A stretch of DNA of 45,309 nucleotides from an uncultured Oscillospiraceae bacterium (GTDB lineage Bacteria > Bacillota > Clostridia > Oscillospirales > Oscillospiraceae). Positions 1 through 45,309 of the stretch are shown one piece after another. Each line of letters opens with the position of its first letter. The first letter of the stretch is position 1. The notes beneath the pieces were generated by a model, which had not been told where the DNA came from, did not search any database, and saw only the letters and a list, made by a program, of their open reading frames with translations. The stretch lies in NCBI GenBank assembly GCA_947589745.1, contig CANQCS010000015.1, positions 1-45,309 on the forward strand, read 5' to 3'. A program made the translations under genes and the position numbers.

Positions 1-240
1 AAGGATAGATTTCCGTATACGACCCGACAAGAAACATCTGTCAATTGCGTAGTAGAACGGAGCAACCAGCAGTCGGAATACGGCAAAAAAAATAAGCCAG
101 CAGTACCGATGAATGCTTTCCCTGACTACTAGTTCAACCATCCAACTGCCCTTAACCGTTCTCCCCGGGGATTCTCAAGGGGCCCCAGCCCCTTGAGCAA
201 CTTTTTGGGTACTTTTTGTTTGCACAAAAAGTACCCCAGG
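1..240. repeat. Repeat A, locus 1 (truncated by window start)
   Basis: Right half of the dispersed composite element. It has the word TTGCGTAGTAGAACGGAGCA at 45-64, a near copy of the palindrome-bearing word ATTTCCGTATACGG at 9-22, and the outer-arm word CCGATGAATGCTTTCCC near 107. Two hairpins follow: CTCAAGGGGC/GCCCCTTGAG at 173-196 and GGGTAC...GTACCC at 207-236. A third GC-rich hairpin (GTAGGGGCC/GGCCCCTAC) lies just before the proC ribosome binding site. The order matches the right-hand part of locus 5. No coding sequence is seen in 1-323. Confidence 0.85.
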
Positions 241-323
241 GTGCTGGCAGGCACTAAAAATATTTATAAGAGGTGGTAGGGGCCGGAGGCCCCTACTGAT
301 CCGCATTTGAAAGGAGCCCCCCA

Positions 324-1130
324 ATGAGTTACCTGTTTGCTTTTATCGGCACGGGCAATATGGGTGCCGCCCTCGCCAGGGCGGCAGTCAAGACCGTGTC
401 ACCGGAAAAGATCATCCTCGCCAACCGGACCCCCGCCAAGGCGGAGGCCCTGGCCGCCGCCACCGGCTGCGCCGTGGGCACCGCTCTGGACGCCGCCGCC
501 CAGAGCAAATTCATCGTCCTGGGCGTCAAGCCCCAGATGATGGCCGCCCTGATGGCCGAGATCCGTCCCGCCCTGGCGGGACGGCGGGACCGCTTCATCC
601 TGGTCAGCATGGCCGCCGGACTCACCATCGACCGCATCGCCGCCATGGCCGGCGGCAACCTCCCCGTCATCCGCATCATGCCCAACACCCCCTGCGCCGT
701 GGGCGCGGGCCTGATGATGTACGACGCCAACAGCCTCGTCACCGAGGAGGAGCTCACCGAGTTCACCGCCGCCATGGCCGGGGCCGGTGTGCTGGACCGG
801 CTGGAGGAGCGGCTCATCGACGCGGGCTGCGCCGTGGCGGGCTGCGGCCCCGCCTTCATGGCCCTCTTCCTGGAGGCCCTCTCCGACGGCGGCGTGTCCT
901 GTGGGATGCCCCGGGACAAGGCCATGCTCTACGCCGCCAAGATGGCGGAGGGCACCGCCAAGCTGATGCTGGAGACCGGACAGCACCCCGGCGTCATGAA
1001 GGACGCCGTCTGCTCCCCCGGCGGCTCCGCCATTGCCGGTATCCGCGCCCTGGAGCAGCACGGCGTCCGCGCCGGCATCATGGACGCCGTCATCGCTTCC
1101 GCCGAGCGGAACAAAAAGCTCGGCAAGTAA
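324..1130 (+). CDS. proC: Pyrroline-5-carboxylate reductase
   Basis: Cytosolic enzyme that reduces 1-pyrroline-5-carboxylate to L-proline with NAD(P)H, the last step of proline synthesis. The 268-residue length is normal for the family. The N-terminal Rossmann motif GTGNMG is at residues 9-14. The conserved MPNTPCAVGAG segment lies near residue 117. The C-terminal dimerisation/active-site segment carries VCSPGGSAIAGI. AAAGGAG sits 8 nt before the ATG. It is probably monocistronic: repeat A lies upstream, and a strong bidirectional terminator separates it from the convergent EamA gene. Assignment is secure. Confidence 0.96.
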   Translation: MSYLFAFIGTGNMGAALARAAVKTVSPEKIILANRTPAKAEALAAATGCAVGTALDAAAQSKFIVLGVKPQMMAALMAEIRPALAGRRDRFILVSMAAGLTIDRIAAMAGGNLPVIRIMPNTPCAVGAGLMMYDANSLVTEEELTEFTAAMAGAGVLDRLEERLIDAGCAVAGCGPAFMALFLEALSDGGVSCGMPRDKAMLYAAKMAEGTAKLMLETGQHPGVMKDAVCSPGGSAIAGIRALEQHGVRAGIMDAVIASAERNKKLGK

Positions 1131-1146
1131 GTAACCCAGCGTTTGT

Positions 1147-1183
1147 AAAGTCCGCTCGCCTGTCAGACAGGCGGGCGGACTTT
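1147..1183. terminator. Bidirectional terminator between proC and EamA gene
   Basis: Long stem with arms AAAGTCCGC-CGCCTG and CAGGCG-GCGGACTTT around a short loop. T-rich sequence follows on the plus strand and A/T-rich sequence on the other side. It sits 16 nt after the proC stop and a few bases beyond the stop of the convergent minus-strand gene, so it can serve both. Confidence 0.8.
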
Positions 1184-1189
1184 CTGTTC

Positions 1190-1603
1190 TCATAGGGCCA
1201 GCAGTAGCGTCCCGGCGGCAATGAGGACGCATCCCGCCAGGGATTTGATGGTGAATTTCTCATGGAGGAACACGAAGGCCATCACTAAGGTGATGACCAC
1301 GCTCAGCTTGTCCACCGGCACTACCTTGGACGCCTCCCCGATCTGGAGCGCCCGATAGTAGCACAGCCACGACGCGCCGGTGGCCAGTCCGGACAGGACC
1401 AAAAACACCCAGCTCCGCCGGTCGATGGAGGCCAGCCCGGTCTGGGCATGGGTCATGAACACCATCCCCCAGGCCATCACCAGCACCACCGCCGTCCGGA
1501 CGGCGGTGGCCAGATTGGAATTGACGCCGTCAATGCCCACCTTGGCCAGGATAGAAGTACACGCCGCGAACACCGCGGACAACAGCGCAAAGATAAACCA
1601 CAT
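1190..1603 (-). CDS. Small EamA/DMT-family membrane protein
   Basis: A 137-residue, very hydrophobic protein with about five predicted membrane helices. It matches one EamA half-domain: a helix rich in small residues near residue 60-80 (GLATGASWLCYYRALQIGEAS), followed by VVPVDKLSVVITLVMAF and a C-terminal helix. That SKV-P-DKLS pattern is typical of the EamA C-terminal repeat. Proteins of this size are thought to work as dimers in small-metabolite export; the substrate cannot be read from sequence. The ATG at 1603 is preferred: GGGAG lies about 10 nt upstream, while the longer frame would begin at TTG. It converges on proC. Confidence 0.85.
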   Translation of the reverse strand: MWFIFALLSAVFAACTSILAKVGIDGVNSNLATAVRTAVVLVMAWGMVFMTHAQTGLASIDRRSWVFLVLSGLATGASWLCYYRALQIGEASKVVPVDKLSVVITLVMAFVFLHEKFTIKSLAGCVLIAAGTLLLAL

Positions 1604-1654
1604 GGCGGTTTTGCTCCCTTCCAAATGGGATATGTGAATTAAATAATGGGACAG

Positions 1655-2341
1655 GGTGCGTAGGGGCCTCCGGCCCCTGGGGGGTCTGGGAGGGACCTCC
1701 GGTCCCTGCTGACCCTGGGGTACTTTTCCCTCGCAGGAAAAGTACCCAAAAGTGCGCTTAAGGGGGCTTGCGCCCCCTTAAGAATCCCTGCTGTTGGGAA
1801 GGACGTTAAGGGCAGATGGATGGTGGAACTAGGGGCCAGGGAAAGCTTTCATCGGGGGTGCCTCCTTGTTTTTCCGTTGTCCAACTGCCGGTTGCTCCGT
1901 TCTACTACGCAATTGATAGATGTTTCTTGTCGGGCCGTCAATGGAAATCTGTCCTGTGCGTAGTGGAACGGAGCAGAACGCAGTACGATGCGGACCGTAT
2001 ACGGAAATCCTTCAGTTGCGTAGTGGAACGGAGCAACCAGCAGTAGGTCAACAAAACCGACCAACGCACCCAACGAGTCCCTGCACCAGCGCTTCAATCT
2101 CCTTGGGGACATACTCACTGTAGCCGCTTCGCCCCCATACACGGGAGCAAGAACAGTTTAGACAGGACAGACCCCAGGGCGATCGCAAACCAAAACCAAA
2201 AATAAGGAAAGATTCTCAAGAAAACCATTCCTGGTTTTCTTGAGCACGCTTTTGCCTACTTTTCCCGTGGGGGAAAAGTAGGCCAGGGGCGCACCCCGCC
2301 TGGGGGTGCCTACTGACCCGGTGGGGGCCGGAGGCCCCCAC
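1655..2341. repeat. Repeat A, locus 2
   Basis: Long composite copy. From the left it has a GGGGCC hairpin, the hairpin GGGGTAC...GTACCC at 1717-1747, the hairpin CTTAAGGGGGC/GCCCCCTTAAG near 1757-1782, the linker with GACGTTAAGGGCAG, and the outer word AAAGCTTTCATCGGGGGTGCC near 1851. The core words are at 1890-1915 (forward), 1957-1975 and 2015-2040 (both reverse). After the core, 2050-2160 matches 44868-44980 in locus 5 in opposite orientation. Then come hairpin CTCAAGAAAACC/GGTTTTCTTGAG at 2213-2244, hairpin GCCTAC...GTAGGC at 2254-2283, and a GC-rich hairpin at 2322-2341. No convincing gene lies in 1625-2344. Confidence 0.85.
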
Positions 2342-2344
2342 GAT

Positions 2345-2536
2345 TTATTCCTTCCCTTTGGGGGGATATTCAATTTTCCCGTTGGCATCCTCAAACGCCT
2401 TGATATTCTGCCGGAGCACATATAAAATGTGCGCCGACACGCTCCGCCCCTCATACTCCGCCACGTACTTCAATTTGTAATGCGTCTCGCTGTCAAAGCG
2501 GATCCCTAAGTGCCGGTCATATGGTTTCTTCGTCAT
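2345..2536 (-). CDS. Ribbon-helix-helix (Arc-like) DNA-binding protein
   Basis: A 63-residue basic protein. Its layout is a short basic N-terminus, the strand GIRFDSETHYKLKYVAEYEG, then a second helix SVSAHILYVLRQNIKAFE. This fits the Arc/MetJ ribbon-helix-helix fold of small dimeric repressors, which often act on their own promoter or in mobile-element and toxin-antitoxin control. AGGTGA lies 5 nt before the ATG. It is an isolated gene between repeat A and the downstream end of the alcohol dehydrogenase gene, with no partner toxin beside it. Family call is good; target unknown. Confidence 0.75.
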   Translation of the reverse strand: MTKKPYDRHLGIRFDSETHYKLKYVAEYEGRSVSAHILYVLRQNIKAFEDANGKIEYPPKGKE

Positions 2537-2642
2537 AGCGTCACCTGTACTTACTTTCAGTTGTTTTTTAGCTGATTATAAGTCCAGGTGACGCCGGTTT
2601 GGCATGGTGGTCTGAAAGTTAGTCCGTTATTTTCTGACGGCG

Positions 2643-3704
2643 TCAGAAAATGACCACGGGCTTGATAAGGTCCCTGGGCTTGTCCTTCATCAGCAGCAGG
2701 GCCTCCTCCAGGTGCTCCATCCCCCTGAAGCGGTGGGTCAGCAGCCGGGAGGTGTCCAGCCGCCCGGTCTCCAGCAGGCTGGCCAGCTTCTCCATCCGCA
2801 GCCGCCCGCCGGGCATCAGGCCCCCGGCGATGGTCTTGTGGCCCATGCCGCAGCCCCACTCCGCCCTGGGGATGCGGATGGACTCCCCCTCCCCCAGGTA
2901 GTTCACGTTGCCGATGCGCCCGCCGGGGCGGACCATCGCCACCGCCTGGGCGAAGGTGCCGTTATCGCCCCCGGCGATGATGACCTTATCCACGCCCCGG
3001 CCCCGGGTCCTCTCCAGGACCTGCTGGACGATATCGCCCTCCCGGTAGTTGATGATGTCGGTGGCGCCATAATACCGGGCCGCCTCGGCGCAGACGGGCC
3101 GGGACCCCACGGCGAACAGCCGCCCCGCGCCCCGCAGCGCCGCCCCGGCCACGGCCATGAGCCCCACCGGGCCGATGCCCACCACGCACACGCTGTCGCC
3201 GTACTGCACGTCCGCCAGCTCCGCGCCGTGGAAGCCTGTGGGCACCATGTCGCTGAGCATCACGGCTTCGGCGGGGTCCACGCTCTCCGGGAGAATGGCC
3301 AGGTTGGCATCCGCCTCGTTGACGTGGAAATACTCGCTGAACACCCCGTCCTTGAAGTTGGAGAACTTCCAGCCCGCCAGCATCCCGCCGGAGTGCATAG
3401 AATATCCCGCCTGGGCCTCCAGGCTGCCCCAGTCCGGGGTGATGGCCGGGACGATCACCACGTCCCCCGCCTTCCGCTCCTTCACCAGGGAGCCCACCTC
3501 CACGATCTCCCCCACGGCCTCGTGGCCCAGGATCATATCGGTGCGCTCGCCGATGGCGCCCTCCCAGACCGTGTGGATATCGGATGTGCAGGGGGACACC
3601 GCGATGGGCCGGACGATGGCGTCCAGGGGCCCGCAGGCCGGGACATCCTTCTCGATCCAGCCGGTCCTGCCGATGCCTAACATTGCAAAGCCTCTCATTT
3701 TCAT
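2643..3704 (-). CDS. adh: NADP-dependent secondary alcohol dehydrogenase (isopropanol dehydrogenase type)
   Basis: Zinc-dependent medium-chain dehydrogenase that interconverts secondary alcohols and ketones such as 2-propanol and acetone, usually with NADP(H). The 353 residues align end to end with my recollection of the Thermoanaerobacter brockii enzyme: RP-AV-PCTSDIHTV, ILGHEAVGE, VPAITPDW, HSGGMLAGWKFSN, GIGPVGLMAVAGA, AVGSRPVC, WGCGM-HKTI-GG. Predicted catalytic zinc ligands are Cys39, His61 (in GHEAVGE) and the Asp of LSDMVPTGFHGAE. The SRP motif after the Rossmann fold favours NADP. GGAGGA sits 7 nt before the first ATG, which favours it over the second ATG two codons on. A short inverted repeat (TTTTCTGAC/GTCAGAAAA) overlaps the stop codon. 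No operon partner is seen. Confidence 0.95.
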   Translation of the reverse strand: MKMRGFAMLGIGRTGWIEKDVPACGPLDAIVRPIAVSPCTSDIHTVWEGAIGERTDMILGHEAVGEIVEVGSLVKERKAGDVVIVPAITPDWGSLEAQAGYSMHSGGMLAGWKFSNFKDGVFSEYFHVNEADANLAILPESVDPAEAVMLSDMVPTGFHGAELADVQYGDSVCVVGIGPVGLMAVAGAALRGAGRLFAVGSRPVCAEAARYYGATDIINYREGDIVQQVLERTRGRGVDKVIIAGGDNGTFAQAVAMVRPGGRIGNVNYLGEGESIRIPRAEWGCGMGHKTIAGGLMPGGRLRMEKLASLLETGRLDTSRLLTHRFRGMEHLEEALLLMKDKPRDLIKPVVIF

Positions 3705-3868
3705 GGGTCGTTCCTCCGTCGGTGCGATGATAATAGTGTTGAACTGCCGACCGGCAGCCGCCTGTCAACAGGCTCCGCCGGTATTCTTCCCCGGAGAGGA
3801 AATATTTATAAGCCCCATGAAAAAGTGGTGATCGTGAAGAATTTATCAAAAATCTCCCCGTTAGAGCT

Positions 3869-4345
3869 TTACAGAGTGCGCCGCAGGTACTTCGACGCCC
3901 GTCCGTCCTCGGAAAATTCCTCCTGAACAGAAAAGCCGTTCTTCTCCAGCACCCGCAGGGACGCGGCGTTGTCAGAGAAGGTGAACGCCCCCACCGTGCG
4001 CAGCGAGTACCGCGCCGCTGCCTCCTCCAGGAACAGCGCCACGGCCCGGGTGGCCGCGCCCTGGGACCGGCAGGACGGCTCGAAGACGCAGAAGCTGAGC
4101 ATCGCGTCGGGGTCCTCGTCCTCGTGGATGCAGTAGCACCACACATCGCCCACGTATCTGCCGTCCGCCAGGATCGTGCGTCCGAAGCTGGCCGCGCCGG
4201 GACGCAGGGTGTCCCGGTAGTCGGCCAGGGCCTCCTCCAGCGTCCGGGCCTTCTGGGGCAGCATGGCCCGGATCTCCGGGCGGGCCGACCTCTCAAAATA
4301 AATCGTCACCGTCTCGGCGGTCCTCTCGCCCAGTGCGATCTCCAT
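3869..4345 (-). CDS. GNAT-family N-acetyltransferase
   Basis: A 158-residue acetyl-CoA-dependent N-acyltransferase. Family features are a central strand with VGDVWCYCIHEDED..AMLSFCVFEP, the acetyl-CoA-binding SQGAATRAVALFLEEA motif (the Q/R-x-x-G-x-A/G type), and the C-terminal SDNAASLRVLEKNGF segment that closes the fold. The substrate is unknown. The chosen ATG follows GGAGGAGAGACAC; an upstream extension in frame lacks family similarity. The gene is transcribed away from ychF, and the two share the promoter interval around 4346-4602. Confidence 0.88.
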   Translation of the reverse strand: MEIALGERTAETVTIYFERSARPEIRAMLPQKARTLEEALADYRDTLRPGAASFGRTILADGRYVGDVWCYCIHEDEDPDAMLSFCVFEPSCRSQGAATRAVALFLEEAAARYSLRTVGAFTFSDNAASLRVLEKNGFSVQEEFSEDGRASKYLRRTL

Positions 4346-4462
4346 GTGTCTCTCCTCCCTCCCCGCCGCTCCAGCAGCGGTGTCCGTGGGTCCAGTATAG
4401 CAGGTCCTCTCCACGGGAGCAATCCTTTTCCGCCGGGCGGGCCCACGCCGCAACTTTGGGCC

Positions 4463-4491
4463 TTGTATTTGGGGCGAAAAGCCGCTATAAT
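4463..4491 (+). promoter_or_regulatory. Sigma-A-type promoter for ychF
   Basis: TTGTAT (4463-4468), 17 nt spacer, TATAAT (4486-4491). The transcript would start near 4498 and carry a leader of about 105 nt containing the perfect hairpin GGGAGCGG/CCGCTCCC at 4518-4535. Confidence 0.7.
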
Positions 4492-4602
4492 AAATTGACT
4501 GGGATCACACATGGCCTGGGAGCGGGACCGCTCCCGCAATCGGAACGGCCATATCCTCTGAACGCTCTTGACACTTCTATAACTGCAAAGGAGATACACA
4601 AT

Positions 4603-5679
4603 ATGAAACTGGGCATCGTGGGGCTCCCCAACGTGGGCAAGTCCACCCTCTTCAACGCGCTGACCGGCGCCAAGGCCGAGACCGGCAGCTATTCCAACGT
4701 GATGGCAAAGCCCAACATCGGGCAGGCCAAGGTGCCGGACACGCGGCTGGACTGGCTGGCGGAGTACTACCACCCCAAGAAGTACACCCCCGCCACCATC
4801 GACTTCGTGGACGTGGTGGGCATCAAGAAGGGCAGCGGCCGGGGCAACGCCTACCTGGCGGCCATCCGGCAGGTGGATGCGCTGGTGCATGTGGTGCGCT
4901 GCTTTGAGAACGACGAGCTGTTCCTGGAGAAGGCGGACCCCGCCGGGGACGCGGAGACCCTGCGGCTGGAGCTGATCCTGGCGGACATCGAGGTGGTGGA
5001 GCGCCGGTTGGAGCGGTACACCAAGAACGCCAAGAGCGGCGACAAGCGGGCCAAGCGGGAGGTGGAGATGTGCGCCGCCCTGATCGAGCACCTCTCCGAC
5101 GGCAAGCCCGCCGCCACCTTCCCCTTCACCGACGAGGACAAGAACATCCTCCAGGACGGCGGCCTGCTGAGCATCAAGCCGGTGATCTACGTGGCCAACC
5201 TGGACGAGGACGGCATGACCGGCTATGAGGACGACCCCCGCTATCAGGCCCTGGCCGCCCTGGCGGCCGAGCAGGGCGCGGCGGTGCTGCCGGCGGCGGC
5301 GAAGTTCGAGGAGGATATCGCCGGAATGAGCGAGGAGGACGCGGCCATGTTCATGTCCGAGTTCGGCCTCACCCAGCGGGGCCTGGACCGGCTGATCCAG
5401 ACCAGCTATGAGCTGCTGGGCTACATCTCCTTCCTCACCGGCGGCGAGGACGAGGTCCGGGCCTGGACCATCACCCGGGGCATGAAGGCCCCCCAGGCCG
5501 CCGGAAAGATCCACACCGACTTCGAGCGGGGCTTCATCCGGGCCGAGGTGGTGGCCTTCGACGACCTGGCCGCCTGCGGCACCATGGCCGCCGCCAGGGA
5601 GAAGGGCCTGGTCCGCCTGGAGGGCAAGGACTACGTGGTCAAGGACGGGGACATCATCCAGTTCCGGTTCAACGTGTGA
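4603..5679 (+). CDS. ychF: Redox/stress-linked ATPase YchF (Obg family)
   Basis: Conserved P-loop NTPase that binds ribosomes, with preference for ATP in characterised members. It has 358 residues, close to the usual 363. The G1 motif GLPNVGKSTLFNALTG starts at residue 6, with DFVDVVGIKKGSGRGN as the switch II region (the glycine-rich track typical of YchF) and VANLDEDG in the G4 region (NxxE replaces NKxD). The C-terminal TGS-like domain includes ARAWTI-type residues (VRAWTITRGMKAPQAAGKIHTDFERGFIRAEV). Start chosen from AAGGAG 8 nt upstream and the family N-terminus MKLGIVGLPNVGKS. The stop overlaps the next gene as TGATG. Confidence 0.97.
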   Translation: MKLGIVGLPNVGKSTLFNALTGAKAETGSYSNVMAKPNIGQAKVPDTRLDWLAEYYHPKKYTPATIDFVDVVGIKKGSGRGNAYLAAIRQVDALVHVVRCFENDELFLEKADPAGDAETLRLELILADIEVVERRLERYTKNAKSGDKRAKREVEMCAALIEHLSDGKPAATFPFTDEDKNILQDGGLLSIKPVIYVANLDEDGMTGYEDDPRYQALAALAAEQGAAVLPAAAKFEEDIAGMSEEDAAMFMSEFGLTQRGLDRLIQTSYELLGYISFLTGGEDEVRAWTITRGMKAPQAAGKIHTDFERGFIRAEVVAFDDLAACGTMAAAREKGLVRLEGKDYVVKDGDIIQFRFNV

Positions 5680-6368
5680 TGGCCCGCCGCCGGTTCGATA
5701 TCCTGGACGTGTGGCGGACCGCCGCCATCGTTGGCATGTGCGTGTACCACTTCCTCTACGATATGCTGATCTACGGCGCGGTCAGCAGCGGCTGGCTGTT
5801 CTCCGCGCCCCTGCACCTCTTCCAGCAGGCCATCTGCTGGAGCTTCATCCTCCTGGCCGGAGCATCGGCCCGGTTCTCCCGGAACAACCTGCGCCACGGG
5901 CTCATCGTCCTGGCGGCCCACGTGGTCACCGTCATCGGGGCCGCTGTGGGCGGGCAGACCATCCGGTTCGGGGTGCTGGCCCTGCTGGGGTGCTCCATGG
6001 TGCTGTACCACTTCCTGGGAACGTATGTAGAGAAGCTCCCCGGCTGGCTGGTGGCCGTTGGCGGGCTGGGGCTGTGGTTCCTGACCAAGTGGTGGACCGG
6101 GCAGGTCCACGTGTCCGTGGGGTGGCTCTACCCCCTGGGCTTCATGGGGCCGGGGTTCTTCAGCGCGGACTACTTCCCCCTGCTGCCCTGGTTCTTCCTG
6201 TTCCTGGCGGGCACGGCCCTGGGCGGCGCGTGTCTGGCCCACCCGGACCATCCGGCGCTGACCAGGCGCTTCCCTGCCTGGCTCACCTGGCCAGGGCGGC
6301 ACAGCCTGCTGATCTATCTGCTGCACCAGCCGGTGCTGTTCAGCATCAGCTACCTGCTTTTTGGCTAG
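5679..6368 (+). CDS. DUF1624 / heparan-alpha-glucosaminide N-acetyltransferase-like membrane protein
   Basis: A 229-residue integral membrane protein with about seven hydrophobic segments. The N-terminal signature DVWRTAAIVGMCVYHFLYD holds the conserved histidine-containing first helix of the HGSNAT/DUF1624 acyltransferase fold. A later GRHSLLIYLLHQP segment is the typical last helix. Relatives move acyl groups across membranes to sugars, but the bacterial short forms have no assigned substrate. The ATG overlaps the ychF stop by 1 nt, so translation is coupled. Repeat B begins directly after the stop. Confidence 0.85.
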   Translation: MARRRFDILDVWRTAAIVGMCVYHFLYDMLIYGAVSSGWLFSAPLHLFQQAICWSFILLAGASARFSRNNLRHGLIVLAAHVVTVIGAAVGGQTIRFGVLALLGCSMVLYHFLGTYVEKLPGWLVAVGGLGLWFLTKWWTGQVHVSVGWLYPLGFMGPGFFSADYFPLLPWFFLFLAGTALGGACLAHPDHPALTRRFPAWLTWPGRHSLLIYLLHQPVLFSISYLLFG

Positions 6369-6376
6369 ATTTCTGT

Positions 6377-6466
6377 GCCGTCACCGGGCGGCCGCACTGG
6401 GAATGGCAGTATCCACGTAGCGAATGTAAAGTTCTTTTTGATTCTTTTTCTTTCAAGAAAAAGAAT
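6377..6466 (+). repeat. Repeat B, copy 1
   Basis: Diverged left part (CGTCACCGGGCGG...GTAGCGAATGTAAAG) aligns to the other copies. The conserved right part has AAAGTTCTTTTTGATTC and the hairpin CTTTTTCTTTCAAGAAAAAG extended by ATTC/GAAT pairs. It fills the gap between the DUF1624 stop and the ribosome binding site of the PPC gene. Confidence 0.8.
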
Positions 6467-6480
6467 GGAGGCGAAATAGT

Positions 6481-6870
6481 ATGATGAAGACGATTTGTAA
6501 GAGACTGCGGGGCGGAGACGACCTGCTGGGAGAGATTCAGCGTCTGGCGGCGTACATCCCCATCAGCGCGGGGGTGGTCCTGTCGGCGGTGGGGAATCTG
6601 CGCCATCTGCGGCTGGGCGACGGCAAGAATGTGACGGAGCTGGACGGGCACGTGGAGATCGTGTCCATCACCGGCACGGTCAGCGCCCGGCGCTCCCACC
6701 TCCACCTGTGCTGCGCCAGGGACGATCTGAGCACCCTGGGCGGCCATCTGGCGGAGGGGTGCATCGTGGACACCACCTGTGAGCTGGTGATCGGCATTTT
6801 GGACGACTGGCGCTTCGGCGTGGAGCGGGACCCGGTGACCGGCAACGACGAGCTGCAATTCGCGAGGTGA
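6481..6870 (+). CDS. Stand-alone PPC (DUF296/PCC) domain protein
   Basis: A 129-residue protein made almost entirely of one PPC domain, the fold found in plant AT-hook proteins and as single-domain trimers in bacteria. Visible family features: a cystathionine-like opening with GDDLLGEIQRLAAY, a central ELDGHVEIVSITGTVS strand, HLHLCCARDD, then GGHLAEGCIVDTTCELVIG, the family's most conserved stretch. Bacterial functions are not established. GGAGG lies 9 nt before ATG, immediately after the repeat B hairpin. It is the first gene of a tight operon with a NUDIX hydrolase and a DUF523 protein. Confidence 0.87.
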   Translation: MMKTICKRLRGGDDLLGEIQRLAAYIPISAGVVLSAVGNLRHLRLGDGKNVTELDGHVEIVSITGTVSARRSHLHLCCARDDLSTLGGHLAEGCIVDTTCELVIGILDDWRFGVERDPVTGNDELQFAR

Positions 6871-6875
6871 GCGCC

Positions 6876-7352
6876 ATGTTCAACTGCACCCTGTGCTACC
6901 TGGAGAACGACCGGGGCGAGTACCTGATGCTCCACCGGGTGAAGAAGAAGAACGACGTGAACCACGACAAGTGGATCGGCGTGGGCGGCAAGTTCGAGCG
7001 GGACGAGAGCCCCGAGGACTGCCTGCTCCGGGAGGTCCGGGAGGAGACCGGCCTGACCCTCACCGAGTACCGTTTCCGGGCGGTGGTGACCTTCGTGGCC
7101 CAGGGCTACGAGACGGAGTATATGCACCTCTACACCGCCACCGGCTGGACCGGGGAGCTGCGGGAGTGCGACGAGGGCGACCTGGAGTGGGTCCCCAAGG
7201 ACAAGGTCCAGGACCTGCCCATCTGGGTGGGGGACAAGCTGTTCTTCCGGCTCATCGAGGACCCGGACAGCCCCTTCTTCTCCCTGAAGCTGAAGTACGT
7301 GGGGGACGAGCTGGTGCGGGCGGTGCTGGACGGGAAGGAGCTGGAACTGTGA
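6876..7352 (+). CDS. NUDIX hydrolase, 8-oxo-dGTPase (MutT)-like
   Basis: Hydrolyses a nucleoside diphosphate-X substrate; by similarity to short MutT/YtkD-type proteins probably oxidised purine nucleotides (inference). A complete Nudix box is present: GGKFERDESPEDCL followed by LREVREETGL, matching G-x5-E-x7-REUxEExGU. KWIGVGGK precedes it. Length 158 residues. AGGTGA sits 6 nt before the ATG; an in-frame GTG three codons earlier overlaps the previous stop and is less likely. Its own stop overlaps the DUF523 start. Confidence 0.93.
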   Translation: MFNCTLCYLENDRGEYLMLHRVKKKNDVNHDKWIGVGGKFERDESPEDCLLREVREETGLTLTEYRFRAVVTFVAQGYETEYMHLYTATGWTGELRECDEGDLEWVPKDKVQDLPIWVGDKLFFRLIEDPDSPFFSLKLKYVGDELVRAVLDGKELEL

Positions 7353-7798
7353 AGGAGAAGCTGCTGATCTCCGCCTGTCTCCTGGGCCGGAACTGCAAGT
7401 ACAACGGCGGCAACAACGACACGCCCCTGGCCCACCAATTGGCGGAGGTCTACGACCTGGTGCCGGTGTGTCCGGAGTGCCTGGGCGGGCTGAAGATCCC
7501 CCACGAGCCGTCGGAGCGGGTGGGAGATAAAGTCCTGTCCAGGTCCGGGGCGGACGTGACAGATGCTTTCCGCCTGGGGGCGGAGCGGACGCGGGACATC
7601 GCCCGGACGCACGGCGTCCGGCGGGCGGTAATGAAGGAGCGCAGCCCGTCCTGCGGCTGTGGGGCCATCTACGACGGGACGTTTTCCGGCGCTGTGACCG
7701 CCGGCAACGGGGTGGCGGCGGAGCTGCTGCTGGCCGACGGTATAGTGATTTTTGGCGAAAGCCAAATCGGGGAGATGCTTTTTAAAAAAGAGGACTAA
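7349..7798 (+). CDS. DUF523 family protein
   Basis: A 149-residue cysteine-rich protein of the DUF523 family. Hallmarks are the opening LLISACLLGRNCKYNGGNN, then VPVCPECLGGL, and the SPSCGCGAIYDGTFSGAVTAG block. Conserved cysteines suggest metal or cluster binding, but the function is unknown. The GTG start overlaps the NUDIX stop (GTGA), with AAGGAG 8 nt upstream. Last gene of the operon; repeat A begins right after its stop. Confidence 0.9.
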   Translation: MKEKLLISACLLGRNCKYNGGNNDTPLAHQLAEVYDLVPVCPECLGGLKIPHEPSERVGDKVLSRSGADVTDAFRLGAERTRDIARTHGVRRAVMKERSPSCGCGAIYDGTFSGAVTAGNGVAAELLLADGIVIFGESQIGEMLFKKED

Positions 7799-7799
7799 A

Positions 7800-8122
7800 A
7801 CAAAAGCAGAGGGGGCGGAGCCCCCTCTGAGTCTTGGTAGGGACCTGCCGGTCCCTGCACCCCCCGGGTACTTTTCCCTCGCAGGAAAAGTACCCAAAAG
7901 TGCGCTTAAGGGGGCTCGCGCCCCCTTAAGAATCCCTGCTGTTTGGAAGAACGTTAAGGGCAGTTTTCCGGTGGGAAGTAGCCAGAGAAGGCTTTCATCG
8001 GGGGTGCCCTTTTGTTTTTCCGTTGTCGATGGTGCCGGTTGCTCCGTTCCACTACGCAATTAGTAGATTTCCGTATACGGCTTGGGACGGACTGCGTTCT
8101 GCTCCGTTCTGCTACGCAATTG
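7800..8122. repeat. Repeat A, locus 3 (single left arm)
   Basis: Cleanest single arm. GC-rich hairpin GAGGGGGC-GCCCCCTC at 7808-7828; hairpin GGGTAC...GTACCC at 7866-7895; hairpin CTTAAGGGGGC/GCCCCCTTAAG near 7903-7930; linker AACGTTAAGGGCAG; outer word GGCTTTCATCGGGGGTGCC near 7990; then forward core words at 8038-8060 and 8100-8122 flanking ATTTCCGTATACGG. The first hairpin, beside the DUF523 stop, could also terminate that operon. 8123-8198 holds only the weak hairpin TGCCCA/TGGGCA (8180-8197) after the next gene's stop. Confidence 0.85.
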
Positions 8123-8198
8123 GGGGCGCGGTGGTTGGCGGGCGTGATTGGGGGCTGGCAGACAAACTGGAATCGTAAATGCCCAATTTTATGGGCAA

Positions 8199-9185
8199 TT
8201 ATTTCTTCATGATCGTCTCTGAAAAGGTCACCCTGTATCCATCGCCCTCCGCCGGCGCGGTCAAAATCTGTTCCTCGCCGGAAATCTGGTAGCGGTATTC
8301 CGCCGGATGTATCAGAACATATTTGTATTCCCCGTCAGGAGGCATCTTGTCCCAGTAGTGATCGGAAATGGATATACTGGCAAAATGTGATGCGGGAAGT
8401 TCTCCGGAGAAAAAAGGAATTGCTTTTCGGTAGACCAACTCATCCTTTTTGCCGATCGTCCGATAAATTTGGTATTCCCATTGAAAATCATCTTCCAGAA
8501 CGAGAATATTCTCCGCGGTAGCATTGTAAAGAGAAATATCAACATCTAACTGATCTTCCAGTGCGAAAACTCCAAACATACAGGGCAGCTCCATATTGCC
8601 CGTACCCATCAGACTGCCATATTCGATAACTGCCCCGTCCCACTCCTCTTCGGAGGTAAAAGAAACTCCGGGACTGGAGACCGTCAACCCTGCGGCATTG
8701 TCAAATTCATAGTCCCAGCCGAATTCTTCTACCGCAAAACGCCAGGTCAGTGGGAAATAGGTGATATCACGAAATGACAGGATGGGGTAGGGTTCCTTGA
8801 CATTGTCGATCACCTTCCCATTGACTGCGATGGGGCCCTCCGTGATCTGGGCCCGCTGGGTCTTCGCGTTCCTGACAGTTTGGACCTCTCGAATATACTC
8901 GGAAAGATTGGCGCCGCTTTTCTCAATGGAAAGCCCGGTTTCCTTTGTCCATACCGTACGCAAGCCCAGCAGTTTGCAGTCATAGTAGGTCATAGGAAAG
9001 TAGGTGATATCCTGATAGACAAGAAACGGGTACCGGCTGTATTCGCTGGAAATCGTCTGTCCATTGAGGGTGATGGCATGGCCGGGCAGGGAGACTTGTA
9101 CCGTCCCCGCCGCATAAGCCGTTGAAACGGGGAGACTCCCCAGGAAAAGCGCTGTCAGCAGCAAGCTGATCCACATTTTTTTCAT
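8199..9185 (-). CDS. Exported stalk-domain (copper amine oxidase N-terminal-like) protein
   Basis: A 328-residue secreted protein. Residues 1-25 form a signal peptide (MKKMWISLLLTALFLG, ending TAYA-A). Two copies of the stalk/copper amine oxidase N-terminal-like repeat follow, each with a DITYFPMTYYD or DITYFPLTWRF core. The C-terminal part is a beta-rich region with no family I recognise. Such stalk domains are non-catalytic surface modules in Clostridia. The internal ATG at 9185 is chosen because AAAGGG lies 9 nt upstream; the earlier ATG at 9203 has no ribosome binding site. Its promoter shares an operator-like block with that of the deacetylase at 38384. Local GC content is lower than in neighbours. 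Confidence 0.82.
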   Translation of the reverse strand: MKKMWISLLLTALFLGSLPVSTAYAAGTVQVSLPGHAITLNGQTISSEYSRYPFLVYQDITYFPMTYYDCKLLGLRTVWTKETGLSIEKSGANLSEYIREVQTVRNAKTQRAQITEGPIAVNGKVIDNVKEPYPILSFRDITYFPLTWRFAVEEFGWDYEFDNAAGLTVSSPGVSFTSEEEWDGAVIEYGSLMGTGNMELPCMFGVFALEDQLDVDISLYNATAENILVLEDDFQWEYQIYRTIGKKDELVYRKAIPFFSGELPASHFASISISDHYWDKMPPDGEYKYVLIHPAEYRYQISGEEQILTAPAEGDGYRVTFSETIMKK

Positions 9186-9319
9186 AATAGCAGGCCCTTT
9201 CATCTTTTTTACCGCACAAAGCTTCCAAGATCATCGCAGCGAGTTTACCACGATCGCGCAAGGCTCGCAAATCAGTCCACCCAATGGCGAGACAGAGAAC
9301 AGGCGGTTTTATTGCATTC

Positions 9320-9348
9320 AATATAGCACATTGTTCTACAAATGTCAA
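9320..9348 (-). promoter_or_regulatory. Promoter with operator-like block for the stalk-domain gene
   Basis: On the minus strand TTGACA (9343-9348), 17 nt spacer, TATATT (9320-9325). Plus-strand bases 9330-9348 read ATTGTTCTACAAATGTCAA, which differs by one base from 39291-39309. The block covers the spacer and the -35 box, so a bound protein would block RNA polymerase. The transcript would have a leader of roughly 125 nt. Confidence 0.75.
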
Positions 9349-9356
9349 CCTTATTT

Positions 9357-9420
9357 GTGGTAGGGGCCGGAGGCCCCTTTGCATTGCACTCTGGGGCTTC
9401 CGCTCCCCCACTGTACATTT
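9357..9420. repeat. Isolated GC-rich hairpin module related to repeat A ends
   Basis: GTGGTAGGGGCCGGAGGCCCC followed by GCATTGCACTCTGGGG resembles the terminal segment of repeat A loci 1 and 5 (GTGGTAGGGGCC...CGCATTTGCACTGTGG at the window end). It lies between two divergent promoters and may insulate them. Confidence 0.55.
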
Positions 9421-9454
9421 TGCCATTTTTACCCCATATAACAACATTTTTTAC

Positions 9455-9483
9455 TTGCAAAATCCCCAACCATCAGGTAAAAT
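9455..9483 (+). promoter_or_regulatory. Sigma-A-type promoter for the pseudouridine synthase
   Basis: TTGCAA (9455-9460), 17 nt spacer, TAAAAT (9478-9483). The leader of about 55 nt ends in the ribosome binding site AAGGAGG. Confidence 0.75.
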
Positions 9484-9544
9484 ATACAATAAGGAACGTT
9501 GGATTATAGACAATATATATAATCCAAAAAAGGAGGCCCCCCCT

Positions 9545-10261
9545 ATGGCTGTCCAGCGGCTGGACAAACTCATCGCTTCCACCGGCCGCTGGTCCCGGCG
9601 GGAGGTCAAGGCCCTCGTCCGGGAGGGCCGCGTCCTGGTGGACGGCCGTCCCGCCGCACGGCCGGAGGACAAGGCCGACCCCGCTGTCAGCGTCATTCTG
9701 GTGGACGGCCAGGACCTGGGCTACCGGGCCCACACCTATGTCATGCTCCACAAGCCCGCCGGCCTCCTCACCGCCACCGAGGACGCCCGGCAGAAGACCG
9801 TCATGGACCTCCTCTCCCCGGAGCTGCGCCGCCAGGGCCTCTCCCCTGCCGGGCGGCTGGACAAGGACACCGAGGGCCTGCTGCTGCTCACCAACGACGG
9901 CGAGCTGGCCCACCGCCTGCTCTCCCCCAGGCAGCACGTGGAGAAGCTGTACTACGCCCGGCTGGACCGCCCCCTGGCGGAGGCGGACGTGGAGGCTTTC
10001 GCCCGGGGGCTCACCCTGGAGGACGGGTTCGTCTGTATGCCCGCCTCCCTCAAACTGCTGGGAGACGGCACGGAGGTGCTCATCGGCATCCGGGAGGGCA
10101 AATTTCACCAGATCAAGCGCATGACCGCTAGCCAAGGCGCGGCGGTCCTCTACCTCAAGCGGCTGGCCATGGGCCCGCTGCGGCTGGACGAGTCCCTGGC
10201 CCCCGGCCAGTACCGCCTCCTGACGCCGGAAGAGGTGTCGGAGATCGGGGGCACGCTCTGA
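9545..10261 (+). CDS. RsuA/RluB/E/F-family pseudouridine synthase
   Basis: Converts a specific uridine of rRNA to pseudouridine; most likely 23S rRNA (RluB-type), although RsuA cannot be excluded. 238 residues: S4 RNA-binding domain at about 1-60 (MAVQRLDKLIASTG..SRREVKALVREGRVLVDG), a linker, then the catalytic domain with HKPAGLLTATED and motif II GRLDKDTEGLLLLTNDG, where Asp106 is the predicted catalytic residue. The later EGKFHQIKRM block is the family's conserved RNA-contacting motif. GGAGG lies about 8 nt before ATG. Single gene behind its own promoter. Confidence 0.92.
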   Translation: MAVQRLDKLIASTGRWSRREVKALVREGRVLVDGRPAARPEDKADPAVSVILVDGQDLGYRAHTYVMLHKPAGLLTATEDARQKTVMDLLSPELRRQGLSPAGRLDKDTEGLLLLTNDGELAHRLLSPRQHVEKLYYARLDRPLAEADVEAFARGLTLEDGFVCMPASLKLLGDGTEVLIGIREGKFHQIKRMTASQGAAVLYLKRLAMGPLRLDESLAPGQYRLLTPEEVSEIGGTL

Positions 10262-10299
10262 TTCTTGATCTGACGAAAAAGGCGCAGAAAGGGCGGCAA

Positions 10300-10352
10300 C
10301 CTCCCTGCCAAAATACTGCAATTCCTACGTTTTCCGCACGGTAACAGTGGCG
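10300..10352 (-). repeat. Repeat B fragment (copy 2)
   Basis: ATACTGCAATTCCTACG followed by TTTCCGCACGGTAAC matches the 5' half of repeat B in reverse orientation. The hairpin half is missing. It lies downstream of the pseudouridine synthase stop. Confidence 0.55.
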
Positions 10353-10476
10353 CGTTCTATAAGAAGAGTGGGATAAATTTCCCCCGATAGTTTGGAACCA
10401 ATCGTCTTAATAGGAGGGAGTCGCACAAAAGCGCCAAAAAGCAGGAATATTTTTTGTTGAAAAAAGAAAAAATATC

Positions 10477-10505
10477 TTGCAATATGTCGATAGGCACGGT
10501 ATAAT
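10477..10505 (+). promoter_or_regulatory. Sigma-A-type promoter for the PucR/CdaR regulator
   Basis: TTGCAA (10477-10482), exactly 17 nt, TATAAT (10500-10505), preceded by an A/T-rich stretch (TTTTTTGTTGAAAAAAG) that could act as an UP element. The start codon is 65 nt downstream. Confidence 0.82.
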
Positions 10506-10570
10506 AGATGGTGAACATGACGAAATGCACAAACCAGTTTTGGCAATGAGCCGCCGATGGAGGAAAGACT

Positions 10571-11662
10571 ATGTCAGGTAGGATTTTTCAAAACGTAGTT
10601 CTGCAGATCAAGGACGCCACTGACCGTGTGGTGGGCGTGATCGACGGGGAGGGGACCGTGATCTCCTGCAGCGATCTCGGCCTCATCGGCAGGAAGTGGC
10701 CGGAGTACGTGGAGCCCATCAACCGGGCTGACAATTCCATCGTCACCATCGACGGCCGGACCTTCCGGGCCCTGGCCGGCTGGGGCTCCCGGTTCGACTA
10801 CGCCGTGTTTACCGTAGGCGACGACGAGGTGGGGCGCTCCGTGTGCTCCATGGCCAGCGTGGCCCTCAACGGGGCCAAGAGCTACTACGAGGAGAAGCAC
10901 GACCGGGGCTCTTTCATCAAGAACATCATCTCCGACAACATCATGCTCAGCGACATCTACATGCGGGCCAAGGAGCTCCATGTGGCGCCGGAGGTGGCCC
11001 GGGGCGTCTTTGTCATCCGCCAGCCGGCGGGCGGCGACGCGGGGATCATGGACGTGGTCCAGGGCCTGTTCCCCGACCGGCAGAACGACTTCATCCTCAA
11101 CGTGGGCGACAATGACGTGGCCCTCATCCACCAGCTGCCGGAGACCGGCAGCGAGCGGGAGATCCAGCGGGTGGCCAGTCTGCTGGAGGAGACCCTCCGG
11201 GTGGGCGGCGAGAACCACGTGGTCATCGGCATCGGCACGGTGAGCCAGCACCTGCGGGAGCTGGCCAAGAGCTACAAGGAGGCCCGCATCGCCATCGAGG
11301 TGGGCAAGGTCTTCGACACCGAGAAGTACGTCATCAGCTACGAGAGCCTGGGCATCGGCCGTCTGATCTACCAGCTCCCCACCACCCTGTGCGAGATGTT
11401 CCTCGTCGAGGTGTTCAAGAAGAACCCCATCGACTCTCTGGACCAGGAGACCCTGTTCACCATCCACAAGTTCTTCGAGAACAACCTGAACGTGTCCGAG
11501 ACCGCCCGGAAGCTGTTCGTCCACCGGAACACCCTGGTGTACCGGCTGGAGAAGATCAAGAAGCTCACGGGCCTGGACCTGCGGGAGTTCGACGACGCCA
11601 TCACCTTCAAGGTCGCCCTGATGGTCAAGAAGTACCTGACCAGCCGCGGCATCGACGCTTAA
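10571..11662 (+). CDS. PucR/CdaR-type transcriptional regulator
   Basis: A 363-residue regulator. The N-terminal part (about 1-110) looks like a small sensory domain as in CdaR sugar-diacid regulators (VVGVIDGEGTVISCSDLGLIG). The middle carries the GGDEF-like region of the family (ending VVIGIGTVSQHLRELAKSYKEA). The C-terminus is the PucR helix-turn-helix: ETLFTIHKFFENNLN-VSETARKLFVHRNTLVYRLEKIKKLTGLDLREFDD. The ligand and target genes are unknown; no sugar-acid or purine catabolism genes are adjacent, so it probably acts elsewhere. GGAGG lies 7 nt before ATG. It has its own promoter and terminator. Confidence 0.88.
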   Translation: MSGRIFQNVVLQIKDATDRVVGVIDGEGTVISCSDLGLIGRKWPEYVEPINRADNSIVTIDGRTFRALAGWGSRFDYAVFTVGDDEVGRSVCSMASVALNGAKSYYEEKHDRGSFIKNIISDNIMLSDIYMRAKELHVAPEVARGVFVIRQPAGGDAGIMDVVQGLFPDRQNDFILNVGDNDVALIHQLPETGSEREIQRVASLLEETLRVGGENHVVIGIGTVSQHLRELAKSYKEARIAIEVGKVFDTEKYVISYESLGIGRLIYQLPTTLCEMFLVEVFKKNPIDSLDQETLFTIHKFFENNLNVSETARKLFVHRNTLVYRLEKIKKLTGLDLREFDDAITFKVALMVKKYLTSRGIDA

Positions 11663-11678
11663 CAGAGCAGGATATTTT

Positions 11679-11713
11679 GAGGCCGCCTCCGTTCATCGGA
11701 GGCGGCCTCTTTT
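11679..11713 (+). terminator. Rho-independent terminator after the PucR/CdaR regulator
   Basis: Perfect 12 bp stem GAGGCCGCCTCC/GGAGGCGGCCTC with a 7 nt loop followed by TTTT. It lies between the regulator and the converging end of the rsgA operon. Confidence 0.92.
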
Positions 11714-11736
11714 CGTATCATGTCGATCCTTTTCTC

Positions 11737-12627
11737 TCAAGGAAAAGGCCGTGTGTTCCAGGCCCGGAGGTCCTTCAAATCCTCATAGAGGCGGACGTAG
11801 CTCCGGTGGCGGCTCTTAGGGATGTCCCCGGCCTTCACGGCGGCGAGCACCGCGCAGCCCTTCTCCCTGGTGTGGGAGCAGCCCACGAACCGGCACTTGT
11901 CCAGGTAGGGCCGGAACTCCACGAAGCACTCCGGCAGACGCTCCTTCAACGCCAGGTCCAGCTCCCCCGCGTCGAAGGAGGCGAACCCCGGCGTGTCGAT
12001 GACCGACGCCCCGCAGGAGAGGCGGTGGAGCTCCACGTGGCGGGTGGTGTGCTTGCCCCGGCCCAGCCTCTCGCTGACGGCGTCCACCCGGAGGGAGAAC
12101 CCCGGCTCGATGGCGTTCAGCAGGCTGGACTTCCCTACGCCCGAGTTTCCTGTAAAGGCGGACAGCTTGCCGGTGATGAGGGCCTTCAGCTCCTCCAGCC
12201 CCTCCCCGGTCTCGGCACTGGTGCGGACCGTGGGGAACCCGGCGGCCCGGTAGATGGCGGCCAGCTCCTCCCCCGGCTCCAGGTCGCACTTGTTGACGCA
12301 CACCACCACGCCGCAGCCCTTGAGGGCCGCGATGGCGGACACCCGGTCGATGAGGAAGGGGTCCGTCACCGGGATGGCGGCGGAGGCGATGACCACCAGC
12401 TGGTCCACGTTGGCCACCGCCGGACGGTCAAAGGCGCAGGTCCTGGGCCGGATCTCCCAGACCATGCCGCTGCCCGGCTCGGTCTCCCGGACCTCCACCC
12501 AGTCCCCCACCAGGGGGCTCCTGCCCTCCTGGCGGAATTTTCCACGGGCCCGGCAGGTCACCGGGGTCCCGTCCACATCCACGTAGTAGAAGCCGCTGAG
12601 GGCCTTGACGATGCGGCCCTTACTCAC
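11737..12627 (-). CDS. rsgA: Ribosome small subunit-dependent GTPase A
   Basis: Circularly permuted GTPase that checks late assembly of the 30S subunit. 296 residues: N-terminal OB-fold; G4 motif VNKCDLEPGEE before the G1 P-loop GNSGVGKSSLLNAIEP; G3 DTPGF; C-terminal zinc region CRFVGCSHTREKGCAV. TTRHVELH lies in the switch I region. The GTG start (AGGAG about 10 nt upstream) overlaps the prkC stop by 8 nt. Last gene of the long minus-strand operon. Confidence 0.96.
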   Translation of the reverse strand: MSKGRIVKALSGFYYVDVDGTPVTCRARGKFRQEGRSPLVGDWVEVRETEPGSGMVWEIRPRTCAFDRPAVANVDQLVVIASAAIPVTDPFLIDRVSAIAALKGCGVVVCVNKCDLEPGEELAAIYRAAGFPTVRTSAETGEGLEELKALITGKLSAFTGNSGVGKSSLLNAIEPGFSLRVDAVSERLGRGKHTTRHVELHRLSCGASVIDTPGFASFDAGELDLALKERLPECFVEFRPYLDKCRFVGCSHTREKGCAVLAAVKAGDIPKSRHRSYVRLYEDLKDLRAWNTRPFP

Positions 12628-14620
12628 GGAAGGTCATCTCCTGGTCCGTGAACAGAAGCCCGTCCACGTAGACCTTCATGCTGTAGGTGCCTGCCTTCTG
12701 GTAGAAGGTCTGCTCCAGGTACTCCCCGCCCTTCATGTAGGAGCCGAAGACGGAGGTGTCCCCGATGTAGATCTCCACGTAGACCTCCTCCTCCAGCGGG
12801 TCCTGGCTCATGGGCACGGTGAAGCCCACCGTGCCGGGCAGCAGCTTCTCCCCGTCGCTGTAGGTGAAGGTGACGGTGCTGCCCTCCTCTATGCTGGTCC
12901 CGGCCTCCACGCTCTGGGTCAGCACCTGGCCCTCCGGCTGGGAGCTCTCCACCTTGGTGAACTCCGCCACCAGGTTGAGCCCGTCCATCAGGGCCTGGAC
13001 CTGCTCCACGGTGGAGCCCACGCAGGGGACCATGGTGGCGTACCTGATCTTGGGCCCCAGGCTCAGATAGAGGGTCACGGTGTCCCCCTCGGCCAGGGGC
13101 GTACCGGCGGCGGGCTCGGTGCGGACCACGCAGCCCACCTCCACCTCGTCGCTGTATTCGCTCTCCCCCTCCTGGATATCCAGGTGCAGGGCGCTCAGGT
13201 CCTTATCCTGCTCCAGCAGCAGCCGGGCGCTGCGGCCCTCCTTGCCCACCAGGTCCAGCATCCCGCCGGAGCGGGCTCCCATGCTGACGGTGACGTTGAT
13301 GGAGATCAGCTCCCCGCTGGCGGCCTTCTTCTGGCGGCCCGCCTCCGGGTCCTGCCGGATGATCTGGCCGCTGGCGTACTCGTTGCTGTACTCGTACACC
13401 GCGTCCTCCACGATCTCGAAGACGCCCTTGACCTCCTCCATCTCCCTGGCCTCCTCCACGGTGTACCCCTTCAGGTCGGGCACCGTGTACTGGGGGATCT
13501 CCGGGGTGGAGAAGCTGCCCATGACGCCCTCGTACAGCCGGGTCACGCCGTAGTAGCCCGCGGCGGCCACCAGGACGATCAAGATCAGCGTCTTCAGCCA
13601 GCCGAAGCGCCGGGGACGCTCGTACTCGTCGTCGTCATCCTCGTCGTCATCGTCCGCCGCCTGCCGGGCCGCGCTCTGGGCCTGGGCCTGCTGGACCTGC
13701 TTGCGGGTGACGGCCACGTTGGGGATCTTGTGGGTGGGCTCGTCCTCCATGCCCATCTCCGGCATCAGGTCCTCGGCGGTGTAGTCGAAGCTGATGTTGG
13801 GGTCCTTGCGGAAGGCGTCCAGGTCCGCCAGCATCTCGTCGGCGGTGGTGTAGCGCCTGCTTCGGTCCGGGGCCATGGCCTTCTCGCAGATCTGCTCCAG
13901 GGCCTCTGGGATATCCGGGTTCAGCTCCCTGGGCTTCCGGGGCACGGTGTTGAACCGCTGGATGGCCACGGCCACCGGGTCGCTGCCCTCGAAGGGCAGG
14001 CGGCTGGTGAGCATCTCGTAGAACACCACACCGGCGGAGTAGATATCGCTGCGGTTGTCGGTGTAGTCCCCCTTGGCCTGCTCGGGGGAGATATAGTGGA
14101 CGGAGCCGATGGCCTCGTTGGAGGGGTTCCTGCCGTTGGAGAAGCAGGCGATGCCGAAGTCCGTCACCTTCACGGTGCCGTCCCGGAGGACCATGATGTT
14201 CTGGGGCTTGATGTCCCGGTGGACGATGCCCCGGCTGTGGGCGTGGCTGAGGCCCTTCATGATCTGGGTGATGAAGTGCAGGGCCTCGGGCCAGTTCAGC
14301 CGGCCCCGCCGCTCCATGTACTGCTTGAGGGTGATGCCGTCGATGAGCTCCATGACGATGTAGTCCATGCCCCCGCCCCGGCTCACGTCGTACACCGCCA
14401 TGATGTTGGGGTGGGACAGCATGGCGACTGCCTGGGACTCGTCGTGGAACCGGCGGCGGAACTCGGCGTCCTCGCTCAGGTCCTTCTTCAGCATCTTCAC
14501 CGCCACCAGGCGGTTGAGCCGGTGGTCCTTCGCCTTGAACACCACCGCCATGCCCCCGGTGCCGATGACCTCCAGGATCTCATAGCGGTTATCCAGCATC
14601 TTTCCTATGTATCGTTCCAT
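12620..14620 (-). CDS. prkC: PASTA-domain Ser/Thr protein kinase
   Basis: Membrane-anchored Hanks-type kinase that senses peptidoglycan fragments and phosphorylates proteins controlling growth, wall synthesis and spore germination in Firmicutes. 666 residues. Kinase domain about 11-270: glycine loop IGTGGMAVVF, Lys42, HRDIKPQN with catalytic Asp136, DFG at 154-156, SPEQ. A juxtamembrane segment with an acidic run (DDDDEDDDDEYE) is followed by a single membrane helix at about 342-358. Outside lie about three PASTA-like repeats and a C-terminal beta domain. The ATG at 14620 follows AAAGGA by 9 nt and matches the family start; a longer frame would run into the intergenic region. Paired with prpC 22 nt upstream. 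Confidence 0.96.
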   Translation of the reverse strand: MERYIGKMLDNRYEILEVIGTGGMAVVFKAKDHRLNRLVAVKMLKKDLSEDAEFRRRFHDESQAVAMLSHPNIMAVYDVSRGGGMDYIVMELIDGITLKQYMERRGRLNWPEALHFITQIMKGLSHAHSRGIVHRDIKPQNIMVLRDGTVKVTDFGIACFSNGRNPSNEAIGSVHYISPEQAKGDYTDNRSDIYSAGVVFYEMLTSRLPFEGSDPVAVAIQRFNTVPRKPRELNPDIPEALEQICEKAMAPDRSRRYTTADEMLADLDAFRKDPNISFDYTAEDLMPEMGMEDEPTHKIPNVAVTRKQVQQAQAQSAARQAADDDDEDDDDEYERPRRFGWLKTLILIVLVAAAGYYGVTRLYEGVMGSFSTPEIPQYTVPDLKGYTVEEAREMEEVKGVFEIVEDAVYEYSNEYASGQIIRQDPEAGRQKKAASGELISINVTVSMGARSGGMLDLVGKEGRSARLLLEQDKDLSALHLDIQEGESEYSDEVEVGCVVRTEPAAGTPLAEGDTVTLYLSLGPKIRYATMVPCVGSTVEQVQALMDGLNLVAEFTKVESSQPEGQVLTQSVEAGTSIEEGSTVTFTYSDGEKLLPGTVGFTVPMSQDPLEEEVYVEIYIGDTSVFGSYMKGGEYLEQTFYQKAGTYSMKVYVDGLLFTDQEMTFRE

Positions 14621-14642
14621 AGTCAGGTGTCCTTTCTCGGTC

Positions 14643-15392
14643 TCACTGCTGCCTGAGCAGCACGGCGGTGACATTGTCCGGCGCGCCCCGGCGCTTGGCG
14701 ATGGCCAGCAGCCGGTCCAGGCAGAGGTTCTCGTCCCCGGCCAGGATCTCCCGCTCCATCTCCTTGTCCGTCACGGTGCCGATGAGGCCGTCGGTACACA
14801 GCAGCAGGTAGTCCCCCGCCTCCAGGCGGACCAGATAGCTGTCGCTGAGGGCCTCCCGGTCCGGGCCCAGGGCCCGGGTGATGAGGTTGCGGTTGGGGTG
14901 GCGGCGGGCCTCCTCCTCGGTGATGTCCCCCCGCTCCACCAGGCGCTCCACCACGGAGTGGTCCCGGGTGATGCGGCTGATGCCCCGCTGCTCCCCGCTG
15001 GCCCGGATGAGGTAGGCCCGGCTGTCCCCCACGTTGTTGATGAAGGCCCGGCCCTCCCGGACGATGGCGGAGACCAGGGTGGTGCCCATGCCCCGCAGCC
15101 CCGGCTCCGTGAGGGAGCGCTCGTAGACCGCGGTGTTGGCGGAGGCCACGGCAAAGGCCGCCACCTCCCGCACCCGGTCCACGTCCATGTCCTCACTGAG
15201 GTTGGCGTCGCAGGTGGCGGCAAAGGTGTCGGCCGCCAGGCGGCCCGCCAGCTTCCCGCCGCTGGGCCCGCCCATGCCGTCGCAGACCACGCAGACGGTA
15301 TAGCAGCTGTTCTCCCCGGCAATGACGGCGTAGGCGTCCTGGTTCTCCCTTCGGACCAGGCCGATATCCGTCATGCCCCATATGTTCATCAT
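14643..15392 (-). CDS. prpC: PP2C-type Ser/Thr protein phosphatase
   Basis: Metal-dependent phosphatase that reverses PrkC phosphorylation. 249 residues with all PP2C motifs: TDIGLVRRENQDAY, CVVCDGMGGPSGGKLA (metal-binding Asp), MGTTLVSAI, INNVGDSRAYL, ITRDHSVVERL, LLLCTDGL and APDNVTAVLL. GGGAG sits 11 nt upstream of ATG 15392; GTG codons at 15398 or 15404 (the latter overlapping the rlmN stop) are alternatives. Classic kinase/phosphatase gene pair. Confidence 0.95.
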   Translation of the reverse strand: MMNIWGMTDIGLVRRENQDAYAVIAGENSCYTVCVVCDGMGGPSGGKLAGRLAADTFAATCDANLSEDMDVDRVREVAAFAVASANTAVYERSLTEPGLRGMGTTLVSAIVREGRAFINNVGDSRAYLIRASGEQRGISRITRDHSVVERLVERGDITEEEARRHPNRNLITRALGPDREALSDSYLVRLEAGDYLLLCTDGLIGTVTDKEMEREILAGDENLCLDRLLAIAKRRGAPDNVTAVLLRQQ

Positions 15393-15400
15393 AAGCACGG

Positions 15401-16444
15401 TCACTCCCTTTCCATTTCCATGGCCTTCCGCCGCAGCTGGCCGCAGCTGGCGTCGATGTCCCCGCCCAGGCTCCGCCGGACGGTGGCGGTGACGCCCTGG
15501 CTCTCCAGCCGCTGCTGGAACTGCCGCACCCGGCGGCTGGGCTTCAGCGGGCTCTCGGCCACGTCGTTCAGGGGGATGAGGTTCACGTGCCCCGGCATCC
15601 CCCGGAGCTTTTTCACGATCAGGTCCGCCTGCCGGTCGCTGTCGTTGACGCCATCGATCATGGCGTACTCGAAGCTGATCCGGCGGCCCGTCCGCCGGAA
15701 GTAGTCGTGGCAGGCGGCAAAGAGGTCCTCCACGTCGTAGGCCCGGTTCACCGGCATGATCCTGCTGCGGGTCTCGCTGTCCGGCGCGTGGAGGGACACG
15801 GACAGGGTGAGCTGCAGCTGCAGCTCCGCCAGCTTCCGGATGCCCGGGATCAGCCCGCAGGTGGAGAGGCTGATGTGCCGCATCCCGATATTCATACCCT
15901 GGGGGAAGTTCACCAGCTCCAGGAACCGCATCACGTTGTCGAAGTTGTCCAGCGGCTCCCCGATGCCCATGAGCACGATGTTGGAGATCTCCATGCCGCT
16001 GTCCGCCTGGGCGAACATGACCTGCTCCAGCATCTCCGACGGACGCAGGTCCCGGACCTTGCCGCCGATGGTGGAGGCGCAGAAGGCGCAGCCCATGCGG
16101 CAGCCCACCTGGCTGGAGATGCACACCGTGTTGCCGTGGTGGTAGCGCATCAGCACCGTCTCGATGCAGTTGCCGTCCCGGAGGCCCCAGAGATACTTGG
16201 TGGTGCCGTCCAGCCGGGACACCTGCTTCCGCTCCACCCGGGGCGCGGCGATGTAGAAGCGCTCCCCCAGCTTCTCCCGGAGGGGCTTGGCGATATTGCT
16301 CATCTCATCGAAGGAGCGGGCGCCGTGGTGCAGCCAGGCAAAGACCTGTTTGCCCCGGAAGGAGGGTTCCCCCATCTCCTTCAGCGCCGCCGTCAGCTCC
16401 TCTATGGTCATGGACCGGATATCGGCCCGAGTGTCCTCATTCAT
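15401..16444 (-). CDS. rlmN: Dual-specificity 23S rRNA/tRNA adenine C2-methyltransferase
   Basis: Radical SAM enzyme that methylates C2 of A2503 in 23S rRNA and A37 in some tRNAs. 347 residues. The radical SAM cluster motif CRMGCAFCAS (CxxxCxxC) follows SSQVGCR; LMGIGEPLDN binds SAM. The C-terminal RRSLGGDIDASCGQL supplies the methyl-carrying cysteine. The ATG overlaps the rsmB stop by 4 nt (ATGA), which fixes the start and shows translational coupling. Confidence 0.96.
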   Translation of the reverse strand: MNEDTRADIRSMTIEELTAALKEMGEPSFRGKQVFAWLHHGARSFDEMSNIAKPLREKLGERFYIAAPRVERKQVSRLDGTTKYLWGLRDGNCIETVLMRYHHGNTVCISSQVGCRMGCAFCASTIGGKVRDLRPSEMLEQVMFAQADSGMEISNIVLMGIGEPLDNFDNVMRFLELVNFPQGMNIGMRHISLSTCGLIPGIRKLAELQLQLTLSVSLHAPDSETRSRIMPVNRAYDVEDLFAACHDYFRRTGRRISFEYAMIDGVNDSDRQADLIVKKLRGMPGHVNLIPLNDVAESPLKPSRRVRQFQQRLESQGVTATVRRSLGGDIDASCGQLRRKAMEMERE

Positions 16445-17745
16445 AGTCTTCTCAGCTTGCAGATATAAAATCCGTCGGTTTCGTGGCGCTGGGGCCAGAG
16501 GCGCAGAGCGCCATCGCTCACCTCCCCCAGCCCCGGCAGGGCGAAGGGGGAGTTTTTGAACTCGCTGTGGGCGGCGAGGAAAGCGTCCGTGACGTCCTCG
16601 TTCTCCTCCCGCAGGACGGTACAGGTGGCGTACACCAGCACGCCGCCGGGCTTTACATAGTTGGCCGCGTTCTCCAGGATGGCCCCCTGGACCTTCGGCA
16701 GCCCCGCGATGGCGGCGGGGTCCTTGTAGCGGATATCCGGCTTCTTCCGAATGATGCCCAGCCCGGAGCAGGGCACGTCGCAGAGCACCAGGTCGAACGC
16801 CCTGTCCCACGCGGGCTCGTACTCCCGCCCGTCCCGGAGGACGGTGCGGACGCAGGCGATCCCCAGCCGCCCGGCCCCCTTCTCGATGAGGCCCAGCTTG
16901 TGGGCGTGGATGTCGCAGGCCGTGATCTCGCCCCGGTCCGCCATCTCCATGGCGGCGGCGAAGGACTTCCCTCCCGGCGCGGCGCAGACGTCCAGCACCC
17001 GGTCCCCCGGCCTGATCCCAGCGGCCAGCACCACCGCCCTGGCGGCGGCGTCCTGGACCTGGAACCAGCCGTCCCGGAAGGCGGGCAGGGCCTCCAGGTC
17101 TCCCCCGCCCCTCAGCAGCCAGCAGTCCGGCAGCCACGGGTGGGGCGTCACCGCCGCCCCGCCGGCCTCCAGAGCGGCCAGCAGCTCCCCGGCGGTGCAT
17201 TTCAGCGGGTTCCGCTGGATGGTGGTGGGGACCGCCTCGTTGTCCAGGCGGAGAAATTCCTCCGCCTCCTCCTTCCCCAGCAGGTCCGTGAGCTTGTCCA
17301 CCAGCCACTGGGGGTGGCTGTACCGCAGCGCCAGATCCTCCGGCGGCACCGTGGCGGGCAGTTTATCCTTCTCCCTGCTGAGACGCCGGAGGACGGCGTT
17401 GACGAACCCGGACGCCCTCGCCCGCTTCCGCCGCTTCACGCACTCCACCGCCTCGTCCACAGCGGCGCTGTCCGGGATGCGGTCCATGTACAAGATCTGG
17501 TAGGCCCCCAGCAGCAGCACGTCCCGGACGAAGGGCTCCAGCCTGCCGGTCCCCTGGTCGCAGCAGCGGTCCAGATAGTGGAGCAGCAGCGCCCGGTTTT
17601 GCAGCACCCCGTAGGTGAGCCGCGCCGCCAGAGCCGCCTCCCGCCTGTCCAGGCCCCGGCAGGCGGCCTTCAGGCTCCCGTCGGACCAGGCGTCCAGCCT
17701 CCGGCAGGCGGTCAGGGCCTCAAGGGCCGCGTCCCGGCCCGTCAC
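16441..17745 (-). CDS. rsmB: 16S rRNA (cytosine-967-C5)-methyltransferase
   Basis: SAM-dependent methyltransferase of 16S rRNA C967. 434 residues: N-terminal NusB-like RNA-binding region (about 1-130, AALAARLTYGVLQNRALLLHYLD), then a Rossmann catalytic domain with LDVCAAPGGKS, the motif IV cysteine block LCDVPCSGLGIIRKKPDIRYK, and the second catalytic cysteine in YATCTVLREENE. The GTG start overlaps the yugP stop (GTGA). Shine-Dalgarno is weak, so translation is probably coupled. Confidence 0.95.
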   Translation of the reverse strand: MTGRDAALEALTACRRLDAWSDGSLKAACRGLDRREAALAARLTYGVLQNRALLLHYLDRCCDQGTGRLEPFVRDVLLLGAYQILYMDRIPDSAAVDEAVECVKRRKRARASGFVNAVLRRLSREKDKLPATVPPEDLALRYSHPQWLVDKLTDLLGKEEAEEFLRLDNEAVPTTIQRNPLKCTAGELLAALEAGGAAVTPHPWLPDCWLLRGGGDLEALPAFRDGWFQVQDAAARAVVLAAGIRPGDRVLDVCAAPGGKSFAAAMEMADRGEITACDIHAHKLGLIEKGAGRLGIACVRTVLRDGREYEPAWDRAFDLVLCDVPCSGLGIIRKKPDIRYKDPAAIAGLPKVQGAILENAANYVKPGGVLVYATCTVLREENEDVTDAFLAAHSEFKNSPFALPGLGEVSDGALRLWPQRHETDGFYICKLRRL

Positions 17746-18482
17746 CGGCGGCTGCGGCGGTTGCCGCCGCGGGAGAGGAAGATCAGCAGATAGCGCAGGA
17801 GCTGGAGCAGGGACATGAGCAGCGCGGCCACGTAGGTCAGGGCTGCGGCGGTGAGGACCTTCCTGGCCCCCCGGCGTTCGTCGTCCTCCAGCAGGTGGTT
17901 CTCGTCAATGGCCTGGAGCGCCCGGGCGGAGGCGTTGAACTCCACCGGCAGCGTCACCAGCTGAAAGATGGTGCTCAGGCTGAACAGGGCGATCCCCACC
18001 AGGAACAGGGGCTGGATATACAGCACGATGCCCAGCATCAGGGCGATAAAGGCGAACTGGGACCCGAACCGGGTGGCGGGGATGATGGCGGCGCGGACAC
18101 GGATGGGGCCGTAGCCCACGGCGTACTGCACCGCATGGCCCGCCTCGTGGGCGGCCACGCCCACCGCCGCCACGGTGGGGGCGTTGTAGACATTCTCAGA
18201 GAGGTAGATGGTGTTGTCCCTGGGGTCGTAGTGGTCCGTGAGATTGCCCCGGCAGGGCTTGATGGCCACGTCCAGCACCCCGTGGGCCCGGAGCACGTCG
18301 TAGGCCGCCTGGGCGCCGGTGATCCCCCGGCGGCTGCGGACCTGGCTGTACTTGTTGAAGCTGGAGCTGACCTTGATCTGGGCGTACACCGAGAGGAGCA
18401 GCACTGGGATCAGGGCGATCCAGTAGACGGCGTCGGCGTAGAACGCGCCGCCGGCCCCGTAGCCATAGCTGTAATAGGGCAT
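17742..18482 (-). CDS. YugP-family neutral zinc metallopeptidase
   Basis: A 246-residue membrane protein of the Zn_peptidase_2 (YugP) family. An N-terminal membrane helix (AVYWIALIPVLLLSVYAQIKV) is followed by the zinc motif AAHEAGHAVQYAVGY (HExxH type), then three hydrophobic segments. The C-terminus is rich in arginine (GGNRRSRR). Substrates are unknown. GGAGGAG lies 7 nt before ATG. In Clostridia this gene is often found between fmt and rsmB, as here; it has no counterpart in the B. subtilis version of the operon. Confidence 0.92.
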   Translation of the reverse strand: MPYYSYGYGAGGAFYADAVYWIALIPVLLLSVYAQIKVSSSFNKYSQVRSRRGITGAQAAYDVLRAHGVLDVAIKPCRGNLTDHYDPRDNTIYLSENVYNAPTVAAVGVAAHEAGHAVQYAVGYGPIRVRAAIIPATRFGSQFAFIALMLGIVLYIQPLFLVGIALFSLSTIFQLVTLPVEFNASARALQAIDENHLLEDDERRGARKVLTAAALTYVAALLMSLLQLLRYLLIFLSRGGNRRSRR

Positions 18483-18511
18483 ATCGACTCCTCCTTACAA
18501 AAAATTTTTCG

Positions 18512-19429
18512 TCAGATTTTGATGGGATGTCCCCGCAGGTAGTCGGCGGCCTTCATGCGCTTGCCGCCGTCGGCCTGGAGCTCGGTGATAAAAAGGCTCC
18601 GCCCGTCGCCGCAGGCCACCTCGATCCCTGCCTTCCCGGCGGAGAGGACGGTGCCGGGGGCCTTTGCGGTCTCCCCGCCCACCCGGGCGGCGAACACCTT
18701 CCACCGCGCCCCGGCCACATCGGTGGTGGCGCAGGGCCAGGGCACCAGTCCCCGCACCTGGTCCTTCAGCGCCTGGGCGGGCCGGGTCCAGTCCATGGGG
18801 GACATTTCCCGGGAAAGCATGGAGGCGTACCGGTACTGGGGGCCGTACACCTGGGGCGTCCGGCCGGCGGTGCCGTCCCGGAGCCGGGTCAGCGCCTCGC
18901 TGGCGGCCTCGCCGCCCAGCAGCGCCAGACGGTCGTAGAGCTGGGAGGCGTCCTCGTCGGGGCCGATGGGGGTCGTCTTGCTCAGGAGAATGTCCCCCGC
19001 GTCCAGCTCCCGGACCATATACTGGACCGACACGCCGGTCTCGCTGTCGCCGTTGAGGATGGCCCAGTTGATGGGCGCGGCCCCCCGGTACTGGGGCAGC
19101 AGGGACGAGTGGACGTTGATGATGGCGGTCTTCGGGATGTCCAGCAGCGCCTGGGGCAAAATCTTGCCGTAGGCCGCCACCACGATCACGTCGGGCTCCA
19201 GCCCCCGCAGCTCCGCCAGGACCGCCTCGTCCCGGCAGGAGACCGGCTGGTACACGGGAATCCCGGCTGTCACGGCATACTCCTTTACAGGTGACGCCGT
19301 CAGCTTCATCCCCCGGTTTTTCGGCTTGTCCGGCTGGGTGTAGGCGGCAATCACGTTCCACCCGTCCTCCACCAGCCGCCTGAGCACCGCCGCGCCAAAG
19401 GCCGGGGTGCCCATGAACACGACACGCAT
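18512..19429 (-). CDS. fmt: Methionyl-tRNA formyltransferase
   Basis: Formylates initiator Met-tRNA with 10-formyl-tetrahydrofolate. 305 residues: N-terminal MRVVFMGTPAFGAAVLRRL; catalytic segment NVHSSLLPQYRGAAPINWAI (Asn and His); VSVQYMVRELDAGDIL with the catalytic Asp; the tRNA-binding C-terminal OB domain begins near residue 205. GAGGAG overlaps the end of def, whose stop lies 2 nt upstream. Functionally paired with def. Confidence 0.97.
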   Translation of the reverse strand: MRVVFMGTPAFGAAVLRRLVEDGWNVIAAYTQPDKPKNRGMKLTASPVKEYAVTAGIPVYQPVSCRDEAVLAELRGLEPDVIVVAAYGKILPQALLDIPKTAIINVHSSLLPQYRGAAPINWAILNGDSETGVSVQYMVRELDAGDILLSKTTPIGPDEDASQLYDRLALLGGEAASEALTRLRDGTAGRTPQVYGPQYRYASMLSREMSPMDWTRPAQALKDQVRGLVPWPCATTDVAGARWKVFAARVGGETAKAPGTVLSAGKAGIEVACGDGRSLFITELQADGGKRMKAADYLRGHPIKI

Positions 19430-19431
19430 GG

Positions 19432-19968
19432 TCAGTTCTCCTCCTCCGCGTCTCTGAGGGACTGGCCCTCCTCCAGGCCGGCGTAGTAGGCGTCCAGCTC
19501 CTCGTCGGTGAGGAACCGGTCGATGTGCTCCACATAGAGGTGGCCGTCCAGGTGCTCGATCTCATGGCAGAAGCACCGGGCGATAAGGCCCTCGTCCTCG
19601 GCCTCGAACCAGTTGCCGTCCCGGTCCTGGGCCCGGACCTTCACATGGTCGGGCCGGGTGACCATGCCGAACTTGCCGGGGACGCTGAGGCAACCCTCGG
19701 GGCCGGTCTGCTCCCCGCTGGCCTCCACGATCTCCGGGTTCACCAACTCCAGGTACTCGTCCTCCTCATCGGAGACGCCCACGTTGATGACCACCGCCCG
19801 CCGCAGGATGCCCACCTGGGGCGCGGCCAGCCCCACGCCGTTGGCCTGGGCCAGGGTGTCCTTCATGTCGTCCAGTAAATTGTGGAGGCGCTTATTGAAG
19901 TCCGTCACCGGGCGGCACTTCTTGTTCAGCAGGGGGTCCCCCTGCACCACGATCTTTCTGATCCCCAT
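19432..19968 (-). CDS. def: Peptide deformylase
   Basis: Metal-dependent enzyme that removes the N-formyl group from nascent proteins. 178 residues with the three motifs GVGLAAPQVG, EGCLSVPGK and HEIEHLDG (HExxH metal site plus the cysteine of motif 2). GGAGG lies about 10 nt before the ATG at 19968. The extra upstream codons in frame do not belong to the family. Upstream is repeat B copy 3, which separates def from priA. Confidence 0.97.
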   Translation of the reverse strand: MGIRKIVVQGDPLLNKKCRPVTDFNKRLHNLLDDMKDTLAQANGVGLAAPQVGILRRAVVINVGVSDEEDEYLELVNPEIVEASGEQTGPEGCLSVPGKFGMVTRPDHVKVRAQDRDGNWFEAEDEGLIARCFCHEIEHLDGHLYVEHIDRFLTDEELDAYYAGLEEGQSLRDAEEEN

Positions 19969-20032
19969 GGTATCATACCCTCCTTCGGGCGCAAATAAAC
20001 TCAAATTTTGTCATCAACTGTTCTTCCATCAG

Positions 20033-20130
20033 AACCGTACACCGTTACCGTGCGGAAAACCAGGGATCGCAGCATCTTGGTAGCGATAGTAAAGTTCTTT
20101 TTGATCCTTTTTCTTTCAAGAAAAAGGATC
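20033..20130 (+). repeat. Repeat B, copy 3
   Basis: Full copy: AACCGTACACCGTTACCGTG, GCGGAAA, an ATCGC...GCGAT stem, AAAGTTCTTTTTGATCC, then the hairpin CTTTTTCTTTCAAGAAAAAG extended by GATCC/GGATC. It is inserted within the operon between priA and def and ends 1-2 nt into the priA stop codon. Confidence 0.85.
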
Positions 20131-22579
20131 AATCATCGGCGTTGCAGTCCACGAATAGATTCATGCCCCGGTTCTCCTTCTTCCGGTGGAAGGCCCGGAT
20201 GTAAAAGCTGATCACTTCACGGGCGCTGTGGTCGTTGCGTCCCACCCAGAACAGGCGGTAGCGGTAGCGGTTGTTGACCTTCACCACCGGCGCGGGCGCG
20301 GGGCCCACGATCTCCACCGCCCCCACATCGTCCCGGCCCCGGAGGCCGTCCCGCATGGCCTCCCGCAGCCCGGCGGCGGCGCGGAGCACCGCCCCCTCCT
20401 CCGGCCCGGACACGGTCATGGTGAAGATATCCGCAAAGGGCGGGTAGCGCCGGGCCCGGCGGATGCGGAGCTCGGCGGCGTAGAAGCTGTTGTAGTCCTG
20501 GGCCGCGGCGGCGGCGATGATCTCGTTGTCCGGGGTGAAGGTCTGGATCACCGCCCGGCCGTCCTTGCTCCCCCGGCCCGCCCGGCCCACCACCTGGGTC
20601 AGCAGGCTGAAGGTCCGCTCGGCGGCGTGGTAGTTGTCCACGTAGAGGCTCAGGTCCGCCGCCAGGACCCCCACCAGGGTCACATTGGGGAAATCCAGCC
20701 CCTTGGCCACCATCTGGGTGCCCAGGAGGATGGGGATGTTCTCCCGGCTGAACCGGTCCAGCAGGGCCTCGTGGTTGCCGGAGACGGTGTCCGCGTCCAT
20801 CCGCAGCACCCTGGCCCGGGGGAAGAGGGCGTTCAGCTCCTCCTCCACCCTCTGGGTCCCGGCGCCCACCTGCTTCATGAGCCCGCCGCACTGGGGGCAC
20901 GCCTGGGGCGCCCGCTCCGAGTGGCCGCAGTAGTGGCACATGAGCCGCCCGTTGGCGCTGTGGTAGGTCAGGGGCACGCTGCACCGGGGGCACTGGGGCA
21001 CGTCCCCGCACTCCCCGCACAGCAGCATCCGGCTGCTGCCCCGGCGGTTGAGGAACAGGATGCTCTGCTCCCCCCGGGCGATGTTGGCGGCCAGCTCCTC
21101 CCGGAGCGGCGCGCTGATCATGCCGGCGTTGCCGGCGCGGACCTCCTGCCGCATGTCCGCCACCACCACCCGGGGCAGGCTCTGGCGGTTGTAGCGGGAC
21201 CGGAGGATCAGCTTCTGGTAGACGCCCCGCTGGGCCTGCCAGGTGGTCTCGATGGAGGGCGTGGCGGAGCCCAGGACCAGGGCCGCCCCCTGCTGGGCGC
21301 AGAGGAACTTGGCCACGTCCCGGGCGTGGTAGCGGGGCGGGTTCTCGGACTGGTAGCTGCTCTCGTGCTCCTCGTCCAGGATGATCATGCCCAGGTCCTC
21401 CAGGGGCGCGAACACCGCGCTGCGGGTGCCCAGCACCACGTCCACCTGTCCCCGGCGGATGCGCTTCCACTGGTCGTAGCGCTCGCTCATGGAGAGGCCG
21501 CTGTGAAGCATGACTACTTTATCCCCGAAGTAGGCGCTGAATTTCGCCATCATCTGGGGGGTCAGGGCGATCTCGGGGACCAGGATCATCCCCCGCTTGC
21601 CCCGGCGGACCGTCTCCTGGAGGAGGCGGATATACACCAGGGTCTTCCCGCTGCCGGTAACGCCGTACAGCAGGGCGCAGGACGCCCCGCCCTCCCCGGC
21701 CCTGGCCAGGATGGCGTCGCAGGCGGCCTGCTGCTCCTCGCTGAGGACGATGGGCGCGCCGTCGGCGGGGGCGGGCCTGGGGACCCGGAAGACCTCCTCC
21801 CGGGAGAAGGCCACGAGGCCGCTCTTTTCCAGGCTCCGGAGCGTCTGGGCAGAGGCCCCGGTGAAATAGCAGATATCGCTGGAGAGGGCGCTGCCCACGG
21901 TGCTCAGCAGACGGATCACCTCATAGCGCATGGGGGCGCTGCGGCGCTTGGGCTCCACCGTGGCCATGGCCTCCTCGGCGCTGACGGCCAGGGTCACCCG
22001 GCGGGCCTGCTTGTCCGTCAAACGGCGGTCCGCCTCGGCGTCGATGGTGACGACGCCCCGGCGCCGGAGCTCCCGGGCCACCGCCGCCGCGCCCTCGCCG
22101 CAGGCCAGGCGCAGGGTCTCCAGCTCGCAGGACCCGCCGTGGGCGCAGAGGGCCTCCAGCACCCGGCTCTCCTTCTCATTGGCCCCGGCGGTGAGGGCGT
22201 CCTCCCGGCTGAGGGCCAGGGTGCAGACCTCCCGCACCCGGTACCACAGCCCGGCGGGCAGCAGCACCTTCACCGCGTCGTAGATGGTGCAGAAGTACCG
22301 CTCCCGGAGCCACAGGGCCAGCCTGATCTGGTCCGGCCCCAGGACGCTCTCGCTGTCCAGCACCCGGCCGATGGCCTTCAGCTCCGGCCGCTTGCTCCCC
22401 TGGGAGAGGGCCAGGATGACGCCCTCGCTGACCTTGTTGCCCCTTCCGAAGGGCACGGTCACCCGGACGCCCACCCTGGCCTTGTCCGCCAGGGCGGCGG
22501 GCACCAGGTAGTCGTAGGGCCTGTCGATGCTGTAGGTGGCGGCAGCCACCGCCACCCGGGCCACGCCCGCCAGCTCCAT
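20129..22579 (-). CDS. priA: Primosomal protein N' (replication restart helicase)
   Basis: 3'-to-5' DNA helicase that reloads the replisome at stalled forks. 816 residues: N-terminal 3'BD (VAAATYSIDRPYDYLVP), winged helix, Walker A GVTGSGKTLVYIRLL, DEEH box, GSATPSIET. The zinc-binding region between the helicase lobes has paired cysteines (CGECGDVPQCPRCSVPL and CHYCGHSERAPQACPQCGG). ILLGTQMVAKGLDFP is motif V. ATG 22579 is chosen; a GTG two codons upstream overlapping the rpoZ stop is also possible. Antisense frames here are GC-driven shadows. Confidence 0.96.
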   Translation of the reverse strand: MELAGVARVAVAAATYSIDRPYDYLVPAALADKARVGVRVTVPFGRGNKVSEGVILALSQGSKRPELKAIGRVLDSESVLGPDQIRLALWLRERYFCTIYDAVKVLLPAGLWYRVREVCTLALSREDALTAGANEKESRVLEALCAHGGSCELETLRLACGEGAAAVARELRRRGVVTIDAEADRRLTDKQARRVTLAVSAEEAMATVEPKRRSAPMRYEVIRLLSTVGSALSSDICYFTGASAQTLRSLEKSGLVAFSREEVFRVPRPAPADGAPIVLSEEQQAACDAILARAGEGGASCALLYGVTGSGKTLVYIRLLQETVRRGKRGMILVPEIALTPQMMAKFSAYFGDKVVMLHSGLSMSERYDQWKRIRRGQVDVVLGTRSAVFAPLEDLGMIILDEEHESSYQSENPPRYHARDVAKFLCAQQGAALVLGSATPSIETTWQAQRGVYQKLILRSRYNRQSLPRVVVADMRQEVRAGNAGMISAPLREELAANIARGEQSILFLNRRGSSRMLLCGECGDVPQCPRCSVPLTYHSANGRLMCHYCGHSERAPQACPQCGGLMKQVGAGTQRVEEELNALFPRARVLRMDADTVSGNHEALLDRFSRENIPILLGTQMVAKGLDFPNVTLVGVLAADLSLYVDNYHAAERTFSLLTQVVGRAGRGSKDGRAVIQTFTPDNEIIAAAAAQDYNSFYAAELRIRRARRYPPFADIFTMTVSGPEEGAVLRAAAGLREAMRDGLRGRDDVGAVEIVGPAPAPVVKVNNRYRYRLFWVGRNDHSAREVISFYIRAFHRKKENRGMNLFVDCNADD

Positions 22580-22581
22580 GT

Positions 22582-22800
22582 TCACTCGACGTCGGCGATA
22601 ACGATATCGGCGGCGGCCACGGACAGCTTGCCGTCGGCCACCTCCTGGATCGCCAGGGTGACGGGCTTCTCGTCCATCTTCTCGCCCAGGTCCTCGGCCT
22701 CCTGGGAGATCTGCCGGGCCCGGCGGGCTACCACGTTCACCAGCAGATAGCGGTTGGGCACATTGGCGGTCAGCTTGTTCATGGGGGGATAGAGCATCAT
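22582..22800 (-). CDS. rpoZ: RNA polymerase subunit omega
   Basis: Small subunit that aids assembly of RNA polymerase. 72 residues. It shows the Firmicutes omega pattern: MMLYPPMNKL then NRYLLVNVVARRARQISQEAE, KPVTLAIQEVADGKL. AAGGA lies upstream of two consecutive ATG codons. Position between gmk and priA is the standard one. coaBC, which follows rpoZ in B. subtilis, is absent here. Confidence 0.94.
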   Translation of the reverse strand: MMLYPPMNKLTANVPNRYLLVNVVARRARQISQEAEDLGEKMDEKPVTLAIQEVADGKLSVAAADIVIADVE

Positions 22801-22840
22801 AATCGGATCATTCCTTTGATTAGAATTTAGTAAGACAAAG

Positions 22841-23437
22841 TCAATAGCGGTCTATCATATCCAGCCGCTCGGCGGGCCGGCAGTGCTCCGCGCGCATGAT
22901 GGCGCGCAGCTCGCTGACGGCGTGCTCCACGGTGTCGTTGATCACGAAATAGTCGAAATCCTTGGCGGCGGCGAACTCCTGCCGGCCCCGCTCCAGGCGG
23001 GAGCGGACCTTCTCCATGTCCTCGGTGCCCCGGCCGACCAGCCGGCGCTCCAGCTCCGCCCAGCTGGGCGGGGCGATGTAGATGCGCACCGCCTCGGGCC
23101 GCTTCCGGTGGACCTGCTCCGCGCCCTGGATCTCGATGTCCAGCAGCACGTCCCGGCCCCGCTCCATGGCGTCGTCCACGTACTTCCGGGGGGTGCCGTA
23201 GCAGTTGCCCACGAACTGGGCGTGCTCCAGGAACTCGTCCGCCGCGATCCACTCCTCGAACTGCTCCCTGGTGAGGAAGTGGTAGTGGACGCCGTCCACC
23301 TCGCCGGGGCGGGGCGGGCGGGTGGTGGCGGACACGGAGAAGTACAGCGTGGGGTCCTGGGCCAGGAGCCTGGCCACCACGGTGCCCTTCCCCACGCCGG
23401 AGGGCCCGCACAGGATGAACGTCTTTCCCTTTCTCAT
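22841..23437 (-). CDS. gmk: Guanylate kinase
   Basis: Phosphorylates GMP to GDP with ATP. 198 residues: P-loop [16 protein letters not shown], the GMP-binding [19 protein letters not shown] block, [14 protein letters not shown], and the lid [19 protein letters not shown]. The start overlaps the remA stop by 4 nt (ATGA). Confidence 0.97.
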
Positions 23438-23694
23438 GCTTCCTCCTCCAGCGCGGCGGGGTCCATCCCGAACCGGGGGGCCAATTTTTCCAACGGCAGG
23501 CCGGACAGGATCACGTGGTCACTGTCCATCAGCAGCACCGCGGCGGTCTTGCGGCCGTAGGTGGCGTCGATGAGCATACTGCGGTCCCGGGCCTCGGCGA
23601 TGAGGCGCTTGACCGGGGCGGAGTCGGGGCTGACCACGGCGATGAGCCGCTGGGCCGCCACCAGCCCGCCGAAGCCGATACTGACCAGTTCCAT
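23434..23694 (-). CDS. remA: RemA/DUF370 regulator
   Basis: An 86-residue member of the RemA family, DNA-binding regulators that in B. subtilis activate biofilm matrix and osmoprotection genes by forming ring-like oligomers. Signature: [53 protein letters not shown]. Its position between yicC and gmk is conserved across Firmicutes. Confidence 0.95.
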
Positions 23695-23707
23695 CCCGCG
23701 CCTCCCG

Positions 23708-24592
23708 TCACTCGATGTTCTGCACCTGTTCGCGGATCTTCTCCACCTCCGCCTTCAGGTCCACCACCCACTGGGCGATCTCCAGGTCCGTGCACTTGGA
23801 GCCGATGGTGTTGCTCTCCCGGTTGACCTCCTGGATGAGGAAGTCCAGCTTCCGGCCCACGGGCTCACCGCTACATAGCATGGCCCGCAGCTGGGACAGG
23901 TGGCTCCTGAGCCGCACGGTCTCCTCGTCCACGGCCACCTTGTCGGCGAAGATGGCGGCCTCGGTGAGGATGCGGCTCTCGTCGATGGCGGTGCTCTGGA
24001 GCACCTCCTGCATCCGGGCCAGCAGCTTCTCCCGGTACTCCGCCACGGTCTGGGGGGAGCGCTGCTCCACTTTCGCGGTCAGCGCCTCGATGGTGTCCAG
24101 CCGCCCCAGGATGTCCTGGGCCAGCTTCTCCCCCTCGGTCTCCCGCATGGAAGTATATGCCGTCAGGGCCTCCTCTAAAACGGCGCACAGGTCCGCTGTC
24201 ACCGTCTCCAGGTCCTCCTCGGCCTTGGTGACCTGCAGCACGTCCGGCAGCCGGGCCAGGTCCGTCACGGCGTATTTCTTCCGGAGCATCCCGTCGCTGA
24301 GCCCGTAGAGCTGCCGCAGGGCGGCGATATAGCTCCTGGCCAGGGGCTCGTTGACGGCCACCACCGTCTCCTCCGCCCCCTTGGCGTCCACGGAGATGAA
24401 CACGTCCACCTTGCCCCGGCTGGTCCGCTTCTGGACCAGGGCCTTGATGGCGTCCTCCGCGAAGCCGTAGGCCCGGGGCATCTTCACGGAGCAGTCCAGG
24501 TAGCGGTTGTTGACGCTCCGGACCTCCACGGTGATGTCCCGACCGTTCCTCGTCTCTCTCGCCCGGCCGTAGCCGGTCATGCTCTTGACCAA
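23708..24592 (-). CDS. yicC: YicC-family endoribonuclease
   Basis: YicC family, characterised in E. coli as an RNase acting on small RNAs. 294 residues: N-terminal [10 protein letters not shown] motif, [13 protein letters not shown]-terminal [40 protein letters not shown] (DUF1732). The start is a TTG: GGAGGAG lies 8 nt upstream and the family begins M-[IV]-KSMTG, so an internal ATG would cut into the conserved motif. Probably the first gene of the long operon. Confidence 0.95.
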
Positions 24593-24654
24593 ATCGTCTC
24601 TCCTCCTTCAAAGGCCTCCCGGCCCTGCCATTTCGAACTCATACGATTCTCTCA

Positions 24655-24757
24655 TGAAAAGCGCACTTCGTTACCGCGCGGAACATACAGGGATCGCAAC
24701 GCTTTGAGAGCGAAGATAAAGTTCTTTTTGGTACTTTTTCTTTCAAGAAAAAATATC
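24655..24757 (+). repeat. Repeat B, copy 4
   Basis: Copy with CGTTACCGCGCGGAA, GGGATCGCAACGCTTTGAGA, AAAGTTCTTTTTGGTAC and the hairpin CTTTTTCTTTCAAGAAAAA. The outer stem pairs are weaker than in other copies. It fills the gap between yicC and the J-domain gene and touches the latter's stop codon. Confidence 0.82.
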
Positions 24758-25403
24758 AACACCAGAAGATCCGCATTCCGCCGCAGCTGCACAGGTTGCA
24801 CATCAGGTACGCGCAGGCCATCCGCCCGCAGACGTTCCCCTCGCCGCAGCCGCTGGAGAACACCTCATAGCCCTCGGGCCGGTAGGCCCCCTGGCCGTTC
24901 TCCACGAAGTTCAGCATCTGCCGGTACTCCCCGTTGCCGGGGTCCATCTGGCAGGCGGTCTGGTAGTACCGCCGCGCCTCGTCCACCCAGCCCCGGCGGT
25001 AGCAGATGGTGCCCTTCAGGAAGTTCCACTCCCCGTCGTGGTCGGTGATCTGCCCCAGCAGCTGCTCCGCCGTGGCCAGGTCCCCCTGGTTGATGGCCAT
25101 GCGCACCCGCTGGAAGAGGGGGCTGCCGGCGCGCTGCTGGTACTGCTGCTGGTAGCCGCCGTAGTAGCTCTGCCGCTGCTGGGCCTGGGAGCCGTAGGTC
25201 GCGTTCCCCCGGCCGCCGCGCTGGCGCTGGATGGTGTCGTAGGCGGCGTTGATCTCCTTCATCTTCTCCTGGGCCAGGTCGGCCAGGGGGTTGTCGTGGT
25301 AGTTGTCCGGATGGTACTTCCGGGCCAGATCGCGGTACGCCTTCTTGACCTCCTCGTCGGTAGCGGTGGAGGGGATATTCAGCACTTCATAGGGATCGGT
25401 CAT
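24756..25403 (-). CDS. J-domain protein with cysteine-rich tail
   Basis: A 215-residue co-chaperone-like protein. An N-terminal J domain (about 1-65) has the essential HPD in DLARKYHPDNYHD. A Gln/Tyr/Gly-rich linker (QAQQRQSYYGGYQQQYQQ) follows. Then comes a TPR-like helical region with AINQGDLATAEQLLGQI and WVDEARRYYQTACQMDP, and a tail with eight cysteines (SSGCGEGNVCGRMACAYLMC-NLCSCGG). It likely recruits DnaK to a membrane or metal-bound partner (inference). The ATG overlaps the DUF5685 stop (ATGA). Last gene of the cdaA operon. Confidence 0.88.
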   Translation of the reverse strand: MTDPYEVLNIPSTATDEEVKKAYRDLARKYHPDNYHDNPLADLAQEKMKEINAAYDTIQRQRGGRGNATYGSQAQQRQSYYGGYQQQYQQRAGSPLFQRVRMAINQGDLATAEQLLGQITDHDGEWNFLKGTICYRRGWVDEARRYYQTACQMDPGNGEYRQMLNFVENGQGAYRPEGYEVFSSGCGEGNVCGRMACAYLMCNLCSCGGMRIFWC

Positions 25404-26296
25404 AACGGCTCCTCTTTCCTGCCGGCCCCGCCCCAGAGGCCGTCGCCGGCGTGAAATGTTCCCTCTAACACGGCTCTTCCCACACCGAAGAGCCCTTCGT
25501 ATACCACGGCGCGGATGACGCCGCTCCACGCGCCGAAGTCCCACAGCTCAAAGGCCGCGGCCATCAGGCGGATGGAGTGGTCCAGGGAAACCACCAAGCC
25601 CTCCCTGGCCTCCTCCGTGAGTACGCCGCTCTCCAGGGAGAAGCGGCGGATCAGCGGATTGTAGCTGCCGGAGGCGAAGTCCTCCGCCAGGTCGTCGGCG
25701 GCGTCGATGAGATACACCCAGCGGCCCAGGTGGTAGAGCATCTGCTCCAGCACCCGCCGCTTCACCGGGTGGTCCACCTCCCCCGCCGCCCCGGCCAGCA
25801 GCCGGGCGAAGGTGTCGGCGGGCTCGTCCAGGGTGGGGCACCCCGCCGCCTCCAGGGCCCCCAGCCGCTCCAGCTGCTCCCGGGTGCTCCGGTCGAAGTC
25901 CGGGCGGAGGGCGGCGGCCTTCTCATAGGCGCCCTTCAGCGCCGCGGCGGCGGCGCGGTACCTGGCCTTCCCCCTGCCGGGGTCCGCCAGGGCGTCCCGG
26001 ATCTGCCACCAGGACAGGATCACGCTCTCATCCGCCGCCAGCTCCAGGACCGCGTTTCCCGTGAAAGTGTCCCGGCCCGCCAGCGGATGGGCGATACAGC
26101 GCCGGTGCTCCGGCTCCCCCGTGTCCGGGGGCCAGAGCAGCACGGCGAGAAATGTCAGATCGTAGTTCAGGATGAACCGGGCGGGCAGCCCGTACCGCTC
26201 CCCCAGGGTGCGGCAGAGCCCGCAGTAGACGGCCCGGAACCGCCCCTTGTCCTCCTCCGTCAGCCTGGGCAGGGAGGGTCTCACATAGCCGAACAT
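25400..26296 (-). CDS. DUF5685 family protein
   Basis: 298 residues. Opening MFGYVRPSLPRLTEEDKGRFRAVYCGLCRTLGERYG is the hallmark of DUF5685, with a CGLC cysteine pair. CIAHPLAGRDTFTGNAVLELAAD continues the family. The C-terminal half is helical and ends in a putative aspartate cluster (LIDAADDLAEDFASGSYNP). Function is unknown. The family often sits next to small J-domain proteins in Clostridia, as here, so the two may act together (inference). Confidence 0.88.
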   Translation of the reverse strand: MFGYVRPSLPRLTEEDKGRFRAVYCGLCRTLGERYGLPARFILNYDLTFLAVLLWPPDTGEPEHRRCIAHPLAGRDTFTGNAVLELAADESVILSWWQIRDALADPGRGKARYRAAAAALKGAYEKAAALRPDFDRSTREQLERLGALEAAGCPTLDEPADTFARLLAGAAGEVDHPVKRRVLEQMLYHLGRWVYLIDAADDLAEDFASGSYNPLIRRFSLESGVLTEEAREGLVVSLDHSIRLMAAAFELWDFGAWSGVIRAVVYEGLFGVGRAVLEGTFHAGDGLWGGAGRKEEPL

Positions 26297-26297
26297 C

Positions 26298-26699
26298 CTA
26301 CAGCTTCCGGGTGACGCGGTAGCTCACGCGCCCCTCCCGGCGGGCCCGCCGGTCGTACCCGGCGGCGGCGGCCAGCCCCAGCGCGAAGCCGCACCCGCCC
26401 ATGGCGTACCGCTGTCCCTCGCCAAGGCCGGGGAACAGGAGGTAGCAGACCAGGAACAGGGCCACCGGCAGCAGATACACCAGCGCCGCGATGCCCAGCA
26501 CCCGGCCGCCGCTGTAGATCTCCACCCGGTCCCCCTCCCGGAGGGGCATGTCCCGGCTGGCCGTCACGGTGACGCTGCCGGCCTGGGCGCCGCAGCCGGC
26601 GCACTTCTCGCAGTCGTGGCCGCAGGCGGTCTGCCGGGCGACGGTCACCCGCACCGTGCCGGGGCCGGTCACCTCCGTGACCGTGGCGATCTGGGTCAT
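26298..26699 (-). CDS. RseC/MucC-like membrane protein
   Basis: A 133-residue protein of the RseC/MucC (SoxR-reducing system) family. The N-terminal cytoplasmic domain has a four-cysteine cluster (CGHDCEKCAGC), a beta region (VTVTASRDMPLREGDRVEIYSGG) and two membrane helices (IAALVYLLPVALFLVCYLLF and YAMGGCGFALGLAAAAGY). In Proteobacteria RseC affects sigma-E and SoxR reduction; in Clostridia it is often linked to Rnf-type or envelope genes, and its role here is unknown. It lies between ybbR and DUF5685 with short gaps. Confidence 0.88.
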   Translation of the reverse strand: MTQIATVTEVTGPGTVRVTVARQTACGHDCEKCAGCGAQAGSVTVTASRDMPLREGDRVEIYSGGRVLGIAALVYLLPVALFLVCYLLFPGLGEGQRYAMGGCGFALGLAAAAGYDRRARREGRVSYRVTRKL

Positions 26700-26721
26700 A
26701 AAGCCGCCTCCTCGCAGCGCG

Positions 26722-27969
26722 TTACTCGGATGTGATCTTTCCGGCCACGGTGTAGGTGCCCACGGCGCCCACCTGGTCGTTGCCGTTGACGTAGACGATG
26801 GCGGGGACGGAGAAGGTGCCGTTGGAGGTGTACTGGGTCAGGTCCACCACGATGCGGATATCCTCCGCCGTCAGCTCGTCCATGCTGCCCGCCGGGCCCC
26901 GGACCTGGACGTCCACGGAGTTGGTGAGCTTGCTGAAGCTCTGGTTCTCGCTGAGGCCCACGGGCTGGATATCGGTGACGGAGAAGGTCCTGATCTCCAG
27001 GTTCTTCCGGAAGCGCACCGAGAAGGTGGCGTTGGTCACGCCGCTGAGGTTGAAGCACCCGGCGGGGACGGGGATATCGAAGGCCACGTCCGCGTCGGAG
27101 AGCAGGGCGCTGAGGTCCACCTCGCCCAGCACCACCTCGTCCACGGTCTCCAGGCTGGCGGGCTCCCCGGCCAGGGAGATGGTCTCCACGTCCAGCTCGC
27201 ACTGGGTGGTATACTCCCGGAGGGAGCCGGGGGACTCCCTGACCCGCACCGTGAGGGGCAGCTCCTTGACCAGGTACACCGGCGCCGTCACCTCCACCTG
27301 CCGGTCGATGACGCGGATATCGCCCTCACTGTTGTCCACCACGTTGCCCTCGGCGTCCAGCAGCTCATAGTCGAAGGCCCGCTGGATGGTGGCGTTCACG
27401 TCCGTCAGGTCCACCACCACCCGGGCGGAGGCCACCTGGTCCACGTCCTCCGCCATGCCCCGCAGGGTCAGCTCGGAGGGCTGGGCCACCATCAGGCCCG
27501 CCATGTAGATATAGCCCTCGGCCACCTCGCCGGTGACCTGCACGTCCACGGGCACCTTCCGGGAGTACATGGTCCCCACCTGCACCGTGACGGTGTTGCG
27601 GGAGGTGCGCTCCACGGTGATGTCGCTGTCGTTCACATAGTCCGGGAATTTGATCTCATAGGTCAGCGGGTAGGTGCCCACGGCGTTGATGTTGGTGAGA
27701 TACGCCTGGATGCGGATATCCCTGGCGCTCAGGCCGGAGACGACGGTGCGGGGGCCGCTGATCTTGATATCCACGGTCTCGTCCTGCCCGCCCACCAGCA
27801 TGAGCCCACGGTTGGGCAGGGTGTCCTCCGCGCCGATGAACTCGATGGGGATATTGTCGAAGTCCTCGGAGATGGTGTTGCCCTCCTGGGCGTCCACAAA
27901 GAGCCAGAACGCGGTGGCCAGCACCAGGGACAGCACCAGATACAGCACCTTGATGATCCTGTTACGCAT
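26722..27969 (-). CDS. cdaR: YbbR-domain protein, regulator of diadenylate cyclase
   Basis: A 415-residue extracytoplasmic protein anchored by one N-terminal helix (IIKVLYLVLSLVLATAFWLFVDAQEG). The rest is a string of about four YbbR beta domains with recurring V-V-G-x-V-x(n)-V-x-V-x-G patterns. In Firmicutes CdaR binds CdaA in the membrane and tunes c-di-AMP synthesis. The start overlaps the cdaA stop by 8 nt. glmM, which usually follows, is not in the window. Confidence 0.93.
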   Translation of the reverse strand: MRNRIIKVLYLVLSLVLATAFWLFVDAQEGNTISEDFDNIPIEFIGAEDTLPNRGLMLVGGQDETVDIKISGPRTVVSGLSARDIRIQAYLTNINAVGTYPLTYEIKFPDYVNDSDITVERTSRNTVTVQVGTMYSRKVPVDVQVTGEVAEGYIYMAGLMVAQPSELTLRGMAEDVDQVASARVVVDLTDVNATIQRAFDYELLDAEGNVVDNSEGDIRVIDRQVEVTAPVYLVKELPLTVRVRESPGSLREYTTQCELDVETISLAGEPASLETVDEVVLGEVDLSALLSDADVAFDIPVPAGCFNLSGVTNATFSVRFRKNLEIRTFSVTDIQPVGLSENQSFSKLTNSVDVQVRGPAGSMDELTAEDIRIVVDLTQYTSNGTFSVPAIVYVNGNDQVGAVGTYTVAGKITSE

Positions 27970-28864
27970 CCTGACCGCCCTCCTTCTCTTCCTGGCCGCG
28001 CCTGGCCTTCTTCAGGCCCTTGCGCTTTCCGCCCTCCCCGTCCTCGTCGTCCTGGGTCCGGGGCAGCAGCTCGTTGCGCAGCAGCTGCTCCAGGGTCTCG
28101 GTCATCAGGTGGCGCTTGAGCATCCCGCCCACGGCCACGGAGATGGAGCCGGTCTCCTCGCTGACCAGCACCACCACGGCGTCGGAGTTCTCGCTCATGC
28201 CGATGCCGGCCCGGTGGCGCATGCCCAGGTCCCGGCTCAGGTTCACGTTCCGGCTCAGGGGGAGCATGCACCCGGCGCCCAGCACCCGGCCGCTGCGGAC
28301 GATGACCGCGCCGTCGTGCATGGGGGCCTTGACGAAAAAGATGTTCTTCAGCAGCTCCGAGGAGACCTCCGCGTCCAGCTTGGTGCCGCTACGGAGGATC
28401 TCGTCCAGCTGGTTGTTCCGCTCAAATACGATGAGGGCGCCGGTGCGGGAGCGGCTCATGTCGCCGCAGGCGCTGACGGTCTGGGAGATGGCCTCCTCGA
28501 TGGTCTCCCGGTCCACCTGGGGCTTGGAGAAGAGCTGGAGGAACGGGAGGCGGCTGCTGCCCACCTGCTCCAGTCCCCGGCGGATCTCCGGCTGGAACAG
28601 CACCAGCAGGCCCACCACGCCCCAGGTCACCACGTGCTCCAGCAGGAAGTACAGCGCCTTCATCCGCCCGTTGGAGATCACCAGGACGATGATGAAGACC
28701 AGCACGCCCTTGATCACCCGGGAGACGTTGGTCTTTTGGACGAACATGAGCAGCTTATAGATCAGCAGAGCGATGACCAGGATATCCAGCACATCCCAGA
28801 ATCGCAGGGTCAGCACCAGATTTTCGATCCGCTGCAGGTAGTTCATGACGACATCCATAGCCAT
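27962..28864 (-). CDS. cdaA: Diadenylate cyclase CdaA
   Basis: Makes c-di-AMP from two ATP, an essential signal for potassium and wall homeostasis in Firmicutes. 300 residues: three N-terminal membrane helices (about 15-85) then a DAC domain with the catalytic DGA motif (APMHDGAVIV) and RHR motif (LGMRHRAGIG), plus SEETGSISVAVGG. The charged C-terminal tail (GEGGKRKGLKKARRGQEEKEGG) is longer than usual. GGAGG sits about 6 nt before ATG 28864, which is chosen over an upstream in-frame ATG lying at the promoter. Confidence 0.95.
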   Translation of the reverse strand: MAMDVVMNYLQRIENLVLTLRFWDVLDILVIALLIYKLLMFVQKTNVSRVIKGVLVFIIVLVISNGRMKALYFLLEHVVTWGVVGLLVLFQPEIRRGLEQVGSSRLPFLQLFSKPQVDRETIEEAISQTVSACGDMSRSRTGALIVFERNNQLDEILRSGTKLDAEVSSELLKNIFFVKAPMHDGAVIVRSGRVLGAGCMLPLSRNVNLSRDLGMRHRAGIGMSENSDAVVVLVSEETGSISVAVGGMLKRHLMTETLEQLLRNELLPRTQDDEDGEGGKRKGLKKARRGQEEKEGGQDA

Positions 28865-28904
28865 GGCTTCCCTCCGTTGATAAAGAATCCCATACTTAGC
28901 TATC

Positions 28905-28933
28905 ATTTTAATCTAAACCTGTGAAAAATGCAA
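28905..28933 (-). promoter_or_regulatory. Sigma-A-type promoter for the cdaA operon
   Basis: Minus strand TTGCAT (28928-28933), 17 nt, TAAAAT (28905-28910), about 40 nt before the start codon. The remaining gap to 29085 shows nothing else that can be named. Confidence 0.72.
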
Positions 28934-29085
28934 CAATTCTCTGGCGGATTTTTGCACAAAAAAATGTCTGTGCGGAGGCCCCTCCTTTTTTCCGCCGGAT
29001 TCGTCAAGGAATCCGGCGGAATCGGGACGTTCTCCGCACAAACCGGGACGGATATTCACAAAAAATTTTCAGAAGGACCCCGCCG

Positions 29086-30189
29086 CTACAGCAGGGCCAG
29101 CACCTGCTCCGCCTCCCGGAGGGTGTTGAAATACGAGGCGGAGAACCGAAGGGTGCCGGTGTCGGCGGTCCCAGCGGTGAGGTGGGCCACCGGGGCGCAG
29201 TGGAGGCCCGCCCGGACCGCCACGCCCCGCTCCGCCAAAAAGTCCGCCAGGGTCTCCGGCTCGGTGTCCAGAGGCACCACCGACAGCACCGCCTGCTCTC
29301 CCCCGCCGTAGAACACCCGGTAGCGGCCCTTCCGCTTCAGGCCCTCGGCCAGGGCGGCCATTATCTGCCCCTCCCGGCGGGCGATGTTTCCGAGGCCGGT
29401 TTGGCGGACGAACCGCATCCCCGCCAGCAGGCCCGCCGCGCCGTGGACGTTCTCCGTCCCGGCCTCCAGCCGGTCCGGCAGGAAGTCCGGCATCTCCTGC
29501 TGCCGGGAGAGGCTGCCGGTGCCGCCCTCCAGGAGGGGCCGGGGCCTCTGTCCCTCCCCGCACAGCAGCAGGCCCGTGCCCTGGGGGCCGTAGAGGCCCT
29601 TGTGGCCCGGCATGGCCACGTAGGCCGCGCCCCAGCGGGACAGGTCCACCGGCAGGATGCCGGCGGACTGGGAGGCGTCCACGATGAGGGGCACCCCCCG
29701 CTGCCGGCAGAGCGCCGCGATCTCGTCCACGGGCAGGGCGTAGCCGAAGACGTTGGACACGTGGCTGCACACCGCCGCCTTCACGTCCCCGTCCAGGGCC
29801 ATGCGGAAGCCCTCCGCCATCTGCTCCGGGTCGAAGAGCCGCCCGTTGACGATCTTCACCGTCACGTCCCCGATGGCGTGGAGGGGCCGGGTGACCGCGT
29901 TATGTTCATAGCCGGAGATGACCACCGTGTCCCCCGGCGACACCAGGCTCTTGATGGCCAGGTTCAGGCCGTGGGTGGCGTTCTGGGTGAGGATGACGCT
30001 GTCCGGCTCCGGCACGCCGAACAGCTCCGCCGCCTCCGTGCGGCACCGGAGCATCACGTCCGCCGCCGCCCGGGCGGCGGGGTGGTCCCCCCGGCCGGGG
30101 GTGGTCACGGTGCGGATGGCCTCCGCCACCGCCTCGGACACCGCCGCCGGCTTCTGCAGCGTGGTGGCCGCACTGTCAAAGTAGATCAT
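29086..30189 (-). CDS. Class V aminotransferase-fold protein, cysteine desulfurase/selenocysteine lyase-like
   Basis: A 367-residue PLP enzyme. Opening IYFDSAATTLQKP is typical. QNATHGLNLAIKSL and GYEHNAVTRPL (with the PLP-stacking His) follow, then DASQSAG, the PLP lysine in MPGHKGLYGPQGTG (Lys197), and the C-terminal RAGLHCAP with a cysteine in the usual active-site loop. It removes sulfur or selenium from (seleno)cysteine in relatives. No iron-sulfur scaffold genes are nearby. Its upstream neighbour is a DUF3343 protein, a family proposed as sulfur/selenium carriers, so the pair may work together. GGGAGG precedes the ATG. Confidence 0.87.
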   Translation of the reverse strand: MIYFDSAATTLQKPAAVSEAVAEAIRTVTTPGRGDHPAARAAADVMLRCRTEAAELFGVPEPDSVILTQNATHGLNLAIKSLVSPGDTVVISGYEHNAVTRPLHAIGDVTVKIVNGRLFDPEQMAEGFRMALDGDVKAAVCSHVSNVFGYALPVDEIAALCRQRGVPLIVDASQSAGILPVDLSRWGAAYVAMPGHKGLYGPQGTGLLLCGEGQRPRPLLEGGTGSLSRQQEMPDFLPDRLEAGTENVHGAAGLLAGMRFVRQTGLGNIARREGQIMAALAEGLKRKGRYRVFYGGGEQAVLSVVPLDTEPETLADFLAERGVAVRAGLHCAPVAHLTAGTADTGTLRFSASYFNTLREAEQVLALL

Positions 30190-30206
30190 AGGCGCCTCCC
30201 GTGTGC

Positions 30207-30234
30207 CGGGGGAGCCGTCTCGGCGGCTCCCCCG
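30207..30234. other. Intergenic stem-loop between DUF3343 and desulfurase genes
   Basis: Perfect stem CGGGGGAGCCG/CGGCTCCCCCG with a 6 nt loop, no T run on either side. It may stabilise the DUF3343 mRNA or attenuate the downstream gene rather than terminate. Confidence 0.6.
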
Positions 30235-30240
30235 TGAAAT

Positions 30241-30495
30241 TCAAAAAGAGACTTCGCTGAACGTCCCGTCACTGCCCGCGTAAAATACCCGCATGGGCGG
30301 CAGGCCCCCGGCCCGCAGCAGGCCCAGGGCCGCCGGATAGTGCTCCGGCGGGACCCGGACGGCGTAGCTGCACCCCCGGTCCGTAAGCCCCATGGGGGGA
30401 CGGTAAAAGCGGGCGGTGATGCCCGCGCGCTCCAGGGTGCGGCTCATGCGTTGGGCGTGGGTGATGGAACGGCTCAGCAGCAGATAGTATGGCAA
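30241..30495 (-). CDS. DUF3343 family protein (putative Se/S carrier-like)
   Basis: An 84-residue protein with YYLLLSRSITHAQRMSRTLERAGI, RFYRPPMGLTDRGCSYAVRV and LGLLRAGGLPPMRVFYAG. This matches the DUF3343 layout: a helix for counting the substrate partner, a P-x(6-8)-GCxY cysteine motif, and a short C-terminal strand. A TTG start at 30495 is chosen because GGGAGG lies 8 nt upstream and the family begins close to this point; longer in-frame starts run into the terminator of the upstream gene. A weak promoter TTGTCA-18-CATATC lies just upstream. Function is inferred only from the neighbour and family proposals. Confidence 0.75.
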   Translation of the reverse strand: MPYYLLLSRSITHAQRMSRTLERAGITARFYRPPMGLTDRGCSYAVRVPPEHYPAALGLLRAGGLPPMRVFYAGSDGTFSEVSF

Positions 30496-30547
30496 TGCGA
30501 CCGCCTCCCCTACCCGCATGATATGGCGCGGGCGGGAAAAGGGTGAC

Positions 30548-30580
30548 AAAAAAGGCCCCCGCATCTCAACTGCGGGGGCC
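30548..30580 (-). terminator. Rho-independent terminator after the DUF4157 gene
   Basis: Minus strand stem GGCCCCCGCA/TGCGGGGGCC, 7 nt loop, then TTTTTT. It lies 17 nt after the DUF4157 stop and isolates that gene from the DUF3343 pair. Confidence 0.93.
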
Positions 30581-30596
30581 GCCGGGGGCATCGCTT

Positions 30597-31523
30597 TCAC
30601 TTCTTTTTGGCGAACTGCGCGTTGTGCTGCTTCACCATATCGGTGAGCATAGCGGACTTCATCATCCGGTAACTCTGGTCAGACATGTCCCCGCCCTGGG
30701 GCGCAAGGGGCATCGGTGTTCCACCCATGGCCGGGTCAGAACCCTGGAGCGCCGCCCCCCCACCCAGGCCACTTGCGGAATGATTGCTGCCGCCGGACAT
30801 CAGCTGCATCATCATCTGCTCAAGTTCACTGGTGCGGCCCTTGTGCTTCGCTTTCTCGCCGGTGCTGTACTGATCAATATACCTGGCCGCTTTGATCAGG
30901 ATCGCCTGTTCCCGTGCATCCTTGGCGCTCTTACCACCTTCCTCGCTGTTGTATTCCTTCAGCATCTTCCGGATGGTCTGATAGTCCTTATCGCCTCTGT
31001 AGGCAAATTTATTCCTCAGAGAGGGCTTTTTCTTCTTCATCTGCACGCCGCCCATGGGCGCGGATACGCTGACACCGCCGCCCGGCGCCGCTCCCTGCTG
31101 GACAGTGTGCACCAACTCATGGGCGGCGGTCTGCGGATTGAACCCCTCGCTGCCGAAATAGATGTCCCGGCCGCTGGCAAACGCCTCTGCCCCCATCTGA
31201 TCGGCCCGCTCGGCGGAGGCGCCGTCGGTATGTAGACGCACGCCCGACAGGTCCGCGCCCAGCCGCCGGCTCATCTCATTCCTCACTCCCTCGAAGGTAG
31301 TGGCCTGCACACCGGCGGACAGGCGGTCCGCCTCCTGCTCCGCGGCCGGGATCTGATGGCGCTCTGCCCGCTCCCGCATCAGCGTGTCCAGCTCCGGATT
31401 GGCATATCCGGACGAGGCCCCCAGAAGAGCGCTGTTGGGATACGCCGTCTCCATTCGGGCGGCGTGGTCCCCCGCCTGCTGTTGAGGGGACATCCTGCGT
31501 CTTTGCTGCATATATTCGTTCAC
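30597..31523 (-). CDS. DUF4157 (eCIS-core domain) protein, putative metalloprotease
   Basis: 308 residues. The central DUF4157 domain (about 80-145) shows MSRRLGADLSGVRLHTD, ADQMGAEAFASGRDIYFG, then FNPQTAAHELVHTVQQG with a zincin HExxH at 135-139. The N-terminus is polar and Gln-rich (MQQRRRMSPQQQAGDHAAR). The C-terminal 160 residues are lysine-rich and helical, end in KHNAQFAKKK-like sequence, and have no family I recognise; they may be the effector part. No signal peptide. DUF4157 proteins are often cargo of contractile injection systems, but none of those genes is in the window. The GTG start has AGGAGG 9 nt upstream. Confidence 0.85.
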   Translation of the reverse strand: MNEYMQQRRRMSPQQQAGDHAARMETAYPNSALLGASSGYANPELDTLMRERAERHQIPAAEQEADRLSAGVQATTFEGVRNEMSRRLGADLSGVRLHTDGASAERADQMGAEAFASGRDIYFGSEGFNPQTAAHELVHTVQQGAAPGGGVSVSAPMGGVQMKKKKPSLRNKFAYRGDKDYQTIRKMLKEYNSEEGGKSAKDAREQAILIKAARYIDQYSTGEKAKHKGRTSELEQMMMQLMSGGSNHSASGLGGGAALQGSDPAMGGTPMPLAPQGGDMSDQSYRMMKSAMLTDMVKQHNAQFAKKK

Positions 31524-31579
31524 GATATGTGTCCTCCTGTCGCAAAATTATCCCTGCACATAATATGGATACCATCGTA

Positions 31580-31608
31580 GTTGTACCGTACTTTCGGCAG
31601 GATTGCAA
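31580..31608 (-). promoter_or_regulatory. Promoter for the DUF4157 gene
   Basis: Minus strand TTGCAA (31603-31608), 17 nt, TACAAC (31580-31585); start codon about 57 nt downstream. Confidence 0.6.
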
Positions 31609-31670
31609 GCGAACCGACGCAGACCCCGATAAACCGCCGGATACTGTATCTGTCCGCCCCTTCCAGGCGC

Positions 31671-31700
31671 AAAAAAAGCCGCCCACTCCGGAGCGGCTTT
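31671..31700 (-). terminator. Rho-independent terminator
   Basis: Minus strand stem AAAGCCGC/GCGGCTTT with a 10 nt loop ending in a run of seven T. It lies between ispF and the DUF4157 promoter and ends the carD-ispD-ispF transcript or read-through from it. Confidence 0.8.
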
Positions 31701-31811
31701 CCACAGTTCAGTGCGTGTATTCACAGGCGGATCGATCTGACGCCGCACCGGGCCCGGAAAAGGCCCGTCCGGAGGATGGGGGCACGTACTCTGCGAGGTT
31801 TCTTCGACACA

Positions 31812-31841
31812 CTGAGGCCGCCCCGGCCGGGGCGGCCTCAG
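31812..31841. terminator. Perfect 30 nt palindrome after ispF
   Basis: CTGAGGCCGCCCC paired with GGGGCGGCCTCAG through a GGCC centre, 5 nt after the ispF stop. There is no T tract, so it is more likely a 3'-end stabiliser or weak terminator placed before the true terminator at 31671. The rest of 31524-31846 shows no gene. Confidence 0.65.
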
Positions 31842-31846
31842 ACTGT

Positions 31847-32335
31847 TCAGATTTCGTTTTTCCAGACCAGCGCCACGGCGTGGGCGGCCATGGCCTCGCC
31901 GCGGCCGGTGAAGCCCAGGCCCTCCTCGGTGGTGGCCTTGACGCTGACCGCGTCCAGGGGCAGGCCCAGGTCCGCGGCGATGTTCTCCCGCATCCGCGGG
32001 ACGTAGGGCGCGATCCTTGGCCGCTGGGCCACCAGGGTGGCGTCCACGTTGCCCACGGCGAAGCCGCTTCGCGCCAGCACCGCCGCCACCTCCCGCAGCA
32101 GCGCCCGGCTGTCCGCCCCGGCGTACCGGGGGTCGGTGTCCGGGAAGAGGTGTCCGATGTCCCCCAGCGCCGCCGCGCCCAGCAGGGCGTCCATCAGCGC
32201 GTGGAGCAGCACGTCCGCGTCCGAGTGGCCCAGCAGGCCCCTCTCATAGGGCACGGCCACGCCGCCCAGAATGAGGGCCCGGCCCTCCACCAGCCGGTGG
32301 ACGTCGTAGCCCTGTCCGATCCTCGGGATATTCAA
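31847..32335 (-). CDS. ispF: 2-C-methyl-D-erythritol 2,4-cyclodiphosphate synthase
   Basis: MEP isoprenoid pathway enzyme, fifth step. 162 residues: [15 protein letters not shown] (metal-binding Asp/His), [36 protein letters not shown], and [23 protein letters not shown]. The start is TTG at 32335, overlapping the ispD stop as TTGA, with GGAGGGAGG 5 nt upstream. A GTG six codons earlier is less likely. Confidence 0.96.
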
Positions 32336-33069
32336 GCGCGCGCCTCCCTCCACTGCAGGATCGCGGAGGCCATCAGCATATCCTCCGGCGTGGTGATCTT
32401 GATGTTCTGGTAGGAGCCCTCTGTCAGGTAGATCTGCTTGCCAAGGCGCTCCACGGCGGCGCAGTCGTCGGTGACGGCCTCCCCCGCCGCCAGGGCGGCC
32501 TGGAGGGCCGCGCGGAGGAGCTGGGCGTCAAAGACCTGGGGAGTCTGGATGGCCCGGAGGGCGCTCCGGTCCGGGGTGCTCTCCACCACGCCGTCCCGCG
32601 CCACCTTGATGGTGTCCTTCACCGGCACCGCCGGGGCGGCGGCGCCGGTCCGGGCCGCCAGGGCGGTCACCCGGTCGATGAGCTCCGGCTCCGCCAGGGG
32701 CCTGGCCCCGTCGTGGACCGCCACCAGCGCGGCGTCCGCCCGGCACTCCAGGCACGCGGCGTACACCGAGTCCAGCCGGGTCTCCCCGCCCCGGACCAGC
32801 TTCACCGGCTTGGCCACGCCGTAGTCCCGGCACAGCCGGCCGATCTCCAGCAGGTCCTCCTCCCGGGAGGCCACCACGATCTCGTCCACCAGCTCCGCCC
32901 CGTCCAGGGCCAGCAGGGTCCGCACCACCACGGGGATGCCCTCCAGGGGCAGCAGCAGCTTGTTCTCCCCGCCCATGCGGCGGGAGCTGCCCGCGGCGGC
33001 CACCACGGCGCTGCAGAAAGGGTGCGCGTCCTCCCCCCTCCCCAGCAGCCTGGAAAAGAGATTCCGCAT
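32332..33069 (-). CDS. ispD: 2-C-methyl-D-erythritol 4-phosphate cytidylyltransferase
   Basis: MEP pathway enzyme that joins CTP to MEP. 245 residues. Nucleotide-binding motif [63 protein letters not shown] and [11 protein letters not shown] 25-residue N-terminal extension ([19 protein letters not shown]) precedes the domain. The ATG overlaps the carD stop by 1 nt (TAATG), which fixes it. Confidence 0.96.
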
Positions 33070-33563
33070 TACTTCCCGTCTTCTCCGCACACGGCCATCT
33101 GGATCTTGCCCTCGATCAGCTGGTAGTCCTGCTCCATGGCCAGCACCAGCTCAGAGATGAGGATCTGCTTGGCGGAGCGCAGCAGCTTCCGCTCCCCGGT
33201 GGAGAGGCCCCGCTCCCGGTCCCGGTGCAGCAGGCTCTTCACCACCCTGGCCACCTCGTAGAGGTCGCCGCTCTTGATCTTGTCCAGGTTCTCCCGGTAG
33301 CGCTGGTTCCAGCTCCCGGCGCAGCGGCTGGGCTCCAGCTCCGGCAGCTCGCCCAGCAGGTGCTCCGCCTCCTCCGCGTCCACCACGCCCCGCAGTCCCA
33401 CCGCGTCGCTGGAGCTCACGGGGATCTTCAGCACCAGACCGCCGGATGGCATTTTGAACACATAGTACTCCTGTACGGTGCCGCCGATAGACGCCGTTTC
33501 GATCCTGTCGATGATACCCGCCCCGTGCATGGGGTGGACGACCTTGTCTCCTACACGAAACAT
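33069..33563 (-). CDS. CarD/CdnL-family transcription regulator
   Basis: 164-residue RNA polymerase-binding protein. The N-terminal Tudor-like RNAP-interaction domain reads MFRVGDKVVHPMHGAGIIDRIET...YYVFKMPSGGLVLKIPVSS. The helical C-terminal domain has SWNQRYRENLDKIKSGDLYEVARVVKSL, the classic CarD signature. Such factors stabilise open complexes at housekeeping promoters. AGGTG lies 5 nt before the ATG at 33563. First gene of carD-ispD-ispF, an order common in Clostridia. Confidence 0.95.
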   Translation of the reverse strand: MFRVGDKVVHPMHGAGIIDRIETASIGGTVQEYYVFKMPSGGLVLKIPVSSSDAVGLRGVVDAEEAEHLLGELPELEPSRCAGSWNQRYRENLDKIKSGDLYEVARVVKSLLHRDRERGLSTGERKLLRSAKQILISELVLAMEQDYQLIEGKIQMAVCGEDGK

Positions 33564-33674
33564 ATTGCACCTGCCATTTCTTTGATCTCTCCCTGCCCGC
33601 TCCCGGCGATCGGGGGCCGCGTTCCGCGGCGGTCCCGCGTCCCGGGAAATAGACATACTACTGGATAGTTATGC

Positions 33675-33703
33675 ATTTTACACTTTTTCGCAGTAAATTG
33701 CAA
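33675..33703 (-). promoter_or_regulatory. Sigma-A-type promoter for carD-ispD-ispF
   Basis: Minus strand TTGCAA (33698-33703), 17 nt, TAAAAT (33675-33680). Leader of about 105 nt, GC-rich, with no element that can be named. Confidence 0.8.
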
Positions 33704-33765
33704 TGTTTTGGCGCCTGTTTTTTTCATCTTTGTGGAAATATGACGGACAGCCGAAAAATAAATCC

Positions 33766-33803
33766 AAAAAGTTGATGGATCGTTGAATTTTTTGTGCTAT
33801 ACT
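33766..33803 (+). promoter_or_regulatory. Putative promoter region of the two-component operon
   Basis: TATACT (33798-33803) is a good -10 box but no -35 box lies at 17 nt. AAAAAGTTGA at 33766-33775 recurs at 35701-35710 ahead of the ABC transporter, and GTGGAAAT lies upstream of both. An activator-dependent, self-regulated promoter is possible. Confidence 0.45.
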
Positions 33804-33825
33804 CTTTGACAAGGAGGTGTGCATT

Positions 33826-34500
33826 ATGCCGAATACCATCTTGATCGCCGACGACGAGGCGGACATCACCGCCATGCTGGAGGCGTTTTTCCGCGGCCGG
33901 GGATACAGGGTCCTCACCGCCTGCGACGGGGAATCCGCCCTGCGGCAGGCGGAGCGGGGGCCGGACCTGATCCTGCTGGATATCCAGATGCCGGGGCCCG
34001 ACGGCCTGGAGGTCTGCCGCCGCATCCGGGACCACCTGTCCTGCCCCATCCTCTTCCTCACCGCCCGGGTGGAGGACGCGGACAAGGTCCGGGGCTTCTC
34101 CGCCGGAGGGGACGACTACATCGTGAAGCCCTTCTCCCTGGCGGAGCTGGAGGCCAGGGTCCAGGCCCACCTCCGCCGGGAGGCCCGGCGGGGCGGCGGC
34201 GGGCGGGTGAAGTTCGCCGGGGACCTGACGGTGGACTACGCCCAGCGGTGCCTCTTCTGGAAGGACGAGCGGATCGCGCTGCCCAAAAAGGAGTTCGAGA
34301 TTGTGGAGCTGCTGAGCCAAAGCCCCGGCCAGGTCTTTGACCGGGAGCGCATCTATGAGCGGGTGTGGGGCTGGGACGGCGAGGGCGACAGCGCCGTGGT
34401 GGCGGAGCACATCCGCCGGATCCGGGCCAAGCTGGCGGCCTTCACCGACCGCGCCTACATCGGGACGGTCTGGGGGTGCGGGTACAAATGGGAGCGCTGA
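33826..34500 (+). CDS. OmpR/PhoB-family response regulator
   Basis: 224 residues. Receiver domain: acidic pair ADDEAD, phosphoacceptor Asp52 (LLDIQMPGPDG), Thr79 and Lys101 (IVKPF). The C-terminal winged helix has FEIVELLSQSPGQVFDRERIYERVWG and RAYIGTVWGCGYKW. AAGGAGG is 8 nt before ATG. It overlaps the histidine kinase gene by 13 nt, and the ABC exporter genes downstream suggest control of that exporter. Confidence 0.95.
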   Translation: MPNTILIADDEADITAMLEAFFRGRGYRVLTACDGESALRQAERGPDLILLDIQMPGPDGLEVCRRIRDHLSCPILFLTARVEDADKVRGFSAGGDDYIVKPFSLAELEARVQAHLRREARRGGGGRVKFAGDLTVDYAQRCLFWKDERIALPKKEFEIVELLSQSPGQVFDRERIYERVWGWDGEGDSAVVAEHIRRIRAKLAAFTDRAYIGTVWGCGYKWER

Positions 34501-35669
34501 GGAAGCTGGGGCGGGACCTCTCCCTCCGCAAGAGCCTGGTCCTCTATATCGCGGCCTTCACCGTCCTGGCCCTGGCGGGCATCGCCGCCACCGGCGGGCT
34601 CTGCGAGCAGGGGCGGGCCGCCATCCGCGGCCGCTATGCCGGCGACGGGGAGCGCTACTACCTGACCAGCGAGACGGGGGAGCGCCTGGGGGACGGCGTG
34701 ATCGTCGGCACGGCGGACCCCGCGGCGCTGATGACCCCGGCGGACCGGCGGGCCATGGCCGCGCTGGAGCTGCTGCCGGGGCTGCTGATGCCGGTGTGGT
34801 CCGGGGGCTGCCTGCTGGCGGCGGCGCTGCTGTTCTACCGCAACAAGCTGAGGCGGCCCCTGGCGGAGCTGCGCCTGGCGTCGGAGAAGATCAGCCGGAA
34901 CGAGCTGGACTTTTCCGTCCAGTACGACAGCGGGGACGAGCTGGGCGTCCTCTGCGCCGGGTTCGAGGCCATGCGGCAGGCCCTGGCGAAGAACAACCGC
35001 GACATGTGGCGGCAGATGGAGGAGCGCAAGCGGCTGAACGCCGCCTTCGCCCACGACCTGCGGACGCCCCTCACGGTGCTGAAGGGCCGCTGCGAGCTGC
35101 TCCTGATGAGCGATGACCCGGCGGTCCGCGCCACGGCGGAGACCATGTCCCGGCACATCCTCCGCCTGGAGCGGTACGCCGGGAGCATGAGCAGCCTGGG
35201 GCGGCTGGAGGACGCCGTGCCGGCCTGCCGGCCCACGCCCCTGTCCACCCTGCTGCCGGCCCTGGCGGAGAGCGGGAACGCCGTGTGCACAAGGACCGGA
35301 AAGGAGTTCTCCTTCCGGGACGACACCGCCTCCGTACGGCTGTCCCTGGACCCGGAGTTCGTGTCCCAGGCGTGTGAAAACCTGCTGTCCAACGCCGCCC
35401 GGTACGCCGGGGGGGCGGTGGGCCTCCGGGCCTGGGAGCGGGACGGCGGGCTGGCGCTGACGGTGACGGACGACGGGCCCGGCTTCTCCGGCCAGGGCCT
35501 CCGCTCCGCCGCCGAGCCCTACTTCACCGAGGCCGCGGACCGGGGCGAGCACTTCGGCCTGGGACTGTACATCTGCCGCCTACTGTGCGAACGCCACGGC
35601 GGGGCCCTGACCGTGGAGAACGGCGCCCGGGGGGCTAAGGTCACGGCGTATTTCAGAGCTTCCCCGTAA
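34488..35669 (+). CDS. Sensor histidine kinase
   Basis: 393 residues. Two membrane helices (about 15-36 and 94-117) flank a short external loop of about 57 residues, too small for a ligand-binding domain. This resembles intramembrane-sensing kinases paired with ABC exporters. HAMP follows (RRPLAELRLASEKISRNELDF). HisKA His189 lies in AFAHDLRTPLTVLKG. ATPase boxes: N (ACENLLSNAARYA), G1 (DDGPGF), G2 (GLGLYI). The ATG lies inside the response regulator gene. Confidence 0.94.
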   Translation: MGALRKLGRDLSLRKSLVLYIAAFTVLALAGIAATGGLCEQGRAAIRGRYAGDGERYYLTSETGERLGDGVIVGTADPAALMTPADRRAMAALELLPGLLMPVWSGGCLLAAALLFYRNKLRRPLAELRLASEKISRNELDFSVQYDSGDELGVLCAGFEAMRQALAKNNRDMWRQMEERKRLNAAFAHDLRTPLTVLKGRCELLLMSDDPAVRATAETMSRHILRLERYAGSMSSLGRLEDAVPACRPTPLSTLLPALAESGNAVCTRTGKEFSFRDDTASVRLSLDPEFVSQACENLLSNAARYAGGAVGLRAWERDGGLALTVTDDGPGFSGQGLRSAAEPYFTEAADRGEHFGLGLYICRLLCERHGGALTVENGARGAKVTAYFRASP

Positions 35670-35724
35670 AAAAATTTTCCTCCTGGTGGAAATGTAGAGA
35701 AAAAGTTGAGATCCTTCCTGTATG

Positions 35725-35756
35725 CTCCCCATTGTAAGCGATGGGGAGCGTTTTTC
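35725..35756 (+). terminator. Terminator or attenuator between kinase and ABC genes
   Basis: Stem GCTCCCCAT/ATGGGGAGC with an 8 nt loop, then GTTTTT. It lies 31 nt before the ATP-binding protein gene, so expression of the exporter could be uncoupled from the two-component genes. Confidence 0.82.
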
Positions 35757-35786
35757 GTTTTCCCGGAAAGGAAGGAACATCGACTG

Positions 35787-36662
35787 ATGGAACTGAAAAC
35801 TGTGGAGCTGACCAAGCGGTACGGCTCCAAGATCGCCGTGGACCACCTGAACATCACCCTCACCGGCGGGGTCTACGGCCTGCTGGGCGCCAACGGCGCG
35901 GGCAAGACCACCCTCATGCGCCTGCTCTGCGCCATCCAGACGCCCACCTCCGGCAAGATCCTGCTGGGCGGCAAGAACATCCTGGCCCTGGACCAGCGGT
36001 ACCGGAACGGGCTGGGCTACCTGCCCCAGCAGTTCGGGTGCTACCCGGACTTCACCGCCATGGACTTTATGCTCTTCATGGCGGCGGTGAAGGGGCTGGA
36101 GGACCGCCAAGCCGAGCGCCGCAGCCGGGAGCTGCTGGAGGCCGTGGGCCTGGAGCACGAGGCGTACCACAAGGTGCGGACCTACTCCGGCGGGATGCGC
36201 CAGCGGCTGGGCATCGCCCAGGCCATGCTGAACGACCCCCGCCTGCTGATCCTGGACGAGCCCACGGCGGGGCTGGACCCCAAGGAGCGTGTCCGGTTCC
36301 GGAACCTGATCAGCGACTTCGCCAGGGACCGGGTGGTGGTGCTCTCCACCCACATCGTCTCCGACGTGGCCTCCATCGCGGGGCACATCCTGCTGATGAA
36401 ATCCGGGCGGATCATCCTGGACGGCGCGCCCGGCCAGGTGGCCGCGGGGCTCCGGGGCAAGGTGTGGGAGTGCGTGGTGCCCACGGAGCGGGCGGAGCGG
36501 TACGCCGCCTCCCTGTCCGTCAGCAGCGTGCGGCACCTGGAGAACGGGCGCACGGTGCTGCGGTGCGTGTCGGACCGGGCCCCGGTGGCCTCCGCCTCGG
36601 CGGCGGAGCCGGACCTGGAGGACCTGTATCTCTATTACTTCCGGGAGGAGCGGCGGGCATGA
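35787..36662 (+). CDS. ABC transporter ATP-binding protein
   Basis: 291 residues. Walker A GANGAGKTT (Lys40), Q-loop LPQQFG, signature YSGGMRQRL, Walker B LLILDEPTAGLD, switch His in STHIVSD. Similar to the ATPases of antimicrobial-peptide or lantibiotic-type ABC-2 exporters. GGAAGGA is 10 nt before the chosen ATG. The upstream in-frame codons cross the terminator and are not coding. The stop overlaps the permease start (ATGA). Confidence 0.94.
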   Translation: MELKTVELTKRYGSKIAVDHLNITLTGGVYGLLGANGAGKTTLMRLLCAIQTPTSGKILLGGKNILALDQRYRNGLGYLPQQFGCYPDFTAMDFMLFMAAVKGLEDRQAERRSRELLEAVGLEHEAYHKVRTYSGGMRQRLGIAQAMLNDPRLLILDEPTAGLDPKERVRFRNLISDFARDRVVVLSTHIVSDVASIAGHILLMKSGRIILDGAPGQVAAGLRGKVWECVVPTERAERYAASLSVSSVRHLENGRTVLRCVSDRAPVASASAAEPDLEDLYLYYFREERRA

Positions 36663-37711
36663 GACGGATGATGGGCTTTGAGCTGAAGAAGATCTTTCTG
36701 AACCGGACGGCCCTGGCGGCCATCGCGGCGGTGCTGGTGCTGAACGCGCTGTATGTGTCCGCGTCCTACCGGAGCCAGTACGCCTACGACGGCCAGGGCC
36801 AGGAGGGCCACGGCGGGGAGGCGGTGGAGATCGACAGGGCCGTCGCGGCGCGGTACGCCGGTCCCCTCACCGACGAGGCGGTCCGGCAGATGCTGGCAGA
36901 CTTCCCCGTCCCGGACCTGCACGGCATGAACCCCAGATACTACTATATTAACGCCATCCAGTCCGCCGTCTACACCTACTTCGTGGGCATGGACGGCCAG
37001 TGGAACGGCCTCACGGTCCAAGAGGTCTTCGGCGGGGAGGAGATCGCGGTGGGCTACAACAAGGGCTGGCTCACCGTCAGCGGGGACCTGCAGAAGGGGT
37101 ATGTGATCCTCTCCCTGCTGATCCTGGTGCTGACCGCGCCGGTGTTCTCCCGGGAGTACGGCGGCATGGACAGCCTCATCCTGTCCTCCCGCTATGGGCC
37201 CGACCGGTGCGCCGCCGCCAAGTGCGCCTCCGCGCTGGCCTCCGCGGCGGCGCTGGCCCTCGCCTTCGGGCTGGGGACCTTCCTGGCGGGGCTGGTCCTC
37301 TACGGCAAAGAGGGACTTGCTTCCAGTATACGGTTCTCCCCGGTGGAATATGAGGGCCTGCTGCCCTATGACATCACCTGCGGCAAGCTGATCGGGCGGC
37401 AGGTCCTGCTGGGGCTGACCTCCGCCCTGGCGGTGGCGGGGGTGACGCTGCTGGCCTCCGCCCTCTGCCGGGGGCAGATGGCGGCGCTGGCCGCCGCGGC
37501 CGCGGTGCATCTCCTGCCCCTGGCCATACCGGTGCCGGAGACCAACCCGCTGTACCGTGTGGCCGTGCTGGCGCCGGTGATGCAGGCCCAGGGCATTGCG
37601 GTGCTGGCCGTAGGGCCGGGGTATTGGGTCCTGGCGGCGGCCGCCGCCGGGGCCCTGGCGGGGGGAGGCAGCTCCCTGGCGGCAAAAATTTTTGGAGGGC
37701 GGTCAGCTTGA
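36659..37711 (+). CDS. ABC-2-type permease
   Basis: 350 residues. MGFELKKIFLNRTALAAIAAVLVLNALYV is the classic first helix of ABC-2 permeases. A large external loop of about 130 residues follows, then five hydrophobic helices from about residue 140. FSREYGGMDSLILSSRYGP is the usual cytosolic coupling-type segment. The exported substrate is unknown; the partners are the ATPase upstream and, by context, the two-component system. The last codons and the stop lie inside a perfect 12 bp inverted repeat. Confidence 0.88.
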   Translation: MRRMMGFELKKIFLNRTALAAIAAVLVLNALYVSASYRSQYAYDGQGQEGHGGEAVEIDRAVAARYAGPLTDEAVRQMLADFPVPDLHGMNPRYYYINAIQSAVYTYFVGMDGQWNGLTVQEVFGGEEIAVGYNKGWLTVSGDLQKGYVILSLLILVLTAPVFSREYGGMDSLILSSRYGPDRCAAAKCASALASAAALALAFGLGTFLAGLVLYGKEGLASSIRFSPVEYEGLLPYDITCGKLIGRQVLLGLTSALAVAGVTLLASALCRGQMAALAAAAAVHLLPLAIPVPETNPLYRVAVLAPVMQAQGIAVLAVGPGYWVLAAAAAGALAGGGSSLAAKIFGGRSA

Positions 37712-37720
37712 CCGCCCTCC
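37694..37720. other. Inverted repeat overlapping the permease stop codon
   Basis: GGAGGGCGGTCA/TGACCGCCCTCC with a 3 nt loop. The TGA stop lies in the second arm. There is no T tract after it on the plus strand, so termination is uncertain. Confidence 0.6.
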
Positions 37721-37734
37721 GCCGGTGGGGGTCT

Positions 37735-38360
37735 GGGGGCGCAGCCCCCCAGTGCAAACAAGTAGGGGCCTCCGGCCCCTACCACCTCTTTATCTTGTCG
37801 CAGCTTCGCCGCGCACCCTGGGTTACTTTTTGTGCAAACAAAAAGTAACCAAAAAATTGCCAGCCCTACGGGCTGGACCCCCTGTTAATTTTATTAAGAG
37901 AAAATGGTTCGTATGAAGTACCCAGAGAAGGCTTTCATCGGGGGTGCCCTCTGTTTTTCCGTAGTCCGACTGCTGGTTGCTCCGTTCCACTACGCAATTG
38001 ATGGATTTCCGTATACGGTTTGGGACTGACTGCGTACTGCTCCGTTCCACTACGCACAGGACAGATTTCCGTATACGGCCCGTTAAGAAACATTCATCAA
38101 TTGCGTAGTGGAACGGAGCAACCCGCACCATCGACAACGGAAAAACAAAACCGCAGTACCGATGAATGCTTTCTCTGTGTACTTCCTATGGAAACCTGCC
38201 TTTAACGTCCCTCCAAACGGCAGGGATTCTTAAGGGGGCGCGAGCCCCCTTAAGCGCACTTTTGGTGACTTTTCCTGCGAGGGAAAAGTCACCGGGGGAT
38301 GGCAGGCACCCCAGGGTGCCTACTAGCCCGGTGGGGGGCGGAGCCCCCCCACACCCCCGC
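37735..38360. repeat. Repeat A, locus 4 (most complete, two facing arms)
   Basis: GC-rich hairpin GTAGGGGCC/GGCCCCTAC at 37762-37782; hairpin GGTTAC...GTAACC at 37821-37850; hairpin CCAGCCC/GGGCTGG near 37859-37875; outer word GGCTTTCATCGGGGGTGCC near 37930; core words at 37975-38000, 38037-38060 (forward) and 38098-38122 (reverse); mirrored outer word CCGATGAATGCTTTC near 38158; hairpin TTAAGGGGGC/GCCCCCTTAA near 38229-38255; hairpin GGTGAC...GTCACC at 38264-38293; final GC-rich hairpin near 38331-38349. Bases 37914-38187 form one imperfect inverted repeat of about 270 bp. No gene is seen in 37712-38383. Confidence 0.87.
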
Positions 38361-38383
38361 GCAGCGGCGGCTCAACGCCGCCG

Positions 38384-39232
38384 CTAAAATTTTTTCAGCC
38401 GCTTTACCAGTGCTTCGCCGGTCCAGCTCTCACTGACGTTGTACCGTCCCATCATCCGCAGGCACATCGGTTTTCCGGTTTGCAGGCGGTTGCTGTGCTC
38501 TTCAATCGTGAAGGTGATCCGAATACCTTCCTCTGCCAGGACCTGGTCCGCCTCTTTATTGTAATAGCCAAAGGGATAGGCCAGGGCCGTCAGCGGCGTG
38601 GCCACACGTCCCTCCCGGCGCTCCCGGAAGAGCCGTGCGTCCTCCCGCAGCGCCGCCCGGTAGGCCTCGTCCGTCTCCCCCTCCAGAGGCAGGACGCCGT
38701 CCCGGCCGCTGTAGCCGTAGGAGGCCAGCTGGTGCAGATCGTAGGTGTGACTCTGGAGGTCCAGGACGCCCTTGGCCACCCACTCCGCCGCCTCCTCGTA
38801 GGAGAACCGGGGCGACGTAAAAGGCTCACCCGAGTGGACGTAGGTGTTCTCCCCCTCGTTGATGCCGATAACAAACACTGTGGCGCAGAAGCCCATCTCC
38901 TCCAGGATCGGCGCGGCGACCTTCAGGTTGCTGGTGTAGCCGTCGTCCATGGTGATCAGGACCGGCTTGTCCGGCAGGGGCGTCCCGTCGTCCACATAGT
39001 TCAAAATCTGTTGGAGAGTCACCGCCGTATAGCCCGCACTCCGCAGCGCGGCCATCTGCTCCCGGAACCGGTCCGCGGACACCACCGTCTCCTCGGAGGC
39101 CGCCGCGGCAAAGTGGTGGTACATCAGTACCGGCAGAGCTTTGCCGCTCCGCCGTACCGCCGCCGCGGTGCCGGACACCGCGGCCAAAAGCAGCAGTACG
39201 GCGCACAGCAGGCAGATGTTTCGTTTCTTCAT
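38384..39232 (-). CDS. Exported polysaccharide deacetylase family protein
   Basis: 282 residues with an N-terminal signal/anchor helix (NICLLCAVLLLLAAVSGTAAAV). NodB-type carbohydrate esterase 4 domain: LMYHHF, motif 1 LITMDDGYTSN (the TFDDG equivalent with catalytic Asp), motif 2 LQSHTYDLHQL (HxxxH zinc site), and LAYPFGYYN as motif 3. It probably deacetylates peptidoglycan or another surface glycan. ATG 39232 is chosen because the transcription start predicted from the promoter lies after the earlier in-frame ATG at 39280, and this start gives a clean signal peptide; GGAGG lies 12 nt upstream. Confidence 0.9.
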   Translation of the reverse strand: MKKRNICLLCAVLLLLAAVSGTAAAVRRSGKALPVLMYHHFAAAASEETVVSADRFREQMAALRSAGYTAVTLQQILNYVDDGTPLPDKPVLITMDDGYTSNLKVAAPILEEMGFCATVFVIGINEGENTYVHSGEPFTSPRFSYEEAAEWVAKGVLDLQSHTYDLHQLASYGYSGRDGVLPLEGETDEAYRAALREDARLFRERREGRVATPLTALAYPFGYYNKEADQVLAEEGIRITFTIEEHSNRLQTGKPMCLRMMGRYNVSESWTGEALVKRLKKF

Positions 39233-39280
39233 ACGCGCATGGCACCTCCCCGGGAAACAGACGCGGGCTTCCTTTTCCAT

Positions 39281-39309
39281 AGTGTATCATATTGTTCTAC
39301 AATTGTCAA
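39281..39309 (-). promoter_or_regulatory. Promoter with operator-like block for the deacetylase gene
   Basis: Minus strand TTGACA (39304-39309), 17 nt, TACACT (39281-39286). Plus-strand bases 39291-39309 read ATTGTTCTACAATTGTCAA, one base different from 9330-9348. A second related half-site, TTTGACAATTGTAAAAC at 39320-39336, faces it. Each contains ACAATTGT, resembling TACAnnTGTA-type operators of BlaI/MecI/CopY-like repressors (inference). Confidence 0.78.
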
Positions 39310-39349
39310 TCTATTTTTGTTTGACAATTGTAAAACTATATCACTGCAA

Positions 39350-39397
39350 AGCTCCCGCGCCGGTCTCCATCAATAGTATGGCCGGAACGCGGGAGCT
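39350..39397 (-). terminator. Stem-loop after the HIT gene
   Basis: Minus strand AGCTCCCGCG pairs with CGCGGGAGCT across a loop with a smaller inner GGCC-type pairing; TTTG follows. Likely terminator for the HIT/DUF4250 transcripts. Confidence 0.55.
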
Positions 39398-39428
39398 CCA
39401 TTCCGCGGCGCTGCGAAAATGACTTGTA

Positions 39429-39788
39429 TCAGCCCGGAGGCCAGGTCATGTCCCTGCCGGACAGCACATGGAAGTGCAGGTGGGGCACAGACTGGCCCGC
39501 CTGGGGCCCGCAGTTGGACACCACCCGGAAGTCGGTGATGCCCATTTCCTTCGTCACCTTGGCGATGACCTCGAAGATGTGGGCCACCATGGCGGAGTTG
39601 TCCGGGGTCACCGCGGCGCAGGAGGGGATGTGGGCCTTGGGGATCACCAGGAAGTGGACGGGAGCCTGGGGGTCGATGTCCTTGAAGGCGTAGCAGAGGT
39701 CGTCCTCATACACCTTGGCGGACGGGATCTCCCCCTTGATGATCTTGCAGAACAGGCAGTCGGCGTCATAGTTTAATACGTCGGACAT
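39429..39788 (-). CDS. HIT-family nucleotide hydrolase/transferase
   Basis: 119 residues. CLFCKIIKGEIPSAKVYEDD opening, then the histidine triad PHLHFHVLSGR. It cleaves nucleoside phosphoramidates or dinucleotide polyphosphates in relatives (HinT type). AGGAGG is 9 nt before ATG 39788; upstream codons in frame are not conserved. Confidence 0.95.
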   Translation of the reverse strand: MSDVLNYDADCLFCKIIKGEIPSAKVYEDDLCYAFKDIDPQAPVHFLVIPKAHIPSCAAVTPDNSAMVAHIFEVIAKVTKEMGITDFRVVSNCGPQAGQSVPHLHFHVLSGRDMTWPPG

Positions 39789-39842
39789 GGGGTAAAACCT
39801 CCTTTTGTGATATGATCTCCGCAACAGGCGGACAGCGCCGCC

Positions 39843-40025
39843 CTACGGGGTCTCGATGAATTGGTTTCGCTTCGGGTCATAGTGACGGCCCAGGGTGGAG
39901 AGGATCTCCATGATCTCCCACTGGTCCGCGTCCAGGTCGCCGCAGAACTCCGCCAGACTGTCATACTCGTCCCGGAGCTTGGTATTGACAAAACTCAGCA
40001 GAATAAACGGGTCTTTCGGGATCAT
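39843..40025 (-). CDS. DUF4250 domain protein
   Basis: A 60-residue protein that matches the DUF4250 pattern: MIPKDPFILLSFVNTKLRDEY, then LAEFCGDLDADQWEIMEIL and HYDPKRNQFI. This is a small helical family of Clostridia with unknown function. AAGGAGGGGCT precedes the ATG, directly after the repeat B hairpin. Confidence 0.9.
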   Translation of the reverse strand: MIPKDPFILLSFVNTKLRDEYDSLAEFCGDLDADQWEIMEILSTLGRHYDPKRNQFIETP

Positions 40026-40033
40026 AGCCCCTC

Positions 40034-40140
40034 CTTCATACTTTTTCTTGAAAGAAAAAGTATCAAAAAGAACTTTATCCTCGCTTCCAAAGCGCTGCGA
40101 TACCTGCGTTTCCGCACGGTAACGATAGATGGTTCTAATG
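40034..40140 (-). repeat. Repeat B, copy 5
   Basis: Full copy on the minus strand: AACCATCTATCGTTACCGTG, ATCGCAGCGCTTTGGAAGCG, AAAGTTCTTTTTGATAC, hairpin CTTTTTCTTTCAAGAAAAAG with ATAC/GTAT extension. It ends next to the ribosome binding site of the DUF4250 gene. Nothing else is seen in 40026-40171. Confidence 0.85.
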
Positions 40141-40171
40141 GACGGATCGGATCAGGCGGAACCCGGGCGGC

Positions 40172-40723
40172 CTATTCCTGTCCGGGCTCTGGCGGGGGCT
40201 CCAGCCCCAGCACGTCGTAATACTCCCCGGAGAACCGGAGGACCGACGGGTCAAAGGCGGCCTGGAGGGCCTTCACCTTCTCAAAGGGGTCCTCCGGGGC
40301 CAGGCCGAACGCCGCCGCGACGGCGGACAGGGCTGCGTCCTTTTTGGCAAAGAACGCCTCGCACCCCGGCCAGGACGCCGCCGCGTCCTCCCGCAACAGG
40401 TCGCGGAACCGCTCCCCGGTCATCCACCAGATCTGGGAGATGGGGTTGGCGTCCCGGCAGTACAGCACGAAAGACAGGAACTGACGCAGGTCCTCCCCCA
40501 CCGGCAGCACGAAAGTCCCGATCTCCCCCATGCTGGGGTCCACGCAGTACACTCGCTCGTCCCCTGGCAGGAGGACGAAGTGGACCCCGTCGCAGCCGAT
40601 AGCGCCCACCGGCTCTGCCCCCACCGGGGTGCAGAAGTACGGCATCAGTTCCCCCTGCTCCAGCCCCAGGGCAGAGAATTCGATAGGCAGGGCCCGCAGG
40701 CAGGCCAGATCGTCTCTTGTCAT
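40172..40723 (-). CDS. Uncharacterised protein
   Basis: 183 residues, soluble and acidic, not recognised. The N-terminal half is beta-rich (VGAIGCDGVHFVLLPGDERVYCVDPSMGEIGTFVLPVG). The middle has SFVLYCRDANPISQIWWM. The C-terminal half is helical with a DPFEKVKALQAAFDPSVL segment and a proline-rich end. The fold could resemble SMI1/KNR4-type or other cargo-like proteins but that is a guess. The start overlaps the methyltransferase stop (ATGA), so it is co-translated with it. Confidence 0.8.
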   Translation of the reverse strand: MTRDDLACLRALPIEFSALGLEQGELMPYFCTPVGAEPVGAIGCDGVHFVLLPGDERVYCVDPSMGEIGTFVLPVGEDLRQFLSFVLYCRDANPISQIWWMTGERFRDLLREDAAASWPGCEAFFAKKDAALSAVAAAFGLAPEDPFEKVKALQAAFDPSVLRFSGEYYDVLGLEPPPEPGQE

Positions 40724-41415
40724 CGGCGCTCCTTTCTTGCAGGCCGTACCACCGCGTACATCATCTCCAGGAAGTCCGGTTCCACCGCCGTGAGGCCGTG
40801 GTCCAATACCTCCAAACTACTGTCCGCCAGTTCCCGGAGGAACGTGGGAAAATCCACCATCCGGCAGGAGGTCCCCGCCAGAAGCAAGGTCTGTCCCGTC
40901 TCCTGGTGGCGGCGCTCCTGGAGCGTGAAGGCCGTACCGGGGTCCGAGCGCCGGTCCGTCTCGCCGTCCCCCATGGTGCAGATGAGCCCCGCGCCGTTCT
41001 CCGTCAGATGGTCCCGGAAGAAGCGGTAGAACCCGGCCCGGTCTGCGTCCTCCACCAGCATGTGGAGGACCGCCACGGCGTAGATAAAGTCGTACCGCTC
41101 CGCCGTCCCCTCCCCCAGGCAGTCCAGCACCCGGAATCGCTCCGCCCACTGGGGGTACTTCCTCCGGCAGTAGGCCACCGCCTCGGGGGACACGTCGGTA
41201 GCGGTCAGGTCCCACCCCGCCGCCAGCAGGGCCGCCGCGTCCCGGCCCTCGCCGCAGCCGATCTCCAGCAGCCTCGCGTCCCGGCCGGCTCCCAGCTGCG
41301 CCAGGCTCTCCCCCACGATGGCGGAGGGCCGGTCCGAGGACCACTGGAGGGCCGCGGCGTGGACCTGCCGGTAGCGGTCGTCATAGGCGTGGTAGTAGCG
41401 CCGCCCGCCGCTCAC
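40720..41415 (-). CDS. Class I SAM-dependent methyltransferase
   Basis: 231 residues. Motif I LLEIGCGEGRDAAALLAAG, acidic loop TATDVSPEAVAYC, motif IV-like YDFIYAVAVLHML. This is the Tellurite-resistance/UbiE-like small-molecule methyltransferase type. The substrate is unknown. The GTG start overlaps the cupin stop (GTGA). Confidence 0.9.
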   Translation of the reverse strand: MSGGRRYYHAYDDRYRQVHAAALQWSSDRPSAIVGESLAQLGAGRDARLLEIGCGEGRDAAALLAAGWDLTATDVSPEAVAYCRRKYPQWAERFRVLDCLGEGTAERYDFIYAVAVLHMLVEDADRAGFYRFFRDHLTENGAGLICTMGDGETDRRSDPGTAFTLQERRHQETGQTLLLAGTSCRMVDFPTFLRELADSSLEVLDHGLTAVEPDFLEMMYAVVRPARKERR

Positions 41416-41738
41416 TGATTGGGCACCACGGCGAAGATGACCAGGTCCTCCTCCCCGTCGTTGATCAGGCTGTGGCCGTGGCCCTTGGGGCAGTAGTGGC
41501 AGTCGCCGGGGCCCAGGCGCTCCTCGGTGTCGTCATACAGCGCCTTGCCGTGGCCGGAGAGGATATAGACGATCTCGCTGCCCGCGTCGTGGACGTGCCA
41601 GCCGATGGTAGCGCCGGGCGCCAGCACGGCGTGGGGCAGGATGCGGTTCAGATCGTCAACATACATCCTGGCCCGGAGAGAGCCCTCCCCACCCTTGAAG
41701 TGCGGATGCTCGGTCATGGGAATGTTGTCCAGCTTCAT
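41412..41738 (-). CDS. Cupin-domain protein
   Basis: A 108-residue single cupin barrel. Motif 1 GWHVHDAGSEIVYILSGHGK has two His and one Glu for metal binding. GPGDCHYCPKGHGHSLIN is motif 2 with its His. Function unknown. AAGGAGG lies about 8 nt before ATG, and this site is part of the sequence that follows the second alaS tail. First gene of the cupin-methyltransferase-unknown operon. Confidence 0.92.
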   Translation of the reverse strand: MKLDNIPMTEHPHFKGGEGSLRARMYVDDLNRILPHAVLAPGATIGWHVHDAGSEIVYILSGHGKALYDDTEERLGPGDCHYCPKGHGHSLINDGEEDLVIFAVVPNQ

Positions 41739-41750
41739 AGTGTTTCCTCC

Positions 41751-41829
41751 TTATACGCCCAGCTTTGCCGCGACGAAGTCGTCCAGCGCTGCCAGAGCGT
41801 TGTCCAGCTTCATCACATCATTTCCGCCG
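41751..41829 (-). pseudogene. Second alaS 3' tail
   Basis: Reads in frame as the last 24 or so codons of alaS including a stop (peptide NDVMKLDNALAALDDFVAAKLGV). Compared with the intact gene end at 41965-42040 there are eight base changes in codons, all synonymous, plus TAA in place of TGA. It has no start codon of its own and lies 135 bp beyond the alaS stop. Confidence 0.9.
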
Positions 41830-41964
41830 TTCCCCACGCGGCTCCGCCGCGCGGGGACCCCTTTGATTTCAAATGCTCGGGCGGAGTGAATCCGCCCTCC
41901 GCCAATTCCCCGCTTTGCTCCGAATTGACGCGCAAGCGCGGCTCGCTTTCGCTCGCTGGGCGGC
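41830..41964. mobile_element. 135 bp stem-loop-rich insert between two alaS tails
   Basis: Consecutive stems: CCCC-CGCGGC/GCCGCG-GGGG (41832-41856), GGGCGGA/TCCGCCC (41879-41897), CAATTC/GAATTG (41903-41927) and CGCGC/GCGCG (41929-41940). The direct repeat GCTCGCT...GCTCGCT (41941-41957) follows. No coding frame. It is flanked by the two alaS tails as direct repeats. Its class (small mobile unit or recombination scar) is inference. Confidence 0.6.
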
Positions 41965-44634
<2,670 letters not shown>

Positions 44635-44683
44635 TGGAATATTCTCCTTTTTATATTCAAAAATAATTTGATCGCTCTGCTTG

Positions 44684-45309
44684 GGTGGTAGGGGGCTCCG
44701 CCCCCACCGGGTCTGATGCGCACCCCCGATGGTTGCGCCCCTGGGGTACTTTTCCCGTGCCGGAAAAGTACCCAAAAGGGCATTTAAGAAAACCAAGGTT
44801 TTCTTAAAAATCTTTCCTCATTTTTTGTTTTTGTTTTGCGCTCCACCTTTGGCTGGTTTGGTCTAAACTGTTCTTGCTCCCGTGTATGGGGCGCTGCGGC
44901 TGTTTCAGTAAGTTCCCAAGAACAGTGAAGCGCTGGTGCAGGGGCTCATTGGGTGCGTTGGTCGTTTTTTACGTTGTCCTACTGCGTCCTGCTCCGTTCC
45001 ACTACGCACAGGACAGATTTCCGTATACGGACTCGACAAGAACCGCGCCATCAATTGCGTAGTGGAACGGAGCAACCAGCAGTAAGACTACGGAAAAACA
45101 AAGCCGCACCCCCGATGAATGCTTTCCCTGACTTCTAGTTTCACCATCCATCTGCCCTTAACAAAAATTAGTCAGAGGTCCAGCCCTACGGGCTGGCGCC
45201 CTTTTGGGTACTTTTCCCGCGTGGGAAAAGTACCCCAGGGTGCTGGCAAGCACTGAAAATAGAATAAGAGGTGGTAGGGGCCGGAGGCCCCTACGCATTT
45301 GCACTGTGG
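44684..45309. repeat. Repeat A, locus 5 (runs to window end)
   Basis: GC-rich hairpin GGTAGGGGGC/GCCCCCACC near 44686-44708; hairpin GGGGTAC...GTACCC at 44744-44773; hairpin TTTAAGAAAACC/GGTTTTCTTAAA near 44783-44809. Then 44868-44980, the module also found inverted at 2050-2160. Core words at 44990-45014 (forward) and 45053-45077 (reverse) flank ATTTCCGTATACGG. After them come outer word CCGATGAATGCTTTCCC near 45113, hairpin CCAGCCC/GGGCTGG, hairpin GGGTAC...GTACCC at 45206-45235, and the terminal GTAGGGGCC hairpin. No gene is seen in 44635-45309. Confidence 0.87.

Follow-up and report, generated by a model that had tools for sequence, protein, structure and literature searches.

What kind of element is the composite intergenic repeat at positions 7800-8122? 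The window, by which we mean the whole 45,309-nt stretch of DNA that was analyzed, is the entire contig C15 of the host genome (G000), a draft assembly of 4.05 Mb in 252 contigs that is 98.83% complete. A sequence-only reading of the window had described five copies of one repeat, built from modules in a fixed order. The five loci and their modules are indeed present, and the core word occurs exactly 11 times on the two strands, as had been counted, against 0.17 matches expected (≤3 mismatches). The word ATTTCCGTATACGG has six matches in the window (≤2 mismatches) against 0.05 expected.

The number of copies had been set far too low. Genome-wide, the core word has 421 matches in G000 (200 forward and 221 reverse; ≤2 mismatches) and its reversed control has none; we estimate that the genome holds two hundred element copies. 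Neither of the two outcomes named beforehand as refuting, copies restricted to the window or an alignment that shows decayed pieces of one ordinary transposon, was seen. Arms and cargo were studied in 805 kb of the genome (20%), made up of contigs rich in listed core matches, and in further loci. These 805 kb contain about one third of the cores (148 matches with ≤3 mismatches, against the genome-wide 421 with ≤2). Because they were picked from core-rich contigs, densities in them are not genome averages and the figure of two hundred elements is an estimate.

Architecture and placement of the elements

The general plan is two inverted arms, a short kind (A) and a long kind (B), flanking inverted cores. 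An A arm begins on the outside with a GC-rich hairpin and a second hairpin that varies; inward of these come the TACTTTT hairpin (H2), a third hairpin (H3), usually of the TTAAGGGG or CCAGCCC kind, and the words GTTAAGGGCAG and CTTTCATCGG. A B arm has the same outer hairpins, an H3 of the TTAAGAAAACC type and the long inner words CCCGTGTATGGGGC and GGTGCGTTGGTCG. The usual order is A arm, plus-oriented core, 65 nt, minus-oriented core; some elements have a third core 60 nt further on, mostly on the B side. The modules of the proposed fixed order are real, but their layout is that of two inverted arms, and GTTAAGGGCAG and CTTTCATCGG, which had been placed in a single series with the rest, both belong to A arms. 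We typed 80 clusters, of which 68 come from the 805 kb and 12 from loci that a cargo-side word had singled out. Sixty are A..B or B..A, three A..A and three B..B; the other 14 are incomplete, untyped or lone chance core matches (three of the 14).

The elements of the window and their parts are as follows:

1-295, minus strand: right half-element, one core (47-64, minus) and an A arm, cut by the contig end
1655-2341, plus strand: complete A..B element with three cores (1893-1910 plus, 1958-1975 minus, 2018-2035 minus)
7800-8122, plus strand: focal copy, a left A arm with two cores (8040-8057 plus, 8100-8117 plus)
7869-7892, no strand: TACTTTT hairpin (H2) of the focal copy
8199-9203, minus strand: probable cargo gene, 334 aa, GC 0.4975, no Pfam or PADLOC match
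9357-9408, minus strand: probable remnant, the outer end of a second A arm; inner arm and core missing
37735-38360, no strand: complete A..A element with cores at 37978-37995 (plus), 38038-38055 (plus) and 38103-38120 (minus); its centre folds as a long hairpin
44684-45309, minus strand: B..A element at the contig end with cores at 44990-45007 (plus) and 45057-45074 (minus)
Other H2 hairpins of the window: 210-233, 1721-1744, 2257-2280, 37824-37847, 38267-38290, 44747-44770, 45209-45232

Two loci proved to be smaller parts than first described. The one at 1-240, taken before as a full copy, is half an element at the contig end, and 7800-8122, taken as a whole composite element, is a left A arm, whose two cores are direct. 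To its right, positions 9357-9408 include a 22-nt exact hairpin match common to many arm ends and match the outermost part of the A arm at C2:34577 (87% over 54 nt). The focal copy is probably the left end of a cargo-bearing element that carries the gene at 8199-9203, and we infer that 7800-9408 is one cargo-bearing A..A element that has lost its right inner arm and core. Because the window is a whole contig, the loci at 1-240 and 44684-45309 abut contig ends; together with the large number of contigs, this suggests that the elements may be one cause of assembly breaks.

Two other repeats were seen in the window. A second family, around CTTTTTCTTTCAAGAAAAAG (72-108 nt; 6398-6469, 20061-20132, 24688-24759 and 40035-40142), has a hairpin and no cores. 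An 80-nt direct repeat (41750-41829 and 41964-42043) is 90% identical, with starts 214 nt apart.

For 37932-38170, the centre of the complete A..A element, the fold obtained is a long DNA hairpin (-74.8 kcal/mol, z -12.9). H2 stems covary: in 52 selected hairpins the score is 0.360 against 0.114 when shuffled, and none of 500 shuffles reaches it. In this set, which comes from G000 and other genomes, 94.1% of cells pair, a percentage inflated by the choice of 52 out of 95 candidates for common register and high pairing. The suggestion of a structured RNA found no support: no Rfam family reaches its gathering score anywhere in the window and only weak sub-threshold matches were seen, the best in 37700-38400 with 22.9 bits against 52.

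In all 74 A arms, H3 is followed outward by a run of at least four T (at least five in 44). For B arms, H3 was recognised in 61 out of 69; 60 of these 61 have an outward run of at least four T, and only two have a run of five. In the 12 nt beside H3, the mean number of T is 5.68 outward versus 2.51 inward in A arms, and 4.70 outward versus 5.64 inward in B arms. Because T-runs and T-richness point outward in A arms and B arms are not richer in T on their outward side, outward termination of transcription is plausible at A arms only; at B arms it is weakly supported. Two candidates for the outer boundary of the elements were discarded. The strict form of the shared word TAGATGNTTCT has no match away from cores and looser forms give no consistent end, and a further hairpin module beside five elements was judged to be an extra module instead.

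Elements sit flush between genes. According to the crude ORF caller on which our gene neighbours and in-gene counts rest, the neighbours of 49 elements are 29 tandem, 16 convergent and 4 divergent, compared with 207 tandem, 91 convergent and 81 divergent among all 379 gaps of at least 60 nt, so that divergent gaps are under-used. The caller placed 42 of the 148 core matches inside 26 ORFs. On inspection, three are longer ORFs with lone core matches (≤3 mismatches) and no arms, one has an over-long upstream start, and the other 22 (83-236 aa) lie within or nearly within elements. No armed element inside a gene was seen among the 26 core-bearing ORFs inspected, in line with the earlier statement that copies never lie within genes.

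Central inserts and their genes

The 805 kb contain 59 elements with cores in both orientations, the nine of the 68 clusters that lack both being left out of the count. For 52 of them the inner gap is 60-70 nt, and seven have larger inserts, with core gaps of 251-1686 nt. With 52 of 59 elements empty, most copies persist without cargo. Five of the seven larger inserts contain ORFs of about 100 aa or longer, which were taken as genes (for the inserts at C3:96995 and C7:71793 the coding call rests on ORFs without a Pfam match), and two have no evident gene. About one in ten examined elements has AT-rich, foreign-looking genes at its centre.

Because an insert is defined here as a gap between cores, this count alone cannot show where inserts go. 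The insert site was tested by the distance from core to H2 in 121 typed arms (six untyped arms were left out). This distance is 124-153 nt in 63 A arms and 207-248 nt in 52 B arms, so 115 arms have H2 at the usual distance, and none of the 121 has a displaced H2. The remaining six B arms have no H2 within 2.5 kb; four lie at stretch or contig ends and two are truncated, one of the latter adjoining a presumed serine recombinase gene. Arms are several times longer than the centre. Since no arm has a displaced H2, inserts sit at the centre of the elements and not in the arms.

We compared 14 inserts, drawn from the 805-kb set, the loci singled out with a cargo-side word, the B..B element at C7:86213-87274, the one-core element at C11:4726 and the focal copy. 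Selection by that word favours elements with cargo; without such selection, seven of 59 elements hold inserts. Eleven are flanked by cores at both ends. At their ends the inserts share inverted sequences, about 20-50 nt long, that comprise the core and in many cases GATGGTTCTTGTCGG; otherwise they mostly differ. The GC content of the 12 coding inserts, with their noncoding parts included, is 0.42-0.55, against a mean of 0.649 (sd 0.044) for 533 called host genes. All 12 fall in the lowest 2.6% of host genes by GC, and their low GC makes them look foreign. The two noncoding inserts have GC values of 0.58-0.60.

A Pfam scan of 14 cargo proteins identified four GNAT acetyltransferases, four XRE-type regulators, one DUF6809 protein, and one methyltransferase next to a DUF6199 protein; three proteins had no match. 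No transposase was found among these 14 proteins, some short insert ORFs being outside the scan. One of the GNAT proteins scores 194.8 bits with the NCBIfam model AAC_6p_group_E (aminoglycoside 6'-N-acetyltransferase; cut-off 140), and such sites can thus carry resistance-type genes.

A noncoding repeat of about 60-200 nt was also seen to recur within several inserts, alone or beside cargo genes:

L139 917-1110, L141 493-743 and L204 1448-1700 (L204 by eye): noncoding insert repeat
G000 C7:28938-29243 and C11:42071-42340: noncoding insert repeat

Distribution and turnover among genomes

Among 59 relatives, the core word matched three genomes: G019 (13 + 8 matches, with a variant core ending in CTCCGCA), G021 (one) and G038 (one). 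A B-arm word was found in 6 out of 200 family genomes, including G000, G012 and G009; the other three have single three-mismatch matches. Judged by these matches, the B-arm word, like the core word, is almost confined to the genus of G000. Outer hairpins matched in many congeners, where some are paired a few hundred nt apart with differing interiors. In one congener (G009, locus L122 on C17, 600-830), TACTTTT and TCAAG-type hairpins lie immediately upstream of a gene that we take to be dnaA. Viral contigs searched with the exact core word gave no match, nor did phages and plasmids searched with one element, collections from which its own or near-own records may be absent. Full-text literature searches, in a collection that leaves out most subscription papers, gave no description of these elements. 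Within the searches made, the earlier view of an unusual repeat family therefore holds.

A near-identical element occurs in the MAG uncultured Clostridia bacterium Lapin-001 bin44 (G259; CANPZU010000014.1, locus L152). It is the only element that the core search found in that genome and is perhaps a transferred copy. Together with a hint in the sequence-only reading, this MAG points to a gut clostridium as the probable host of the window. The L152 element adjoins a sporulation-sigma-like reading frame that stops early. Positions 1-600 of L152 and 1115-2950 of a host locus (L069 on C5) are 88.6% identical over 590 nt. At both loci, a presumed serine recombinase gene stops immediately short of a B arm, and this arm is truncated at its TTCTTGAGAATC hairpin. 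We rejected this enzyme as the one that mobilises the elements, because the arm is cut there, as by insertion into the arm.

The congener G019, which we call related to G000, has the same architecture with a diverged core. Seven of its 19 element loci have flanking ORFs that match the 20% of G000 that was read. In this small sample, five of the seven adjoin a G000 element (L176, L182, L183, L185 and L190), L175 is separated from the nearest by 12-30 kb, and the matches of L184 are all weak and lie away from the element. Three loci (L182, L183 and L190) align with G000 on both sides as far as the element itself, with 76-94% nucleotide identity, and the element of L183 is flipped with respect to its flanks. 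The alignment of L185 covers one side, its neighbour on the other side being a different one; at L176 the alignment is limited by the end of the G000 stretch. Independent insertion at favoured sites is a possible source of such shared positions. Of eight mapped hairpin loci of other congeners, one is less than 700 nt away from a G000 core and a second is 725 nt away.

The arms carry no ortholog signal: ortholog arms (identity 0.72-0.81) are no closer than random between-species pairs (0.78-0.80), and arms within a species are at 0.82-0.85. For B arms, the identity is 0.852 within G000, 0.821 within G019, 0.782 between them and 0.72-0.80 for ortholog pairs. For A arms, where the comparison rests on three G019 arms, the single ortholog pair has 0.806 versus 0.804 between species. 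In 47 A/B elements, A-arm and B-arm distances show little or no correlation (r -0.04 to 0.13, the top value being about 2 sd above permutations and below their maximum). Inner and outer parts of A arms are also uncorrelated (0.014); parts of B arms are correlated (0.25-0.33). The arms are thus mosaic, and these 47 elements indicate that modules reassort.

One cassette occupies different element sites in the two species. In G000, the methyltransferase gene lies in a B..B element with cores at C2:108000-109704. L185, the G019 element that shares its left neighbour, is empty, with cores 65 nt apart; only one flank maps between these two loci. G019 has the methyltransferase at L192 (89% aa identity; 87.2% nt identity over 829 nt), with arms and no recognisable cores, between genes that we take to be miaB and mutS. 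At the corresponding miaB-mutS-like site of G000 (L203) there is an empty A..B element, and both flanks are orthologous (85.7% and 82.4% nt identity). The simplest reading of these comparisons, which rests on one cassette, is relocation between element sites, in which case the cassette would have moved. It is possible that presence at both sites followed by reciprocal loss, or two separate captures, produced the same picture. A relative of the methyltransferase in G035 (76% aa identity) has no arms. An acetyltransferase homolog in G017 (74% aa identity, GC 0.465), considered as a second case of relocation, is armless as well; it fits capture and shows no exchange.

Proposed origin and known systems

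We lean slightly towards the explanation that gene cassettes dock at the elements, which would be dispersed palindromic sites reshuffled by recombination. Arms with stem-loops flank inverted cores able to fold into a hairpin, and foreign genes, some with their own control regions, would occupy the hairpin tip between the cores. The homologous copies, some two hundred by our estimate, would recombine with one another, and this recombination would move cassettes between sites, swap or flip arms and keep the copies of one species alike. New DNA may be captured at the hairpin tip, where the palindrome could break and be repaired or a recombinase could act at the cores. The stem-loops would stop outward-reading transcription, chiefly at A arms. 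Of this picture, the anatomy, the central position and AT-richness of the inserts, the cassette at different element sites in two related species and the mosaic arms are read directly from sequence, whereas movement of the cassette, capture at the tip and the transcription stop are inferred. Double-strand breaks and rearrangements through hairpins or cruciforms concentrate at palindromes (PMC4245961), and it is therefore reasonable to propose capture at the hairpin tip; a dedicated recombinase acting at the core would explain entry equally well. No recombinase or capture enzyme was identified with the Y1_Tnp and integron-integrase models searched in G000, which counts against the docking-site reading.

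The elements might instead be non-autonomous transposons (MITEs and mobile insertion cassettes) with cargo inside, their arm ends or cores being recognised by a transposase acting in trans. High core copy number in G000 and, of the 59 relatives, many copies only in G019 would suit this explanation, as would inverted ends with passenger genes. Likewise, none of 22 congener orthologs of the gene at 38384-39280 has an element-type H2 in the 731-900 nt downstream (there is one other hairpin). We nevertheless find it rather unlikely, given outer ends that are not sharp, cargo proteins without a transposase match, the absence of Y1 transposase, arms of one element that vary independently or nearly so, and sites shared with G019 in five out of seven cases. 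Moreover, 51 elements show no target-duplication signal (mean longest shared word 4.55 versus 4.48 shuffled), with one 9-nt match of this type among them; because element boundaries are imprecise, a weak signal could be missed. The sequence-only proposal of a non-autonomous mobile element thus survives in part: arms turn over, and the two species have one cassette in different places. The missing target-duplication signal, the mosaic arms and the shared sites nevertheless speak against transposition of whole elements, which leaves homologous elements exchanging with one another and new DNA entering at their centre.

Intergenic positions flush with genes, few of them between divergent genes, outward T-runs and covarying stems would also fit BIME-like intergenic terminator arrays, where foreign genes land as tolerated intergenic insertions. 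That the inserts share inverted ends and are central (7/59), with none between core and H2 (0/121 displaced) even though the arms are longer, makes this improbable to us. We give still less credence, and in fact very little, to a site-specific system of the dif-module type in which Xer recombinases act at the core words. Genes between inverted short sites would resemble Acinetobacter dif modules (PMC6449649), and one element (L204) adjoins a gene that is presumably XerD-like. A single XerD gene next to one of about 200 elements could be there by chance, however, and the best dif match in 37735-38360, the one element tested, has 12 mismatches in 28 positions and is no better than that in the rest of the window (10).

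If the docking-site reading is true, little-studied gut clostridia have a route, other than plasmids, phages and integrons, by which accessory genes are acquired and reshuffled. Concerted evolution of dispersed noncoding repeats in a bacterium would also become testable.

Several known systems share features with these elements. BIME, REP and REPIN sequences are high-copy intergenic palindromes in alternating orientation (PMC2817692). Our elements are high-copy intergenic palindromes too, but they are about 620 nt long, comprise several modules and carry genes; the Y1 (RAYT) transposase family PF01797 has no match in the G000 draft and is found in 5 of 14 control genomes. Mobile insertion cassettes have inverted ends and no transposase of their own. 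Passenger genes within a mobile cassette have been described (PMC3913671). Like these cassettes and gene-carrying MITEs, the elements have passenger genes without a transposase between inverted ends; unlike them, they have no overall target duplications, two kinds of complex hairpin arms that are mosaic, an estimated 200 dispersed copies and sites mostly in common with one congener. In the dif modules of Acinetobacter the sites are inverted. There, adaptive genes are flanked on both sides by a short recombination site (pdif/dif; PMC6449649). The elements also have genes with a short site on both flanks, but they are chromosomal, hold one insert each, have a core that is not dif-like and place hairpin arms around the sites.

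The likeness to integrons lies in small, foreign-looking genes (acetyltransferases, a methyltransferase, XRE regulators), interchangeable units and hairpin-forming sites. In integrons, small cassette genes come in interchangeable units with hairpin-forming sites. Unlike integrons, the elements form no array and, in those read, have one insert between cores that are inverted, not direct; the integron-integrase model TIGR02249 gave 14 matches in G000, the best with 78.7 bits and none over the cut-off of 265. Tentatively, and as a picture that may well need revision, we suggest that hundreds of dispersed palindromic sites per chromosome capture foreign genes at their hairpin tips and exchange these genes through homologous recombination or breakage of the hairpin, with no array and perhaps no dedicated integrase, much like a superintegron spread over the whole genome.
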